Shown here in pieces: positions 1 to 50,490 of a stretch of DNA of 50,490 nucleotides (its first letter is position 1; each line of letters starts with the position of its first letter). Source of the stretch: a virus. Location: positions 1 to 50,490 of IMG/VR virus record IMGVR_UViG_3300018067_000002; one strand, 5' to 3'. Made by a program: the position numbers and the translations under genes. The notes under the pieces were generated by a model. It worked only from the letters and a program-made list of their open reading frames with translations, was not told where the DNA came from and ran no database searches.

Positions 1-123
1 ATCTTCAAGCCAACGAAGCATCCTGAGTTCGTTTTGCATAACGAGAAGGCTGCAAACGACATCGCTGGACTCGCAGGTCTGCACGACCCAAAGATGACGG
101 TCGAGACGGTTGATGGCAAAAAA
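1..123. repeat. Terminal direct repeat, left copy (contig circularisation)
   Basis: These 123 bases are identical to the last 123 bases of the window. The reading frame of the long gene continues perfectly from the right copy into the left copy, so the repeat is most simply an assembly overlap of a circular or circularly permuted genome. A true short terminal repeat of the packaged DNA would look the same. Confidence 0.9.
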
Positions 124-627
124 GGCACGATGCAGGAAGTCTTGGGCAACAAGCTCGATTGGAAGACGTTGCGTAACCACGATTTGACGAAGCTAGCAAC
201 TGGCGATCTGATGGAAATCATCATGCATCATCCAGTAGATTGGCTTACGTCGAATCACGACGCGCACACTGGCCAATGGCTCCAGACTCCGCACGGTCTG
301 GTAGAGATTGATCGAGGTCAAGCGTTCAAGCATTTTGGAACGGACAAACTCGACCCAGAGTATCATCCGAATGCAGCGTTCGGTGAGGAGCCTCCGATTT
401 ATAACCAAATCCATAAGTTGTATAAAGAGGGCAAACTCGATTTAAACCAGACCGATATCATGAAAGCGCTCGAGGCGTCAATCGGAAAGCTCGATAAAAA
501 TACTCTGCAAGTCTATGATGCGCTGAACCAAGCGCTCGACAAAGCAGGCAAAGGTAATCTCAAGTCGTCGGCTCATCTGCGTTTCAATAATCTGAAAGCC
601 GACATGGCTAAGTTCTGGACGAAGTAA
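1..627 (+). CDS. C-terminal part of the 1433-residue polyvalent virion protein: kinase-like domain
   Basis: This is the 3' end of the gene that begins at 46693 and crosses the contig ends. The frame is open from base 1 and ends with TAA at 625-627. It supplies residues 1226-1433 of the joined protein. Together with the preceding residues (GVHEKHIYTKNGQDYIFKP and NEKAANDIAGLAG) it reads like the N-lobe of a PI3/4-kinase- or HipA-like fold, with a candidate catalytic Lys (about residue 1228) and an alpha-C Glu. DWLTSNHDAHTGQWL (about 1305) resembles the catalytic loop, with His where PI-kinases usually have Arg-His spacing, and VEIDRGQAF (about 1327) resembles the metal-binding D-x-G. Activity is inferred. 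The portal start codon follows the stop directly. Confidence 0.7.
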   Translation: MFKPTKHPEFVLHNEKAANDIAGLAGLHDPKMTVETVDGKKGTMQEVLGNKLDWKTLRNHDLTKLATGDLMEIIMHHPVDWLTSNHDAHTGQWLQTPHGLVEIDRGQAFKHFGTDKLDPEYHPNAAFGEEPPIYNQIHKLYKEGKLDLNQTDIMKALEASIGKLDKNTLQVYDALNQALDKAGKGNLKSSAHLRFNNLKADMAKFWTK

Positions 628-3135
628 ATGCCTGAATCGATTAGTTTCGACCAAGTCCTGGACGAGATCCTTCCTGCCGAATTACGGCAAGGTCTCGATT
701 CCATCATCCTTGATATCGACAACAAGGACCAGTTCGCTCGAGACCGCTTGATGAAAGTCTGCAAGCGCAACGAGTATTTCTGGGAAGGACTTCAGAACAT
801 CTACTTCAGCGAAGTCGCGCACGATTGGAGATACATCTCTCAGCATGGCGACGGCGAAGACGTCAACTACATGGAAGAAGCTGACGTCGAGAGCAAAATC
901 GTAAATATCTACAAGGCGCACGGTGAGATCATCATCGCCGCCGTTTCTCAGTCTATCCCTGCGACTCGTTTCTTTCCAAACGATGCTGACCAGTCGGCCG
1001 ACATCTACACAGCACAGTCATTCTCGCGACTCGCAGAGCTTATCAGAAAGCACAACAAAGCTCCTTTCCTCTTCATGAAAGCGCTCGGTCTTCTCTACAA
1101 CTCGGGCATGATCGCAGCCTACACCTATAACGACCAGCACGAGAAGTATGGTGTTGATCGGATCGACCACTTCAAACCGGGAGTGGCACAGACACAGGTT
1201 GACTACTGCCCCGACTGTGGAGAACAGTTAGCCGTTCAGCCGATGAACGGCCAAGAAGTTCCGGCGCCGCCACTTCCTCCGGAGACCGACTTGCCATCGC
1301 CACCTCCGGTGCCGGAAGGAGAACCATTGCTGGAGCCTCCCCCGGAAGCGGTGTCGGAACCATTACCCGTCGCTCCGCCTCCTCAAGGTCCGCCTCCGAT
1401 GCCGCCTCCTGGAGCGCCACAGGGCATGATGCCGCCAGAGATGGCAGGTATGGCTCCGCCTCAAGGTCAGACAGTCTGCCCCAATTGTGGAACGCCTGTT
1501 CAGCCCATGTCGGAAGTCGAAGAGGAGGAGACGCAGGAGTTCGATTATCAAGAAATCATTCCGAAGATGCGTCAGATCATCGAGTTGTATGGCCCGATGA
1601 GCGTGCAGATTTTTCCTCGCGCGCGCACGCTAGAACAGTCAGGATACCTCATTCTCAACAGTGAACACGATGTTGCTGAAATGCAAGAGAAGTTTCCGCA
1701 CATCGCGGACCAGATTACTCCTACAGCAGACTCCGAGAGATACGATCGATGGGTGCGCGCGCCGTCGTTGGTCCAATCGGATGACGACGCCGACGTATGC
1801 ACGTGTAGGCAAGTCTGGCTACGTCCCTGGATGTTCAACAAGCTCGGCAAGTCAGACGACGAAAGAATACTGGCGCTTAAGGAACAATTCCCTCGTGGTA
1901 TTCGAGCCGTCTACATCAACGACGTCCTCGCTGAGGTCAACGATGAAGATATGGACGAATACTGGACAGTTTCTGTTGATCCTATTCTAGATCGAGTCCA
2001 CGGTCAGCCCGTGGCAAACTCGGTTGTTCCTGTTCAGGAGATGACTAATGAACTATTCCAACTTACTGTTGAAACAATCCGATACGGAATCCCTGAGACA
2101 TTTGTTGATTCCAGTGTTATTGACTTTCAAAAATACCGGGAGATGGAAATCAGTCCTGGTTCGTTATATCCAGTTAAGGCTCCTGCTGGAGGTAATATCG
2201 GAGCAGCGTTCTACACAAACAAAGCCGCAATGTTATCTCGAGAACATAAGGAATTCGCTGACGATTTACAAGCTGCTGGTCAATTTGTACTCGGAACGGT
2301 TCCATCGGTTTATGGTGGTACCGCCTCCGGAGGATCTGACACAGCTGCTGAATATAGTATGTCGAGAGCTCAAGCTCTGCAACGACTACAAATCGTCTAT
2401 AAGATGATCTCGTTCTTCTGGTCTGATCTTGAGACGAAGGCAGTCAAGTGCTACGCCAAGAACATGAAGAACGACGAGAAGATCGTCAAGTCACAAGGTC
2501 GCAATTCATACATTAACGTGTGGATTCGCAAGGCCGAGATGACAGGCGAAGTCGGTCAGGTCGAGCCGGAGTTGAGCGAACAGTTTCCTCTGGCATGGTC
2601 GCAAAAACGTGACATCATTATGCGCCTCCTCGAGTTGAACAACGATGCCATCAACGAAGCAATGTTCCACCCAGAGAATCGACACACTGTCGCTGAACTC
2701 GTAGGCATCCCAGAACTCACAGTTCCCGGAGACGCAGACAGGACCAAGCAACTCTTCGAGATCTACGAACTACTCAAGGGTCAGCCACAGCCTGTCGGAT
2801 TGAATCCGATGGATGGAACTCCGATCCTTGAAGCGTCTGTTCCGATCGAGAAAGAGGTTGACGAGCACGGTGTCCACATCGCCATCATCAAAGAATGGTG
2901 CGTAGGCGAGATTGGGATGGATCAGAAGATGACGAATCCCGGTGGCTACATGAACGTCATCGCTCATCTACAGGCGCACACGGAGGCCGAGCAAGCTGAG
3001 ATGATGGAACAAATGATGATGCAAGGTGGAGCGCCTCCTGGAGGACCTCCGCCGTCAGGAGGAAAAGGATCGCCTCCGAAAGGTAAAGATACAGAGTCAA
3101 TTCCGGCTCCAAGAGGTGTAGCAAATGTTCCATAA
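628..3135 (+). CDS. Portal protein
   Basis: At 835 residues this is the portal: the dodecameric ring at the capsid vertex through which DNA is packaged and ejected. The call rests on size, position directly upstream of scaffold and capsid genes, and a helical core (about 440-640) rich in the portal-like pattern of acidic beta strands and long helices, including FVLGTVPSVYGGTASGGSDT. Unusual feature: a zinc-ribbon is split. CPDCG lies near residue 194 and CPNCG near 284, with about 80 residues of Pro-rich low-complexity sequence between them. The C-terminus is also Pro/Gly-rich. ATG abuts the TAA of the upstream gene. Its end overlaps the scaffold gene by 11 bp. Confidence 0.85.
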   Translation: MPESISFDQVLDEILPAELRQGLDSIILDIDNKDQFARDRLMKVCKRNEYFWEGLQNIYFSEVAHDWRYISQHGDGEDVNYMEEADVESKIVNIYKAHGEIIIAAVSQSIPATRFFPNDADQSADIYTAQSFSRLAELIRKHNKAPFLFMKALGLLYNSGMIAAYTYNDQHEKYGVDRIDHFKPGVAQTQVDYCPDCGEQLAVQPMNGQEVPAPPLPPETDLPSPPPVPEGEPLLEPPPEAVSEPLPVAPPPQGPPPMPPPGAPQGMMPPEMAGMAPPQGQTVCPNCGTPVQPMSEVEEEETQEFDYQEIIPKMRQIIELYGPMSVQIFPRARTLEQSGYLILNSEHDVAEMQEKFPHIADQITPTADSERYDRWVRAPSLVQSDDDADVCTCRQVWLRPWMFNKLGKSDDERILALKEQFPRGIRAVYINDVLAEVNDEDMDEYWTVSVDPILDRVHGQPVANSVVPVQEMTNELFQLTVETIRYGIPETFVDSSVIDFQKYREMEISPGSLYPVKAPAGGNIGAAFYTNKAAMLSREHKEFADDLQAAGQFVLGTVPSVYGGTASGGSDTAAEYSMSRAQALQRLQIVYKMISFFWSDLETKAVKCYAKNMKNDEKIVKSQGRNSYINVWIRKAEMTGEVGQVEPELSEQFPLAWSQKRDIIMRLLELNNDAINEAMFHPENRHTVAELVGIPELTVPGDADRTKQLFEIYELLKGQPQPVGLNPMDGTPILEASVPIEKEVDEHGVHIAIIKEWCVGEIGMDQKMTNPGGYMNVIAHLQAHTEAEQAEMMEQMMMQGGAPPGGPPPSGGKGSPPKGKDTESIPAPRGVANVP
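1231..1248. repeat. Dispersed 18-bp palindromic motif, copy 1 (inside portal gene)
   Basis: The sequence GCCGTTCAGCCGATGAAC continues into GGCC, making a near-perfect palindrome. It is one of five related 18-mers in the genome (consensus GCCGTTCAcnnGrTGAAC). This copy is coding (VQPMNGQ), so it could be coincidence alone, but five copies argue for a DNA-level signal. Confidence 0.5.
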
Positions 3136-4417
3136 GTTTCTATTTCCGTTATACGACGATTCCGAGTCGTTCGGTGGACCCGGCGGTTCCACACAGTCTG
3201 ACTTAGACATTTTGAACGCTCCTGACGAACCCGAGGCTGAAACCGAGACGGTCGACGAAGAAGCTGTCGAGCCGGTCGATAAGGCTGACGAACCAGGAGA
3301 GGTGACTTTTGAAACTCCCGAGGAAGCTGAAGGAACGGAGACGACAAAGGAGGAAAAGCCTCCTGTTGCTGAGGAGCCTGATGACGCAGAGGTTCCAACA
3401 GGTCAGCTACGTTTCAAGGACGTCAAGGGAAAATTCCCGACCGTCTTCAAGGAGTTCCCTCAGCTCGCTACAGCTATCCGCAATGACCGAGCGTATGGTG
3501 AGATATTTGCGTCACCGGAAGACGCTCGAGACGCTGCACAGCGCGCCTCTTATTTCAACACGCTCGAAGGACATCTGACTGGTGGCTCAGTAAAGGAGTT
3601 GCTTGGCGACATCGAGAAAGCAAATCCCGAGACGTTCAAGAAAGTTGTGCGCGATTTTCTACCGACTGTCAAGTCAAAGTCGATGGAACTGTTCGCTGAG
3701 ATCACGCTACCGGCTGTCAACGACGTCCTCAGGAGTGCGATTCGCGACGCAGAGGGCTCCGAAAATGTTAATCTACGCAATGCCGCTCTCCACATTGCTA
3801 AATATTTATACGGCAAGCCTGAGATACCGGATCTCGACGCTAAAAAGCCAGCGGCATCGAACGAGGAAGAAGAGCGTATCAAAGCCGAACGTCAAGCTTT
3901 CTGGCAAGAGAAGCAACAAGACTTCACAAACGAGTGCTTCACGACAGGGCGAGACGAAACCTTCACGGAAATCGCGAAAGGTATCGACAACGACAAGTCA
4001 ATCTCGCCGTTCCTCAAGTCCACGTTGAAGGAGAAAATCTTCAACGAGGTCGATCAACTTCTTGCTAAAGATACACGTCATCTTCGTCAAATGAATGCTC
4101 TGTGGCGCAAAGCCGAGTCAACTGGGTTTCAAAAAGAGTCACGCAGGGAAATCATAGACGCCTACCTGCGAGGCGCTAAGGCTCTGATACCATCCGTTCG
4201 ACAGAAGCTCCGTGCCGAGGCAGGACTTGTTCCTGCTGGTAAACAACCCATTAAACAGCCTGAGACATCTAAACAGCGAACTAACATTCCGCAGTCTGGA
4301 CGGCAAGCCTCAGGTCAGGCCGCTAAAATCCCGTCGGCCCGGGACGTGAACTGGGGAAAGACTTCCGATCTGGACTTCTTGAATGGAAAGTATACGCCGA
4401 AAAGAAGGTCTCAGTAG
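3125..4417 (+). CDS. Capsid scaffolding protein (probable)
   Basis: This 430-residue protein lies between portal and capsid genes, the standard place for a scaffold that guides procapsid assembly and then leaves. The first 95 residues are extremely acidic (many E, D, P, T). The rest is predicted helical and charged, and the C-terminus is basic (PKRRSQ) with QPETSKQRTNIPQSGRQASGQ low complexity just before it. A basic helical end that binds capsid protein is typical of scaffolds. ATG 3125 overlaps the portal stop by 11 bp, indicating translational coupling. No protease domain was recognised, so whether it is removed by exit or cleavage is unknown. Confidence 0.72.
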   Translation: MFHKFLFPLYDDSESFGGPGGSTQSDLDILNAPDEPEAETETVDEEAVEPVDKADEPGEVTFETPEEAEGTETTKEEKPPVAEEPDDAEVPTGQLRFKDVKGKFPTVFKEFPQLATAIRNDRAYGEIFASPEDARDAAQRASYFNTLEGHLTGGSVKELLGDIEKANPETFKKVVRDFLPTVKSKSMELFAEITLPAVNDVLRSAIRDAEGSENVNLRNAALHIAKYLYGKPEIPDLDAKKPAASNEEEERIKAERQAFWQEKQQDFTNECFTTGRDETFTEIAKGIDNDKSISPFLKSTLKEKIFNEVDQLLAKDTRHLRQMNALWRKAESTGFQKESRREIIDAYLRGAKALIPSVRQKLRAEAGLVPAGKQPIKQPETSKQRTNIPQSGRQASGQAAKIPSARDVNWGKTSDLDFLNGKYTPKRRSQ

Positions 4418-4429
4418 GAGTTACCTGTC

Positions 4430-5713
4430 ATGGCAATGGACGAAACTCAGGTAGCTGCTACCGAATTGGAGAACGTCCGAAAGAAGATTCCGATCCTTTT
4501 TGACAAAGAGGACACCTTTTACTCGCAGATCGAGAAGGGTGAGGTCGAACAGATTTCCAGCCGGGATATGAGAATCCCGCTCGAAATTCGGCCCGGTGGA
4601 CGCTTCGGACACTTTGATCCGGCAGGCGGCGACCTCGGACGCGGCGAAGGGCCGACTTACGAGAAGGCGGTCATCAACACCGTTCACTTGCGCCACGCAA
4701 TCGAATGGCACAAGAAGACGGAATGGTCGACGGATTCGCAGCGCAAGGCTGTGGTCCAGTCGGTCAAGAAGCTCCTTGCCTCCGGAATGGTGGAGTTTCG
4801 CCGAGCGGTAGATGCGCTCGCTGTGTCTTCCGACGGCACAGGGACGCTGGGAACCGTCTCTGCTTACTCCACGTCCGGCGGCAAGGACACGCTGACCTGT
4901 GCATCAGACGGCTACGGCGTGCGCCTGATGCGACACGGTCAGCTGTTGTCCCTCTACGACGCAACGCTGGCGGTTCGCAAGCCCTTCGTCGGGGCAGCGA
5001 CGCTCAACGGTGAAGCGCCTATCGATCTTCTGGACTTGCAGAACAAGACAGTCCGGATGAACGGTGCGGCAACGACGCCGGTCGCTGGCGACAAGCTCGT
5101 AGTCAGCGGTCTGACGTCGACTCCTCCGATCTCGCTTTACGGTGTTCCGTATCACGTATCGAATGCGAGCACTGGCTCGTGGCTCGGTCTTGATCGTGCG
5201 CTGTTCCCCGAGATTCGGGCGAATCGTGTCAACGCCAACGGAACGTCGCTGGCGCTTTCCTACGCGCGCGTTGCGCTCAACAAGGTCGGTGACCGTCTTG
5301 GTCAGGACCACGGCAACCGCGCAACAGCGTGGATGCATCCCGCACAGATCCAGGCTTACGAAGAGCTTGGTCAGTTGGTCATGAACATCGAAAAGACCGC
5401 TGGCAAGCAGAGCCTCGATCTCTACTTTGGTGACGGCGACAACTTCAAGATCGCCGGAACCTCCATCCGGAAGCACTATTCGTGGGACAAGCGTCGGATC
5501 GACTTCCTCGTGATGGACACGTGGGGGCGCGCCGAGATGCATCCTGCCGGATTCTACGAAGTTGACGGACGGAAGATTTTCGAAATTCGTGGCGCTTCGG
5601 GTGGCGTTGCGACGTCGCAAATCTTCTACACCGTGGCTTCGTTCAACATCTACAACTCGAACCCCGCGGCTTCGAGCTACATCGACAACCTCGCAGTTCC
5701 TGCGGGCTACTAA
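4430..5713 (+). CDS. Major capsid protein
   Basis: The product has 427 residues and is the HK97-fold shell protein by position and composition. The reading frame is visibly more GC-rich with preferred codons than its neighbours, as expected for the most expressed gene. It has a strong Shine-Dalgarno (AGGAG, spacing about 9) before ATG. Features in order: N-terminal helix, a long loop rich in Gly and Asp (RPGGRFGHFDPAGGDLGRGE, possible E-loop), and a central domain with insertions of beta type (about 130-270). The C-terminal part contains WMHPAQIQAYEELG, a phrase common in P22/N4-like capsid proteins. A hairpin follows the stop. Confidence 0.85.
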   Translation: MAMDETQVAATELENVRKKIPILFDKEDTFYSQIEKGEVEQISSRDMRIPLEIRPGGRFGHFDPAGGDLGRGEGPTYEKAVINTVHLRHAIEWHKKTEWSTDSQRKAVVQSVKKLLASGMVEFRRAVDALAVSSDGTGTLGTVSAYSTSGGKDTLTCASDGYGVRLMRHGQLLSLYDATLAVRKPFVGAATLNGEAPIDLLDLQNKTVRMNGAATTPVAGDKLVVSGLTSTPPISLYGVPYHVSNASTGSWLGLDRALFPEIRANRVNANGTSLALSYARVALNKVGDRLGQDHGNRATAWMHPAQIQAYEELGQLVMNIEKTAGKQSLDLYFGDGDNFKIAGTSIRKHYSWDKRRIDFLVMDTWGRAEMHPAGFYEVDGRKIFEIRGASGGVATSQIFYTVASFNIYNSNPAASSYIDNLAVPAGY

Positions 5714-5719
5714 GGAGAA

Positions 5720-5741
5720 GGGGGAGTCGAAAGGCTCCCCC
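5720..5741 (+). terminator. Hairpin after the capsid gene
   Basis: GGGGGAG and CTCCCCC form a 7-bp GC stem with an 8-base loop, seven bases after the capsid stop codon. There is no clear T run, so this may act as an mRNA 3' stabiliser or partial terminator that lowers expression of downstream genes. Confidence 0.6.
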
Positions 5742-5747
5742 AGTTCT

Positions 5748-6197
5748 ATGGATTCATTAGAGATGATCTTCATTAACAGGCAACTTGAGAATCGCTGGGG
5801 CAACAAGTATCGTATCGTAGAGGCTGACAAAGAGTTCGAAACGCGCTATCGGAAATTTTCTAAATTTGATAACTCCGGTAACTACCTCGGAGAAACTGAG
5901 GAAACCGGCAGATTTAGAAAGTATCCGAACTGTCGAAACTGTATAGTTCTCGAGAAGAACGTTAGAGATCAGCCGGTTCCAATTGAGATAAAGGACTGGA
6001 ACGGTTGGGAGATCATCTGGCCTTTCAAGAAACCGGGAACAGATGATCCGATTGATCCAAACTTAGAAGTGTGCATGTATATTACGGACAAGTTAGAGAA
6101 CGGAGTCCGTATGACTGCACAGGATTGGAAGGATCTAGAGCAACGACAACACGAAGCCGAAGTTGAGAGAGTTTACGGACTATTAGGGGGCGATTGA
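5748..6197 (+). CDS. Hypothetical protein in head module
   Basis: The 149-residue reading frame starts at ATG 5748, right after the post-capsid hairpin. ATG 5763 (MIFINRQL) is a possible alternative because neither has a convincing ribosome site. The protein is mixed charged with two Cys (NCRNCIVLEK) and a Trp-rich middle (DWNGWEIIWPF). It may be a capsid-associated or connector protein by position, but no family was recognised. Its stop overlaps the next start as TGATG. Confidence 0.6.
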   Translation: MDSLEMIFINRQLENRWGNKYRIVEADKEFETRYRKFSKFDNSGNYLGETEETGRFRKYPNCRNCIVLEKNVRDQPVPIEIKDWNGWEIIWPFKKPGTDDPIDPNLEVCMYITDKLENGVRMTAQDWKDLEQRQHEAEVERVYGLLGGD

Positions 6198-6847
6198 TGC
6201 CGAAAGATTTTGCTACTGCTTCAACGATTATCAGTTTGTTTCCTCTACCAATCTTCGAGAGGAAGCCTCTGATTCCAAGTCTCTATCAAGTTCCAGCTTC
6301 AAAGCGAGAACTCGATCCACAGATTCTTGTCGTCAAGGAAGGCATCTTCCATGTCTATCTTGACGAATTTCGCGGCATGATGACCATTCGGACGCCAGCT
6401 ATTACAGTGGCAGACTCGGTCGTCAGAGATTTCATGGACAGCCAGTATATGGCATCAGACGACGCCAGACCTGCGCTGTGGCACATTCCAGGTGAGTGGT
6501 CACCTATCGATATCGCGACCGATCGTGAGCAACAGAATCGCATACAAGCTGAGAACTCTCTGCAACTCGAGTGGTTCAAACGCTTGATCGTCATCGCCGA
6601 CGACGAGTGGCAGAAGTTCCATCAGCATCGGATGATCACAGAAGTGCAGAAGGTTGCAGCTGGTCGTCTGCGACTGGTGCGCGAATGGGCCATCGAGCAC
6701 AAGCCGGAGAACATCACGGACTGCCCCGGATGCGGCTCAGTGATCAACAAGAAGGTTGCAGTCTGCCGAGACTGTGGCTGCATCATCAACATGGATCTCT
6801 ACAAGACACTTCAGTTTACTGGAGCTGTGGAACATGCTAGCAAGTGA
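6197..6847 (+). CDS. Hypothetical protein with C-terminal zinc ribbon
   Basis: The product has 216 residues and starts at the ATG of a TGATG overlap. The N-terminal two thirds have no recognised domain. The end carries CPGCGSVINKKVAVCRDCGC, a four-cysteine zinc ribbon at about residues 175-195. In this genome the portal and several early proteins also carry zinc ribbons. It sits between capsid and adaptor genes, so a role in head completion is plausible but not shown. Confidence 0.65.
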   Translation: MPKDFATASTIISLFPLPIFERKPLIPSLYQVPASKRELDPQILVVKEGIFHVYLDEFRGMMTIRTPAITVADSVVRDFMDSQYMASDDARPALWHIPGEWSPIDIATDREQQNRIQAENSLQLEWFKRLIVIADDEWQKFHQHRMITEVQKVAAGRLRLVREWAIEHKPENITDCPGCGSVINKKVAVCRDCGCIINMDLYKTLQFTGAVEHASK

Positions 6848-7478
6848 AGTCATGGACGAAGCGGCGGCGCTGATGAACGACTCAGGTAAGCTGACGTGGG
6901 GCTACCCACAGCTTCTCCCATATCTGCAACGTGCATACAGAACGCTAGAGTTAAACCTCTTTCTTAACGGTGTGAGGTCGTTAAAGGAGGTCTCGCTCGT
7001 TATCCCCGTGGATGCCTACGCCAAGGAGATAACACTGCCGCAGGACTTCGTTCAACCTATCGCTGTCGGAGAACGGTCTAGAAATTCGACAGATGAATAC
7101 GTAAACGTCACAGAGTCCGACTGGGATCAGGGATTCAAGTCGGACTACGTTCAGTTCTGGACGTTTCGAGAAGACCTGCTTAAGATTAATGCTCCGAATA
7201 CAGATCGAGAAGTTCTCCTGCGGTATCGCAAAGGACTGGCTTCTCTTACGAGCGAGAACTCTAACATTACTATTCTTCTGTCGAAGCCTTATCTATCAGC
7301 AAAGACAGCCGCTAATGCCTCTGCATTCGGAGCGTCCAACCCAGAACGAGCGGGCATCCTGAACGGAGAGGCAGGTGACTGTCTTTCAATGCTGATCAAT
7401 TCTGAAATACGGAACCAACAAGGGCAACGGTTCCGACGTCGAGCATACGGATCAAGCAGGCGCGCACGGCGCTTCTAG
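6834..7478 (+). CDS. Head-to-tail adaptor-like protein
   Basis: The start is ATG 6834 (MLASEVMDEAA), preceded by GGAG and overlapping the upstream gene by 14 bp, giving 214 residues. The N-terminal helices (LLPYLQRAYRTLELNL) followed by beta strands around LPQDFVQPIAVGERS and a C-terminal Arg-rich tail (RFRRRAYGSSRRARRF) fit the adaptor (gp4/gp8-like) that docks under the portal in podoviruses. The assignment is by pattern and gene order, not a specific motif. Confidence 0.55.
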   Translation: MLASEVMDEAAALMNDSGKLTWGYPQLLPYLQRAYRTLELNLFLNGVRSLKEVSLVIPVDAYAKEITLPQDFVQPIAVGERSRNSTDEYVNVTESDWDQGFKSDYVQFWTFREDLLKINAPNTDREVLLRYRKGLASLTSENSNITILLSKPYLSAKTAANASAFGASNPERAGILNGEAGDCLSMLINSEIRNQQGQRFRRRAYGSSRRARRF

Positions 7479-7488
7479 GAGAGACCTC

Positions 7489-7944
7489 ATGCCACTCCGA
7501 AGAAAGAACATGAATGCAGAAGTAAAGAAGCTCGTTGACCACGAGATGCTCTTTACAATGCGAACAAGGTTCACCGCAGCAGATCTCGTCGTAGCTCCTG
7601 GCACGACACTTCTGCCTGCATTTCCAAACGCATCGTATCGACTTGTTGACCTCATGGCTATCGCTAACGGTGGCGCAGCCGGAGGTTTGACAAACATTAT
7701 CGTTAGCGGAACTGTAGGTGCAGTTAAGACAACTCTTGCTACACTGTTACCCGCTAACTTGACGCAGTCAGCACTTCTTCGTCTGGGTGCGACTGGTGCG
7801 GCTCCCGCGGCAAACGGTGTGACGCTTCAACCGATGGACCCGTCAACGTCCATCATGATCGAGCGCACAGGCACAGCATTGACTGGTGCGACAAGCATCG
7901 ACGTTATCGCGACGTATGCCCTCGAGGGGCGCACGGTAATCTAA
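7489..7944 (+). CDS. Small virion protein, possibly head decoration or fibre-base
   Basis: This 151-residue protein has a good ribosome site (AGGAGAG) before ATG. It is rich in Ala, Thr, Gly and Val and looks all-beta after a short basic N-terminal helix. No enzyme motif is present. The stop overlaps the next ATG (TAATG), so it is co-translated with the nozzle-like gene. A structural role is likely; the exact one is not known. Confidence 0.55.
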   Translation: MPLRRKNMNAEVKKLVDHEMLFTMRTRFTAADLVVAPGTTLLPAFPNASYRLVDLMAIANGGAAGGLTNIIVSGTVGAVKTTLATLLPANLTQSALLRLGATGAAPAANGVTLQPMDPSTSIMIERTGTALTGATSIDVIATYALEGRTVI

Positions 7945-9803
7945 TGATCGAAAACCACGTTCCAATACCCATTAACGATTTCAATGGTCTGTTCGACCGT
8001 GGTCCAGACGAGGCTATACCTCTCGATCATTTCAGAACTGCTCAGAACCTCAAATACAAGCCGACAGGCTTTTACACAAGGGAAGGCTCCATACTGTCAA
8101 CAACGTGTGGAGCCGTCCTTCGTTTTCACGTATACAAGATCACAGGACAAGCGTCAAGACTGCTTATCCTTTTAACTGGCGGACAGCTCTATGATTCCGC
8201 CAATATGTTGAATCCGATTCTTAATATTCCCACGATGACAGACTTCTCGATGGAAGTCTTTTTCGATAGAGCTTACATTACGCCACACAACGGACTCACC
8301 GGACTTCCTGGTCAGTTCGTTTACTACTACACAGGCTCCGGAACGGCTGTTGTCGCAGGTGGACCCGGACCTGCTATTGCGCCACCAATGGGTATTGCTC
8401 AAGGTGGTGCTGGACATATAGATAAAGGTATCCATGCGTTTGCTGTAGCGTTTGAGACCACAACAGGTTTCGTTACACAGATGGGTGGGTTCACGGGTAT
8501 CGTAACAAGTGGCGAGAAAACTGTCGAACTCTCTGGAATTCCTCTCGGTCCTGCTGGGACCGTAGCTCGTATACTGTTCGCAACTAAGGACGTTGCAGAT
8601 CCGGTAACAGGTCTTTACGATTGGGACTATGCTAATGCAGAATGGTTCTTCGTCCCAGAGGGACGGATCGCAAATAACACCACAACAACTAAATCAGTGT
8701 CGTTCTTCGATGCTGATCTCCAGGACCAAGCAGACTATATCCTTGAACAACTACCCACGATCCCTGCCGGAGTTGGGATCACCGCGTATAAAGGAAGCAT
8801 GGTTGTCTGGGGAGAAGATGCAAACCAATCCACCGTTCGGATCTCCAAGGCAGGACAGCCTGAATCTTTTAACGCAGTCGAAGGCTTCCTCCAAGTCGAA
8901 CCATCTAATGGTGGAGGAGTAAGAAACTGTGTGGAGTTCCGCTCGGCTCTTTACATCCTGAAATCCCAACGGTGCTATGCGACAGTTGCAACCGATGAAG
9001 AAGCGGCGTTCTGGGACGCGCCACTGCTCGACGGTTCCGCTGGAACTGAGTGTCACGGGATCGGAAAGATTTTTGAGCGGAACTCCAACACGGTCGACAA
9101 GTATCTGATTGCCTCTCGTCGTGGCTTGTTGCTCTTTACGGGTAACTTTCAAGAAGAAATCTCTTGGAAGGTGAAAGACATCTGGGGTCGTATTACTCCA
9201 CAATACTTTCACAAAATCCAAGTGATGGTCGACGCAGACAATCAGTTCATCTATGTGTCGTTGCCCATAGATGGTTCAACCGTCACGAACTGTGTTCTCT
9301 TTGCAGACTATTCAGTTAACCTGGATTCTGCAAAGGTCAAGTGGGCAGTCTGGACGTTTCCACACAAGCCTGTTTCGATCGCGCTCGACGTCGACGATGT
9401 CACCAAAGAGATTATCTTTCGATTCGCGCGTGAGGATCAGAACATCTACAGAATCCAGCCGAACGTCTGGAACGATTACGGGATCGCTATCAATACGATC
9501 TGGGAGACTGCACAGACACCGTTCGACTCTAAAGGCGAAGTGTTCCATCACGGAGGCGCGCGCCTTAGAGTCTATGGACAAGGCAATTTAGCTCTCACGG
9601 TCACGACGCTAGACAACGCTGTGGTCGCGCAACTTCCTGCAATCCCGTTGTTTCAGAATCCTGGAGTCTATCCCTTCAGATCATACAACATCCAGAGTGA
9701 GAAGGTTACTCTAAAAGGAACTCTGGACGCTTTTGACGAACACTTAGTTATCACTAAACTCTGGGTGTTTGTTAGACAACTCTGGCTTACGAGACCTCAG
9801 TAA
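7944..9803 (+). CDS. Tail nozzle/stabilisation-like protein
   Basis: The 619-residue protein begins IPINDFNGLFDRGPDEAIP, followed by a long series of beta strands with repeated short blocks such as ILKSQRCYATVATDEEA and NTVDKYLIASRRGLLLFTG. That matches a beta-propeller-like tail nozzle or P22 gp10-type DNA-stabilisation protein. Such proteins close the short tail below the adaptor. Gene order (adaptor, nozzle, fibres) agrees. It overlaps its neighbours as TAATG on both sides. Confidence 0.55.
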   Translation: MIENHVPIPINDFNGLFDRGPDEAIPLDHFRTAQNLKYKPTGFYTREGSILSTTCGAVLRFHVYKITGQASRLLILLTGGQLYDSANMLNPILNIPTMTDFSMEVFFDRAYITPHNGLTGLPGQFVYYYTGSGTAVVAGGPGPAIAPPMGIAQGGAGHIDKGIHAFAVAFETTTGFVTQMGGFTGIVTSGEKTVELSGIPLGPAGTVARILFATKDVADPVTGLYDWDYANAEWFFVPEGRIANNTTTTKSVSFFDADLQDQADYILEQLPTIPAGVGITAYKGSMVVWGEDANQSTVRISKAGQPESFNAVEGFLQVEPSNGGGVRNCVEFRSALYILKSQRCYATVATDEEAAFWDAPLLDGSAGTECHGIGKIFERNSNTVDKYLIASRRGLLLFTGNFQEEISWKVKDIWGRITPQYFHKIQVMVDADNQFIYVSLPIDGSTVTNCVLFADYSVNLDSAKVKWAVWTFPHKPVSIALDVDDVTKEIIFRFAREDQNIYRIQPNVWNDYGIAINTIWETAQTPFDSKGEVFHHGGARLRVYGQGNLALTVTTLDNAVVAQLPAIPLFQNPGVYPFRSYNIQSEKVTLKGTLDAFDEHLVITKLWVFVRQLWLTRPQ

Positions 9804-11248
9804 TGGGCATCCAGAGAGACTCACGGATCGAATCCCTAGGGAACGACGAACGTTCAGTTCTCGTTCTCAAGGAGATTCTCCGTGACTATAACAAGGATGT
9901 TCTTAGGATAAACGATCTTCTTCAGATTGTAAATGACCGCATATCCCCGCCTACGGGTGGGGGTGGTGTCGGTGCATCTCCTGAGCCTCCTAATTTCGCT
10001 GGACAAGTTCTTCCTTTTTCTATCTTTTTGTCATGGGGTTCGCCAGAACCCGCTGCACACATGTTCGAGATTCGTCGTAGCCCAGTTGTAGATTGGGTTA
10101 CGGCATCGTTCGTGACGCGCACTCCGTCATTTACTGTTAACCTTGCGCCTCTGCTCGTAGGATCATATTACTTTTTACTCAAGAGTATCGATGCTCTAGG
10201 TAACTACTCAATTAGCTACACGACAGTTCAATTAACAGTTCTTGCTCCAGGAACTCCTGCTGTTACAGCAACAGTTATTGACAACAACGTTCTTCTGTAT
10301 TGGGATGTTCCACAGACAAGTCATCAAATTGATCGATATAATCTTTACAAGAACGACGTATATTTCGGAACACATCGTGGCACGTTCGTTCCGATCTTTG
10401 AGACAATCTCCGGCACTTATACATACGCAATAGAAGCTGTTGATGTTGCTGGTAACGTAGGGCCAAGAGGGTCAGTAACTACAATTGTTAACCAGCCTCC
10501 AGACTTCGAGCTTGAAGATCAACGTATTACAGACTTGTATGGGACACGAGTTAATGTAGCTCGATTACCAGATGCAACGACTCCGTCTACGCCTACAAGG
10601 AAGTCTAGTCTGTTAGCTTGTGTTGATCTGACCGCTACGTGGGAACAGCATTTTACTTCTAAGTCATGGACGACGATCGAACAACAGATCAACGCTGGCT
10701 ATCCGATCTACATCCAACCGACGCTCTCAACAGGTTCATACGAAGAAGTCTTTGATTACTTAACAGAAATTCATAATACGATTGCGACGATCAATTACCA
10801 GTTTCTTGAGCACGTTGCACAAGTCGGACTTGTTATCAAGTTGGCTTGGTCGATAGACAATGTTACGTTTACTCCGTTCATAATAGGTAACTCTCAATTC
10901 ATACCACATTTTCGATACTTAAAGATGCGCCTCGAGTTTACTTGCGACAGTGATAAGGCACTGGGCGAGTTCTCGATGATTCAGATTACTCTCGACGTCA
11001 AAAAAGAAATGGACTCGGGAGAAATTATAGCTCTTGCAACTGACTTGACTGGAACACCAGTTCTGTTCACTAAGACGTTCAAGGATATCGATTCAATCAC
11101 CTGCACGGCAGATTCGATCGAACCGATTGACGTCATCTACGATTTCACAGACGTGCCCAATCCAACAGGATTCCGCGTCTTTGCAATGGATACCACAGGC
11201 AACCGAGTGACCTATCTCGTGTCGTGGAAGGCGAGAGGTATCACGTAA
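9803..11248 (+). CDS. Tail protein with two Fn3-like domains
   Basis: This is a 481-residue structural protein. A helical N-terminus (1-50) is followed by a Gly-rich linker (PTGGGGVG). Two fibronectin type III-like beta sandwiches follow: about 58-145 (SIFLSWGSPEPAAHMFEIRR to SIDALGNYS) and 148-235 (VLLYWDVPQTSHQIDRYNLY to AVDVAGNVG). The C-terminal half is a separate beta-rich domain with no family recognised. Fn3 modules are common in phage tail tips and fibres. It is translationally coupled on both sides. Confidence 0.6.
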   Translation: MGIQRDSRIESLGNDERSVLVLKEILRDYNKDVLRINDLLQIVNDRISPPTGGGGVGASPEPPNFAGQVLPFSIFLSWGSPEPAAHMFEIRRSPVVDWVTASFVTRTPSFTVNLAPLLVGSYYFLLKSIDALGNYSISYTTVQLTVLAPGTPAVTATVIDNNVLLYWDVPQTSHQIDRYNLYKNDVYFGTHRGTFVPIFETISGTYTYAIEAVDVAGNVGPRGSVTTIVNQPPDFELEDQRITDLYGTRVNVARLPDATTPSTPTRKSSLLACVDLTATWEQHFTSKSWTTIEQQINAGYPIYIQPTLSTGSYEEVFDYLTEIHNTIATINYQFLEHVAQVGLVIKLAWSIDNVTFTPFIIGNSQFIPHFRYLKMRLEFTCDSDKALGEFSMIQITLDVKKEMDSGEIIALATDLTGTPVLFTKTFKDIDSITCTADSIEPIDVIYDFTDVPNPTGFRVFAMDTTGNRVTYLVSWKARGIT

Positions 11249-11976
11249 TGTGGAAGCGTTGGCATCAGACGACTCATATATGGGAACGTAGTGTTGATAA
11301 CGGTGCGAGTTGGAGTCCTTTGCCTCTTAACGCTGCGACGATTACTGAAGGGACTCTATCAGACGCGCGTCTTTCTACAAACATCGTAAGGAAGAACGTT
11401 GCTAATGAGGAGGTTACGTCAGCGCTCACAGTTAGAGGTGGTTTAGGTATAGCTGATCTCCAACTGTTTGATGTCTCCAGAAATAGGTTGTGGAGACTCT
11501 TAAGTTATCTAGACGAGTTCAAAGCCTGGGAAGGAAACAACGATAACTTTTCAGTCAACATCAATGGCCAGACTCGGACTAGGGCAGGCTATTTTGAGTT
11601 TGGTCGAGGTCAAGCTCAGGGTCAACGAGTCACTTGGGCTACGTCAATTTTGACAGCAACAGGGGTAAATTGCGGTGGTTCCATCACGGCATTTTACTCC
11701 CTAGTGGGCTATCAACTTTGGTGGTCTATATATGGTGTAAACATGAGCGTCCCAGTAGTTACTCCATATCTTTTACTTCCAATTCCTGCTGGATACCCCT
11801 CGGTAAGTCCTTACACCGATCAACCAATTATAAGAGCCTTTGTTCCGGGTATTGGAGATGAAGCAGGTTACGCTCAAATAGATCCAAATTACATACAGAT
11901 ATACCGTCCTAAAGCAGTTAACTGGCCTACAGGAATTGGGCACGTTATTGGTCAAGGCTTCTATTGGATAGGATGA
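11248..11976 (+). CDS. Tail fibre/appendage protein
   Basis: Starting at the ATG of TAATG gives 242 residues. The N-terminal WKRWHQTTHIWERSVDNGASW resembles phage fibre attachment segments, then LNAATITEGTLSDARLSTNI is a typical fibre beta-turn block. The C-terminal half is aromatic and all-beta with YWIG at the very end, like a receptor-binding knob. Function is inferred from composition and neighbours. Confidence 0.55.
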   Translation: MWKRWHQTTHIWERSVDNGASWSPLPLNAATITEGTLSDARLSTNIVRKNVANEEVTSALTVRGGLGIADLQLFDVSRNRLWRLLSYLDEFKAWEGNNDNFSVNINGQTRTRAGYFEFGRGQAQGQRVTWATSILTATGVNCGGSITAFYSLVGYQLWWSIYGVNMSVPVVTPYLLLPIPAGYPSVSPYTDQPIIRAFVPGIGDEAGYAQIDPNYIQIYRPKAVNWPTGIGHVIGQGFYWIG

Positions 11977-11978
11977 AC

Positions 11979-12323
11979 ATGGCTAACACAGCATACACAC
12001 AACAAGCGTTAGCGTCGAATGCAAATTTCCAAACGCGCGTGAGGAATGCGATTTCGACGGTCGCGTGGCAGGTTCTCAATGAGCCAGCTAACACTCCGAA
12101 CAACAAGGCACGAGTGAACTACGCTCGATCCGTGATTGCCAATCTTCAGATGGCAGCGGTGACGATCTCGCCTTGGCTCGTGGATAGGCCAAATCTCTTT
12201 GGTTTTGAAACGACTTATGATTTTCCATCTGGTAATGTCGTAACAGCCTCAGGTGATGCAGACATTGAATCACAAATTGCAACCGATTGGGACGTATTAG
12301 CAGGTAACTTGGAGCCAGTATGA
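11979..12323 (+). CDS. Small conserved-looking phage protein, unknown function
   Basis: ATG 11979 (MANTAYTQQ) has AGGATG five bases upstream, so I prefer it to ATG 11973. The 114 residues contain a helical N-terminus (TRVRNAISTVAWQVLNE) and a C-terminal part with PNLFGFETTYDF and ASGDADIESQIATDWDVLAG. It lies among tail genes and overlaps the following gene as ATGA. No family name is offered. Confidence 0.6.
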   Translation: MANTAYTQQALASNANFQTRVRNAISTVAWQVLNEPANTPNNKARVNYARSVIANLQMAAVTISPWLVDRPNLFGFETTYDFPSGNVVTASGDADIESQIATDWDVLAGNLEPV

Positions 12324-12511
12324 ATCAACCTTCTCAACTTGATCTTTCTCTTGAAGAAATCTACATAATCGTTGGTGAACTCGAAGTCGTCCGACGCAAA
12401 CTCAACATGCAAGTTCAGGGTTATCTGAAACAAATCGACGAGATGAGTGCAGAGATTACCAGATTGCGAGAGGAAAATGGCCGACTGGCTCAAACCGACA
12501 ATAACGAGTAA
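12320..12511 (+). CDS. Small coiled-coil protein
   Basis: The 63 residues are almost entirely predicted coiled coil (EVVRRKLNMQVQGYLKQIDE, then EITRLREENGRLAQ). It starts at the ATGA overlap with the previous gene and overlaps the next start by 35 bp. It could be a tail assembly chaperone or a trimerisation partner for the fibre encoded next. No enzyme features are seen. Confidence 0.6.
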   Translation: MNQPSQLDLSLEEIYIIVGELEVVRRKLNMQVQGYLKQIDEMSAEITRLREENGRLAQTDNNE

Positions 12512-13148
12512 CTACATCACGTTTGTCGACGAGGTCAAAGCTCGTGATGTTGACGCCATTACTCTGCAAGCTGTAGCCCTTGTTAATCCTCCAATATACG
12601 CCGTCAAATTGGTGCGAATGTCACCGTATCCAAATATCAGGTTTCAGGAGTGGAATGGGACAGCGTTTAACGAGTTGACTCTCTCTATACAAGGTGGAGG
12701 CACAGGCGCGAATTCTCTTGCTGGTCTTGCGTCTAATATGGGTCTGGGAACGATGGCGTATCAGAACTCCAATAACATCAGCGTTACTGGAGGATACCTA
12801 AATGGTGTGAGAATCGACAACCCTACCGTTTACGGGACATTTAATCAAAACTCTGGAGCTTACAATCTTCAGGGTAATATGAGCATTTATAACGTCACTA
12901 ACACTGGTGTCTCGTTCAATGTCTTGACAAATATTCCCAACAACTTTGCTGCTGTAATCCAACATGCTGGTATTCCCAGCCTTGGAGTGGTAATTCGTGC
13001 AGGGACGAGCAAGACAGATCAGTGTTTGAATTTAGAAAATGGAGCCGCAACGATCAACTGGTTGTTGGTTCGTGGCGATGGTGCGATGATATACAACTCC
13101 GCAAATCTAGCCATTCCGGTCGGAACAAATAGATTCGTCCCAGTATAG
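12477..13148 (+). CDS. Tail fibre protein
   Basis: ATG 12477 (MADWLKPTITSNYITFVDEV) with AGAGG upstream gives 223 residues. The segment GGGTGANSLAGLASNMGLG followed by TMAYQNSNNISVTGGYLNG (about 75-115) is the classic phage tail-fibre repeat seen in many siphoviral and podoviral fibres. The remainder is beta-rich with Asn and Gly, as in fibre shafts and knobs. It directly precedes the HxD protein, with two bases between them. Confidence 0.72.
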   Translation: MADWLKPTITSNYITFVDEVKARDVDAITLQAVALVNPPIYAVKLVRMSPYPNIRFQEWNGTAFNELTLSIQGGGTGANSLAGLASNMGLGTMAYQNSNNISVTGGYLNGVRIDNPTVYGTFNQNSGAYNLQGNMSIYNVTNTGVSFNVLTNIPNNFAAVIQHAGIPSLGVVIRAGTSKTDQCLNLENGAATINWLLVRGDGAMIYNSANLAIPVGTNRFVPV

Positions 13149-13150
13149 TC

Positions 13151-13978
13151 ATGGCTAAGCTACGTGGCTCTATTTGGATTAACGACAACCAGTTCTGCTA
13201 CATCGATGAATATGATCGAGAGTGGCGCTGGATAGGTCAACCAGTCGGTCCAACTGGTCCTTTAGTTCCAGGATCATTTTGGATGGAGTTAGACGATATC
13301 CGCTACGTGAATCAGGCTGGTAATTATGTCTATCAAATTATTGGACCAGTAATTCAGAATCATCCTACTGCACTTCGTGGTTCAATTTGGATCTCTCAAG
13401 GCTTCTTTCGATGGATTGATCGTTCTAGTAATGAGCGAGTAGCACATCAGGATGTGACCCATACCGATGGTGCTGGTGGACATTTAGACGTTCCTCACAC
13501 TGATACTGGACATGGTGACACTCATACCGATGGAACTCATGGAGACGTCCACACTGACGTTCCTCATAGTGACTTTCATGGTGATGGACATACTGATGTT
13601 CCTCATAGTGATCGTCCTCATACTGATACACACAGCGATGGGTCAATTCATAATGACCAACCAAACTATCACTTTGATTTTAATGACACAATACATAATG
13701 ATGGGGCTGGACATAGTGATATAAATGCACACGGTGACGGTGGAATTCAACACAATGATCACTATGATACTCATAACGATATAATTCATCTTGACGCACC
13801 TACAGTTATTGACCACAACGATCAAGCACATCAAGATTCTCCCGCTCAGGTCGGTCATATAGATTCCTCTCATGGGGATACGCATTCAGATGCTCCACCT
13901 ATAAGCGTCCCGCACCAGGATCACACAGATGCCTCATCAGGCGCGCATCAAGACAATCCTCAGTATATTGGACCATGA
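13151..13978 (+). CDS. His-x-Asp repeat tail protein, probable substrate of the radical SAM enzyme
   Basis: The protein has 275 residues and two parts. Residues 4-96 hold three related beta units of about 36 residues: LRGSIWINDNQFCYID, VPGSFWMELDDIRYVN and LRGSIWISQGFFRWID. Residues 99-268 hold 31 copies of H-x-D, mostly spaced 3-9 residues, often as VPHxD or HxDxHxD, with x being T, G, S, N, Q, L, Y, F or I. There are no Cys in this tail. The stop overlaps the radical SAM start (ATGA), so the two are co-translated. Position after two fibre genes and the fibre-like repeats suggest a structural tail component. The HxD array is metal-chelating in character. I infer it is modified by the next gene's product, as in His-Xaa-Ser systems. 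Confidence 0.75.
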   Translation: MAKLRGSIWINDNQFCYIDEYDREWRWIGQPVGPTGPLVPGSFWMELDDIRYVNQAGNYVYQIIGPVIQNHPTALRGSIWISQGFFRWIDRSSNERVAHQDVTHTDGAGGHLDVPHTDTGHGDTHTDGTHGDVHTDVPHSDFHGDGHTDVPHSDRPHTDTHSDGSIHNDQPNYHFDFNDTIHNDGAGHSDINAHGDGGIQHNDHYDTHNDIIHLDAPTVIDHNDQAHQDSPAQVGHIDSSHGDTHSDAPPISVPHQDHTDASSGAHQDNPQYIGP

Positions 13979-15234
13979 CTATAGAATATTTGCCTGTCGG
14001 CATCGCGTGCAATCTCGGTTGCACTTACTGTTACCAAGATCCTATGAGGGATGCTGGCAATATCAATGTGCCTCGTAATTGGGAACGTGTTAAGGAGCAG
14101 TTGCTTGCCTATGGGAGCAGCTTCTCTGTTTTTGGAGGCGAGCCGTTACTTGCATCTATTGAGCACCTAGAAGAGGTTTGGAAATTTGGATACGAACGTT
14201 TTGGTCAGAATGGAATACAGACAAATGGATCTCTTATTACTGATGCGCATATTGAGCTTTTCAAAAAGTATCAGGTCGGTGTTGGTATATCTATTGATGG
14301 CCCTGGAGTTCTCAACAGTGCTCGTAGCTGCGGTATTGATACTCCAGCTGCTACTGACAGAACCCTGTTCGCTATTAGAAGACTGTGCGACGCTGGGATA
14401 CCTCCTTCCTTAATTATCACTATCCATCCGATCAATGCTGGTGGTGACAGACTGTTAGAGCTACTAGCATGGCTCGATAGCATGGAGAAGATCGGAATCC
14501 AATATATCAACTTTCATATCCTCGAGGTCGAGAAAGGCAAAGAGGATATGATGTTTACTGTGGAAGAAAATACAGACGTCTTTACTCGCCTCTATCTGTG
14601 GTCGAAGGCATCGAAGATGCGAGTTGAGCCGTTCTGTGACATCCGGTCTTTACTGACGGAGATACATCCACATGTCTCTTGTGTTTGGAACCATTGTGAT
14701 CCTGCTACGACGGCCGCTGTCCAGGGTATCGGCCCTGATGGGACGCGCAGCAACTGTGGTAGGACTAACAAGGACGGTGTTAATTGGGTTAAAGGGGATA
14801 CACCGGGTTTCGAGCGCTATCTCCTCTTGCGCCAGACGCCCCAAGAAGTTGGAGGTTGTAAAGGTTGCTCCTTCTTCATTTTTTGTAAAGGACAGTGTCC
14901 TGGAACTGCTATCGACGGAGACTGGCGAAACAGAACAAGAGACTGCAAGACGTGGTATGCACTCTTTGAACGAATTGAAATAGACGTCGTTCGAGACGGT
15001 CTTGTTCCAATTTCGTTAAATTGTTCTCTTAAGTCTGAAATAGAAGACGACCTTGTAAGACAGTGGTCAGGCGAAAACGCTCATCATGCAGACGTTCCGC
15101 ATGGTGACGTTCCTCATGGAGACGATCACGGAGACTCTCCTCACGGAGATGGACACTACGATACGAATCCAAAGCCGAGACAAGGTATTCCAGGAGTATG
15201 GCTAGATGAACCGCCTAAACTTTTCTCTTCCTGA
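13975..15234 (+). CDS. Radical SAM/SPASM maturase with a C-terminal HxD tail
   Basis: The 419-residue enzyme has the 4Fe-4S SAM-binding motif C12-x3-C16-x2-C19 (CNLGCTYCY) and the GGEP motif at 54-57. Eight further Cys (236, 241, 261, 295, 298, 304, 308, 324) form a SPASM-type auxiliary cluster region, including CKGCSFFIFCKGQCPG. SPASM enzymes commonly modify peptides by radical chemistry. Residues 371-396 carry six H-x-D motifs in PHGD form, very like the preceding protein, so the enzyme bears a substrate-like tail. The start overlaps the upstream stop by 4 bp. A SAM methyltransferase fusion is encoded next, overlapping by 29 bp. The substrate is inferred from adjacency and the shared repeat. 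Confidence 0.85.
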   Translation: MTIEYLPVGIACNLGCTYCYQDPMRDAGNINVPRNWERVKEQLLAYGSSFSVFGGEPLLASIEHLEEVWKFGYERFGQNGIQTNGSLITDAHIELFKKYQVGVGISIDGPGVLNSARSCGIDTPAATDRTLFAIRRLCDAGIPPSLIITIHPINAGGDRLLELLAWLDSMEKIGIQYINFHILEVEKGKEDMMFTVEENTDVFTRLYLWSKASKMRVEPFCDIRSLLTEIHPHVSCVWNHCDPATTAAVQGIGPDGTRSNCGRTNKDGVNWVKGDTPGFERYLLLRQTPQEVGGCKGCSFFIFCKGQCPGTAIDGDWRNRTRDCKTWYALFERIEIDVVRDGLVPISLNCSLKSEIEDDLVRQWSGENAHHADVPHGDVPHGDDHGDSPHGDGHYDTNPKPRQGIPGVWLDEPPKLFSS

Positions 15235-16561
15235 GTTCACTCGTATTATTTGGTCTTCTACAAAAGCACGAGCTACTTGGAAGCCAAGGATCGACGCAAT
15301 CAATAATGTCTGGCCTGAGATAGAGCGCGCCACAGTTTCTACGCAGATGCGACCTGGAGGCTTACAGTCGATTGCTCCTGAGAACTTACTGACGTTCCAA
15401 GCGAATTGCTTCAACGCGCACATGCAATACGCTATCGTCGGTCGAGAGGGCACGAGCCCAGTTTACGGTAACGCTTCACAGCCTGTCCAAGACGACAAGC
15501 CGTGGCACTACCGAGTCTACTTTGGCACAGATCCAAAGACGTTTCTACAAGAGTGGGCAGAGGGAAACCAGCTACGGATCGGAGACTTCCTCGGGTATCC
15601 TCGTTGCTGTTCGGAGTTCTTTCAGTCATGTTGGGTTAATGATGGCTGGAGAGATCTGACGTATCCGATGATGAGAAACAGCCAGAACAATGGACCATAC
15701 ACCTGTAATATCTTACTTAGACATATTGGTGTTCGTCCTGTGTTTCATCTCCCTTGCAGCTTTAATTGCGATTCTACTGGACATATTGGAGAGGAAATAA
15801 TCGAGTGCGCGTGCCAGATGGGTTTCGACATCGAAATGAGTTGGCTGAAGAACATTCTCAGTTGGCCTATTCGATGGTCGTCCATGCATGGAGTTGCTAT
15901 AATAACTACGCCGGTTGTAAAGATCATCACGTCTTCCGATGCACTAGAGGGCCGTGTAGACTTGGACAGACCGGGTAACAGCTACCCGGAGGAAGGAGCT
16001 TCAGGAAACGAGTTCCCTTTCTCCCAGGTTCCCATGTCACTATTAGAAGGAATTCGGGATACGTGGACTGACAACGGCTTCGGGTCCTTTTCAGCTATGC
16101 GAAAGGCGCACGGCTTGGTGCTGAGGACGATTTCGACGATCTACTTGGATAGTGGTAGGATTATCGATCTCGGTTGTGGCAACGGTATCCTACTTGAACG
16201 TATACATAAAGAGCATCCGCATCTGATTCCTTACGGAGTCGAATACGAGTCAGGAGCATATTCGAGAGCAAGAGAACGTATCGGAGAAGAGATTTGGTTT
16301 TACGACCTCTACGATACGGACAAATACTTGCAAGAGAACTTTCAGATTGCTATCATTTCTTTGAACCGTTTCAAGGAGATCGATGAAGAGAAGTCTGAGA
16401 TATTTCTCAAGCATCTTCGTAATCATGTCAATTTCTTAGTGGTATACTCCTATGAAGACTGGAAGCCAGATTTGGACAATCTTCTTTCTCACCACTTTCA
16501 TATGGTGGGTGTTGAAACAAATGAGGATTCTGAAGTAAGAATATTCAGACCGAGAAGCTAG
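15206..16561 (+). CDS. Cys-rich GYPxCC domain fused to a SAM-dependent methyltransferase
   Basis: The product has 451 residues. The N-terminal part contains LRIGDFLGYPRCCSEFF (about 123-139), the G-Y-P-x-C-C signature seen in DUF483-like proteins, followed by HLPCSFNCDSTGH (181-193) with more metal-type Cys and His. The C-terminal part from about 290 is a Rossmann methyltransferase: RIIDLGCGNGILLERIH (318-334) is motif I and YGVEYE is the acidic strand 2 end. ATG 15206 has AGGAG upstream and lies inside the radical SAM gene. It probably adds a second modification to the same target; this is inference. Confidence 0.72.
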   Translation: MNRLNFSLPEFTRIIWSSTKARATWKPRIDAINNVWPEIERATVSTQMRPGGLQSIAPENLLTFQANCFNAHMQYAIVGREGTSPVYGNASQPVQDDKPWHYRVYFGTDPKTFLQEWAEGNQLRIGDFLGYPRCCSEFFQSCWVNDGWRDLTYPMMRNSQNNGPYTCNILLRHIGVRPVFHLPCSFNCDSTGHIGEEIIECACQMGFDIEMSWLKNILSWPIRWSSMHGVAIITTPVVKIITSSDALEGRVDLDRPGNSYPEEGASGNEFPFSQVPMSLLEGIRDTWTDNGFGSFSAMRKAHGLVLRTISTIYLDSGRIIDLGCGNGILLERIHKEHPHLIPYGVEYESGAYSRARERIGEEIWFYDLYDTDKYLQENFQIAIISLNRFKEIDEEKSEIFLKHLRNHVNFLVVYSYEDWKPDLDNLLSHHFHMVGVETNEDSEVRIFRPRS

Positions 16562-16578
16562 CCGTTCACCCGATGAAC
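16561..16578. repeat. Dispersed 18-bp palindromic motif, copy 2 (start of acetyltransferase gene)
   Basis: GCCGTTCACCCGATGAAC begins on the last base of the methyltransferase stop codon and includes the ATG of the next gene at 16573. No ordinary ribosome site is visible there, so the element could influence translation or bind a regulator. Confidence 0.5.
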
Positions 16579-16959
16579 ACCTTGCGCGCCTATCAGCCGT
16601 CAGATCTTGCTGCTATCAGTAAGATTTGGGAAGACCATCACTCGTCCTTTTACGGTTTGCCAGATCGTAGGGCTGCTGTTATTGACGCCGTCGTCGAAAA
16701 CGATGGCAAGATCATAGGCTACGGACAGGTCAGACTGTTTGCTGAAGCTATGCTCTTTCTTGATATGGACGCGCCTCTGCGGTCAAGGATACAGGCGTTA
16801 CAACAGTTGATGCGTGAGGCTTTTCGTGGGACAGAACGTGCTGGTCTACGAGAGATTTACGCATTTATTCAAGACCCTGACTTCTCCTTATTAATGCAAA
16901 AGCATTTCCATTTTGTGGCAGCCGACAAACCCGGTGAGCTGCTCGTAAAGGAGCTATGA
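16573..16959 (+). CDS. GNAT-like N-acetyltransferase (probable)
   Basis: The 128 residues follow the GNAT order: MNTLRAYQPSDLAAISKIWE (strand 1, helix 1), VIDAVVENDGKIIGYGQVRL (strands 2-3), FLDMDAPLRSRIQALQQLMR (strand 4, helix 3) and GLREIYAFIQDPDFSLLMQKHFHF (strand 5, helix 4). The R/Q-x-x-G-x-G/A acetyl-CoA loop is weak, so cofactor binding is uncertain. It ends as an ATGA overlap with the next gene and forms one transcription unit with the radical SAM cassette, suggesting a third modifying step, or a head/tail maturation role. Confidence 0.6.
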   Translation: MNTLRAYQPSDLAAISKIWEDHHSSFYGLPDRRAAVIDAVVENDGKIIGYGQVRLFAEAMLFLDMDAPLRSRIQALQQLMREAFRGTERAGLREIYAFIQDPDFSLLMQKHFHFVAADKPGELLVKEL

Positions 16960-18281
16960 TGGGTGGAAGCAAAACGAATAAGCAGAATCAGGCAAATCAG
17001 ACCCAGAACAACGCCTATCAGACCCAGTTCGAGAACGAGCAGCAGCAACGGTCGAAAGAGGCGTATGACCGCTCTAACACAGCGTGGGGCGGAGCCAACG
17101 ATACGTATCAAAACTTCGCAAAAGGCGGAGGCAAAGAGTTGCTCGACGGCATGGGTAACTACCAAGCCGGTGGCGACGGCGGAGCGGCTGGCGATCCGCG
17201 CTTCGGTGAAGTCGAAGGTTCGTATCGGAACTTCATGAACACTGGTGGCGTGGATACAGGCAGGTTCAATCAGTTCCAAGGGAACCTCCTCGACATTGGA
17301 GCCACAGGTGGATGGGATCAGGCTGCGCGTGACAACGTCAACAGATCGATAGCTGGCTACCAGAATTTCGCGGACACTGGAGGAGTCAGTGCCGAAGATC
17401 AAAACCGAATGCGCGGCATGGGTATTTACGACGAGTGGTCAAAAACCGGCGGCGTATCAGATGCTGATAAAGCTAATATCCGTGCTCGAGGCAACTCGGT
17501 TATCCCCGCATTCTACAATCGAGTACGAGAAGAAAGCAACAGGCTCGGTCGTGTGCAGGGTGGTGGAGGACCTGGACAAGCAGCACTGATGTCCCGACTC
17601 GCCCGCGATCAATCGAGAGGCGCACAGAGCGCTGCGCTCCAGACTGAGGGCGGACTAGCTGATACGATCCGTTTAGGCCAGAAGTGGGGCACTGAGGGGA
17701 TGGAACGGTCTGAGGCTGGGCTGCAAGAATTGCTCTCCAAGAATAAGCTCGCTGGCATGGGCGGCGTAGCAGACGCTACAGGTTTGATGGCAAACTCGAT
17801 TGCTCAGAATCGGACTGCTGCGTCAGCTGCTGGAGGTGGCAATGAAATCGGAATGCAAGGACTCATTTCCGGAAACAAACTCCAGGGAACTCGGGGACTT
17901 GAGGGAATGGCTGAGTCATCAGCTGCACGAGGGGCAGCTTCTAGTAACGCTGCTGCTGCAGACGCGAGATGGAGAGCTTCATTCCTTGCAGATAATATGC
18001 TTGCCGGAGCAGGTGGGCTCCGTGGTCTCAGAACTGATGTCCCCGGAGAAGTTGCTCTCTACGATCAGAACCGCCTCAACAGCCGACAGATTTGGAACCA
18101 AGGGAATCAGATAAATCAGCAACCCCAAGGCGGAGGAACTGATTGGGGCCAAGTCGCTGGAGCCGGAGCTAACGCGGCTGCAACATACTTCGGTGGTCAG
18201 ACAGGCAACACCGGAGTCAACGGTAGACCGAGAAACCCCTACGGCTACGACCAAGCCGAAGGCTATTACGGACCTGGTTAA
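16956..18281 (+). CDS. Internal/ejection-type virion protein with TGGV repeats
   Basis: The product has 441 residues, very rich in Gly, Ala, Asn and Gln. The N-terminal 40 residues are polar (NQANQTQNNAYQTQF). Between about 45 and 175 there is a degenerate repeat of about 35 residues: YQNFAKGGG, YRNFMNTGGVDTG, YQNFADTGGVSAED and YDEWSKTGGVSDAD. The central part is helical (LMSRLARDQSRGAQSAALQT). Such proteins next to membrane-active and large helical virion proteins are usually ejected with DNA or line the tail. No catalytic motif was found. Confidence 0.55.
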   Translation: MMGGSKTNKQNQANQTQNNAYQTQFENEQQQRSKEAYDRSNTAWGGANDTYQNFAKGGGKELLDGMGNYQAGGDGGAAGDPRFGEVEGSYRNFMNTGGVDTGRFNQFQGNLLDIGATGGWDQAARDNVNRSIAGYQNFADTGGVSAEDQNRMRGMGIYDEWSKTGGVSDADKANIRARGNSVIPAFYNRVREESNRLGRVQGGGGPGQAALMSRLARDQSRGAQSAALQTEGGLADTIRLGQKWGTEGMERSEAGLQELLSKNKLAGMGGVADATGLMANSIAQNRTAASAAGGGNEIGMQGLISGNKLQGTRGLEGMAESSAARGAASSNAAAADARWRASFLADNMLAGAGGLRGLRTDVPGEVALYDQNRLNSRQIWNQGNQINQQPQGGGTDWGQVAGAGANAAATYFGGQTGNTGVNGRPRNPYGYDQAEGYYGPG

Positions 18282-18284
18282 GTC

Positions 18285-18731
18285 ATGGGATTCTGGAAAA
18301 AGTTCGCCAAAATCGCCATACCTATCGGAGCAGGAGCAGCGACACTTTTCACCGGAGGTGCGGCTGCTCCACTCCTAGGCATGGCTCTCGGTGCGGGTTC
18401 CGGAGCGGCAATGGGCGCTCTAAACGGTCAGGGCTGGAAAGGCTCCCTGATCAACGCTGGTATCGGAGGTGCGCTCGGTGGAATCGGCGGTGGCGCACTC
18501 AAAGGCATGGGCGGACTTGGCAAGAATCTGACAAGTGCAGCCAAGTATGCTCCGTCTGCTGTCAAAGCTGCACAAGGACTTGCCGGTGGACCTGCACAAC
18601 AGCAAGTCGCAGGCATGGCAGGTCCGTCACCAGTCCAAGTTGGTGGCGCACAGGGCTATCTCAATCCACTCGGTTTACAGGCACAGCGACGAACAGATTT
18701 AGCAGGAATGGGGACGAGACAATATGCCTAA
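18285..18731 (+). CDS. Small Gly/Ala-rich membrane-active protein
   Basis: This 148-residue protein has a basic N-terminus (MGFWKKFAKIA) followed by long hydrophobic Gly/Ala stretches (about 10-80: AIPIGAGAATLFTGGAAAPL, then INAGIGGALGGIGGGALKGM). It resembles small virion ejection proteins of podoviruses. A holin-like role cannot be excluded, but it lacks clean separate transmembrane segments. Its end overlaps the next gene by 8 bp. Confidence 0.5.
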   Translation: MGFWKKFAKIAIPIGAGAATLFTGGAAAPLLGMALGAGSGAAMGALNGQGWKGSLINAGIGGALGGIGGGALKGMGGLGKNLTSAAKYAPSAVKAAQGLAGGPAQQQVAGMAGPSPVQVGGAQGYLNPLGLQAQRRTDLAGMGTRQYA

Positions 18732-19830
18732 TGCTTTTGACATGCGTCGTTACGCAGGCATGTTCGGTGGTGGTCCTCAACAGGACCCGCTGATGTCTGC
18801 CTATCGAAAGATCAACTTCAACGCTCCACGGCAACAAGAGCCTGTCGCTCCTGAGCCACCTGCTGCACAGGAAGATCCTTTCATGTCTGCAATCAATCGG
18901 TTGCAGAGTGGGCAAGCAGCAGGTGCTTATCGGAAGCATCTGACAGACATGCCTGATCCAAAGGCTTATGCACCGAGTAAGTGGCGTCGCCTTGGAGCGG
19001 CTCTGACTGCTGGAGCAGCGTCATTCGGAAAGACTCCACAGAACGCTATGGAGCTAGGTTCTGAGGTCAGAGATGCTCCGCTCAAGAGCGCGCTTAACGA
19101 ATGGCAGCTCAAAGGCGCGGGCCTGAAGGAACAGGCTGACATCGAGTCACAAGATGTCAAGGGCCAGATGGAGCAAATCAAGGCCATTCGTGAATACATG
19201 AAACAGCAGAACGACACCGAGATCGCAAAGGCTACTGCGGAATCGCAGATCCGTCTACGTGACGCTCAGATCGCCAACTTTGAATCTCAAGGTTGGACGC
19301 AAAGCGTGCGCCCCGATGGAAATCTCTGGATGGTCAAGCCCGGTCAGGAGCCTCAGAACATGGGGCCATCGATGGAAGGTCGCAAACAGGACTGGACAGA
19401 GAAGTATCAGGGCGGTCAACAGCAAGTTGCTGAGGGCAAACTCAAGGATGATCAGCGACGAACTGGCATCATGGGTCAGAACGCCAACACATATGCTGCG
19501 ACGGCTGGCAGGCAAGGTGGCGTCGTAGACGCGCAAGAGAACTTCCAAGCTGAAGCGTTCGCGACACAGCAAGTTCTCCGTGAGAAGCCAGAATATAAAG
19601 GCTGGGTTAATCCAAACGGAACGATCAAGGGACCAAACGACTACTGGTTTGGCGGTAGTATGCCCAATCCAGCAAACGACAAGGGATACGCTGACTTCCT
19701 CGCAAGGGTAGAATCTGCGAAACAGCGTGTTCTCGGAACACGTCGACCAGGCGCGCCCGGTGCCGTCATGACACCTGGTGGAGCAGTAACACCACAGGGA
19801 CCGATTCCCTTTAACTCGCTTCCTGACTAA
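18724..19830 (+). CDS. Internal virion protein (probable ejection protein)
   Basis: The 368-residue product has a Pro/Gln-rich N-terminus, a helical middle (EQADIESQDVKGQMEQIKAI, about 130-190) likely to form coiled coil, and a small domain near 190-215 (GWTQSVRPDGNLWMVKPGQ). The C-terminus is Pro/Gly-rich. No enzyme motif is visible. Its place between the Gly-rich membrane protein and the large helical protein supports membership of the ejection complex. Confidence 0.5.
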   Translation: MPNAFDMRRYAGMFGGGPQQDPLMSAYRKINFNAPRQQEPVAPEPPAAQEDPFMSAINRLQSGQAAGAYRKHLTDMPDPKAYAPSKWRRLGAALTAGAASFGKTPQNAMELGSEVRDAPLKSALNEWQLKGAGLKEQADIESQDVKGQMEQIKAIREYMKQQNDTEIAKATAESQIRLRDAQIANFESQGWTQSVRPDGNLWMVKPGQEPQNMGPSMEGRKQDWTEKYQGGQQQVAEGKLKDDQRRTGIMGQNANTYAATAGRQGGVVDAQENFQAEAFATQQVLREKPEYKGWVNPNGTIKGPNDYWFGGSMPNPANDKGYADFLARVESAKQRVLGTRRPGAPGAVMTPGGAVTPQGPIPFNSLPD

Positions 19831-19832
19831 CC

Positions 19833-22502
19833 ATGTATCCTCCACGACGCACAGAAACAACTCCCCGTCGCACGATACAGATTGACATGGACGGAGAGAT
19901 CCTCGACATGGATTGGGATAAACCCACTCCTCCTACAAAAACAGATGTCCAGCAATGGATAAAGATGAAGAGGGATTATGTTAGACCTCCTGATCCGACG
20001 CCTACGCCTACACGTCAAGAACCTGCACCAACGTCGCTCTACGACAAGATCTCGTCGTTTGGTAGCGGGCTTGTCGACCCTCTCAGGGGAATGGCGCAGT
20101 CAGTTCTGGAGACAGGGAGGGAAGGCGCCAAAGACGTAATGGCAGGAAACTACCCGGCTGCGTTCGGTCGGGTAACTGCTCCTATCATGGATGCTTTCAC
20201 CAAGACAGGTGGGATGGTCCTTGGTAGGATGTCAGGTCAACAACCGACACCAGAGGAAGCTATCACACAAGGCGCGGAGATGGCTGGTATCCCTGCGCCA
20301 CAGATCAAAGAGGCATATGCCCAAGCAGACTATCCACGACTCGCGGGACAAGCCCTCGGAACACTCGGAACAATCTACGGAGCACACAAACTCGGAAAAG
20401 CTACCGATTTTACCAACACCTTCAAAGGAGCCGCCGAAGGGATGGGTTCCGATTTTTCTCCTGGTGCTCCTCCTGTTCCTAGTCCTGTCCGTCCTCCTGT
20501 GGGTCCTGTTCTTCCGAACATAAAGGAGCCACAACAGCAAGCGTTGCCTCTTGATACGCCTCCAGCACCCACGATGAGGTCACAGGTGATGCCAGAGGCT
20601 GAGCCTCAGCAGATGACGCTTGGTCTTGACTTAGCGAAGCAAGGACCTCCTGAGATCGCTAAGGCAGCTGCACAGACTGAACAAGCTGTGCGCCTGAAGG
20701 AATCGAAATGGAAGCGTGTCGGTCAAGACATAGGGACAGCTGTGTCGACGATCATAGAAAAGTCTGGTAAAACTGGACCTGCTCTATCCCGTATGTTGAC
20801 GAAGACACGTCTTGATGCTGATGCGATGGCAGGCAAGTGGACTGTTGCTGCGAAAGAAGCGACGGCAGGTCTGTCTGCAGACCAGATACAGGACTACGTC
20901 ATCGCGCGCGACACTGGAGTCATTCCGAACGACCCAGCTGTCATCCGTGCGCTTGAGCTACGCAAGGTGCTAGACGACGAAGTCGTCGGAACAATGAAAG
21001 GCTCAGGCGCAGGCTTCAGAACAGGAGAAGGCAAGACTGAGTTCCAGGAGAGAACAAACTACTGGCCTCACATCTATCCTCCAGAGTTCTTCAAGAATGC
21101 ACAGTCTGCTATGGACGCTCTTATAGCAGATGGCATGACTGCGGAGGAGGCGCAAGTTGCTCTCAAGAATGCGTCACGATTCGGAGAACGTATCATTAGC
21201 CCTCTACATGAGAGGCAGTCGAATGCTCCGGGTTACAGAACAGACCTGCAAGCAGACTACCTGCATCTCAACGACATGGCAAAACGTGCCACAGAAGCCA
21301 AAGACTTTGGACCGATGGATATCGCAGACCCGAGCAGTCCGATCTCCCAGCTAGTGTCGGGCACGCACGATCCAGCACGTATCAGTGAGCTAGTCTCTCA
21401 GCATTTGGGACGAGACGTTCCAGCAGCTACGACGAGAGATTGGGGTGGTGTATCACGAGGCATCATGAAGGCTGAGACTATTATGCATCTTTCTCAATTT
21501 GCGATTTCCAACATGAGTCAGTTGGCGACAGTTCCGCTCCGGAGTAACATCGGTGCCTACGCGAAAGCTCTCAAGAGCACAATCGGAAACTTTAAGAAAA
21601 CTGTCGGCGAGGCTGAGGGAACTGGAGCGCTTCAGACGATTCATCAAGACATCCTCAGGGAAGTCGGTGGTGAGTCGAATGTATCGAAAGTTTTTGGGAT
21701 GAAGAAGTCGGAGACGTTCAACAGAACTGTCGCAGCTGCGGCTGGAAAGGGCACGGCAGAAGCGCTCTTCAAACAACTCAAAAAGAATCCCAACGATGCA
21801 AAAGCGCGCGCACGTTTGGACAATCTATTGCTCGAAGACGTCAATGCTGTACTACAGCAAGAAGCTCTGACACCAGAGCAAACAGCTAGAGCCGGTGGTC
21901 GAATGGCTGAGATTACACAAGGGCGCGCTCAGTCTGTGGACTTGCCACCCATGTGGTCGAAGCATCCTGCTATGGATCTCATTATGTTGTATAAAAAGTA
22001 TGCGTTCCGACAGTCGAAGATCATCAAGGACGCTATCATGGAGAATCCTACGAGGAACATTCCTCTAGCGATTGCTCTCTACACCGCGATGGGAGAAGTC
22101 GTTGGTGACGCAAAGGCAGGGATCAAAGGTCTTGTTTCTGGACAGGGTCCTGGAGAAGCTATCGGAGCGCGCGGTGAGAATCTCAATAGAGTGGTAGCCA
22201 ATCTCGGTCAAGCATGGGCGCTTGGTCTTGTAGCTGACGCCATAGGTGCAGCGACAAGTGGCGAGGAGATGTCAGCGTTGCAGTTCCTAGGTGGACCTGT
22301 GATCGGTGACATTACTGAGACACTTGCTGGGGCTGGACAAGCTGTGCGTGGCAATCCGAATCCTTTGCTCAAAAAAGGAGCCAAGTCAGTTCCCATTATA
22401 GGATCTGGCTTGGCTCAGCGATTCGGTCAGAAGACAAATAAACGACGGGCGATGCCTACGTTACCGGCTCCTCCGAGGTTGCCGACAATTCCACGTCCTT
22501 GA
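19833..22502 (+). CDS. Large internal virion / polyvalent protein
   Basis: At 889 residues this is the last gene of the late arm. It has an N-terminal Pro-rich region, amphipathic helices (SLYDKISSFGSGLVDPLRGM), a Pro-rich linker near 205-245, then a long mostly helical region. The end has hydrophobic Gly-rich segments (ALGLVADAIGAATSGEEMSA) that may insert in membrane. Size, helicity and location match large podoviral ejection proteins with polyvalent-protein character. No transglycosylase or protease motif was found. The last 47 bases overlap the convergent Acb2-like gene. Confidence 0.55.
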   Translation: MYPPRRTETTPRRTIQIDMDGEILDMDWDKPTPPTKTDVQQWIKMKRDYVRPPDPTPTPTRQEPAPTSLYDKISSFGSGLVDPLRGMAQSVLETGREGAKDVMAGNYPAAFGRVTAPIMDAFTKTGGMVLGRMSGQQPTPEEAITQGAEMAGIPAPQIKEAYAQADYPRLAGQALGTLGTIYGAHKLGKATDFTNTFKGAAEGMGSDFSPGAPPVPSPVRPPVGPVLPNIKEPQQQALPLDTPPAPTMRSQVMPEAEPQQMTLGLDLAKQGPPEIAKAAAQTEQAVRLKESKWKRVGQDIGTAVSTIIEKSGKTGPALSRMLTKTRLDADAMAGKWTVAAKEATAGLSADQIQDYVIARDTGVIPNDPAVIRALELRKVLDDEVVGTMKGSGAGFRTGEGKTEFQERTNYWPHIYPPEFFKNAQSAMDALIADGMTAEEAQVALKNASRFGERIISPLHERQSNAPGYRTDLQADYLHLNDMAKRATEAKDFGPMDIADPSSPISQLVSGTHDPARISELVSQHLGRDVPAATTRDWGGVSRGIMKAETIMHLSQFAISNMSQLATVPLRSNIGAYAKALKSTIGNFKKTVGEAEGTGALQTIHQDILREVGGESNVSKVFGMKKSETFNRTVAAAAGKGTAEALFKQLKKNPNDAKARARLDNLLLEDVNAVLQQEALTPEQTARAGGRMAEITQGRAQSVDLPPMWSKHPAMDLIMLYKKYAFRQSKIIKDAIMENPTRNIPLAIALYTAMGEVVGDAKAGIKGLVSGQGPGEAIGARGENLNRVVANLGQAWALGLVADAIGAATSGEEMSALQFLGGPVIGDITETLAGAGQAVRGNPNPLLKKGAKSVPIIGSGLAQRFGQKTNKRRAMPTLPAPPRLPTIPRP

Positions 22503-22656
22503 TCGCGTCCTCGAACCACAGTTGCGCAGTCTCGACGTGCGTGATCGCTATCGAAAGACCACGCCCGTCGACCTCACCATTCGTGTTGCGCGTCTTGTGC
22601 AGCAGGGTGATGAGGGTTTCAAATCTTACGCTGATGCTGTTTATGTCTTCGTTCAT
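22456..22656 (-). CDS. Acb2/Tad1-like hairpin protein, candidate anti-CBASS cyclic-nucleotide sponge
   Basis: The start at ATG 22656 overlaps the upstream stop as ATGA and gives 66 residues (a GTG at 22680 is possible). The sequence shows two helices, INSISVRFETLITLLHK and GRGLSIAITHVETAQLWFED. The second matches the Acb2/Tad1 hairpin pattern in which a helix of the form a-T-x-(L/V)-E-x-A-x-x-W binds cyclic nucleotides. Known Acb2 proteins sequester the signals of CBASS defence. Length is slightly short for the family. It is the last gene of the early arm and overlaps the end of the convergent late arm by 47 bp. Confidence 0.65.
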   Translation of the reverse strand: MNEDINSISVRFETLITLLHKTRNTNGEVDGRGLSIAITHVETAQLWFEDAIKDVELSATSEEPVT

Positions 22657-23846
22657 GACTTTTTGTCCCTTCGCTTCCACTCTTCTAACTGTTTCAGATA
22701 CCCAGGTGTCAGCTTATAGTATATGTTACCTCCTCTTGTTTGTGCTGTTACTGCATTTGCTTCTGTTAGTGTTTCAATTACTCGATTCAAGACGAACGAA
22801 TCGACGTCTCCGAAAAGTTTCTGAAGCACCTTCTGTCTTGTCAGTTCATGATCGGGTGCCTTGATCAAAACCTGCAAGACCATAGCCTGATGTTCGGCTA
22901 CCTCTGACTTCCCGCCTGCACCTTGTAGAATCTTCTCAACATGCGTGATTAGATTTGTGCAAGCAGCAATAGCAACGTCCATGTCTACTGCCTGTAACTC
23001 GAGCGTTGCATCGCGCGCAAGCGCGCAACACATCGCGACCTTTTCTACGTGGTTGTGAATACGCTGGACAGTTCCGGTCTTATCCTGCGTATCTCGTGCT
23101 CGTAAGTCGTAATACCAATCACTGTAGACAACTTTAGCTCCTTTTGAGTAAGAGAATTGTCCTTTGATTTTGGAGATCTCAACCAAATGCTCAGCAGCAT
23201 TGAGCGGATCAAAAAGTTTCTCTGGCTTCTCAGTAAGCGGATTAACGAATCCACGAGTATCCTCGTAGACCATCAACGTCCTACCTAAGAAGCCTCCTTC
23301 GATATCCTTAGCATGAACGACCTCTCTGAAATGCGCGGGACTTGATGCGCCGAGCATCGTGAGACAGACGTTTTTTAGCGTATCAATTCCCGTGCCTTTC
23401 ATTGTGTTCTTCCATGTTGCATTGTAGTGTGTATCATACAACTCTGTCAACACGGATAGACTGTGTGGATCTTGAATCACAAAATTGACGAACTCGCCAG
23501 ATACTAGAAATCCTCTGGAATCTGGAATTGCTGGATGTCCATTTCTTGTTGTGATCGTTCCCAGTTCTTTTAGAACTGCTTGAATCGAGTTTCTCCCAGA
23601 GATCACTCGTGTAGTATCAACAATGGTGACTAGTTCCTTAGCCAACCACACAGGCCAACCCTTGCCAAGACCAGACTTACCAAGCAACATCACAAACAAG
23701 TTGGGACTGAGCTTGTAGTAGTATTTGTCTAAGTAGGTGTTACTACCTGCGACAGCCGCTATTGCTGATACTGCGCTCCACCAGATCCATTGCTTCGGTG
23801 ACTCCACCTCGGCGGAAGCTGTCATGATATCGTCGAGCCAGCTCAC
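22653..23846 (-). CDS. DUF3987-like P-loop ATPase, putative replicative helicase
   Basis: The 397-residue protein starts at GTG with GAGGT upstream. Walker A is GKSGLGKG at 56-63. RGFLVSGEFVNFVIQD and NVCLTMLGASSPAHFREVV fit the later ATPase strands of DUF3987 proteins, which in phages and plasmids act as helicase or primase-helicase. A winged-helix-like C-terminus (LTRQKVLQKLFGDVDSFVLN to RGGNIYYKLTPGYLKQLE) is present. It directly follows the DNA polymerase, so a replication role is likely. No separate primase was recognised. Confidence 0.65.
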   Translation of the reverse strand: MSWLDDIMTASAEVESPKQWIWWSAVSAIAAVAGSNTYLDKYYYKLSPNLFVMLLGKSGLGKGWPVWLAKELVTIVDTTRVISGRNSIQAVLKELGTITTRNGHPAIPDSRGFLVSGEFVNFVIQDPHSLSVLTELYDTHYNATWKNTMKGTGIDTLKNVCLTMLGASSPAHFREVVHAKDIEGGFLGRTLMVYEDTRGFVNPLTEKPEKLFDPLNAAEHLVEISKIKGQFSYSKGAKVVYSDWYYDLRARDTQDKTGTVQRIHNHVEKVAMCCALARDATLELQAVDMDVAIAACTNLITHVEKILQGAGGKSEVAEHQAMVLQVLIKAPDHELTRQKVLQKLFGDVDSFVLNRVIETLTEANAVTAQTRGGNIYYKLTPGYLKQLEEWKRRDKKS

Positions 23847-23859
23847 TGTTACCTCATAG

Positions 23860-26295
23860 TTATGCCGCCCTCTTGATTGTGTAATCTTCTAGGTCCTTGT
23901 AATTGGGTCCGACCTTTGCTTCAGCCGGGATAACAATACTTCCTCGTGGGAGTGTGCAATTTGAGAAGTCAATGGGACGCTCGAAAGCTGGGATAGCGAT
24001 AGACAGATACTCGTCGACCTCTGTCTCCCGCACTAGTGCAACTAGTGCATCGTGCGCCTCTACGCAGATGCCTGTTGTAACTTTGTAATCGTCACCCCAA
24101 ATCCGAACATCACCCGCAGTTGTGTCACGGATTTCCAACAGGGCACGTTTAGTGTTATCTGTAATCGTCGACTGAGGAATCTGAGAGAAAGCCTCCTTTT
24201 CGAGTTCGTGGTCAAGACGTCCAAAGAACTGTCTTCGTCGTCCGAAAGGATTAATGAGAACACGCTCATTGTCTCGTATGGCTTGCAAGACTTCAAGATG
24301 GAAAACCTGACGTATCTTCGGAGAAAATGCGTGGAACGCGTCCAGTATTTGGCCTGCGCGCCACTCGGAAATCTGGATGTCAATGTGAAACTTCTTGGCG
24401 TCCGTATTGACGATCTGCATGAGGCGTTTCTTGCCCATTCCGTAATTTCCTGCATGACGTGTCGTCTTTCCCACAAACCGTAGCTCTTTGGTCACCCTGT
24501 CAACCGAGACATTGAAAATCATTGAAGCTGTCAGCTTGTGAACATCGGTCGTGTTGAACAGTTCCAATAGTTCGTAATCTGTCCCCAACAACGCAACGCA
24601 ACGGGCCTCGGCCTGCGACGAGTCGATCTCAACAAATACGTAGCCATCATCTGCGACGAACTGACTTCTTAAATCTGCACCCGTATCTCCATGCTTTGTC
24701 ATCGTTTGAAAAGCAAGGCCGACCTTACTAGGTCTTATGGGTGCTTTAAGGATCGAAGTTGACGTTCGACCCGTTTCCGCTCCGACAATTCTATACTGGG
24801 TTCGCATCCGACCATCGTAGTCGGGCTTGGCCTCGAGATAAGTTCCGATCGTTTTCCTTATTCTTCTCGTAAGGAGAATATCAGTGAGTATTTGTTTCTG
24901 ATCTTCTGTCTTGCAGTGGTTCCCTTGTAGCGCAACCAGTGTATCCTCAGACGAGTCTTTCCGAACCGGAAGACCCATGTCGTGGTATAGCAGGTGATTG
25001 ACTTGTTTGGGGCTGTTCGTGTTGATCGGATGACCAACGGCATCATTTAGCCTCGTCTGGCATTCTTCGAGTTGCGCGCGATACTTCTTACGGAGCGACT
25101 TGTTAATCGTAGTATCAACACGCATCCCAACAGACTCCATATCTCGATAGGCAATATGGAAGCGATTGACAAAATTGTAGTAGAAATCTCTGAGACCATA
25201 GACGTCAAGTTCTTTGTCCTCTTCTTCCCAGACCTCATAGGTGATAGCAGAGTCCTTCGCGTTGTAAAGGTATAGTCTATCGTAGCTGTCTTTCTTCGGA
25301 TTGAACTCACGGCCTTCTACCTTGTAGTATGGTTCCTCTGTCCAAATAGATGCAAGGAACCCGAGGTTCATGGGAAACTCTGGGTAGAGAGTGTGAGCCA
25401 TCAACATCGTGTCTGCATAGACGTTTGCAGGACGGAAGTTGCATGGCGATCTTAGCTTCTGATCGTCGAACTTGAAGTTCTGGCCGACTAATTTGTATTC
25501 AGGATTGTTGAGAATCTTCCCAACCATTTCCCACATCTGGACTAGCTCATGGTAAGGTATCCAGATTGGACTCGTATGGTCAACGAGGTTAATGAGTGGA
25601 ATCGAGATCGCGTGGAAGCGTGTGAATGCGAACGAGATGCATGAAGGAATGCACTTAGCTGTCTCGATGTCAGAGGCAACAATACGTTTGTCTGCATACA
25701 TCCGAAAGAAGCGAAAGACGTCAAGAGAATTCCTTGCTACATTCAGTGTCCTTGCAGGCACGCGGTATTCAGGGAACTCCGACTGTCGTGCAGCTTTCTT
25801 GAAGTCTAGCACGACGTAAGCGCGCGCTGAGTAATCAGCTACTTCACCACCTTGCTGTCTTAGTAGATGAGCAGGATGATAAGTAACAGCAACTTTGTGC
25901 TTATGGTTCGAGGATCTAAGAACGGAGCCACGGTATTGTTTAACTCCTGTTTTGTCAGTTAACGCCTGCAACGCAGTGTTGCCGAGTGCAAGTATGCAGT
26001 TCGGCTTCAAGACGTCCATCTCGTCCAGCAAGTCAGAAGTTGACTGAGCGAGAGACACGTCTATTTCGTTGAGCCGCTTGAGATCGTTGTCTGGAGGACG
26101 AAACTTAACTACGTTCGTCAAGTAACAGTCGTTCCGGTTGATGCCAGCTTCGCGTAACAGGGAGTCGAGCATCTCTCCAGACGCGCCAACGAAGGGGCGC
26201 CCAGCTATGTCCTCATCATAGCCGGGTGCCTCTCCCACGATAGCGAGCTTCGCTCCGATTGGTCCGATGCCTGGGACTTCTTTAGGTTTGTCCAT
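23860..26295 (-). CDS. Uracil-DNA glycosylase / family A DNA polymerase fusion
   Basis: The product has 811 residues. Residues 1-170 are a family 4-type uracil-DNA glycosylase: GEAPGYDEDIAGRPFVGASG (21-40) and TYHPAHLLR (138-146). Residues 200-360 are the 3'-5' exonuclease with D209/E211, N273/D277 and Y344/D348. The polymerase has YRIVGAETGRTSTS (about 501-514), motif A EIDSSQAEARC (D558), motif B R606-x3-K610-x7-YG (618-619) and motif C HDA (748-750), where the usual Glu is Ala. Four residues after K610, at the E. coli Phe762 position, sits His614, which is unusual. SPO1-type polymerases have a comparable UDG fusion. It overlaps the upstream gene by 14 bp. Confidence 0.92.
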   Translation of the reverse strand: MDKPKEVPGIGPIGAKLAIVGEAPGYDEDIAGRPFVGASGEMLDSLLREAGINRNDCYLTNVVKFRPPDNDLKRLNEIDVSLAQSTSDLLDEMDVLKPNCILALGNTALQALTDKTGVKQYRGSVLRSSNHKHKVAVTYHPAHLLRQQGGEVADYSARAYVVLDFKKAARQSEFPEYRVPARTLNVARNSLDVFRFFRMYADKRIVASDIETAKCIPSCISFAFTRFHAISIPLINLVDHTSPIWIPYHELVQMWEMVGKILNNPEYKLVGQNFKFDDQKLRSPCNFRPANVYADTMLMAHTLYPEFPMNLGFLASIWTEEPYYKVEGREFNPKKDSYDRLYLYNAKDSAITYEVWEEEDKELDVYGLRDFYYNFVNRFHIAYRDMESVGMRVDTTINKSLRKKYRAQLEECQTRLNDAVGHPINTNSPKQVNHLLYHDMGLPVRKDSSEDTLVALQGNHCKTEDQKQILTDILLTRRIRKTIGTYLEAKPDYDGRMRTQYRIVGAETGRTSTSILKAPIRPSKVGLAFQTMTKHGDTGADLRSQFVADDGYVFVEIDSSQAEARCVALLGTDYELLELFNTTDVHKLTASMIFNVSVDRVTKELRFVGKTTRHAGNYGMGKKRLMQIVNTDAKKFHIDIQISEWRAGQILDAFHAFSPKIRQVFHLEVLQAIRDNERVLINPFGRRRQFFGRLDHELEKEAFSQIPQSTITDNTKRALLEIRDTTAGDVRIWGDDYKVTTGICVEAHDALVALVRETEVDEYLSIAIPAFERPIDFSNCTLPRGSIVIPAEAKVGPNYKDLEDYTIKRAA

Positions 26296-26653
26296 CGTTC
26301 AACGGTGTGTTGAGAATTTCGACTTCTTTTGAGTTCCCTTTGCGCCTGTCGCGACGCATCGAGATCCAGAGAATCATCAGAACGCAGAGATCCTTTTCGG
26401 TATCCTCGACGCTCTCGTTCTTCGCTTGCTTGCCACTGTTCTCGAGGTTCGCCAATCGGTATAGCTTCTCGCCCATCCGACCAACGAAACCTGAGTCGGC
26501 AGAATCGTCGAACAGCTTCGACATCATGCCAGCAAACTTGTAGTTCCCGTAGGGATCGTCGTCCGATGCGTAGTCGAATGACTTGATGTTGTGCAGTTGT
26601 CCTGCTTCCTTCAACAAGTCGTAAAAGGTCTTGGAACCGTATCTATCACCCAT
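26282..26653 (-). CDS. DUF1599/nucleotide-modification-associated-like protein
   Basis: ATG 26653 has GAGGAAG upstream and overlaps the previous gene, giving 123 residues. The pattern GDRYGSKTFYDLLKE, KFAGMMSKLF, GRMGEKLYRLANLENSGKQA and ESVEDTEKDLCVLMILW resembles DUF1599/MazG-like all-helical proteins (conserved R-x-x-x-K-x-x-R and E-S-x-x-D-T-x-x-D). Members are linked to nucleotide metabolism or modified-base synthesis in phages. The exact reaction is unknown. It is coupled to the polymerase gene. Confidence 0.55.
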   Translation of the reverse strand: MGDRYGSKTFYDLLKEAGQLHNIKSFDYASDDDPYGNYKFAGMMSKLFDDSADSGFVGRMGEKLYRLANLENSGKQAKNESVEDTEKDLCVLMILWISMRRDRRKGNSKEVEILNTPLNDGQT

Positions 26654-26891
26654 TAACTTCCTCTTCTTCTTTTTCATCGTTCGACCACATCACCAGATTC
26701 CGAATGTATACGAAACTAAGGACCGCACTAAGTGGAAGTAAGCCCCACAACTGAGAGTGTAACATCAGGCTGAACCAAAAGACCTGATTGATGATGCCGA
26801 CTGTCCAAGCATGTGGTGACTTGTTACCTGCCAGCCACATGCTCGTCACAGTCAGACAGGAGATGAACCACGGTAGAATCTGCCAGAACAT
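26646..26891 (-). CDS. Small membrane protein
   Basis: The 81-residue product starts at the ATG of a TGATG overlap. It has three hydrophobic stretches (ILPWFISCLTVTSMWLAG, WTVGIINQVFWFSLML, LWGLLPLSAVLSFVYI) and a very acidic tail (SNDEKEEEEVNG). Trp and Gln placement resembles PnuC-like small phage membrane proteins, but transport function is not supported by any motif seen. It sits between HNH and DUF1599-like genes. Confidence 0.65.
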   Translation of the reverse strand: MFWQILPWFISCLTVTSMWLAGNKSPHAWTVGIINQVFWFSLMLHSQLWGLLPLSAVLSFVYIRNLVMWSNDEKEEEEVNG

Positions 26892-27157
26892 CAGATATGA
26901 CCCCAAGACTTTCTTCTGCCCTTATCCCAGCAGTCTCGAATGTTTTGTCGTCTCGTGCCTTCCCACAGATGTTCAGGTTCGACACAATTCTTTGTATCAC
27001 AATGGTGACAACAATCGTGTTTGGGTTTAATAGGCCGTCCAAGTTTTTGTTCTAACACAACTCGTGTCAGGCGCACAGTTTTACCGTTGCGCGTTACTAA
27101 TGGATAGCCATTGTTTAGACTTTTCCAAACAAGTTTACAAGGCTTTGTAAGAATCAT
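26891..27157 (-). CDS. HNH endonuclease
   Basis: ATG 27157 overlaps the upstream stop as TAATG with GAGAGGAA as ribosome site; 88 residues result. GYPLVTRNGKTVRLTRVVLE, LGRPIKP, CCHHCDTKNCVEPEHLWEGT and NIRDCWDKGR are the standard HNH_3 homing-type layout: His-His pair, central Asp/Asn and final His, with paired Cys for zinc. Either a free-standing homing endonuclease or a phage-adapted nicking enzyme. It is inserted neatly between two genes without breaking them. Confidence 0.8.
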   Translation of the reverse strand: MILTKPCKLVWKSLNNGYPLVTRNGKTVRLTRVVLEQKLGRPIKPKHDCCHHCDTKNCVEPEHLWEGTRRQNIRDCWDKGRRKSWGHI

Positions 27158-28431
27158 TATTCCTCTCTTATGCCGAGTCTTTTGCATCCTTTCGAGTAGC
27201 TATCCTGATCTCGATCAATACCAATGAAGGGACGTTTCATCTCCTTTGCTGCATTGGGGACAACGAATGATCCTGCGAATGGATCAATAATAGCATTACC
27301 CTCGAAAGAACACTCCTCAAGGAGCTTCTTTACAAGAGCAATAGGCTTTTCATTTGGGTGGATTAGTTTGACAGGAGGAACTGCGTCAAAATCGAAGAAC
27401 GAGGTATCCTGCACCGACCCTTTTAGTACAGGATTTCCTTTAACAGCAAGAAGAATAAACTCGAAATCACGCCCGTGTTCCCAAGCAGTAACACCTCGAC
27501 GGGACAGCGATTTGAGTTTTCTCCAGAAGAGTGGAGTTTTTGCAACGCGGAATCCAATCTTTTCCAACTCTCCAGATACTTTTCTGACTTCGCTGGGGTG
27601 ATCAGGGTCCGGCTCCGTGCGCCCAGCGTAATAGTGGTAGTCGTCCATCCCGGCGAACATGTAGAGGAATGAATCGTAACGCATGACCCGATACAGCTCC
27701 CTAAAAACGGGCAGGGTCCTCTCATCGAGTCGCAGACTGTCATCAAAGAATCTAAGCCACGGTGGGTCTGTAATACAAACATGGAAAGTCTCATTAGGGA
27801 AATGCTTGAGAGCAACTGCGCTGTCTGCACAGAACAGTTGATTCATCTTGAGACCGTTGAAATCCGACGCGCCTGCCAGTTCCTCATCGTCCATCCGTTT
27901 TACGGTGATGTTGACGAGGCGTAGTGCTGTGCGCTTGTCTTTGACTTTCGACAGCGACGGGTCCTGTTTAACAGCGCGCGCAAGCTGTAGGTCTTGTGAC
28001 GTCTTTCCAACGGCTTGCTGTAGCAGTGCGGCTGTGTCCTTGACAGACCAGCCAGTCTTGACGCGTCCGCCGCCTTGTTCTGGTGGCTTGCCGTGTAGCT
28101 TCTGTTGGAGGAGGTGCATTCGCTCGGTGAGTTGAACGGACTCGAACCAAGGCAAGTCAAATCTCTTGAGGTTCTCGTGGAGAACGATCTCCTCTTGTTC
28201 GTCGTCTGTCAGTCCTTCGTAGACTAAACACTCGACTTCTGTCCAGCCGAGGAGTAATGCTGCTCGTAGACGTTTACGACCCGTGATCAAGGCATACTGG
28301 CCGTTCACTCGGTGAACTGCTACGGGATGCAGTTGTCCTTGGTCGTTGAACGACTGAGCAATGCTCTGGATCTCGGCATCATCTAGGATCTCTGGTTGCT
28401 TGCGCGTGATATCAGTGATCGGAAGTCGCAT
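27157..28431 (-). CDS. ParB-domain/DNA methyltransferase fusion
   Basis: The 424-residue protein has a ParB/Srx N-terminal domain (1-100, with GRKRLRAALLLGW at 51-63) and a helical middle. The C-terminal part is a beta-class N6-adenine or N4-cytosine methyltransferase: DPPW at 222-225 precedes DPFAGS at about 383-388, with NEKPIALVKKLLEE before it. It probably marks phage DNA against host restriction or regulates transcription. The ParB part may guide site recognition. Gene and neighbours are translationally coupled. Confidence 0.82.
   Translation of the reverse strand: MRLPITDITRKQPEILDDAEIQSIAQSFNDQGQLHPVAVHRVNGQYALITGRKRLRAALLLGWTEVECLVYEGLTDDEQEEIVLHENLKRFDLPWFESVQLTERMHLLQQKLHGKPPEQGGGRVKTGWSVKDTAALLQQAVGKTSQDLQLARAVKQDPSLSKVKDKRTALRLVNITVKRMDDEELAGASDFNGLKMNQLFCADSAVALKHFPNETFHVCITDPPWLRFFDDSLRLDERTLPVFRELYRVMRYDSFLYMFAGMDDYHYYAGRTEPDPDHPSEVRKVSGELEKIGFRVAKTPLFWRKLKSLSRRGVTAWEHGRDFEFILLAVKGNPVLKGSVQDTSFFDFDAVPPVKLIHPNEKPIALVKKLLEECSFEGNAIIDPFAGSFVVPNAAKEMKRPFIGIDRDQDSYSKGCKRLGIREE
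28300..28317. repeat. Dispersed 18-bp palindromic motif, copy 3 (inside ParB-methyltransferase gene)
   Basis: GCCGTTCACTCGGTGAAC, a perfect GTTCAC/GTGAAC palindrome, lies in the ParB-like coding part. It encodes part of VHRVNGQ on the minus strand. Confidence 0.5.
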
Positions 28432-28450
28432 TTTGTTCTCCGAAAAAGTA

Positions 28451-28512
28451 GCTCAGGGCGTCGTTCCGGGGGTAGAGGGGTCGAGTCTCTATTGTAAGAA
28501 CTAGCCCTGAGC
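28451..28512 (-). other. Structured intergenic RNA or long-loop terminator
   Basis: GCTCAGGGC (28451-28459) and GCCCTGAGC (28504-28512) are perfect 9-base inverted arms. Between them a nested AGAG/CTCT stem with a 9-base loop is possible. On the minus strand the second arm is followed by TACTTTTT, so it could be a terminator or attenuator between the acidic-protein gene and the methyltransferase gene. No tRNA fold fits. Confidence 0.45.
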
Positions 28513-28518
28513 CACACC

Positions 28519-28704
28519 CTAGATGCTCGAGTCGTCGTCCTCGTCTACGTCGTCATCGTCATCGTCGTCGTCTGAATCGTCGTCATCGTCATCGTCCTCG
28601 TCTTCGAGATCGGTGTCGTCCTCTTCCTCTTGCAGCTCGGGAACCTGCTCTTCCAGTTCCTTCTGTTCTTCTTCGGTCGTGGGCTTCTTGATGTCGTCAG
28701 TCAT
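28519..28704 (-). CDS. Extremely acidic Asp-rich small protein
   Basis: ATG 28704 has AGGAG six bases upstream and gives 61 residues. The first 30 are Glu/Lys/Gln (TEEEQKELEEQVPELQEEED), the last 30 almost all Asp with a few Ser, Glu and Val. No Arg, no aromatic residue. It follows the ssDNA-binding-like gene. It might mimic DNA (anti-restriction type) or serve as a free acidic tail that recruits replication proteins, as the acidic tail of T7 gp2.5 does. Both ideas are inference. Confidence 0.65.
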   Translation of the reverse strand: MTDDIKKPTTEEEQKELEEQVPELQEEEDDTDLEDEDDDDDDDSDDDDDDDDVDEDDDSSI

Positions 28705-28748
28705 TTTGACTCCTGAAAAGTGTCTGCGTAGGAATGCAACGAACGATT

Positions 28749-28777
28749 GGTCAGGGGGATGGTAAGTCCCCCCGACC
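28749..28777 (-). terminator. Hairpin after the ssDNA-binding-like gene
   Basis: On the minus strand GGTCGGGGGGA and TCCCCCTGACC pair over 11 positions (one G-U) with a 7-base loop, a few bases after the stop at 28784. No T run follows, so it may be an attenuator or mRNA stabiliser. Confidence 0.5.
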
Positions 28778-28783
28778 ATGAAA

Positions 28784-29185
28784 CTACCCGATTGGACGAA
28801 AGTCGGCGACTTCGTTCTGAAGCCGACCCTCGTATTCACGGTTCTTCACGTAGATCATCAGCTTCTTGCCGACGGGATAGTTCGGATCGATCTCCGCGCC
28901 GTCGGGCGTGATCTTCTGGCCGCACGCTTCGACGAACGGAACGGCGAAGCCCATCGCCTTCTCGTTGAACAGCCGGTAGACGATGACCCCCTGGAGTTCC
29001 TTCCCGTCCTTGTTCTTGCCTTGAAGGATCTCGATCTTGTAATTCCAGTTGGTCGAGCCGTCGCCCTTGGAAGGCTTGACTTCAACCGACTTGACGACAG
29101 CCGGATACCAGTTGGGGTCCATGACGACTCCACGCTTGAGGTCGTCCGCAGTGATACGCATCTTCTGGCTTGGATTCACAGGCAT
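28784..29185 (-). CDS. Putative ssDNA-binding protein (DUF669-like)
   Basis: The 133 residues are preceded by GGAG. The layout of beta strands (YPAVVKSVEVKPSKGDGSTN, NYKIEILQGKNKDGKELQG, GKKLMIYVKNREYEGRLQNE) resembles an OB-fold of the DUF669 kind that accompanies Sak4-type recombinases. It lies just downstream of the RecA-like ATPase and upstream of an acidic protein. The codon use is GC-rich like highly expressed genes. No motif is decisive. Confidence 0.5.
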   Translation of the reverse strand: MPVNPSQKMRITADDLKRGVVMDPNWYPAVVKSVEVKPSKGDGSTNWNYKIEILQGKNKDGKELQGVIVYRLFNEKAMGFAVPFVEACGQKITPDGAEIDPNYPVGKKLMIYVKNREYEGRLQNEVADFRPIG

Positions 29186-29254
29186 TGTTTTTTCTCCGAT
29201 ACACAGTTACAGTTGGTGGTCAGTTAGTCAGGTCAGGAATGTTCCATCGTCCTC

Positions 29255-30109
29255 CTATCCGAAAGAGTTATCGGGAAGGGTCTGCTCGGTGTAAAGACCG
29301 AGGTGCCCCATGATGATCGGATACAGCAGGCCAAAGCGCTCGGCTTCTGTCGTTGCGTCCTTGCGCGCCGTAAAATCGATCTCGCTTGGAATCGGCAACG
29401 CTGTCTTGGCCCAATCTGTTCCGACGTTCCGAGTGATGACTCGATACATAGGCAATCCGGTATCGCCTAGACCGACGTCAAAATGGTATGCCTCGTCGAA
29501 GTATGCAGGGATTTCAGCGACTGTCTTCTTCGCACCTGCATTCACGAGTGTTCTCGAAAAGGAAATGTTACCCTCGCGTGTCTTGTTTGACACTTCGATG
29601 ACGTGAGCTGTCATGATGATGTGACACTTGCTTCCGCCTGAGATCACTCGGAGCGCGTCGAGGACTTGATTGATCCCGTTGGCTTCGCCTGAGTAGTCTT
29701 CGATCTGTGTAAGCGCGACGCCGCCTCTCTTCAGCTTTTGCTTCCCGGCTTCGCCTCTGGCAATAAGCATGAGCGAAATAAGCATACGTGACAGCGCAGT
29801 GAGCGAGTCCATACAGAGCATGGCGTATGGATTGTAGGAGATGAGCGAGTCGAGTTTGTTGCACAGGTCCGCCCATGCGCTCTCTCCTGAATACGTGTCG
29901 AACTTGATGCACTTACGATACCCTGCCATGTCAGGATGACCGAAGTGTAACACCAACGGACGAATACGTTGGTCGAGATCGAAGAAGTAAACGTCGTTCT
30001 TACCTTCTGAGTAAGACGCCGCCGCGATCGTCTTGCCTGTTCCTGGATCGCCCTTGAACAGAGCTACTTGCTTATCGCCCATACTCAGGCTGTCGAGTGT
30101 ATCTGTCAT
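29255..30109 (-). CDS. RecA-like ATPase of the Sak4 type
   Basis: The product has 284 residues with Walker A GDPGTGKT at 20-27, Walker B-like YAMLCMDSLTAL near 94-105, and a RecA-fold C-terminal motif HIIMTAHVIEVSNKT. This is the short, single-domain phage recombinase (Sak4) form that works with an SSB in strand annealing. Neighbours (ssDNA-binding-like protein, RecB-like nuclease) support a recombination-replication module. It starts at an ATGA overlap with the zinc-finger gene. Confidence 0.75.
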   Translation of the reverse strand: MTDTLDSLSMGDKQVALFKGDPGTGKTIAAASYSEGKNDVYFFDLDQRIRPLVLHFGHPDMAGYRKCIKFDTYSGESAWADLCNKLDSLISYNPYAMLCMDSLTALSRMLISLMLIARGEAGKQKLKRGGVALTQIEDYSGEANGINQVLDALRVISGGSKCHIIMTAHVIEVSNKTREGNISFSRTLVNAGAKKTVAEIPAYFDEAYHFDVGLGDTGLPMYRVITRNVGTDWAKTALPIPSEIDFTARKDATTEAERFGLLYPIIMGHLGLYTEQTLPDNSFG

Positions 30110-30390
30110 GGTAGCACCGTTGGAATCGTTGGCATCGGGAAGTCGAACTCCTTCTTCTTACGTGGCTTCCGAGCGTAACACGTCTTGCAGTGTGGCTTTG
30201 CAAGGAGACCATTCGTATCACGATAGACGATCATGATCTTACCGCAGACCCAGCAGATTGATTGTCTACCAACGACCCTGTCCTCTGGCAAGTAATGAGT
30301 GCAGTCAGGGAACATGCACGCATAGACGACGTACCCATTCCTACCGAGTTTCGTCCTCTTGTATTTATGAACGTGCTTTTGTGAGGCCAT
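30106..30390 (-). CDS. Small zinc-binding protein
   Basis: ATG 30390 follows GGAG and gives 94 residues. Cysteine pairs are CMFPDC (about 27-32), CWVC (48-51) and CKTC (69-72), suggesting one or two zinc sites. The ends are basic. It lies between the RecB-like nuclease and Sak4 genes, overlapping the latter by 4 bp. It could be a nucleic-acid-binding accessory protein. Confidence 0.65.
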   Translation of the reverse strand: MASQKHVHKYKRTKLGRNGYVVYACMFPDCTHYLPEDRVVGRQSICWVCGKIMIVYRDTNGLLAKPHCKTCYARKPRKKKEFDFPMPTIPTVLP

Positions 30391-30392
30391 TG

Positions 30393-31313
30393 TTAGTCTC
30401 CGAGCAATTTGGAATAGTCTCTCGTGTGCGGACTCCACGGCTCCACAACACGATACTTAGTCTGCATCGTAAACTCTCGAGCTTCAGGGATACGTGTACA
30501 AATCTGCTGGAAGATACAGCCAGCATACTTGTCACATGATGTGTAGTTCGGCGGCCAGACATCGTTCTCGGCATAGAAGGCGTAGACCTTCAGCCAATAC
30601 GTCGCCCAGTATTGCCACTCGTCAATGCGTCCTTGCGGATAGCTCATGACGATACGTTGGAAGCGCTCGCTTTCGGAGACAGTTTTCTGGAAACCGATCC
30701 GATTAACAATCATTCGTGGACTATCTAACGACCAACAGTAGCCCATGAACTGATTGCTGAGATCCGAAGGTGTTTCACGTCGGCTCGCTGTTTTGTGATC
30801 GACAACGATCCGTCCCATTGGACCATCTGCTACGAGGTCAACGATTCCCTCATACAGAATGATCAGTTGATCGTCCTCATAGAGCTTACGAGTAAACGAC
30901 TGCTCGACTTCGAGTGTGATCCATCCGTCGCCTGCGAAATGAAAAGCGTATGCACGGAACTGCTTGATACACTCGTTCCGATACTCCGGCTCCAAGTCCA
31001 TGTCAAAGGATGCGAGCCGACCAATCTCAGTGCATGTGTCAACCAAGTCTTTCATTGGAAGACCTATGAACTGAGCATAGGGATGTGGCATCTTGTTGCC
31101 GTCGACGGTCATGAACAGGTGATGCTCCTTTGGATTCGTGATCCGTCCGTAGTAATACGGGTGGAGCATCCGATGCATGAGATCACCTTTCTCAAGCGCC
31201 TCTGCTTTCTTGTGCGGCCTTAGATTGAGCTTGAACTCCAGATTGGTCTTACGACCGCAGGCCATTACGGTGTTGAGTATCTGGGAGTCTGCGACGATTA
31301 CTTTTTTAGACAT
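30393..31313 (-). CDS. PD-(D/E)xK nuclease, RecB/Cas4-like
   Basis: This 306-residue protein shows the RecB-family order: CGRKTNLEFKLNL, LEKGDLMHRMLHP (His of motif I), YEGIVDLVADG (motif II Asp), GRIVVDHKTASRRE (motif III D-x-K) and QFMGYCWSL (motif QxxxY). Four cysteines (near residue 19, then CDKYAGCIFQQIC close to the end) suit a 4Fe-4S cluster as in Cas4 and AddB. It is expected to resect DNA ends with the Sak4 recombinase. It overlaps the next upstream gene by 8 bp. Confidence 0.85.
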   Translation of the reverse strand: MSKKVIVADSQILNTVMACGRKTNLEFKLNLRPHKKAEALEKGDLMHRMLHPYYYGRITNPKEHHLFMTVDGNKMPHPYAQFIGLPMKDLVDTCTEIGRLASFDMDLEPEYRNECIKQFRAYAFHFAGDGWITLEVEQSFTRKLYEDDQLIILYEGIVDLVADGPMGRIVVDHKTASRRETPSDLSNQFMGYCWSLDSPRMIVNRIGFQKTVSESERFQRIVMSYPQGRIDEWQYWATYWLKVYAFYAENDVWPPNYTSCDKYAGCIFQQICTRIPEAREFTMQTKYRVVEPWSPHTRDYSKLLGD

Positions 31314-31611
31314 GTAGGTTTAACAACCTCGTCCAGTGCTCCATAGTAATGATATGAACTCCTACTTTCTGTGCGTAGTCGGAGGACTCCTTGTTGAAGT
31401 GTTCTACCTTAAGCTCGCTTGGAGCGTAGCCCAGAGACGGGACTGAGAGTGCCCACTGTATGAACTTGACGGCTTCGTCTGACGTCTTGAACTCACAGTA
31501 TCCCATCTCTGGGGTGTCAGCTGACGGATGATAGCACACAGCTACGCCTTCAGGAGTTAGCTCAACTCCTTGGAAGACGCCGAGCCGTTTGTGCCTCACC
31601 TGAAAACTCAT
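31306..31611 (-). CDS. Hypothetical early protein
   Basis: The 101-residue protein is mixed alpha/beta (GVELTPEGVAVCYHPSAD, FKTSDEAVKFIQWALS, SDYAQKVGVHIITMEHW). No family was recognised. ATGA overlap upstream and 8-bp overlap downstream place it in the nuclease operon. Confidence 0.6.
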   Translation of the reverse strand: MSFQVRHKRLGVFQGVELTPEGVAVCYHPSADTPEMGYCEFKTSDEAVKFIQWALSVPSLGYAPSELKVEHFNKESSDYAQKVGVHIITMEHWTRLLNLHV

Positions 31612-31799
31612 CGGTCTAACTCTTTACGATGTCGCTCCATACCATTCATGATGGAACAGCAAACGTGTCTATCGTCTCCACCTATTTCTAGCCACAGATC
31701 ATATCCATGACCTATGGCTTCGTCCTCATGACACGACTCGCAACAAGCTGGAAAGTGTATTTCTGGAAACTCTTTCCTAACTTCGTCACATTCCATCAT
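31608..31799 (-). CDS. Small Cys-rich protein
   Basis: The 63 residues include CCESCHEDE and VCCSIMNGMERH, giving a possible zinc site of CC-x2-C-H and CC. It begins MMECDE at an ATGA overlap. Short Cys/His-rich proteins of this kind are frequent in phage early regions; their function is not known. Confidence 0.6.
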   Translation of the reverse strand: MMECDEVRKEFPEIHFPACCESCHEDEAIGHGYDLWLEIGGDDRHVCCSIMNGMERHRKELDR

Positions 31800-32041
31800 G
31801 CCTTCTCGACGATGATGTTATGAACTCCGAGCGTCAGCTTCCAACCGTTAAGCACGACACTGACTGTTTCCTGAGGATTGACGACGACTTTCTTGTGTCG
31901 CTTGACAGCCTTCGCGACGATCTTCTCGGCTTTCGTCTTGCGCTTGGCGACCTGTTTGCCTCGATGCATCTTCTTGATCATCTTGAGAACTTTGCCCTTG
32001 TTCTCTGGCTTCTGCATCCAATGAACGCCAGTATGCGCCAT
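31796..32041 (-). CDS. Small basic protein
   Basis: The 81-residue product is strongly basic (KKMHRGKQVAKRKTKAEKIV, then AKAVKRHKKVV) and ends in beta strands (TVSVVLNGWKLTLGVHNIIV). It probably binds nucleic acid. The start is a TAATG overlap with the upstream stop. Confidence 0.6.
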   Translation of the reverse strand: MAHTGVHWMQKPENKGKVLKMIKKMHRGKQVAKRKTKAEKIVAKAVKRHKKVVVNPQETVSVVLNGWKLTLGVHNIIVEKA

Positions 32042-32256
32042 TACTTGACTCTCCTGAGTTCTTTCACCGAGTAAAAGGAAGGCTGCTCCTTGATGTTAAA
32101 GGACTCAGCTAATATCGTGGAGATAACCCACGACTTCGTCACTCCGTAGATCCGTGCGAGCCTCGTCAGCTCAACATCAATGCTGTGAAGAACGCACGGA
32201 CTCAACGGCTGTCTACCGCCCTTTGCTGGCGGCTGTCTTTTGACCTTCTTGGTCAT
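32041..32256 (-). CDS. Small ribbon-helix-helix-like protein
   Basis: ATG 32256 has GGAGAG upstream (GTG 32265 lies too close to it). The 71 residues have a basic Lys/Pro N-terminus and then VLHSIDVELTRLARIYGVTK and SWVISTILAESFNI, a strand-helix-helix order of the MetJ/Arc type. A DNA-binding repressor role is plausible. It overlaps the upstream gene end by about 44 bp. Confidence 0.5.
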   Translation of the reverse strand: MTKKVKRQPPAKGGRQPLSPCVLHSIDVELTRLARIYGVTKSWVISTILAESFNIKEQPSFYSVKELRRVK

Positions 32257-32503
32257 GCACGTCACTCTCCAGATACTGTTCTTTTGTGAGGTTGATGCCG
32301 TCTGGAATCAGCATCGTCACTGACACTATGTGATCTGTCGGTGTCACATACGAGTCACTTCCAACTTTACGCCAGTCTCTTGCTTGCGCGTGTGTTGACA
32401 GATAATCGACGGCGTTCTGGTAGAACTGGAACGCCGCTATCTTGGCTACCTGTCTCTGCTTATCTCGAATAATCACTAGCCCAATCGGACTCTGCAATCC
32501 CAT
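32213..32503 (-). CDS. Hypothetical early protein
   Basis: ATG 32503 has GGAG upstream, giving 96 residues. It is alpha/beta (IGLVIIRDKQRQVAKIAAFQ, DYLSTHAQARDWRKVG, DHIVSVTMLIPDG) with no family recognised. It overlaps both neighbours, as do most genes in this dense block. Confidence 0.5.
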   Translation of the reverse strand: MGLQSPIGLVIIRDKQRQVAKIAAFQFYQNAVDYLSTHAQARDWRKVGSDSYVTPTDHIVSVTMLIPDGINLTKEQYLESDVHDQEGQKTAASKGR

Positions 32504-32624
32504 TTTCTCTACTCCATTGCTCAAGGCGCTTCTTCAGCTCTCTTATTTCGTCACCGTACTCGTAAGAGATGAAGCCTGAGTTGTAGTAGAACTTGAGGAG
32601 TGCTACAACTTCAGACTTTTGCAA
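32460..32624 (-). CDS. Small helical protein, start uncertain
   Basis: The frame is open from 32729, but its 5' part lies inside another gene. The only plausible start near the end of that gene is TTG 32624, giving 54 residues (LQKSEVVALLKFYYNSGFIS, EIRELKKRLEQWSRENGI). A regular helical composition supports translation. The true start could differ. Confidence 0.4.
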   Translation of the reverse strand: MQKSEVVALLKFYYNSGFISYEYGDEIRELKKRLEQWSRENGIAESDWASDYSR

Positions 32625-32811
32625 AGCGCACGTAGGTATCGTCGTTTGCGGGGATACTGTCGTGCTTTCGCTGGTAGTCGGCCATTGCTTTCGTGAGGAT
32701 TTCACGACTTTTCGCGTTTTCTCTGGCATTGGTCCCTATGATGCAGTTGATATCGAACTGGATTGCTTCGATGCGCGCGCGATAACACTCTCGAGCTTGA
32801 TTGTTAGTCAT
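32611..32811 (-). CDS. Small helical hypothetical protein
   Basis: The 66-residue frame starts at ATG immediately after the TAG of the upstream gene. It is helical and charged (RARIEAIQFDINCIIGT, REILTKAMADYQRKHD). No family was recognised; gene spacing supports it being real. Confidence 0.55.
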   Translation of the reverse strand: MTNNQARECYRARIEAIQFDINCIIGTNARENAKSREILTKAMADYQRKHDSIPANDDTYVRFAKV

Positions 32812-33219
32812 CTAATTATACCCGCAGTTTTGGCAGACTACTTCGTCCCACTGTCTTTCACAGTTGGGACAGATGTGAGCTTTTCGCTTCTGTGCCACGG
32901 CAGGCGTATCAGTACGACTCTTGAGGTGAATCTCTCCCCAGACTCGGTAGAACGTCTCCGGTGTAGCTCCAAGAGCGCGTTGAATATCTCCTTCGTTAAA
33001 ACGCTCGCTTCGTCGTAGGTATTGCTCAAGCCACCACGACCTTAGCTTTACTTTAGCTCGATGTATGTGATTGCAACATACTTCGGCTCGGATACCCATT
33101 CCGTAGTCTGGCCCACGACCATACAACGACACTGGATAGATCGGCGTCCTGTTGCTTGGGTGCGCGATGCATTCCTCACAACAGGACGACGTTACACCGA
33201 GGTCACTGCACTTTAACAC
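32812..33219 (-). CDS. Zinc-ribbon protein, possible DNA-binding early protein
   Basis: The frame is open upstream, but the coding start is probably GTG 33219, just inside the end of the previous gene (135 residues). It carries CCEECIAHP, then VCCNHIHRAKVKLRSWWLEQ, a helix-turn-helix-like YLRRSERFNEGDIQRALGAT, and a C-terminal zinc ribbon HICPNCERQWDEVVCQNCGY. The Cys-His beginning resembles phage HNH-type folds lacking clear catalytic residues. The start is uncertain. Confidence 0.5.
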   Translation of the reverse strand: MLKCSDLGVTSSCCEECIAHPSNRTPIYPVSLYGRGPDYGMGIRAEVCCNHIHRAKVKLRSWWLEQYLRRSERFNEGDIQRALGATPETFYRVWGEIHLKSRTDTPAVAQKRKAHICPNCERQWDEVVCQNCGYN

Positions 33220-33391
33220 GAGGGACACGAGGCTCCACCTTTGGATACAATCCAACACCGACGACAGTATCGCAGGTGTCGCAAGTATACTCACGAGCCT
33301 GCGAGTGATTCTGAGGACTATGAAACATTTCCTCAGAACCTTTCATCGCCTTGTCGCACTTATTGCACCAGACTTCGACTTCGATTTCCAT
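33203..33391 (-). CDS. Small zinc-ribbon protein
   Basis: ATG 33391 has AGAGGAAC upstream; 62 residues. CNKC and CDTC form a four-Cys zinc site. It overlaps the upstream gene by 32 bp. No further function can be read. Confidence 0.6.
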   Translation of the reverse strand: MEIEVEVWCNKCDKAMKGSEEMFHSPQNHSQAREYTCDTCDTVVGVGLYPKVEPRVPRVKVQ

Positions 33392-33560
33392 CTAGTTCCT
33401 CTTCGAGTCTCTTTTTGAGTCGCTCGACGATTCTCGCCTTACGTTGCGTAAGGATTTCCAACAGGATCTCGACGTCAATGAGATCCTGTATGGATTGTTG
33501 TATCAGCGCCTCGTCACTGTTGAACGCTTCGCTGATCGTCTTCTTGTCGTTTTGGTTCAT
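33360..33560 (-). CDS. Small coiled-coil protein
   Basis: The 66 residues are mostly helical (EALIQQSIQDLIDVEILLEI, then AR-IVERLKKRLEEEL). It starts at an ATGA overlap with the beta-helix gene stop. Function unknown. Confidence 0.6.
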   Translation of the reverse strand: MNQNDKKTISEAFNSDEALIQQSIQDLIDVEILLEILTQRKARIVERLKKRLEEELDGNRSRSLVQ

Positions 33561-35026
33561 CTTGTTCTGCCGTAGCCCTCAAATTTTCCTACACCATAGC
33601 CGTCCACGACGAGTGACGCGCCCTCTGCTGTTGAGACGTGCAGATCGTCGGGGAAATTCGTCTTGAACTCCGATTTGTCTCCGCAGTAACCGTTGCCTTC
33701 CATGATCCCGTCAGGCGCGAAGTATTCTCTCCAATACTTTCCACGCTTTTGATCTGTTCCGAGCCAGTTCAGGGACGTTCCGTAGTCTCCGATGTTCTGG
33801 ACGATGTTGCCCTTGAATACAAACCCGGGTGTGTCAGGATTCTTACCCGGTGCGTTCCCTTGGATGTAGACAGGACCGTCAGTTTGAATCGTGTTGTTCT
33901 CCACGACGACGTTCTTTGGCCCGTTGCCGACCATCATGAACCAACCGTTTCCACCGAGAGTCTTTCTCGAGATCTGGAACCAGTTGTTACGAATCGTAAT
34001 CCTCGTTGACGTTCCTGTTGGTCTGTCGTCTTGGTTCTGTCCATGTCCAAGAATGTTGAATCCGTTTGCGATGTTCTTCACGACGTTGTTCTCGAACACG
34101 TAGTCCTCTACGGTGTTCTCTGGATTCGTGCCGTATTGACTGGGCGTGATCACCAGTGAGTAAGGCTGTCCAGCAGGCCACATGTTCTGGATCAGATTGT
34201 CGTGGATGTGAATACGACGACCTGACTTGAACTCGATGTGATTCTTGATCGTGTATGACGATCCTTTCCACGCCATCGGCTTCTCGATGGTGCAACCTGC
34301 GATCTCGATGTCCGACGGAATGCACTTCGGCATAGATGGCGCATCACCACCGAACATGATGTTCTCGCCTGCGGCTGCCAGATAGCAATCGCTGATGAGG
34401 AAAGGTCCCTCACCGTTCCAGCCACCGACACACTGTGTGTCCTGGCCCGCACGGAAGATATCTGCGATATGACACCGCAGTATCTGGATGTTCTTTCCTT
34501 GTGCAGCGATGCCTCGTTTGGCACCATCTGTCGAATGCCCAACGATCACGCACTGATCGAATACGATTCTGTCGGGCTGTTGGCTTGGCTCGTTTTGCGT
34601 GCTGTCGTCCTTGCCAACTTCACAGATGTCATTGAGATTCTTGCCACCGATAACGACCTGAGCAATCTTCACATCAGTCGTCTGTGGCAGAATTTCCAAT
34701 CCGTCTGGCAATTTCGCGCACTGCGCAGACGCGTCGAGAGTCATGCGACCTGAGTGCGTGATGCCTCGTGTTCTCAAATGGACAGACTTTCTGATTGTCA
34801 GTCGGCCTGCGAACGTCGCACCGGGAGCAAGCTCGACTATCGCTCCACTAGCAGCAGCATTCAATGCGTCCTGCACCTTCTGACCAGCCTCGACGTATAC
34901 GACGTCGCCTGTTGGCGGTGGTATAGGTTCACCGTCGACCAGAGTGCGCGCCTCTTTATTCAGCGCAGTCAGGTCTTCAGCAAGTGTTTCGTAGTCCATG
35001 ACGATTTGATCCCAGGTTCGTGGCAT
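33557..35026 (-). CDS. Right-handed beta-helix protein (pectate-lyase-like), possible tailspike or depolymerase
   Basis: ATG 35026 (MPRTWDQIVMDYETLAEDL) with AGAGAGG upstream gives 489 residues. After a short coiled coil (5-30) and Pro linker, DVVYVEAGQKVQDALNAAAS begins a right-handed parallel beta-helix with regular rungs such as ISDCYLAAAGENIMFGG, IEIAGCTIEKP, YVFENNVVKNIANGF, ITIRNNWFQIS and VVVENNTIQTDG. Such folds are typical of tailspikes that cut polysaccharide. Oddly, it lies in the minus-strand early arm, far from tail genes. No catalytic residues could be fixed. Confidence 0.75.
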   Translation of the reverse strand: MPRTWDQIVMDYETLAEDLTALNKEARTLVDGEPIPPPTGDVVYVEAGQKVQDALNAAASGAIVELAPGATFAGRLTIRKSVHLRTRGITHSGRMTLDASAQCAKLPDGLEILPQTTDVKIAQVVIGGKNLNDICEVGKDDSTQNEPSQQPDRIVFDQCVIVGHSTDGAKRGIAAQGKNIQILRCHIADIFRAGQDTQCVGGWNGEGPFLISDCYLAAAGENIMFGGDAPSMPKCIPSDIEIAGCTIEKPMAWKGSSYTIKNHIEFKSGRRIHIHDNLIQNMWPAGQPYSLVITPSQYGTNPENTVEDYVFENNVVKNIANGFNILGHGQNQDDRPTGTSTRITIRNNWFQISRKTLGGNGWFMMVGNGPKNVVVENNTIQTDGPVYIQGNAPGKNPDTPGFVFKGNIVQNIGDYGTSLNWLGTDQKRGKYWREYFAPDGIMEGNGYCGDKSEFKTNFPDDLHVSTAEGASLVVDGYGVGKFEGYGRTR

Positions 35027-35078
35027 AGTCCGACCTCTCTTTTTGAAATACTTTCCTCTGGCTCGTGAAGACATAGGA

Positions 35079-35315
35079 TTAAAAGTATTTTTCTACTGAG
35101 TGGAAAAGCCACGCCTCGAGACTTGCCTCGAATGCGTCGATTTCCCTGTCGTTCAAACGCTCACGGGATCTCAAAAGACCTGCGTAGCACTTCAGAATCC
35201 TGTCGTGCGTCAGGTCACGAAACTGTTCTCTATCGAGGCGACGGGTTATCATCCGAGCGTCTTGTAAGTGGCGCTCGAATGACTTCCTGTCTTTGGCTCC
35301 TATGACAACCGCCAT
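35079..35315 (-). CDS. Small helical protein
   Basis: The 78-residue frame overlaps the end of the helicase gene by 16 bp. It is entirely helical and rich in Arg, Glu and Asp (RKSFERHLQDARMITRRLDR). No family is recognised. Confidence 0.6.
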   Translation of the reverse strand: MAVVIGAKDRKSFERHLQDARMITRRLDREQFRDLTHDRILKCYAGLLRSRERLNDREIDAFEASLEAWLFHSVEKYF

Positions 35316-36928
35316 TGCTGCATCCCTTTCGTGACAAGGATCTCAGCAAGCTCTTTCATGATGCCTTCCTCAGTGTAAGAGCTCTCGTTCTTCTCGCCTG
35401 TCATGGCCTCGGTGATGATGTGCTTCTTGCTGGCCTTGAGGTCAGCGAGATACTCATCGATGGTGCCGAGTGCAATCTGGTATACAGCATTGATGATGCC
35501 TGCTGTTGACCCGATGCGCTTGAATCGTGCTTCAGCTTGCTCCTCGTTAGCAGGATTCCACTGTTGCTCCATGATGATGCAGTCCGAACAGAACTGCAAG
35601 TTGAGTCCCTCGCCTGAGGCGAGAGTGCTGGCGATCATCACGCGCGCGTTTGGATCGTCCTTGAATTGCATGACAACTTCATGCCTTTGCTCGGGAGTCA
35701 AGTCGCTAGTAAGCGCAATGGGCATTGAGAGTCCCATCGCTTGACAGATGTTGCACAACAGAGTCTCAACAGCCGCATGGACGTCGTTGTGATGTCGGAA
35801 GATCACGATCTTACGATCACACTGTGTGAGGAAGTCCGTGACGTAGTCTACAACAGGCTCAACCTTTGCTTTGCCTGTCAGGTGACGCATGTGCGTCATG
35901 TATTCGAGAATACCGCCTGAGCCGAAAACTTTCATCGACCCTTTGCTGTATTCCGCAGCGAACTTTTCCATCAGCTCATTGTAGAGCTTCTCGACTTCGG
36001 GTCCAAGCTCGGCGTATCGATACGTCCTGTTGAGCTTTGGCAAATCAGGCATCACTTCGTCTTGCGTGCGCCTAATGATGAAGTCCTTTGTCTTCTCAGC
36101 GAAGTATTCAGGATCTTTCAGCCCACCAGCCTTGACGCCGTAGCCGTTCGACCACGTATTGACGTAATTGTGCTGGAACGCTTTGTGCGACGGAAACCTC
36201 TCGGGTTTCAGGATGTTGAGGATCGTGAAGTATTCGTCTGCGTTGTTCTTGATTGGCGTGCCTGAGAGACCAATTACATACGGCACGCTTTTCGTCAGCT
36301 TGCGCACCATTGCAGTGCGTAGCGCACCAGGATTCTTGATGTTCTGCGTCTCGTCGATGATAACGCAATCGAAACGATTCTTCATGAATTCTTCGTCGTC
36401 AATCCAAGCACAACGACGAAGCATGTCCATTGAAATGATAACGATGTTGAACCCGAACTCGGTCAGAGGCTTCTGATTCTTGTTCTCGATAACTTGATTC
36501 ATACCAAGCTCGTGTCCAAGGAACCGATACGCCTCGTGTGACCACTGATACTTCAGTGTCGACTTTGTAATGACGAGCGACTTCATTTTCTTGTCGCGCA
36601 TCTTCCAAAGGAATGCCAGAGCTTGCACTGTCTTACCAAGGCCCATCTCGTCGGCGATAAGACACCGACCATTAGCCTCGATTGCGAACGACGCTCCAGT
36701 CTTTTGGAACTCGTAAAGCTGTCTGCCATCGATTGACTTGAACTCCAACCATTCGTCGGCGTTCTCGTCAATGTGAATCAATGCGTCTGTGAGCGTTGTG
36801 TGCCCACAATCGAATTGGATAGACCAATAGTCACCGAATCTGTGTCTCTTAACTTCGGTGACTTTCTTGTTGCAGTAGTTACATTTGTAACCTAGCTGCG
36901 TCTGTCCCTTTTGTGTTACTACAGCCAT
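35300..36928 (-). CDS. SNF2-family helicase/translocase
   Basis: The 542-residue protein begins with a small zinc site (C16, C19, C41, H43). Helicase motifs follow: YEFQKTGASFAIE (Q-like), DEMGLGKT (93-100, Walker A), VITKSTLKYQW (Ia), IIDETQNIKN (II), GLSGTPIKNN (III), IASTLASGEGLNLQFCSDCI (V) and EQQWNPANEEQAEARFKRIG (VI). These are diagnostic of SNF2 ATPases of the phage/bacterial short type. They translocate on dsDNA and may aid replication restart or remodel proteins. A hairpin lies upstream. Confidence 0.9.
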   Translation of the reverse strand: MAVVTQKGQTQLGYKCNYCNKKVTEVKRHRFGDYWSIQFDCGHTTLTDALIHIDENADEWLEFKSIDGRQLYEFQKTGASFAIEANGRCLIADEMGLGKTVQALAFLWKMRDKKMKSLVITKSTLKYQWSHEAYRFLGHELGMNQVIENKNQKPLTEFGFNIVIISMDMLRRCAWIDDEEFMKNRFDCVIIDETQNIKNPGALRTAMVRKLTKSVPYVIGLSGTPIKNNADEYFTILNILKPERFPSHKAFQHNYVNTWSNGYGVKAGGLKDPEYFAEKTKDFIIRRTQDEVMPDLPKLNRTYRYAELGPEVEKLYNELMEKFAAEYSKGSMKVFGSGGILEYMTHMRHLTGKAKVEPVVDYVTDFLTQCDRKIVIFRHHNDVHAAVETLLCNICQAMGLSMPIALTSDLTPEQRHEVVMQFKDDPNARVMIASTLASGEGLNLQFCSDCIIMEQQWNPANEEQAEARFKRIGSTAGIINAVYQIALGTIDEYLADLKASKKHIITEAMTGEKNESSYTEEGIMKELAEILVTKGMQQWRLS

Positions 36929-36997
36929 AAGTCTAATGAATCCTCTCAGGTATCATCTTTATCGTCGGATACCCCGACGTAGTGTTAGGCCACTAAG

Positions 36998-37017
36998 AAA
37001 AGGACCGAAGTCCCTTT
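36998..37017 (-). terminator. UUCG-loop hairpin terminator
   Basis: On the minus strand AAAGGGAC-TTCG-GTCCTTTT forms an 8-bp stem (one G-U) with a stable UUCG loop and a short T run, ten bases after the stop of the upstream small gene. A second hairpin (CGTCGG/CCGACG, 36963-36979) lies before the helicase start. Confidence 0.65.
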
Positions 37018-37026
37018 CCTCGGAGT

Positions 37027-37224
37027 CTAACCGTCGTTCCGAATCTCCTCGAGCGCGAACATGATCGCGGCTTCCATCGTGTCGAACTTGCGCGCGTTCT
37101 GGCTGTTGATCTTCGTCAGGATTGGATACACGCCGCGCACGTCGATCCTGTATCCTTTTGTCTTGATCTGCTCGTAAAGCTCGTCGAGCGTTTTCTGTCG
37201 GTCGCTGTTTTCCGTCATTTGCAT
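37027..37224 (-). CDS. Small early protein driven by its own promoter
   Basis: ATG 37224 (MQMTENSDRQ) has AGGGGG upstream; 65 residues. It is alpha/beta (LDELYEQIKTKGYRIDV, PILTKINSQNARKFDTMEAA). A consensus promoter lies 21-49 bases upstream and a hairpin terminator follows, so it can be expressed as a single-gene unit. Function unknown. Confidence 0.65.
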   Translation of the reverse strand: MQMTENSDRQKTLDELYEQIKTKGYRIDVRGVYPILTKINSQNARKFDTMEAAIMFALEEIRNDG

Positions 37225-37244
37225 TCGGTGCCCCCTAGAGCTAA

Positions 37245-37273
37245 AGTATACCACAGCCCGGCATCGGTGTCAA
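37245..37273 (-). promoter_or_regulatory. Sigma70-type promoter
   Basis: Minus strand: TTGACA, 17-base spacer, TATACT. It sits directly upstream of the small gene starting at 37224. Confidence 0.8.
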
Positions 37274-37303
37274 TATGTAAGTCTTACACTGGGTGTGTAA
37301 AAA

Positions 37304-37522
37304 TTACACGGTCGTAATGTCTAGCTGTTCACCTAGTGAACGGCTACCGTCGACGTATTCTATGTCGATTGCTCGATCTCTCGGGAAGATGTCAATATGT
37401 AACAGACCGAAAGGAATTGACACAATCGCTACTGAAGAATCGTCGTTACACCGAATTGACTTTACAGCTGTGATTGTAACATCTTCACCAACCGACGTCG
37501 TAATTCGAATGTCAGTTCTCAC
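37304..37522 (-). CDS. Hypothetical beta-rich protein
   Basis: The best start is GTG 37522 with AGGAC upstream, giving 72 residues; a TTG at 37612 is less likely. It is beta-rich (VRTDIRITTSVGEDVTITAV, SSVAIVSIPFGLLHIDIFP). It overlaps the upstream gene by 11 bp. No family seen. Confidence 0.5.
   Translation of the reverse strand: MRTDIRITTSVGEDVTITAVKSIRCNDDSSVAIVSIPFGLLHIDIFPRDRAIDIEYVDGSRSLGEQLDITTV
37324..37341. repeat. Dispersed 18-bp palindromic motif, copy 4
   Basis: GCTGTTCACCTAGTGAAC followed by GGCTACCG. The downstream GGCTACCG is shared with the copy at 41405, so conservation extends to about 26 bases between these two. Confidence 0.5.
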
Positions 37523-37697
37523 GTCTTGTCCTCGCTGGAACAGTATAAAGATTGTGTCGTTTTGTGAAACGCGCGCAACGCTCACATATTGGGTATAGAC
37601 GATTCCCGGCAAGCGCTGATGGCTCCGGCTTGTCGGGATCGTATGTTAGAAGTTTACCGCAGTGGTAACAGCGTCCGAGCTTAGTCGATGACTTCAA
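37512..37697 (-). CDS. Small zinc-ribbon protein
   Basis: A TTG start at 37697 (or 37700) is the only option; 61 residues. It has CYHCGK and CERCAR, a four-Cys zinc site, in the form common to small phage proteins. It overlaps the upstream stop region by about 17 bases. Confidence 0.5.
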   Translation of the reverse strand: MKSSTKLGRCYHCGKLLTYDPDKPEPSALAGNRLYPICERCARFTKRHNLYTVPARTRREN

Positions 37698-37929
37698 CAA
37701 TCACCTGCGGACCGTTGACGTCGCCCGCGTTGCACTTCCACGAGTATTTGTAATACGGGTCACGAATGAGCGTCTCGTCTGCGAATTCGTCACCTGAATC
37801 ACAGATAACTTTCGTCGGCTTGATCTCGGCTTGATCTCGGCTCGTCGCAAGCATTACTGACGTTGCACCGAGCGCGAATGATGCCATGAGAAGCGTTCCG
37901 ACAGCGAGGAGATTGAAGTCTGTTTTCAC
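37681..37929 (-). CDS. Small membrane-anchored or secreted protein
   Basis: Starting at GTG 37929 (GTGA overlap with the upstream microprotein) gives 82 residues. An N-terminal hydrophobic segment (NLLAVGTLLMASFALGATSV) is followed by a hydrophilic domain with two Cys (ICDSGDEF, KCNAGD) that could pair outside the cytoplasm. Confidence 0.6.
   Translation of the reverse strand: MKTDFNLLAVGTLLMASFALGATSVMLATSRDQAEIKPTKVICDSGDEFADETLIRDPYYKYSWKCNAGDVNGPQVIVEVID
37836..37847 (-). repeat. Dispersed CGACGAGCCGA motif, partial copy
   Basis: The minus strand reads CGACGAGCCGAG followed by a tandem 11-base duplication (CCGAGATCAAG twice). It is a diverged copy of the element found at 38478, 39085, 39258 and 43475. 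Confidence 0.4.
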
Positions 37930-38033
37930 AATACCACGACCTTGATCTGAAAGAATGAGAAGAAGATGATTGCTGCAATCCAGATATACCAGAATGACAG
38001 CAGGAACATGAGCGCGTCTTTGTAGTCTTCCAT
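37926..38033 (-). CDS. 35-residue single-span membrane microprotein
   Basis: A frame from ATG 38033 (TAATG overlap with the upstream stop) to TGA 37926, overlapping the next GTG start by 4 bases. Residues 8-28 are hydrophobic (LMFLLSFWYIWIAAIIFF), preceded by EDYKD and followed by QIK. Overlapping start and stop signals on both sides strongly suggest a real gene. Confidence 0.6.
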   Translation of the reverse strand: MEDYKDALMFLLSFWYIWIAAIIFFSFFQIKVVVL

Positions 38034-38257
38034 TATGCTACCTTGATCTTACCTAGTCGATACGCTTCTCGCATGATGAGCGCCATACGATGTGTGAGAC
38101 CAGACGGTTTCATCTCGAGCGCGCCTGCGGCTTGAGTCAACGATACCTTACCTGTCAGCCAAGCAAGTGTTAACTCAATTTCTTCGTCTGAAAACTTCTG
38201 TTTTTGAGCATTCGGAATAGCGAGAGCTTTCTCTAACAGAGTCTGTGTTTTTGTCAT
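38033..38257 (-). CDS. Small helix-turn-helix protein
   Basis: The 74-residue protein contains SDEEIELTLAWLTGKVSLTQ, AAGALEMKPSGLTHRMALIM and a basic end. The second block reads as a helix-turn-helix (VSLTQAAGALEMKPSGLTHR). It is a candidate transcription regulator of the early arm. It is coupled to its neighbours by ATGA upstream and TAATG downstream. Confidence 0.6.
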   Translation of the reverse strand: MTKTQTLLEKALAIPNAQKQKFSDEEIELTLAWLTGKVSLTQAAGALEMKPSGLTHRMALIMREAYRLGKIKVA

Positions 38258-38463
38258 TTTGTATACTTGGCGCGCTCAATACGCAGTTGATTCAATCTGT
38301 GCGCGTAGTTGATGTAATCGAGCATCTTGACTTCACCGAGCGTCTTGAGCGCTTCTTCGACTGTGTCGAACTCGGTGATGTCCACACGAACTGTCGAGCT
38401 ATGTGGACCCGGTCCTTTTGCCTTGTGATCTCGAAACGTGATATCGTGCTTTAAGTTTCTCAC
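38254..38463 (-). CDS. Hypothetical early protein
   Basis: The 69 residues have a beta N-terminus (HDITFRDHKAKGPGPHSS) then a helical end (TVEEALKTLGEVKMLDYINY). It is bounded by ATGA overlaps. No family recognised. Confidence 0.6.
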   Translation of the reverse strand: MRNLKHDITFRDHKAKGPGPHSSTVRVDITEFDTVEEALKTLGEVKMLDYINYAHRLNQLRIERAKYTK

Positions 38464-38654
38464 TTTGACTTGACCTCACTTCGGCTCGTCGCTTGCCTTT
38501 TCCTCTGTGTCCGATGGCAGCCGCACTTGTTACACGTCCAGTGTGCCACTAACGGATCGGTGTCAGCGAATAACATTCGCTTGTAAGGCGCGCTCCAGAC
38601 AGGGACGATATCCGTTCTCACGTATCGTCCTCCACAATTACACTTTGTCGTCAT
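38460..38654 (-). CDS. Small zinc-ribbon protein
   Basis: The 64-residue frame has CNCGGRYV and CNKCGCHR, forming a zinc ribbon, and a basic Arg/Lys tail (RTQRKRQATSRSEVKSK). The tail coincides with the CGACGAGCCGAAGT DNA motif. ATGA overlaps at both ends. Confidence 0.6.
   Translation of the reverse strand: MTTKCNCGGRYVRTDIVPVWSAPYKRMLFADTDPLVAHWTCNKCGCHRTQRKRQATSRSEVKSK
38478..38491 (-). repeat. Dispersed CGACGAGCCGAAGT motif, copy 1
   Basis: 14 bases on the minus strand, in frame as (T)SRS within the zinc-ribbon gene end. Confidence 0.5.
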
Positions 38655-39220
38655 CCTTTCATACCTCGAATCATCTTTTCTGCATTCTCACGTGACATTC
38701 CGGTTCTCGTCAGCTTTTCTACGAGATTCTCGAATGCCTTATCTCCAGCGTCGCCGATTTGCTTTGGCTTTGCGATCCTTGGCGTCTTGACCGTTCCGTC
38801 TGAATTGGTCGAGGGGCGCGCAAGTGCTCTGTATTTCTTGTCCTGCGCTCTCAATTCTTCGCGCTGCTCGTTTGTTAGGGCGCGCGACCATTCTTCATCG
38901 ATGTCCATCGTCGCTTGCAGTTGAGTATTGAGAACCTTGACCATATCTTCAAGGTCTGCAATGTGCTCTTTGATCTGCTGATGCGACATTCCACTTACGA
39001 GGAGAGTGTTGAACTTGTCGATGTATGAACGCTTTAGACGTTCGTTGATCGGCTCTGTGCTCGGCTGAACTTCGACGTTATCTGACTTCGGCTCGTCGTT
39101 CACTTTCGGAGAACTTGTCTCCTTAACATAACAGTCCATACAGAGCCACATGTTATTAATGAGCGCCAATTCTCCGCCGTTCGGACACGCTTCACACACT
39201 GTCGGTTTCTCGTTTGCCAT
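38651..39220 (-). CDS. Zinc-ribbon protein with helical body
   Basis: The 189-residue product opens with CEACPNGGELALINNMWLC and CMDC, a small zinc finger, then a low-complexity acidic linker, and a helical region (QIKEHIADLEDMVKVLNTQL, about 88-107). The end is basic with GMSRENAEKMIRGMKG. Possibly DNA- or RNA-binding. It overlaps the next gene by 4 bp. Confidence 0.6.
   Translation of the reverse strand: MANEKPTVCEACPNGGELALINNMWLCMDCYVKETSSPKVNDEPKSDNVEVQPSTEPINERLKRSYIDKFNTLLVSGMSHQQIKEHIADLEDMVKVLNTQLQATMDIDEEWSRALTNEQREELRAQDKKYRALARPSTNSDGTVKTPRIAKPKQIGDAGDKAFENLVEKLTRTGMSRENAEKMIRGMKG
39085..39098 (-). repeat. Dispersed CGACGAGCCGAAGT motif, copy 2
   Basis: Lies in the acidic linker of the zinc-ribbon gene, read as NDEPKS, a different frame from copies 1 and 3. 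Confidence 0.5.
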
Positions 39221-39221
39221 T

Positions 39222-39698
39222 TTAGCTCTTTTCTGCCGCTACATTCTGAGCGACTTGACTTCGGCTCGTCGTATTCCAAAACTTTTCTGTCTCGTGCAAC
39301 AAATTGTCGAGGATCATTGTAAATCTTGCGTCGTGGCTCGTGCTATAGAATTTCAGCATCTCGAGCGCGTGAGCGTATTCATGAATTACTAGACCGACAC
39401 GCAATCTTCCATTCGGCTCGGAGTGAATCGTCGGATTGTATGGAGTCTCAGGGAGGCTGATATAGCCTCGACCATTCTTGACTCCACCCCATCCTCGTGC
39501 TGTATGTTTTCCGGCTCTCGGGGCGCGCAATCTAACGAGTGGCATTTGTTGACCGGGAAAATATTTCTCGTGCATTACAGCAATCAAGAAATATGCTGTC
39601 TCAGGTTCACAGCTTGTCTGATGTGCCAATCGTAGACGATTGGGATTTATTGACTGGCGTGCTACACAGTCATACTCACCCGGAATAAGATTTGTCAT
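39222..39698 (-). CDS. SprT/zincin-like metallopeptidase (putative)
   Basis: The 158 residues contain VGLVIHEYAHALEMLKFYST: H106-E107-x2-H110 is the HExxH zinc motif. SHDARFTMILDNLL provides a candidate third His (122) in the SprT/WSS1-like form. GRGYISLPE before it is the expected edge strand. A protease acting on host or phage proteins, or a cell-wall-related zincin, is possible. It is the first gene downstream of the iteron region and its promoter. Confidence 0.65.
   Translation of the reverse strand: MTNLIPGEYDCVARQSINPNRLRLAHQTSCEPETAYFLIAVMHEKYFPGQQMPLVRLRAPRAGKHTARGWGGVKNGRGYISLPETPYNPTIHSEPNGRLRVGLVIHEYAHALEMLKFYSTSHDARFTMILDNLLHETEKFWNTTSRSQVAQNVAAEKS
39258..39271 (-). repeat. Dispersed CGACGAGCCGAAGT motif, copy 3
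   Basis: Near the 3' end of the metallopeptidase gene, read as TTSRSQ. Confidence 0.5.
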
Positions 39699-39736
39699 TG
39701 TCGTAAACTTTGTAATAGTCGTAAACTTCTCGCGGG

Positions 39737-39789
39737 TATTTCACGTATATTTCACGTATATTTCACGGCTTTGTCGCGGGTATTTCACG
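39737..39789 (-). repeat. Left iteron array, 11-bp period
   Basis: Minus-strand core CGTGAAATA occurs at 39737-39745, 39748-39756, 39759-39767 and 39781-39789. The first three are exactly 11 bases apart and the fourth 22 further on, so helical phase is kept. Confidence 0.8.
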
Positions 39790-39866
39790 GATATTATTAG
39801 TGTGTATTTTTTACACTATTCGCCGCTAACTGCTTGCGCTGTAAGGGTTTGCGGTAACACAAGAGC

Positions 39867-39895
39867 ATTATACCATACCCCTATGCCGATGTCAA
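39867..39895 (-). promoter_or_regulatory. Sigma70-type promoter, perfect consensus
   Basis: Minus strand: TTGACA, 17-base spacer, TATAAT. Transcription would cross the left iteron array before reaching the metallopeptidase gene at 39698, so a protein bound to the iterons could control it. Confidence 0.85.
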
Positions 39896-40063
39896 GCCCA
39901 TAGGTTGGATCGACGATCCAAAAGTTTGGCGTCGAAATCCAATTTTTTGTCTTTTTTTATATTTTGTATGTATTTATAGGGTAGTAGACTCTACAGTATA
40001 CTTTTCACCGATAAGTGCTTTAGAATCAGTAACTTACGGGAAATGCCCGTCGGAAAAAATACC

Positions 40064-40133
40064 CGTGAAGTATGTGTGAAGTATCCGTGAAGTACCCGTG
40101 AAATACCCGTGAAGTATCCGTGAAGTTCCGTGG
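40064..40133 (+). repeat. Right iteron array, 11-bp period
   Basis: Plus-strand core CGTGAARTA at 40064, 40075 (TGTGAAGTA), 40086, 40097, 40108 and 40119, exactly 11 bases apart, with a partial seventh unit (CCGTGG). It is inverted relative to the left array. Confidence 0.85.
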
Positions 40134-40136
40134 TAG

Positions 40137-40168
40137 GTTTACGACGGAGTGCTGTTTACGTCGTAAAC
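40137..40168. repeat. GTTTACGAC / GTCGTAAAC inverted repeat
   Basis: The arms are at 40137-40145 and 40160-40168, and the right arm also forms TTTACG-T-CGTAAA. The same 9-mer occurs twice near 39700 on the other side of the iterons. Confidence 0.6.
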
Positions 40169-40322
40169 CCTATCGGCCCTAGAAACGGCGATCGGCGTTT
40201 CCGGGCACCTTACTATTGCTTCGGAACGATCGTTGATCGTAGGGCATTCTAGCGCGTTCTAGGGGCATTCTAGGCTGTAGGTTCAGCCTGCATCTCGAGC
40301 GCCCCGCAGCCCAGACCGACAA

Positions 40323-40352
40323 ATAGCCTGCATCGTCTCCAATGCAGGCTAT
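40323..40352. terminator. Strong hairpin
   Basis: ATAGCCTGCAT and ATGCAGGCTAT pair over 11 bases with an 8-base loop. Lacks a T run on either strand; it lies beyond the main terminator and may be structural or a backup. Confidence 0.45.
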
Positions 40353-40370
40353 CTGTCGCTTGTGTGTCGT

Positions 40371-40398
40371 AAAAATACGGGGCATTTCTGCCCCGTAT
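40371..40398 (-). terminator. Rho-independent terminator
   Basis: On the minus strand ATACGGGGCA-GAAA-TGCCCCGTAT is a perfect 10-bp stem with a GAAA loop, followed by TTTT. It ends the transcript of the gene at 40403-40897 and insulates the iteron region. Confidence 0.9.
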
Positions 40399-40402
40399 CG
40401 GT

Positions 40403-40897
40403 CTAGGCCATTGCCTCGATCTTCTTGAGCGCTTCGGCCTCGCTGATGTTGAACGCTTTTGCGAGTTGCTTCGCTGCGGCCAATTTCGCCTTGTCCGGTC
40501 CCTCGACCAGAACTGCAAGACGCTGAGACTCCTTGGACTTCGCGCCGAGGTCGTTTCCGTAGAAAAAGTCCTTTACCGCGCAAGGACCGTCAAAGTCGGA
40601 AATGTCGTTTCCGTCCTTGTCCTTTTCGGACTTCCACGTCGTCTCGACACCGCCAGCGATCGCGGCCATCCCCTTGTAGTTGGTCGGGACCAGCTGCAAG
40701 TATTCCTTGCGGTAGGGCTTCGACTCGACGTTGCGCTTCACATTGTTGATCCGCGCCACAACGTCACCCGCGGTGATCGCTGCCTTGACCGCGTCGGTCT
40801 GCTTGGCGATCTCGGTATTGAGATCCAGCGTCCCGCCGACCAGCGTGGCCTCTTCCTTTGCCACTTCCTCACCTGCTACGATCTTCACTTTTGCCAT
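40403..40897 (-). CDS. Highly expressed early protein, unknown function
   Basis: ATG 40897 (MAKVKIVAGEEVAKEEA) has AGGAAG upstream; 164 residues. It is charged, with a helical N-terminus, a central beta part (KPYRKEYLQLVPTNYKGMAA) and a C-terminal UBA/SAP-like helix pair (AKAFNISEAEALKKIEAM). Codon use is GC-rich like the capsid and ssDNA-binding genes, hinting at strong expression. It stands alone between three upstream promoters and a strong terminator, the placement of a first-expressed host-takeover protein. No family recognised. Confidence 0.65.
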   Translation of the reverse strand: MAKVKIVAGEEVAKEEATLVGGTLDLNTEIAKQTDAVKAAITAGDVVARINNVKRNVESKPYRKEYLQLVPTNYKGMAAIAGGVETTWKSEKDKDGNDISDFDGPCAVKDFFYGNDLGAKSKESQRLAVLVEGPDKAKLAAAKQLAKAFNISEAEALKKIEAMA

Positions 40898-40958
40898 TTG
40901 GCACACTTCCTGTTAGTGGCGCGTTTTGCGCCGTTTCCGTTTCCGAACTTACTAGAAC

Positions 40959-40987
40959 AGTATAACATGGTTTCGTTTCGGTGTCAA
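40959..40987 (-). promoter_or_regulatory. Sigma70-type promoter
   Basis: TTGACA, 17-base spacer, TATACT. Nearest to the gene starting at 40897. Confidence 0.85.
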
Positions 40988-41043
40988 GCGTTTATTTTGC
41001 TTTTCTTTTCGCGCCGCCCGTTACCGTTTCTAACCATACATAC

Positions 41044-41072
41044 ATTCTAGCATACCTGCGCTACCCTGTCAA
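41044..41072 (-). promoter_or_regulatory. Sigma70-type promoter
   Basis: TTGACA, 17-base spacer, TAGAAT; second of the tandem early promoters. Confidence 0.8.
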
Positions 41073-41150
41073 TAGGTAACATTTACTTACCTGCTACGTA
41101 TTCAGTTGTCAAGGAGCGCACACCGTCGAACTAACTACCCAACGACATAC

Positions 41151-41179
41151 AGTCTACCATAGGCGCACATGGTTGTCAA
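41151..41179 (-). promoter_or_regulatory. Sigma70-type promoter
   Basis: TTGACA, 17-base spacer, TAGACT; most distal of the tandem early promoters. Confidence 0.8.
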
Positions 41180-41404
41180 TAGGAAGATTTTACAATGAAT
41201 ATGTATTTTTTATATAGCGTGCTACGACTGTGAGCTATTGCACCGATCGTGCCATGCCAACCGACTGGGGCATATGCCCGTCGGAACGGGTCCCATGTCG
41301 GCCAGGGGTTTAAGGCTGTCGAAAGCATGCTTGTTTGCAACTTATATGTTCATTCGGCAGTCTGAATATAACGCCTTATTTTCCATGCGACGAAAACGGA
41401 TCTT

Positions 41405-41422
41405 GCCGTTCACTTGATGAAC
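41405..41422. repeat. Dispersed 18-bp palindromic motif, copy 5 (intergenic)
   Basis: GCCGTTCACTTGATGAAC followed by GGCTACCG, 44 bases upstream of the -35 box of the late promoter. This non-coding copy is the best placed to be an operator. Confidence 0.55.
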
Positions 41423-41465
41423 GGCTACCGATAAGCCCTTTGTTTGCAAGCACTTACGGGCGGGC

Positions 41466-41495
41466 TTGACAAGCAACCGGCATTTATGGTAGAAT
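41466..41495 (+). promoter_or_regulatory. Late-arm sigma70-type promoter
   Basis: TTGACA, 18-base spacer, TAGAAT, fifteen bases before the small terminase start codon. The only strong plus-strand promoter seen, so it may drive the long late arm. Confidence 0.8.
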
Positions 41496-41510
41496 CACGC
41501 AGGAGCGACG

Positions 41511-42209
41511 ATGCTCAGCAGTTCGTCGTATTCTAGGATTACGACTATGTTCATATCCGAAGAAGAAGCTCTCGAACGTCTTCGATCCTCTAACAATTTA
41601 GTGAACCGTCTTGGTGTGACTCAACCTGAAACGGGTCCCATACAGGACGACGAAGAAAAGTCAAGTGAAGTCGACGCTGCCCTACAACATGAACTCGACC
41701 TCGATCCAGACATAGATCCAGTGCGCGCCGCAGTTCTCGCTGGACGGCGCGCAACGGGAAGTAACGGTCGCGGTCGATATCCCGGACAGAAGAACATTCC
41801 GCCTGTCTTCAGATCACTGATCGGAGCAACGAGCCGAATTACATCGGCTGAAAGTGCAGCTAAGATGTTCGGAGTTTCTGTCCCAACTGCGCACAATTAC
41901 GCGCACGGGAAACTCGCATCAAAGGCTACGCCGAATCAGAGTCTGCTCGAGTCCATCGAGAACGATACGCAAAGTATCAGGCAACAAGTTCTCGGTGTTC
42001 TTTCCTTCACGATTGCAGGCATCACTCCAGACAAGATCGAGAACAAGGATGCCAAGGAACTTTCGATCATCGCGCGCAACCTTGGATCAATCATGTCTGC
42101 GACCAAACCTCCGGCCGATTTCGGAGACAAGACAACGAACGCTCAGGTCATAGTCTTTTCTCCCGAGCAGGAACAAGAATCATTCTATCCAACAAAAGAG
42201 ATCGGCTAA
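41511..42209 (+). CDS. Terminase small subunit
   Basis: ATG 41511 has AGGAG upstream; 232 residues (a shorter form from MFISEEEALERLR is possible). The N-terminal third is acidic; ITSAESAAKMFGVSVPTAHN (about 110-129) is a helix-turn-helix for binding the packaging site. The C-terminal helices and an extended tail probably contact the large subunit. It is the first gene of the late arm, five genes before the large terminase. Confidence 0.65.
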   Translation: MLSSSSYSRITTMFISEEEALERLRSSNNLVNRLGVTQPETGPIQDDEEKSSEVDAALQHELDLDPDIDPVRAAVLAGRRATGSNGRGRYPGQKNIPPVFRSLIGATSRITSAESAAKMFGVSVPTAHNYAHGKLASKATPNQSLLESIENDTQSIRQQVLGVLSFTIAGITPDKIENKDAKELSIIARNLGSIMSATKPPADFGDKTTNAQVIVFSPEQEQESFYPTKEIG

Positions 42210-42262
42210 CACTAAGGTAAAGTATCCCGTAGTCGAAGCCGTCGACGAAGTGAGTTAAAATT

Positions 42263-42520
42263 ATGCAAGGTTTTGTTCGTAAGCTCTTTGCAGACAAGGG
42301 CTACGCTTTCATCGAAGGTTCAGACCAGAGAGACTACTTCCTCCACTGGTCGAAAGTTTCGCGCGCCTCCGTTCCCTTCCGGAATATGCGCGAAGGCGAC
42401 AAGGTCACGTTTGATTATGAAGAAGGAGATCAGGGACCAAAAGCCCTGAACGTGCTAGTCAACCGAACACAGGAGAATACCGATGCCACTGTCCGACCTC
42501 TCGCAAACGAAGCCGGTTGA
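42263..42520 (+). CDS. Cold-shock domain protein
   Basis: The 85 residues are a CSD OB-fold: MQGFVRKLFADKGYAFIEGS holds RNP1 (KGYAFIEG), DYFLHWSKVS holds RNP2, and GDKVTFDYEEGDQGPKALNV the final strands. It binds single-stranded nucleic acid and may act as an RNA chaperone during infection. The C-terminal tail overlaps the next gene by 38 bp. Confidence 0.85.
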   Translation: MQGFVRKLFADKGYAFIEGSDQRDYFLHWSKVSRASVPFRNMREGDKVTFDYEEGDQGPKALNVLVNRTQENTDATVRPLANEAG

Positions 42521-43430
42521 CCCACAGTACGGTCAATCAGTCCCGCTCCGCCCAGGTGACCACCCTGGACCCGACGATCCCGGCGTGAATGAGCGCCCCT
42601 CAGTCGACAACAGTCTGCCAGGCAACGACGTGCCCGAGTGGCTCAGCAAGCCAGGTCCGGATCGTCCTCGTGTCGGCGGAGATTCAACGCGCGCGCAATG
42701 GGCATTCGATCCAAAGAGCAAGAAGCTCGTCAAGCTCGACAAGCAGAAGTCGCTTGCGAACATGAAGATCAATCTCGGTTCGCCTCTCAACGTGAAGACA
42801 AAGACTGGAGAGGTGCAGGCAGGTCCGGGAGACATCGTCGGCGACTGGGGCAAACATCAGGTCATGATGAGCAAAGAAATGTTCATTGCTCTGATGGGCC
42901 AAGAGGAGTACGACAATCTGCTCCGCAAGGAAATGCTGAAGGTCGTCATCGCCAAGCGTCTCGACGACGGACTTCCTGCATACACCGAGCAAGAGATCGG
43001 TATCAAGAAAGAGGAGATCGATAAGGTCATCGAAGCCAAGGCGCGCTCCGAAGAGGACTTTGATCCCAACGATCTGAATCAACGCATTCAGATCACCGAT
43101 TCTTCTGAAGGTCCTCCGACAATCGCACCGGATGAGTATGGAACCATCATCCCCGGACCGATGCTCCCGATTCCGGTCAACATGCCGGACGAAGGTGAAC
43201 CTCCTCCGACGTCTCAAGATCCTGCCACAGGTGCATCAGCGGGTAGTCCGGGAACTTGGACTCCAAGTGGCGGACAACCTCCCGCCGACTTTGCTGCACT
43301 CAGCAGCATGACGGCCGACCCCACGACCGCGTGGACCGAAGGCCAGTACGTCACTCTCGGTGACAACTCGGATGCCTATTGGGATGGCACGAATTGGGTC
43401 GTCGGTAGAGCACCGGCAGCCGCTCCTTAG
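42483..43430 (+). CDS. Hypothetical protein, possible virion component
   Basis: The 315-residue product has a Pro/Asp-rich disordered N-terminus (1-75), a middle with GKHQVMMSKEMFIALMGQEE and charged helices, and a C-terminal beta module (AWTEGQYVTLGDNSDAYWDG, TNWVVGRAPAAA) of the kind appended to phage capsid-decorating proteins. Strong rho-independent terminator follows. No family assigned. Confidence 0.5.
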   Translation: MPLSDLSQTKPVDPQYGQSVPLRPGDHPGPDDPGVNERPSVDNSLPGNDVPEWLSKPGPDRPRVGGDSTRAQWAFDPKSKKLVKLDKQKSLANMKINLGSPLNVKTKTGEVQAGPGDIVGDWGKHQVMMSKEMFIALMGQEEYDNLLRKEMLKVVIAKRLDDGLPAYTEQEIGIKKEEIDKVIEAKARSEEDFDPNDLNQRIQITDSSEGPPTIAPDEYGTIIPGPMLPIPVNMPDEGEPPPTSQDPATGASAGSPGTWTPSGGQPPADFAALSSMTADPTTAWTEGQYVTLGDNSDAYWDGTNWVVGRAPAAAP

Positions 43431-43437
43431 GACTATA

Positions 43438-43475
43438 GGGTGCGCCGATAGTGTGCTCGGCGCACCCTTTCTTTC
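43438..43475 (+). terminator. Rho-independent terminator
   Basis: GGGTGCGCCG and CGGCGCACCC form a perfect 10-bp stem with a 10-base loop, followed by TTTCTTTC. Confidence 0.85.
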
Positions 43476-43488
43476 GACGAGCCGAAGT
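43475..43488 (+). repeat. Dispersed CGACGAGCCGAAGT motif, copy 4 (intergenic)
   Basis: The only fully non-coding copy, on the plus strand between the terminator and the lipoprotein gene, followed by a related CCGAAGTCAAGTGAAGTCT. Confidence 0.5.
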
Positions 43489-43522
43489 ATTCCGAAGTCA
43501 AGTGAAGTCTAGGTAAATTCAA

Positions 43523-44059
43523 ATGAAGAAGATTCTAGTCGTTCTCTTAGTCGTGTTCTGTTTCGGATGCGACATCGAACTCACGATGCCGTCAACGAAC
43601 GTAACGAACACGAATACGAACACCGTCTCTATCGACCTACACGACCTCATAAACTTTGCTCCAATGGCGAATCCCACGAGCACGCCAGTTCCTGGTGGGC
43701 CGACCGGATCTGAGACGCCATTACCTTTACCTGCTTCTGCTCAAGGAATCGCCCAGGGTGTAGCAAACAACAATCAGAGCGCCCTTTTGAGATCGTGTCA
43801 GGCGATATATGGCGAGGTTGCTTGGACCTTCATGGACGCTGAAGTGGCTGCGCTCAAGGCTCAGGATCCTCGCTGGGGTTACATGGTCAAGCCTACCGAT
43901 GGAACGATCTCCAAGGACGTTATCGCGTATCGAGCGACTTCGGATAATTCAGGCGCGTGGGGTGTCGATATCATCGTCGATCACTGCGGCAACCCGAGTT
44001 TCGCCTGGAACGTTCTCGGATTCGACCCGAATGCACAATGGTCAGGAACGAGGTTCTGA
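43523..44059 (+). CDS. Phage lipoprotein
   Basis: The 178-residue protein starts with a signal peptide (MKKILVVLLVVFCFGC) ending in a lipobox-like CFGC; Cys16 would be lipidated. A Thr/Asn/Pro-rich linker follows (about 20-70), then a globular domain with two Cys (SCQAIYGEVAW, DHCGNPSFAWN). Phage lipoproteins often block superinfection or aid lysis. The stop overlaps the next start (TGATG). Confidence 0.75.
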   Translation: MKKILVVLLVVFCFGCDIELTMPSTNVTNTNTNTVSIDLHDLINFAPMANPTSTPVPGGPTGSETPLPLPASAQGIAQGVANNNQSALLRSCQAIYGEVAWTFMDAEVAALKAQDPRWGYMVKPTDGTISKDVIAYRATSDNSGAWGVDIIVDHCGNPSFAWNVLGFDPNAQWSGTRF

Positions 44060-44220
44060 TGATTCTCATTCTTGTTATCCTCATCGTTCTGCTGTTTAGC
44101 ACCGCTCCATATTATCCATATTCCCGTAGCTGGGGATACGGACCTTCAGGAGCTGTCACACTCATTCTTGTCATCCTCATCATCTACATGCTGTTAGGAC
44201 GTGGTCAGGCAAGGTTGTAA
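44059..44220 (+). CDS. DUF3309-like small membrane protein
   Basis: The 53 residues have two hydrophobic spans around a short loop: MILILVILIVLLFSTAPYYP, YSRSWGYGPSG, AVTLILVILIIYMLLGR. This matches the small DUF3309 family (YSRxWGYGPSG loop). Function of the family is unknown. It could take part in lysis, since no holin was found, but that is only a guess. Confidence 0.75.
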   Translation: MILILVILIVLLFSTAPYYPYSRSWGYGPSGAVTLILVILIIYMLLGRGQARL

Positions 44221-44260
44221 TAAATTGGACACAGAGGCGATTCAATTAGAAAGGGTCAAG

Positions 44261-44407
44261 ATGCCCGCTAAAAGCGCGAAACAATATCGTTTCATGCAGG
44301 CGGCAGCCCACGGCGGTCTCAAAGGACCCCAACAAATTGATCCCTCTGTGGCCAAAGAGTTTATCGCAAAGATGCCGACGAGCAAGCGTAAGATTTGGAG
44401 CAAGTAA
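44261..44407 (+). CDS. Small basic PAKSxxQ-type protein
   Basis: ATG 44261 has AAAGGG upstream; 48 residues. MPAKSAKQYRFMQAAAHGGL and AKEFIAKMPTSKRKIWSK have the shape of the small DUF3008-like proteins frequently found near terminase genes. Function unknown. Its stop overlaps the next start (TAATG). Confidence 0.65.
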   Translation: MPAKSAKQYRFMQAAAHGGLKGPQQIDPSVAKEFIAKMPTSKRKIWSK

Positions 44408-44628
44408 TGGCCATCACATATAGCATTCCACTCGGCGTTCCGACACTGACTCTTGCGGGAGTCGCATACGCGTTACCAGTGCGCGCCTGTATGCTCATTT
44501 CTTCCGGAGCATCTGAAGTCTCGCTTGACGGGACTGCTTGGGCCGCGCACACTTCAGGTCAGAATGCTCAAGGAGCGTTCGTCAGGACAACTGGTGCGGC
44601 AACCGTCCTTGCTAAGCCGATAGGTTAA
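44407..44628 (+). CDS. Small virion-like beta protein
   Basis: The 73 residues are all-beta and Ala/Thr/Gly-rich (PLGVPTLTLAGVAYALPVRA, SEVSLDGTAWAAHTSGQNAQ), as in small decoration or fibre-cap proteins. No enzyme features. Placed directly before the large terminase gene. Confidence 0.55.
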   Translation: MAITYSIPLGVPTLTLAGVAYALPVRACMLISSGASEVSLDGTAWAAHTSGQNAQGAFVRTTGAATVLAKPIG

Positions 44629-44629
44629 G

Positions 44630-46303
44630 TTGCCTTTTCAGACTATTGAGGGAAGTAAAGTCTGGGAGCCAAACAAAAGGCAAACAGATTTTATCCGTAT
44701 CCCAGACCAAATATTCGAGGCAATGTATGGTGGAGCAGCTGGAGGAGGTAAGTCAGAACTCCTACTGATGCTTCCGATAGCTCGTGGCTGGTATGAAAAC
44801 TCAACTTTTAAGGGTATCATTTTTAGAAGAACATTCCCAGAGCTTGAAGAATCACTTATCCCAAGAAGTCGAGACATATATCCTCTTTTCGGAGCTACGT
44901 ATAACGATACGAAACACCGTTGGACGTTTCCATCAGGTGCCTGGATTCAGTTCTCGTATATGCTTAGGGCTGAGGACGCTCGAAGCCACGACACCGCCGA
45001 ATACAATTACATCGGATTTGACGAATTAACAGCCTTTGAGGAATTTCAATATGTTTTCCTTACTAGTCGCTGTCGTACCTCTGATAGCAGCCTTCCTGCT
45101 ATTATACGAAGTGCGACGAACCCGGGTAACGTCGGACATTCATGGGTTAGAAAAAGGTTCGTCGAACCGGCAAGGAATGGATACACGAAAATCTACGACC
45201 GAGTAGCTCAAAGCTACCGGATATTTATACCGGCGAAGCTGACGGATAACCATTTCCTGATGCGCGCCGACCCGAATTATATAAATCGTCTTCAACTCCT
45301 ACCGCTTGCCGAGAGAAAAGCTAAGCTCGAGGGTGATTGGTGGACGTTTACTGGTCAGGTCTTCAACGAATGGAGACATGAAAGATTTGCAGGGGAGCCT
45401 GTTAACGCGCTACATCTGATAGATCCTTTTCCATTGCCCGCGTTTTGGCCTCGAATTGCTGCAATTGACTGGGGCCACAGTGCAATGACGTGGATCGGAT
45501 GGGCGGCTGTTGCTCCTAACGGACAAGCGTTCCTTTATCGTCAATACGGTCGGAAAAATCAGAAGATTGTTGACTGGTCTAGTGACTTTGTCCGATTGTC
45601 ACAAGGCGAAATCATCGATTCCGTAGTGATCGATCCATCTGCTCGTCGAAAAGAAGGTGATCAACGGTCGATTTTACAGCAGTTTGTAGAGGTATTGAAT
45701 CCTCCAGGTCAAGATGCTCGTTACACCATCTCACTAGCTGATAACGATCGAGTCAGCGGCAAGATGTTGATGCACGAATACCTGAGATGGAACCAAAGAC
45801 CACCACGAATTGTTCCGAAAGAGGGATTCAACATTGAGACAGGCGCGCGAATTTTCAGGATTTACGGAGAGAAAGCCTATAAGGAATACGCGTCGATGTT
45901 TGAGCCGGAAAAACCGGAAACAAACATCCCAAAACTCCAAGTCTTCAAGGACTCGAGACTCTATGTTGATACCGATCTTGATGCGTTCGAAGACGTCATT
46001 CCCCTTTGCGTTTACGACGATGTCAAGACAGAAGATGTCATGGAATTCGATGGGGACGACCCGTATGACGGGGGTCGCTACCTGGTTAAAGAGATACATC
46101 GTTGGGTGGAAAAGTCGCAAGTCGTCAGCGAAGACAGGGAGAAACTCAACCAAGTCCTCCAATATCTAGAGAGTTCGGGTGACATGACCGGTTTCTACCG
46201 AAGAATGGAGAAACTGGACAGAAACAAGAATCAATTCATGAAACCTGTTAAGATGTATCATAAAGCTCCTCGTAGAAGGCGGTTTCCGTATGTGGCTCAT
46301 TGA
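44630..46303 (+). CDS. Terminase large subunit
   Basis: The TTG start at 44630 lies one base after the previous stop; 557 residues. The ATPase has Walker A GGAAGGGKS (34-42) and Walker B YIGFDELT (127-134), then SATNPGN as coupling motif. The nuclease domain begins RIAAIDWGHS (D280), continues VVIDPSARRK and ends near CVYDDVKTEDVMEFDGDD (RNase H-like acidic residues). It cuts and pumps DNA into the prohead through the portal. It overlaps the next gene by 14 bp. Confidence 0.93.
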   Translation: MPFQTIEGSKVWEPNKRQTDFIRIPDQIFEAMYGGAAGGGKSELLLMLPIARGWYENSTFKGIIFRRTFPELEESLIPRSRDIYPLFGATYNDTKHRWTFPSGAWIQFSYMLRAEDARSHDTAEYNYIGFDELTAFEEFQYVFLTSRCRTSDSSLPAIIRSATNPGNVGHSWVRKRFVEPARNGYTKIYDRVAQSYRIFIPAKLTDNHFLMRADPNYINRLQLLPLAERKAKLEGDWWTFTGQVFNEWRHERFAGEPVNALHLIDPFPLPAFWPRIAAIDWGHSAMTWIGWAAVAPNGQAFLYRQYGRKNQKIVDWSSDFVRLSQGEIIDSVVIDPSARRKEGDQRSILQQFVEVLNPPGQDARYTISLADNDRVSGKMLMHEYLRWNQRPPRIVPKEGFNIETGARIFRIYGEKAYKEYASMFEPEKPETNIPKLQVFKDSRLYVDTDLDAFEDVIPLCVYDDVKTEDVMEFDGDDPYDGGRYLVKEIHRWVEKSQVVSEDREKLNQVLQYLESSGDMTGFYRRMEKLDRNKNQFMKPVKMYHKAPRRRRFPYVAH

Positions 46304-46700
46304 TCTTTTTCGTCCCTCTTACAAGGTTTCTCTGGAACAAAAGGGTTGTCTTGGCTGTTCTGCGCGGCAGGCGCACATCGAAGATTTACAGAACCTGCTT
46401 CGCTCGGAACGAGAAGGCAATTCGATACTACAAACTGTCTTGTTCCAGAAGGTCGGTTACGTTGCTCCGACGGTTTCGCAAGAAACGTCAGACATGAAGC
46501 CGTTGCGTAGCATCCAGACGATTGGAGACCTACGTAGACAGGCAGAGAACAGAGAAGCTGAGAAGTTTCCCGATGCTCGTAAAGAATACTGGACTAAAGT
46601 TCAGGCTCAATACGATAAAGCTGGAAAACTTCCAAGAATTGAGCCTAAGACCGAGCCAGAGTATCCCGAAGTAACAGCACAAGATACTGGAAATGGCTGA
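46290..46700 (+). CDS. Hypothetical protein after terminase
   Basis: The 136-residue product begins MWLIDLFRPSYKVSLEQKG, with C-x2-C (CLGC) and then a coiled coil (RQAHIEDLQNLLRSEREGNS). The C-terminal half is charged and Pro-rich (PRIEPKTEPEYPEV). It overlaps both neighbours. Function unknown. Confidence 0.6.
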   Translation: MWLIDLFRPSYKVSLEQKGCLGCSARQAHIEDLQNLLRSEREGNSILQTVLFQKVGYVAPTVSQETSDMKPLRSIQTIGDLRRQAENREAEKFPDARKEYWTKVQAQYDKAGKLPRIEPKTEPEYPEVTAQDTGNG

Positions 46701-49700
46701 CTACGAAGACTGGATACCGTATCTCAAGCGAAAAGCTAGTGAGATTTATAACTGGCGTCCTACACCTCTGCCTCCAGTTACTCAACCGCCTGTTAATACG
46801 CTTCGGACGACACCGAACGCACCTGCAAAACCGTTCAAACCGGCGGCTGTTGACCTATATAATACTGTAAAGTCAAATCTAGAGAAGTCCAACGTATCAA
46901 AACTCTGGACGTCACCTGCTGAGACGGTAGCCAAAAAGGTTGTCAATTCAGGTAGTGAGTTCATGGGGCGCGTCGGAGCTGTCACGAGCCATCCAGCAGG
47001 AAAGTTTGTTGGCGCGCTCGCTGACGCCTACGATCCGAGATCTACAGGTTCCGAAAAGAAAACGGGCTACGAGCCCTGGTGGGAAGCTGGTAAAGCTGTA
47101 GTCGAAGGTCTTTCAGATCCTACTGCGCCACAGACTTCTCCATCACAAGCTATCCGAGAAAGATCTCCTTACACATCGCCGGACCCGTTATCGACGACTC
47201 TCGCCAGTTTCGGTGCAGATGCAGTCCTCGACCCATCAAACGCGCTCGGTGGCGGAGCGACTGCTAAAGGAGCAATGGCTCTAGCCGGGATGGGTGGAGA
47301 CGCCGCTGGTCTAGCATCCATTCCGATGTGGTTGTGGAAAAAACAGAACAATATCGAAGCCTTTTCGCATGGTGCAGGTAGCACGCAAGACATCGAATCG
47401 ATGTATAAGAGCGGCCTACAACAGCGTGTAGGTGACGACGTTCTACAGCGTTGGTTCCATACCATCGGTATCTCTCCAGAAGACATGGCCGCAGACCGTG
47501 CGGCTGGCATGATTCCCAAGCACAAGTATGGTTGGGGCACGTCACACATGCCTGTGCAGGCAAGTCCTAACATAGAGGTCCTCAACCTCTTAGAGCCTGT
47601 GCCAAAGGAAGATATCGAGAAGATCGTAGCAACGCTGCATCCAGACAAGGATCGAAACAGAATTGATGACATCTGGCGCGCGTGGCGAGATCAGTCTCAA
47701 TACGTCGTGCCTCGTGCAGACCAGATTTCTGGTAGGGTTCCATACAAGTCAGTCCGATCTGAGCCTGGATCGGAGGCGCACAAAGCTGTAAAGAAGCTCG
47801 AGAGAGCAATTACAGGATCTGCTAACGTCTACGGCAAGACTGGTATATCTCCCGAAGGATCGCCTGTCAACCATCCTGGAATGGAGACGAAGGCGTGGCA
47901 AGCTATCGCTCATCGTGACACCTCAGGTGGCAACGAAGAGGCGATGGCTTTCAATCCAGACTATGCTCTGGTCTCAACCAAGACGGAAAAACTCGCATCT
48001 GGTGAGCCTGCTCCGTATAAGCCGCTTGGTAGATACGGTAATGAGACATTTCCCAAAGATTTGCATCTAGCGCAGAGGACACCTGTCCCTGCTGTCCAAG
48101 CGCCTGTTACACCTCCGCCCGCTAACGTGCCTGTTCCGTCAGGCGCTGTTTTCAAAGATCCTATGGGAAATGCCTATAACTTTACAGGCACTCCTTACAA
48201 TCAGGGATACAACTATTACAAGCTAGTTGCTCATAAGAACGCGCCTCCAGAGGAAGTCAAAGCAGCTTGGGACGCTTTGTCAACTGCTGGAAAGAATAAG
48301 TTCAAGGACAACTGGCCAGCTACGTTTGAATCTAAGGTCGTTCCTCATATCTCTGGTCCAGCTAAAGCTCCTGTTCAGGCTAAGGCAGCCGTGCAGATGC
48401 CGTCTTCTTTTCTCAAGAATATGAAGAAGGCAGGCTATACAGATCAGGAAGCTAAGACAATCTGGGAAGCTGGTGGGACGCCTACTAAGGGACCTGAGCC
48501 AGAACTCCAGACACATCTTAACGATCTGAAAGGTATTTGGGAATCGTCTGGTGTGCCACTCCCGGCAGACACAGATATTAACGACTTTTTTGATGCAGCT
48601 AACCCAGGTCATGCTGGCCTGACACCTAAGGCCGCGCACGAGCTAGTATCGGATTATCTCAAGTGGAGTAATCCTGAGGCAGCAAAGGAAGTTGATGATC
48701 TCTGGGCCAGCAAACAGGCTGGTATAGACGCGCTCGCTCAGATTCCAAAGCCTCCGAACGCAATTGCTGACGTTATCGAGGATTTTCATGCAAATATATT
48801 CGGAGGTAATTACTCAGACGCTGAAGTAGCTAAAAAGTTTCATGAGTTAGACCCAGCTGAGCAAGCTGCTTATAAGAAAGCTCATCCTCATGGTTTAGAC
48901 TTCTTAAACTTTTCAGAACCTGTTAAGGTTCAGTCAGCTAATCCACCAAGCTCTAAGTGGGACGTCTTTGATCCGTATCAAGGAAACGTCAAGAAGACGT
49001 TTGATACGAAAGCTGAAGCCGACGCTTACAAAGCCGCACGTGGTGGCGAAGGTTGGGAAGTTGGAGAACACGACACAGGATATCCATCTGTCAATCCAAA
49101 TCACATTAACTGGACAGCAGCACATCCAGTAAATGCTGGAGCTGTAGATACAGCCGATGCGATTGACGTCTTTCAGCATCCAGAAGGTAAGACAATCGCA
49201 ACATTCTCAACACAGGCTGAGGCCGACGCGTATATAAAGAATCATCCAAATTCAGATATGCTCGATACATCACCACACGATCCGGCATTCGGAACTGACG
49301 TTAAGTCACTTCCTCCGATGCCGAAAGGTTGGGGTTCAGTCGGCACGTCGACACCTGGAGGTGCGCGTGCTACTAAGTCGGATGCAGACATACTTGCAGC
49401 TGAGTTTGAGAAAGGTCTTTTTGGTAGCTCTGATCTCTCACCTGCAGAGGCGTTGGACGAATACAATAGTTTTTCAGCAGACATCAAAGCGGCGTTCAAA
49501 AAGAATCATCCTGACTCATATAAAGATCTGATGAACTTCCGAACGCACGGAGACATCGATCCAAACTATCACGGTGGCTATGACCCAGGAGATGAAGTTG
49601 ATTGGACCAAACTTGGTACCCACGTTGAGGACGTCCAACCAGATACACATCACAATTACTGGGAGAGCACGAGCGCGCCTAAAACTGGAACGCAGTCGTT

Positions 49701-50490
49701 GCACGGAATCGAGTTCAAGCCAGTCGATAAACCTGACTTCAAAGCGGGTATGAATTTCTCAATCAATGCCCCTGCATTTGAGCCAGTTAAAGGAAAGAAA
49801 CAGGCTGCTGGTGTAGTTATGGTTGAACCAGACGGTCGAGTCTGGATCATACATCCGAAAGGACAATTTGGTGGCTATAAATCGACGTTTCCAAAGGGAA
49901 CTGTCGATGCTGGCGAGCATATGCAAGAAGCTGCCTTGCGCGAAGTGTTCGAGGAATCAGGGCTTACAGCGAAGATCACCGGTCATTTGACCGATGTAGA
50001 ACGGACCACTTCCAAGACTCGGTTCTATATCGGTGAACGGACAGGTGGCGCGCCTTGGGCACACGGGCATGAGACAGAAGGTGTTTCACTCCTCAATCCA
50101 AAAGACCCTGGATTCGCCAAGCAACTTCAAGACATCTACGGTTCTGATACGTCAGATCATAAGGTGCTCGAGGCTCTTAAAAGCCATCTCAGCTTACAAG
50201 AGGATCTGAAATCTGGCAAGACAGTTCAGGCACCTAAAGGTTTTCCTGAGCCGTCAAAAGCCAAGCCATACGAGAACGCACCGACTGGCTATCAACTCAA
50301 AGAAAAGAACGCCAAGCTCGCTGGAGTTCACGAGAAACACATTTATACGAAGAACGGTCAGGACTATATCTTCAAGCCAACGAAGCATCCTGAGTTCGTT
50401 TTGCATAACGAGAAGGCTGCAAACGACATCGCTGGACTCGCAGGTCTGCACGACCCAAAGATGACGGTCGAGACGGTTGATGGCAAAAAA
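46693..50490 (+). CDS. 1433-residue polyvalent virion protein (N-terminal 1266 codons; continues at base 1)
   Basis: The frame from ATG 46693 is open to the end of the window and, with the 123-base overlap removed, joins 1-627 to give 1433 residues. Order: helical N-terminus; YDPRSTGSEKKTGYEPWWEA; a segment with EKIVATLHPDKDRNRIDDIW (HPD at 316-318, J-domain-like, uncertain); Pro/Ala-rich linkers; repeated short modules (TKAEADAYKAARGGEGWEV and TQAEADAYIKNHPNSDM); a Nudix hydrolase domain (about 1040-1160) with the box G1069-x5-E-x7-REVFEESG; and a kinase-like C-terminal domain (1200-1433). Multi-domain proteins of this kind are often injected with phage DNA. It lies between terminase and portal. 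Confidence 0.75.
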   Translation, partial: MADYEDWIPYLKRKASEIYNWRPTPLPPVTQPPVNTLRTTPNAPAKPFKPAAVDLYNTVKSNLEKSNVSKLWTSPAETVAKKVVNSGSEFMGRVGAVTSHPAGKFVGALADAYDPRSTGSEKKTGYEPWWEAGKAVVEGLSDPTAPQTSPSQAIRERSPYTSPDPLSTTLASFGADAVLDPSNALGGGATAKGAMALAGMGGDAAGLASIPMWLWKKQNNIEAFSHGAGSTQDIESMYKSGLQQRVGDDVLQRWFHTIGISPEDMAADRAAGMIPKHKYGWGTSHMPVQASPNIEVLNLLEPVPKEDIEKIVATLHPDKDRNRIDDIWRAWRDQSQYVVPRADQISGRVPYKSVRSEPGSEAHKAVKKLERAITGSANVYGKTGISPEGSPVNHPGMETKAWQAIAHRDTSGGNEEAMAFNPDYALVSTKTEKLASGEPAPYKPLGRYGNETFPKDLHLAQRTPVPAVQAPVTPPPANVPVPSGAVFKDPMGNAYNFTGTPYNQGYNYYKLVAHKNAPPEEVKAAWDALSTAGKNKFKDNWPATFESKVVPHISGPAKAPVQAKAAVQMPSSFLKNMKKAGYTDQEAKTIWEAGGTPTKGPEPELQTHLNDLKGIWESSGVPLPADTDINDFFDAANPGHAGLTPKAAHELVSDYLKWSNPEAAKEVDDLWASKQAGIDALAQIPKPPNAIADVIEDFHANIFGGNYSDAEVAKKFHELDPAEQAAYKKAHPHGLDFLNFSEPVKVQSANPPSSKWDVFDPYQGNVKKTFDTKAEADAYKAARGGEGWEVGEHDTGYPSVNPNHINWTAAHPVNAGAVDTADAIDVFQHPEGKTIATFSTQAEADAYIKNHPNSDMLDTSPHDPAFGTDVKSLPPMPKGWGSVGTSTPGGARATKSDADILAAEFEKGLFGSSDLSPAEALDEYNSFSADIKAAFKKNHPDSYKDLMNFRTHGDIDPNYHGGYDPGDEVDWTKLGTHVEDVQPDTHHNYWESTSAPKTGTQSLHGIEFKPVDKPDFKAGMNFSINAPAFEPVKGKKQAAGVVMVEPDGRVWIIHPKGQFGGYKSTFPKGTVDAGEHMQEAALREVFEESGLTAKITGHLTDVERTTSKTRFYIGERTGGAPWAHGHETEGVSLLNPKDPGFAKQLQDIYGSDTSDHKVLEALKSHLSLQEDLKSGKTVQAPKGFPEPSKAKPYENAPTGYQLKEKNAKLAGVHEKHIYTKNGQDYIFKPTKHPEFVLHNEKAANDIAGLAGLHDPKMTVETVDGKK
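49897..49965 (+). other. Nudix box inside the polyvalent protein
   Basis: The codons give GTVDAGEHMQEAALREVF then EESG, an exact GX5EX7REUXEEXGU Nudix signature including all metal-binding Glu residues. The preceding PDGRVWIIHPKGQFGGYKST is the usual first strands. Substrate is not readable. Confidence 0.88.
50368..50490. repeat. Terminal direct repeat, right copy
   Basis: Identical to bases 1-123; see the left copy. The reading frame of the polyvalent protein begins this repeat at codon position one, the same phase as base 1. Confidence 0.9.

Follow-up and report, generated by a model that had tools for sequence, protein, structure and literature searches.

A radical SAM/SPASM enzyme and a DUF483 partner accompany arrays of aromatic-x-Asp/Asn motifs in phages: a putative crosslinking module for tail proteins

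The window, that is the whole stretch of 50,490 bases analysed here, is a virus contig in which a protein with a long array of His-x-Asp (HxD) motifs is encoded directly upstream of a radical SAM/SPASM enzyme and a protein with a DUF483-type domain. Judged by sequence comparison, HxD array, enzyme family and DUF483 constitute a conserved module. The reading that we favour, and hold to be reasonably probable, is a RiPP-like unit, which would install crosslinks between residues i and i+2 along an array on the virion tail. That the enzyme modifies the array appears very likely; that the product would be an i/i+2 carbon crosslink (cyclophane) is likely; the biological benefit of a crosslinked array is a matter of speculation. 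Cyclophane-type chemistry is already known, and what is new is its apparent use on phage structural proteins that carry long arrays. To our knowledge, this would be the first virion structural protein to be matured by a radical SAM enzyme.

The contig, which represents the source record, also encodes portal, major head and tail proteins, primase, DNA polymerase, helicase and terminase; tRNA genes were not found. The genes under study lie inside a run of structural genes on the + strand, immediately 3' of the tail and tail-fibre genes. All four ORFs of the original prediction were recovered on this strand and are listed here with the parts of their products.

13151..13978, + strand: HxD-array protein, on which the radical SAM enzyme presumably acts; 275 aa with 31 HxD, homologues beside the same enzyme family in most relatives
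13151..13444, + strand: N-terminal domain of the array protein (residues 1-98) with three GSxWxEG-type repeats; AF2 pLDDT >90 (residues 1-100), repeats seen in the alignment
13445..13954, + strand: HxD array (residues 99-268), presumed modification site, located by motif counts; predicted by AF2 to be unstructured (pLDDT ~48)
13955..13975, + strand: C-terminal strand (QYIGP); strand predicted at residues 271-274, block pLDDT 94, conserved in the alignment of related array proteins
13975..15234, + strand: radical SAM/SPASM enzyme, presumed crosslinker, 419 aa; PF04055, invariant cysteines, nearest models are peptide crosslinkers
15085..15162, + strand: C-terminal tail with six HxD motifs on the enzyme (residues 371-396), from the motif count; similar tails on relatives
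15206..16561, + strand: DUF483-type domain (~residues 1-290) fused to a class I methyltransferase (~residues 295-451); GYPRCC at 15593-15610
16573..16959, + strand: 128-aa protein, lineage-specific accessory at most; only in close relatives of the window

Genes 1 and 2 overlap by 4 bp (ATGA) and genes 2 and 3 by 29 bp. The proposal that overlapping starts tie all four genes together is valid for the first three only, because an 11-bp gap separates genes 3 and 4; gene 4 in turn overlaps the next gene by 4 bp. Gene 4 had been taken for a GNAT-like member of the cassette, a label that we could not uphold: searches of Pfam, NCBIfam and PDB sequences returned no match, and the gene was found only in close relatives of the window, its homologue in L004-L006 being located ~2 kb from gene 3. 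Gene 4 is outside the core module and is a lineage-specific accessory at most.

The count of 31 HxD motifs given for the fibre-like product of gene 1 proved correct: the motifs lie within 275 residues, and every His of the array (31/31) has Asp at position +2. Shuffling of the complete protein (20,000 shuffles) gave 4.5 HxD on average and never more than 13; when only the array was shuffled, these values were 6.0 and 17. Between related array genes, nonsynonymous change amounts to 3% / 4% at His/Asp codons as compared to 37% at X2 and 31% in the spacers, a contrast somewhat favoured by setting the codon classes from one sequence per pair and by pairs that are not all independent. Chance or a tandem repeat at the DNA level was rejected as an explanation, as Tandem Repeats Finder detects nothing beyond brief and imperfect stretches, and the His/Asp codons vary almost only synonymously between relatives. 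The AF2 model displays an N-domain of high confidence and the short C-terminal strand, and leaves the array without structure. Lack of predicted structure is what one would expect if the segment gained its order through crosslinking, and the predicted arrangement could represent a loop with both of its ends anchored by the N-domain. Foldseek gave no significant match for the fold of the N-terminal domain (best E 0.038; propeller, choline-binding-type repeats).

The assignment of gene 2 to the radical SAM/SPASM enzymes is borne out by a PF04055 match above the cut-off (E=2e-13), by the CxxxCxxC motif and by a full set of SPASM cysteines in the pattern C-x(9-15)-G-x4-C ... C-x2-C-x5-C-x3-C ... 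C. In an alignment of 21 sequences, the CxxxCxxC cysteines C12, C16 and C19 as well as residues C241, G256, C261, C295, C298, C304, C308 and C324 are invariant. The nearest NCBIfam models among the matches listed are AmcB, DynA, anaerobic sulfatase maturase, DarW, YhhB and GrrM/OscB, i.e. mostly cyclophane formers or peptide crosslinkers. No NCBIfam model reaches its cut-off with this enzyme: AmcB as the best scores 81 bits vs. 425, and the curated cyclophane-maturase models YhhB and GrrM/OscB score 56 vs. 445 and 48 vs. 310 bits, respectively. This distance from every NCBIfam cut-off is one point against the crosslinking reading, and the nature of the substrate, a long protein and not a short leader-core peptide, is another. 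The nearest PDB sequences are those of anaerobic sulfatase maturases and ChlB.

The enzyme carries six HxD motifs of its own at the C-terminus, a feature overlooked when the sequence was first read. Tails with at least three motifs are present on 48 of the 86 non-redundant relatives, the longest comprising 24 motifs, and according to the tree such tails were acquired or lost repeatedly. In this tree, most cellular members form a group of their own and five divergent members mix viruses and cells; its root is unsafe because the outgroup branches are long.

Scanning of viral contigs with the enzyme sequence yielded 28 loci and a profile scan 79 loci, and 29 true family members (L033-L061) were obtained by scanning genome contigs. 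The unit of array and enzyme also extends to bacterial genomes and to one archaeal assembly. When only non-redundant viral loci with full flanks are considered, the array is present in 37/39 and DUF483 in 38/39, and in 32/39 the array is located no more than 1 kb from the enzyme gene. As a control, distant radical SAM enzymes (rSAMs) from the same search were inspected, and an array was found in none of their 51 loci. Among the bacterial members, only 15 of 26 loci have a recognisable array, which counts against the crosslinking reading. Close relatives in cultured phages are confined to the Thermus phages Cumys, phiMa and phiLo, with five weaker matches at 23-27% identity; the enzyme is 49-50% identical to that of Cumys / phiMa, where DUF483 and the array protein are found as well.

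The association was also approached in the reverse direction, using DNA patterns for consecutive HxD codons, which are blind to the enzyme, over the viral collection. Low-complexity matches (e.g. DHDDMDHDD in L208 and HADWP repeats in L217) were dropped by a filter, and the enzyme is present on 81 of the 95 viral contigs with a genuine array, the filter thresholds having been chosen after viewing these matches. The pattern anticipated for metagenomic phages, an HxD repeat next to a radical SAM gene, is thus the common one, and HxD proteins do not regularly occur without such a gene. Most of the other 14 contigs are short, or the array lies close to a contig end. In L206 (64 kb) and L322 (46 kb), the array lies well inside the contig; as far as these contigs reach, L206 has DUF483 and no rSAM, and L322 has neither. 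Arrays without an enzyme of their own may exist in some phages, which weighs against the crosslinking reading as well. On the whole, the proposed pairing of a repeat protein with a radical SAM gene, resembling a peptide-modification system, turned out to be a conserved unit.

Gene 3 had been described as a fusion of a GYPxCC protein and a methyltransferase, and both the motif and a methyltransferase fold were confirmed. GYPxCC is, together with HxPCxxxC, a near-invariant motif of the DUF483 relatives; DUF483 (PF04467) is matched by 14 of 20 relatives at E<=0.001, and the protein of the window, with E=0.061, stays below the cut-off of the model. The C-terminal half of the gene 3 product has methyltransferase matches in Pfam and among PDB sequences. 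The model of the product is confident (mean pLDDT 94), and in Foldseek it retrieved methyltransferases with E down to 5e-9; the best 50 of 811 PDB fold matches (E<=0.001) are methyltransferases. In related loci, the methyltransferase domain is often, not always, fused to DUF483. DUF483 is present in 80 of the 86 non-redundant loci of the enzyme family, and it probably is a metal- or Fe-S-binding partner that is needed with the enzyme.

The arrays follow a strict grammar. In 91 non-redundant proteins, the residue at +2 of His is Asp in 2352 cases and Asn in 231, others being rare, a count that is partly circular because the arrays were delimited by HxD. Ser at +2 of His occurs 5 times vs. 261 expected, and Pro is found 0 times at X2 and 5 times after Asp, where 98 and 94 cases are expected, respectively. 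Apart from His, an Asp at +2 attains its expected frequency only after Tyr, Trp and Phe, while non-aromatic residues stay at 0-0.32 of expected. Loci with FxN, HxN and WxN motifs were found via the enzyme alone and are independent of the HxD-based delimiting. In one of them (L018), the N-domain is the same as in the window (E 3e-10), but the array has 37 FxN and only 6 HxD. Another (L169) has 38 FxN and many FxQ and FxS, a third (L022) has 16 HxN, and in L061 WxN, YxD and HxD occur together. The protein encoded just 5' of the enzyme gene in Fulvivirga (L045) terminates in HIK repeats. As far as can be told from sequence, the rule is aromatic-x-Asp/Asn and is not restricted to HxD.

A matching rule governs the triceptide maturases (3-CyFEs) XncB, OscB/GrrM, MscB, YxdB, HaaB and YhhB, which form three-residue cyclophanes in which an aromatic residue at position i is bonded to C-beta of the residue at i+2; the characterised links are Trp-Asp/Asn, Phe-Asn, Phe-Ser, Tyr-Asp, His-Ala and His-Arg, with His reacting via C2 (PMC11002830). 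As in these systems, a SPASM radical SAM enzyme is encoded beside an aromatic-x-X3 substrate, and the known links cover the motif types found here. Triceptide systems act on precursor peptides (PMC11002830). The phage proteins of the present module, in contrast, are long and have tens of motifs each; there is also DUF483 as a partner, and the enzyme bears motif tails. The dynobactin/darobactin maturases DynA, DarE and DarW are also among the nearest profile matches listed, and DynE/DarE crosslink aromatic residues with other side chains in peptides (PMC11002830). However, the substrates of DynA/DarE/DarW are antibiotic precursor peptides with few crosslinks, and in comparison to the cut-offs of 450-650 bits our enzyme scores 31-78. 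In His-Xaa-Ser (Hxs) systems, a repeat protein with His every few residues is encoded beside two radical SAM genes. Here, in contrast, the motif is His-x-Asp/Asn, and the radical SAM gene is accompanied by DUF483; no Hxs model was among the 25 NCBIfam matches listed for the enzyme.

The enzyme could also act on the array and make a different product, for example a bond between an imidazole nitrogen and C-beta like that between His and Tyr in dynobactin, or an epimerised or desaturated Asp; the methyltransferase would then act on Asp or His. This we consider improbable. It would agree with the position of DynA among the closest NCBIfam models listed and with the frequent fusion of the methyltransferase domain to DUF483. 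However, an imidazole-N bond cannot be general because FxN arrays have no ring nitrogen, and if Asp were epimerised or desaturated, a strict aromatic partner at i-2 would not be expected.

The position of the arrays points to the virion. Whatever the front part, the array is nearly always the last part of the protein. In the window and in Cumys/phiMa, the front is the three-repeat GSxWxEG domain, and the array gene is situated 3' of tail-fibre or baseplate genes. In other cases, the array forms the C-terminus of proteins of ~1050-1180 aa in which LamG domains are found (PF13385, E down to 1e-18), or of proteins matching virion-structural or uncharacterised phage families. Cellular genomes encode the array in small ORFs (62-109 aa, in some loci only) or in proteins of 900-1400 aa, and the longest array protein among the relatives has 1471 aa. 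The tail-gene context and the fusion of arrays to lectin-type and structural proteins elsewhere sustain the view that the substrate most likely is a virion tail component, and we judge it quite likely that the array is carried on the virion. That it serves adsorption, as had been suggested, is conceivable and somewhat doubtful; stability or protease resistance is an equally possible role.

Slightly less probable than a different product is that the modified array protein is secreted or acts inside the cell, for instance as an effector on the host or on rival phages. The cellular relatives, which include small array peptides (L043, L044) and Tat-like N-termini (L033, L036), would be compatible with such a function; the location of the array gene 3' of tail-fibre/baseplate genes in the window and in Cumys/phiMa, and arrays forming the C-termini of LamG or virion-structural-family proteins elsewhere, are not what it would predict. 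The list of hosts also prompted us to consider a contractile-injection-system origin of the bacterial homologues, which the Pfam content of the neighbourhoods did not support.

Phage T4 gp37 has an iron-bearing HxH tip, which provides a parallel for a metal array. By analogy, the HxD array could be a metal-binding structure with His/Asp ligands, the enzyme only aiding metal loading or carrying out an unrelated change. Both residues are well suited as ligands, and their conservation is very strict. Nevertheless, this is a decidedly unlikely explanation: the same enzyme family adjoins FxN (L018, L169), HxN (L022), WxN/YxD (L061) and HIK (L045) motifs, most of which are poor ligand sets or none, and a metal site would not survive replacement of His by Phe or of Asp by Lys. 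Metal binding also leaves the radical SAM/SPASM enzyme and the HxD tails on the enzyme unexplained. The earlier suggestion that metal-loaded HxD arrays are the conserved purpose of the module consequently found no support, since relatives with the same enzyme family have FxN or carry Asn in place of Asp. Because the motif types fit the triceptide rule, and because neither a metal site nor an imidazole-N bond agrees with the full set of them, we infer an i/i+2 crosslink.

Kolesnik et al. 2024 have described the rSAM-DUF483 module, along with a third protein labelled unknown, from Cumys/phiMa and from prophages, and proposed DNA modification as its function (PMC11437467). It is the same module as in the window, except that the DUF483 proteins of Cumys/phiMa are without methyltransferase domain, and the 'unknown' neighbour protein of Cumys is an array protein with 54 HxD. 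A role in modification of phage DNA, with no part for the repeat protein, draws on homologues reported near deazapurine DNA-modification genes in cyanobacteria (PMC11437467), but it is a very remote possibility given the near-constant array neighbour, the motif tails on the enzyme, the location in a structural gene run and the nearest relatives being peptide crosslinkers, and PMC11437467 is silent on repeats. In marine pelagimyophages, two host-recognition clusters were reported to differ by radical SAM cassettes, for which no substrate was named (PMC7029224); these resemble our case in having radical SAM genes in the tail-fibre region, a likeness drawn from the description and not from sequence. 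In the literature outside subscription journals, no account of HxD arrays or of a radical SAM-modified phage tail was found.

Under the crosslinking reading, the radical SAM/SPASM enzyme would form three-residue cyclophanes at many of the 31 HxD motifs, or at all of them. Each bond would link the aromatic ring of Omega1 to the C-beta of X3, which here are His and Asp, the simplest form being C2(His)-C-beta(Asp). The DUF483 domain would act with the enzyme as a required partner, and the methyltransferase domain may add an optional further modification. Crosslinking could thereby make the disordered, His/Asp-rich segment stiff and resistant to proteases, and host attachment or virion stability might benefit from such an array at the tail.

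We give even chances to the wider picture, in which many phages would build poly-cyclophane tail arrays with dozens to ~100 bonds per chain, the enzyme often bears and may modify its own copy of the motif, and DUF483 is a partner of new function. If true, radical-SAM crosslinking would extend from small peptides to viral structural proteins, and cyclophane enzymes would have very long natural substrates. The DNA-modification guess for the rSAM-DUF483 module would be corrected, DUF483 would gain a context, and a likely substrate would be named for the orphan module of cultured Thermus phages. The module is testable in Cumys, phiMa and phiLo, which infect T. thermophilus HB8.

The HxD array, a run of His-x-Asp motifs presumed to be the substrate of the radical SAM/SPASM (rSAM) enzyme, is replaced by arrays of other triplets at several loci, where the following genes adjoin an enzyme of the window's rSAM family or, in the last case, a possible one, lie immediately 5' of the enzyme gene:

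L018, 2908-3945: array protein with FxN in place of HxD
L169, 8196-9986: array protein with FxN/Q/S replacing HxD
L022, 9178-9864: array protein with HxN in place of HxD
L045 (Fulvivirga marina), 6841-9975: 1044-aa protein with HIK repeats at its end

The array proteins of L018, L169 and L022 have the same type of N-terminal domain. The Fulvivirga marina protein contains seven HxK motifs, and the HIK repeats are possibly a lysine variant of the array motif.

In the cultured Thermus phage phiLo (L338), the adjacent proteins phiLo_136 and phiLo_137, which are annotated as hypothetical only, carry 101 and 72 HxD motifs, respectively, and are encoded a few kb from the phage's rSAM gene. HxD motifs also form long C-terminal tails, with a maximum of 24 motifs, on the rSAM enzymes of L176, L177, L178, L173 and L333. 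Two adjacent rSAM genes of the window's enzyme family are present in L173, L178, L333 and the L176 contig. Among cellular loci, additional rSAM genes lie close to the family enzyme in several cases, including L041, L042 and L049, and rSAM-DUF483 fusion proteins are common.

Two viral contigs, of 64 kb (L206/L334/L335) and 46 kb (L322/L336), carry an array, but no rSAM gene was found on either; on the former, a DUF483 gene is still present, ~24 kb off the array. A further viral contig (L184/L230) has fragmented reading frames for both the rSAM enzyme and DUF483, but keeps an array ORF.

The remaining feature lies 3' of the cassette:

Window, 16573-16959 (gene 4): small conserved protein

Since its homologue is located ~2 kb away from gene 3, the DUF483-methyltransferase fusion gene, in L004-L006, the gene-4 protein may have a role of its own.
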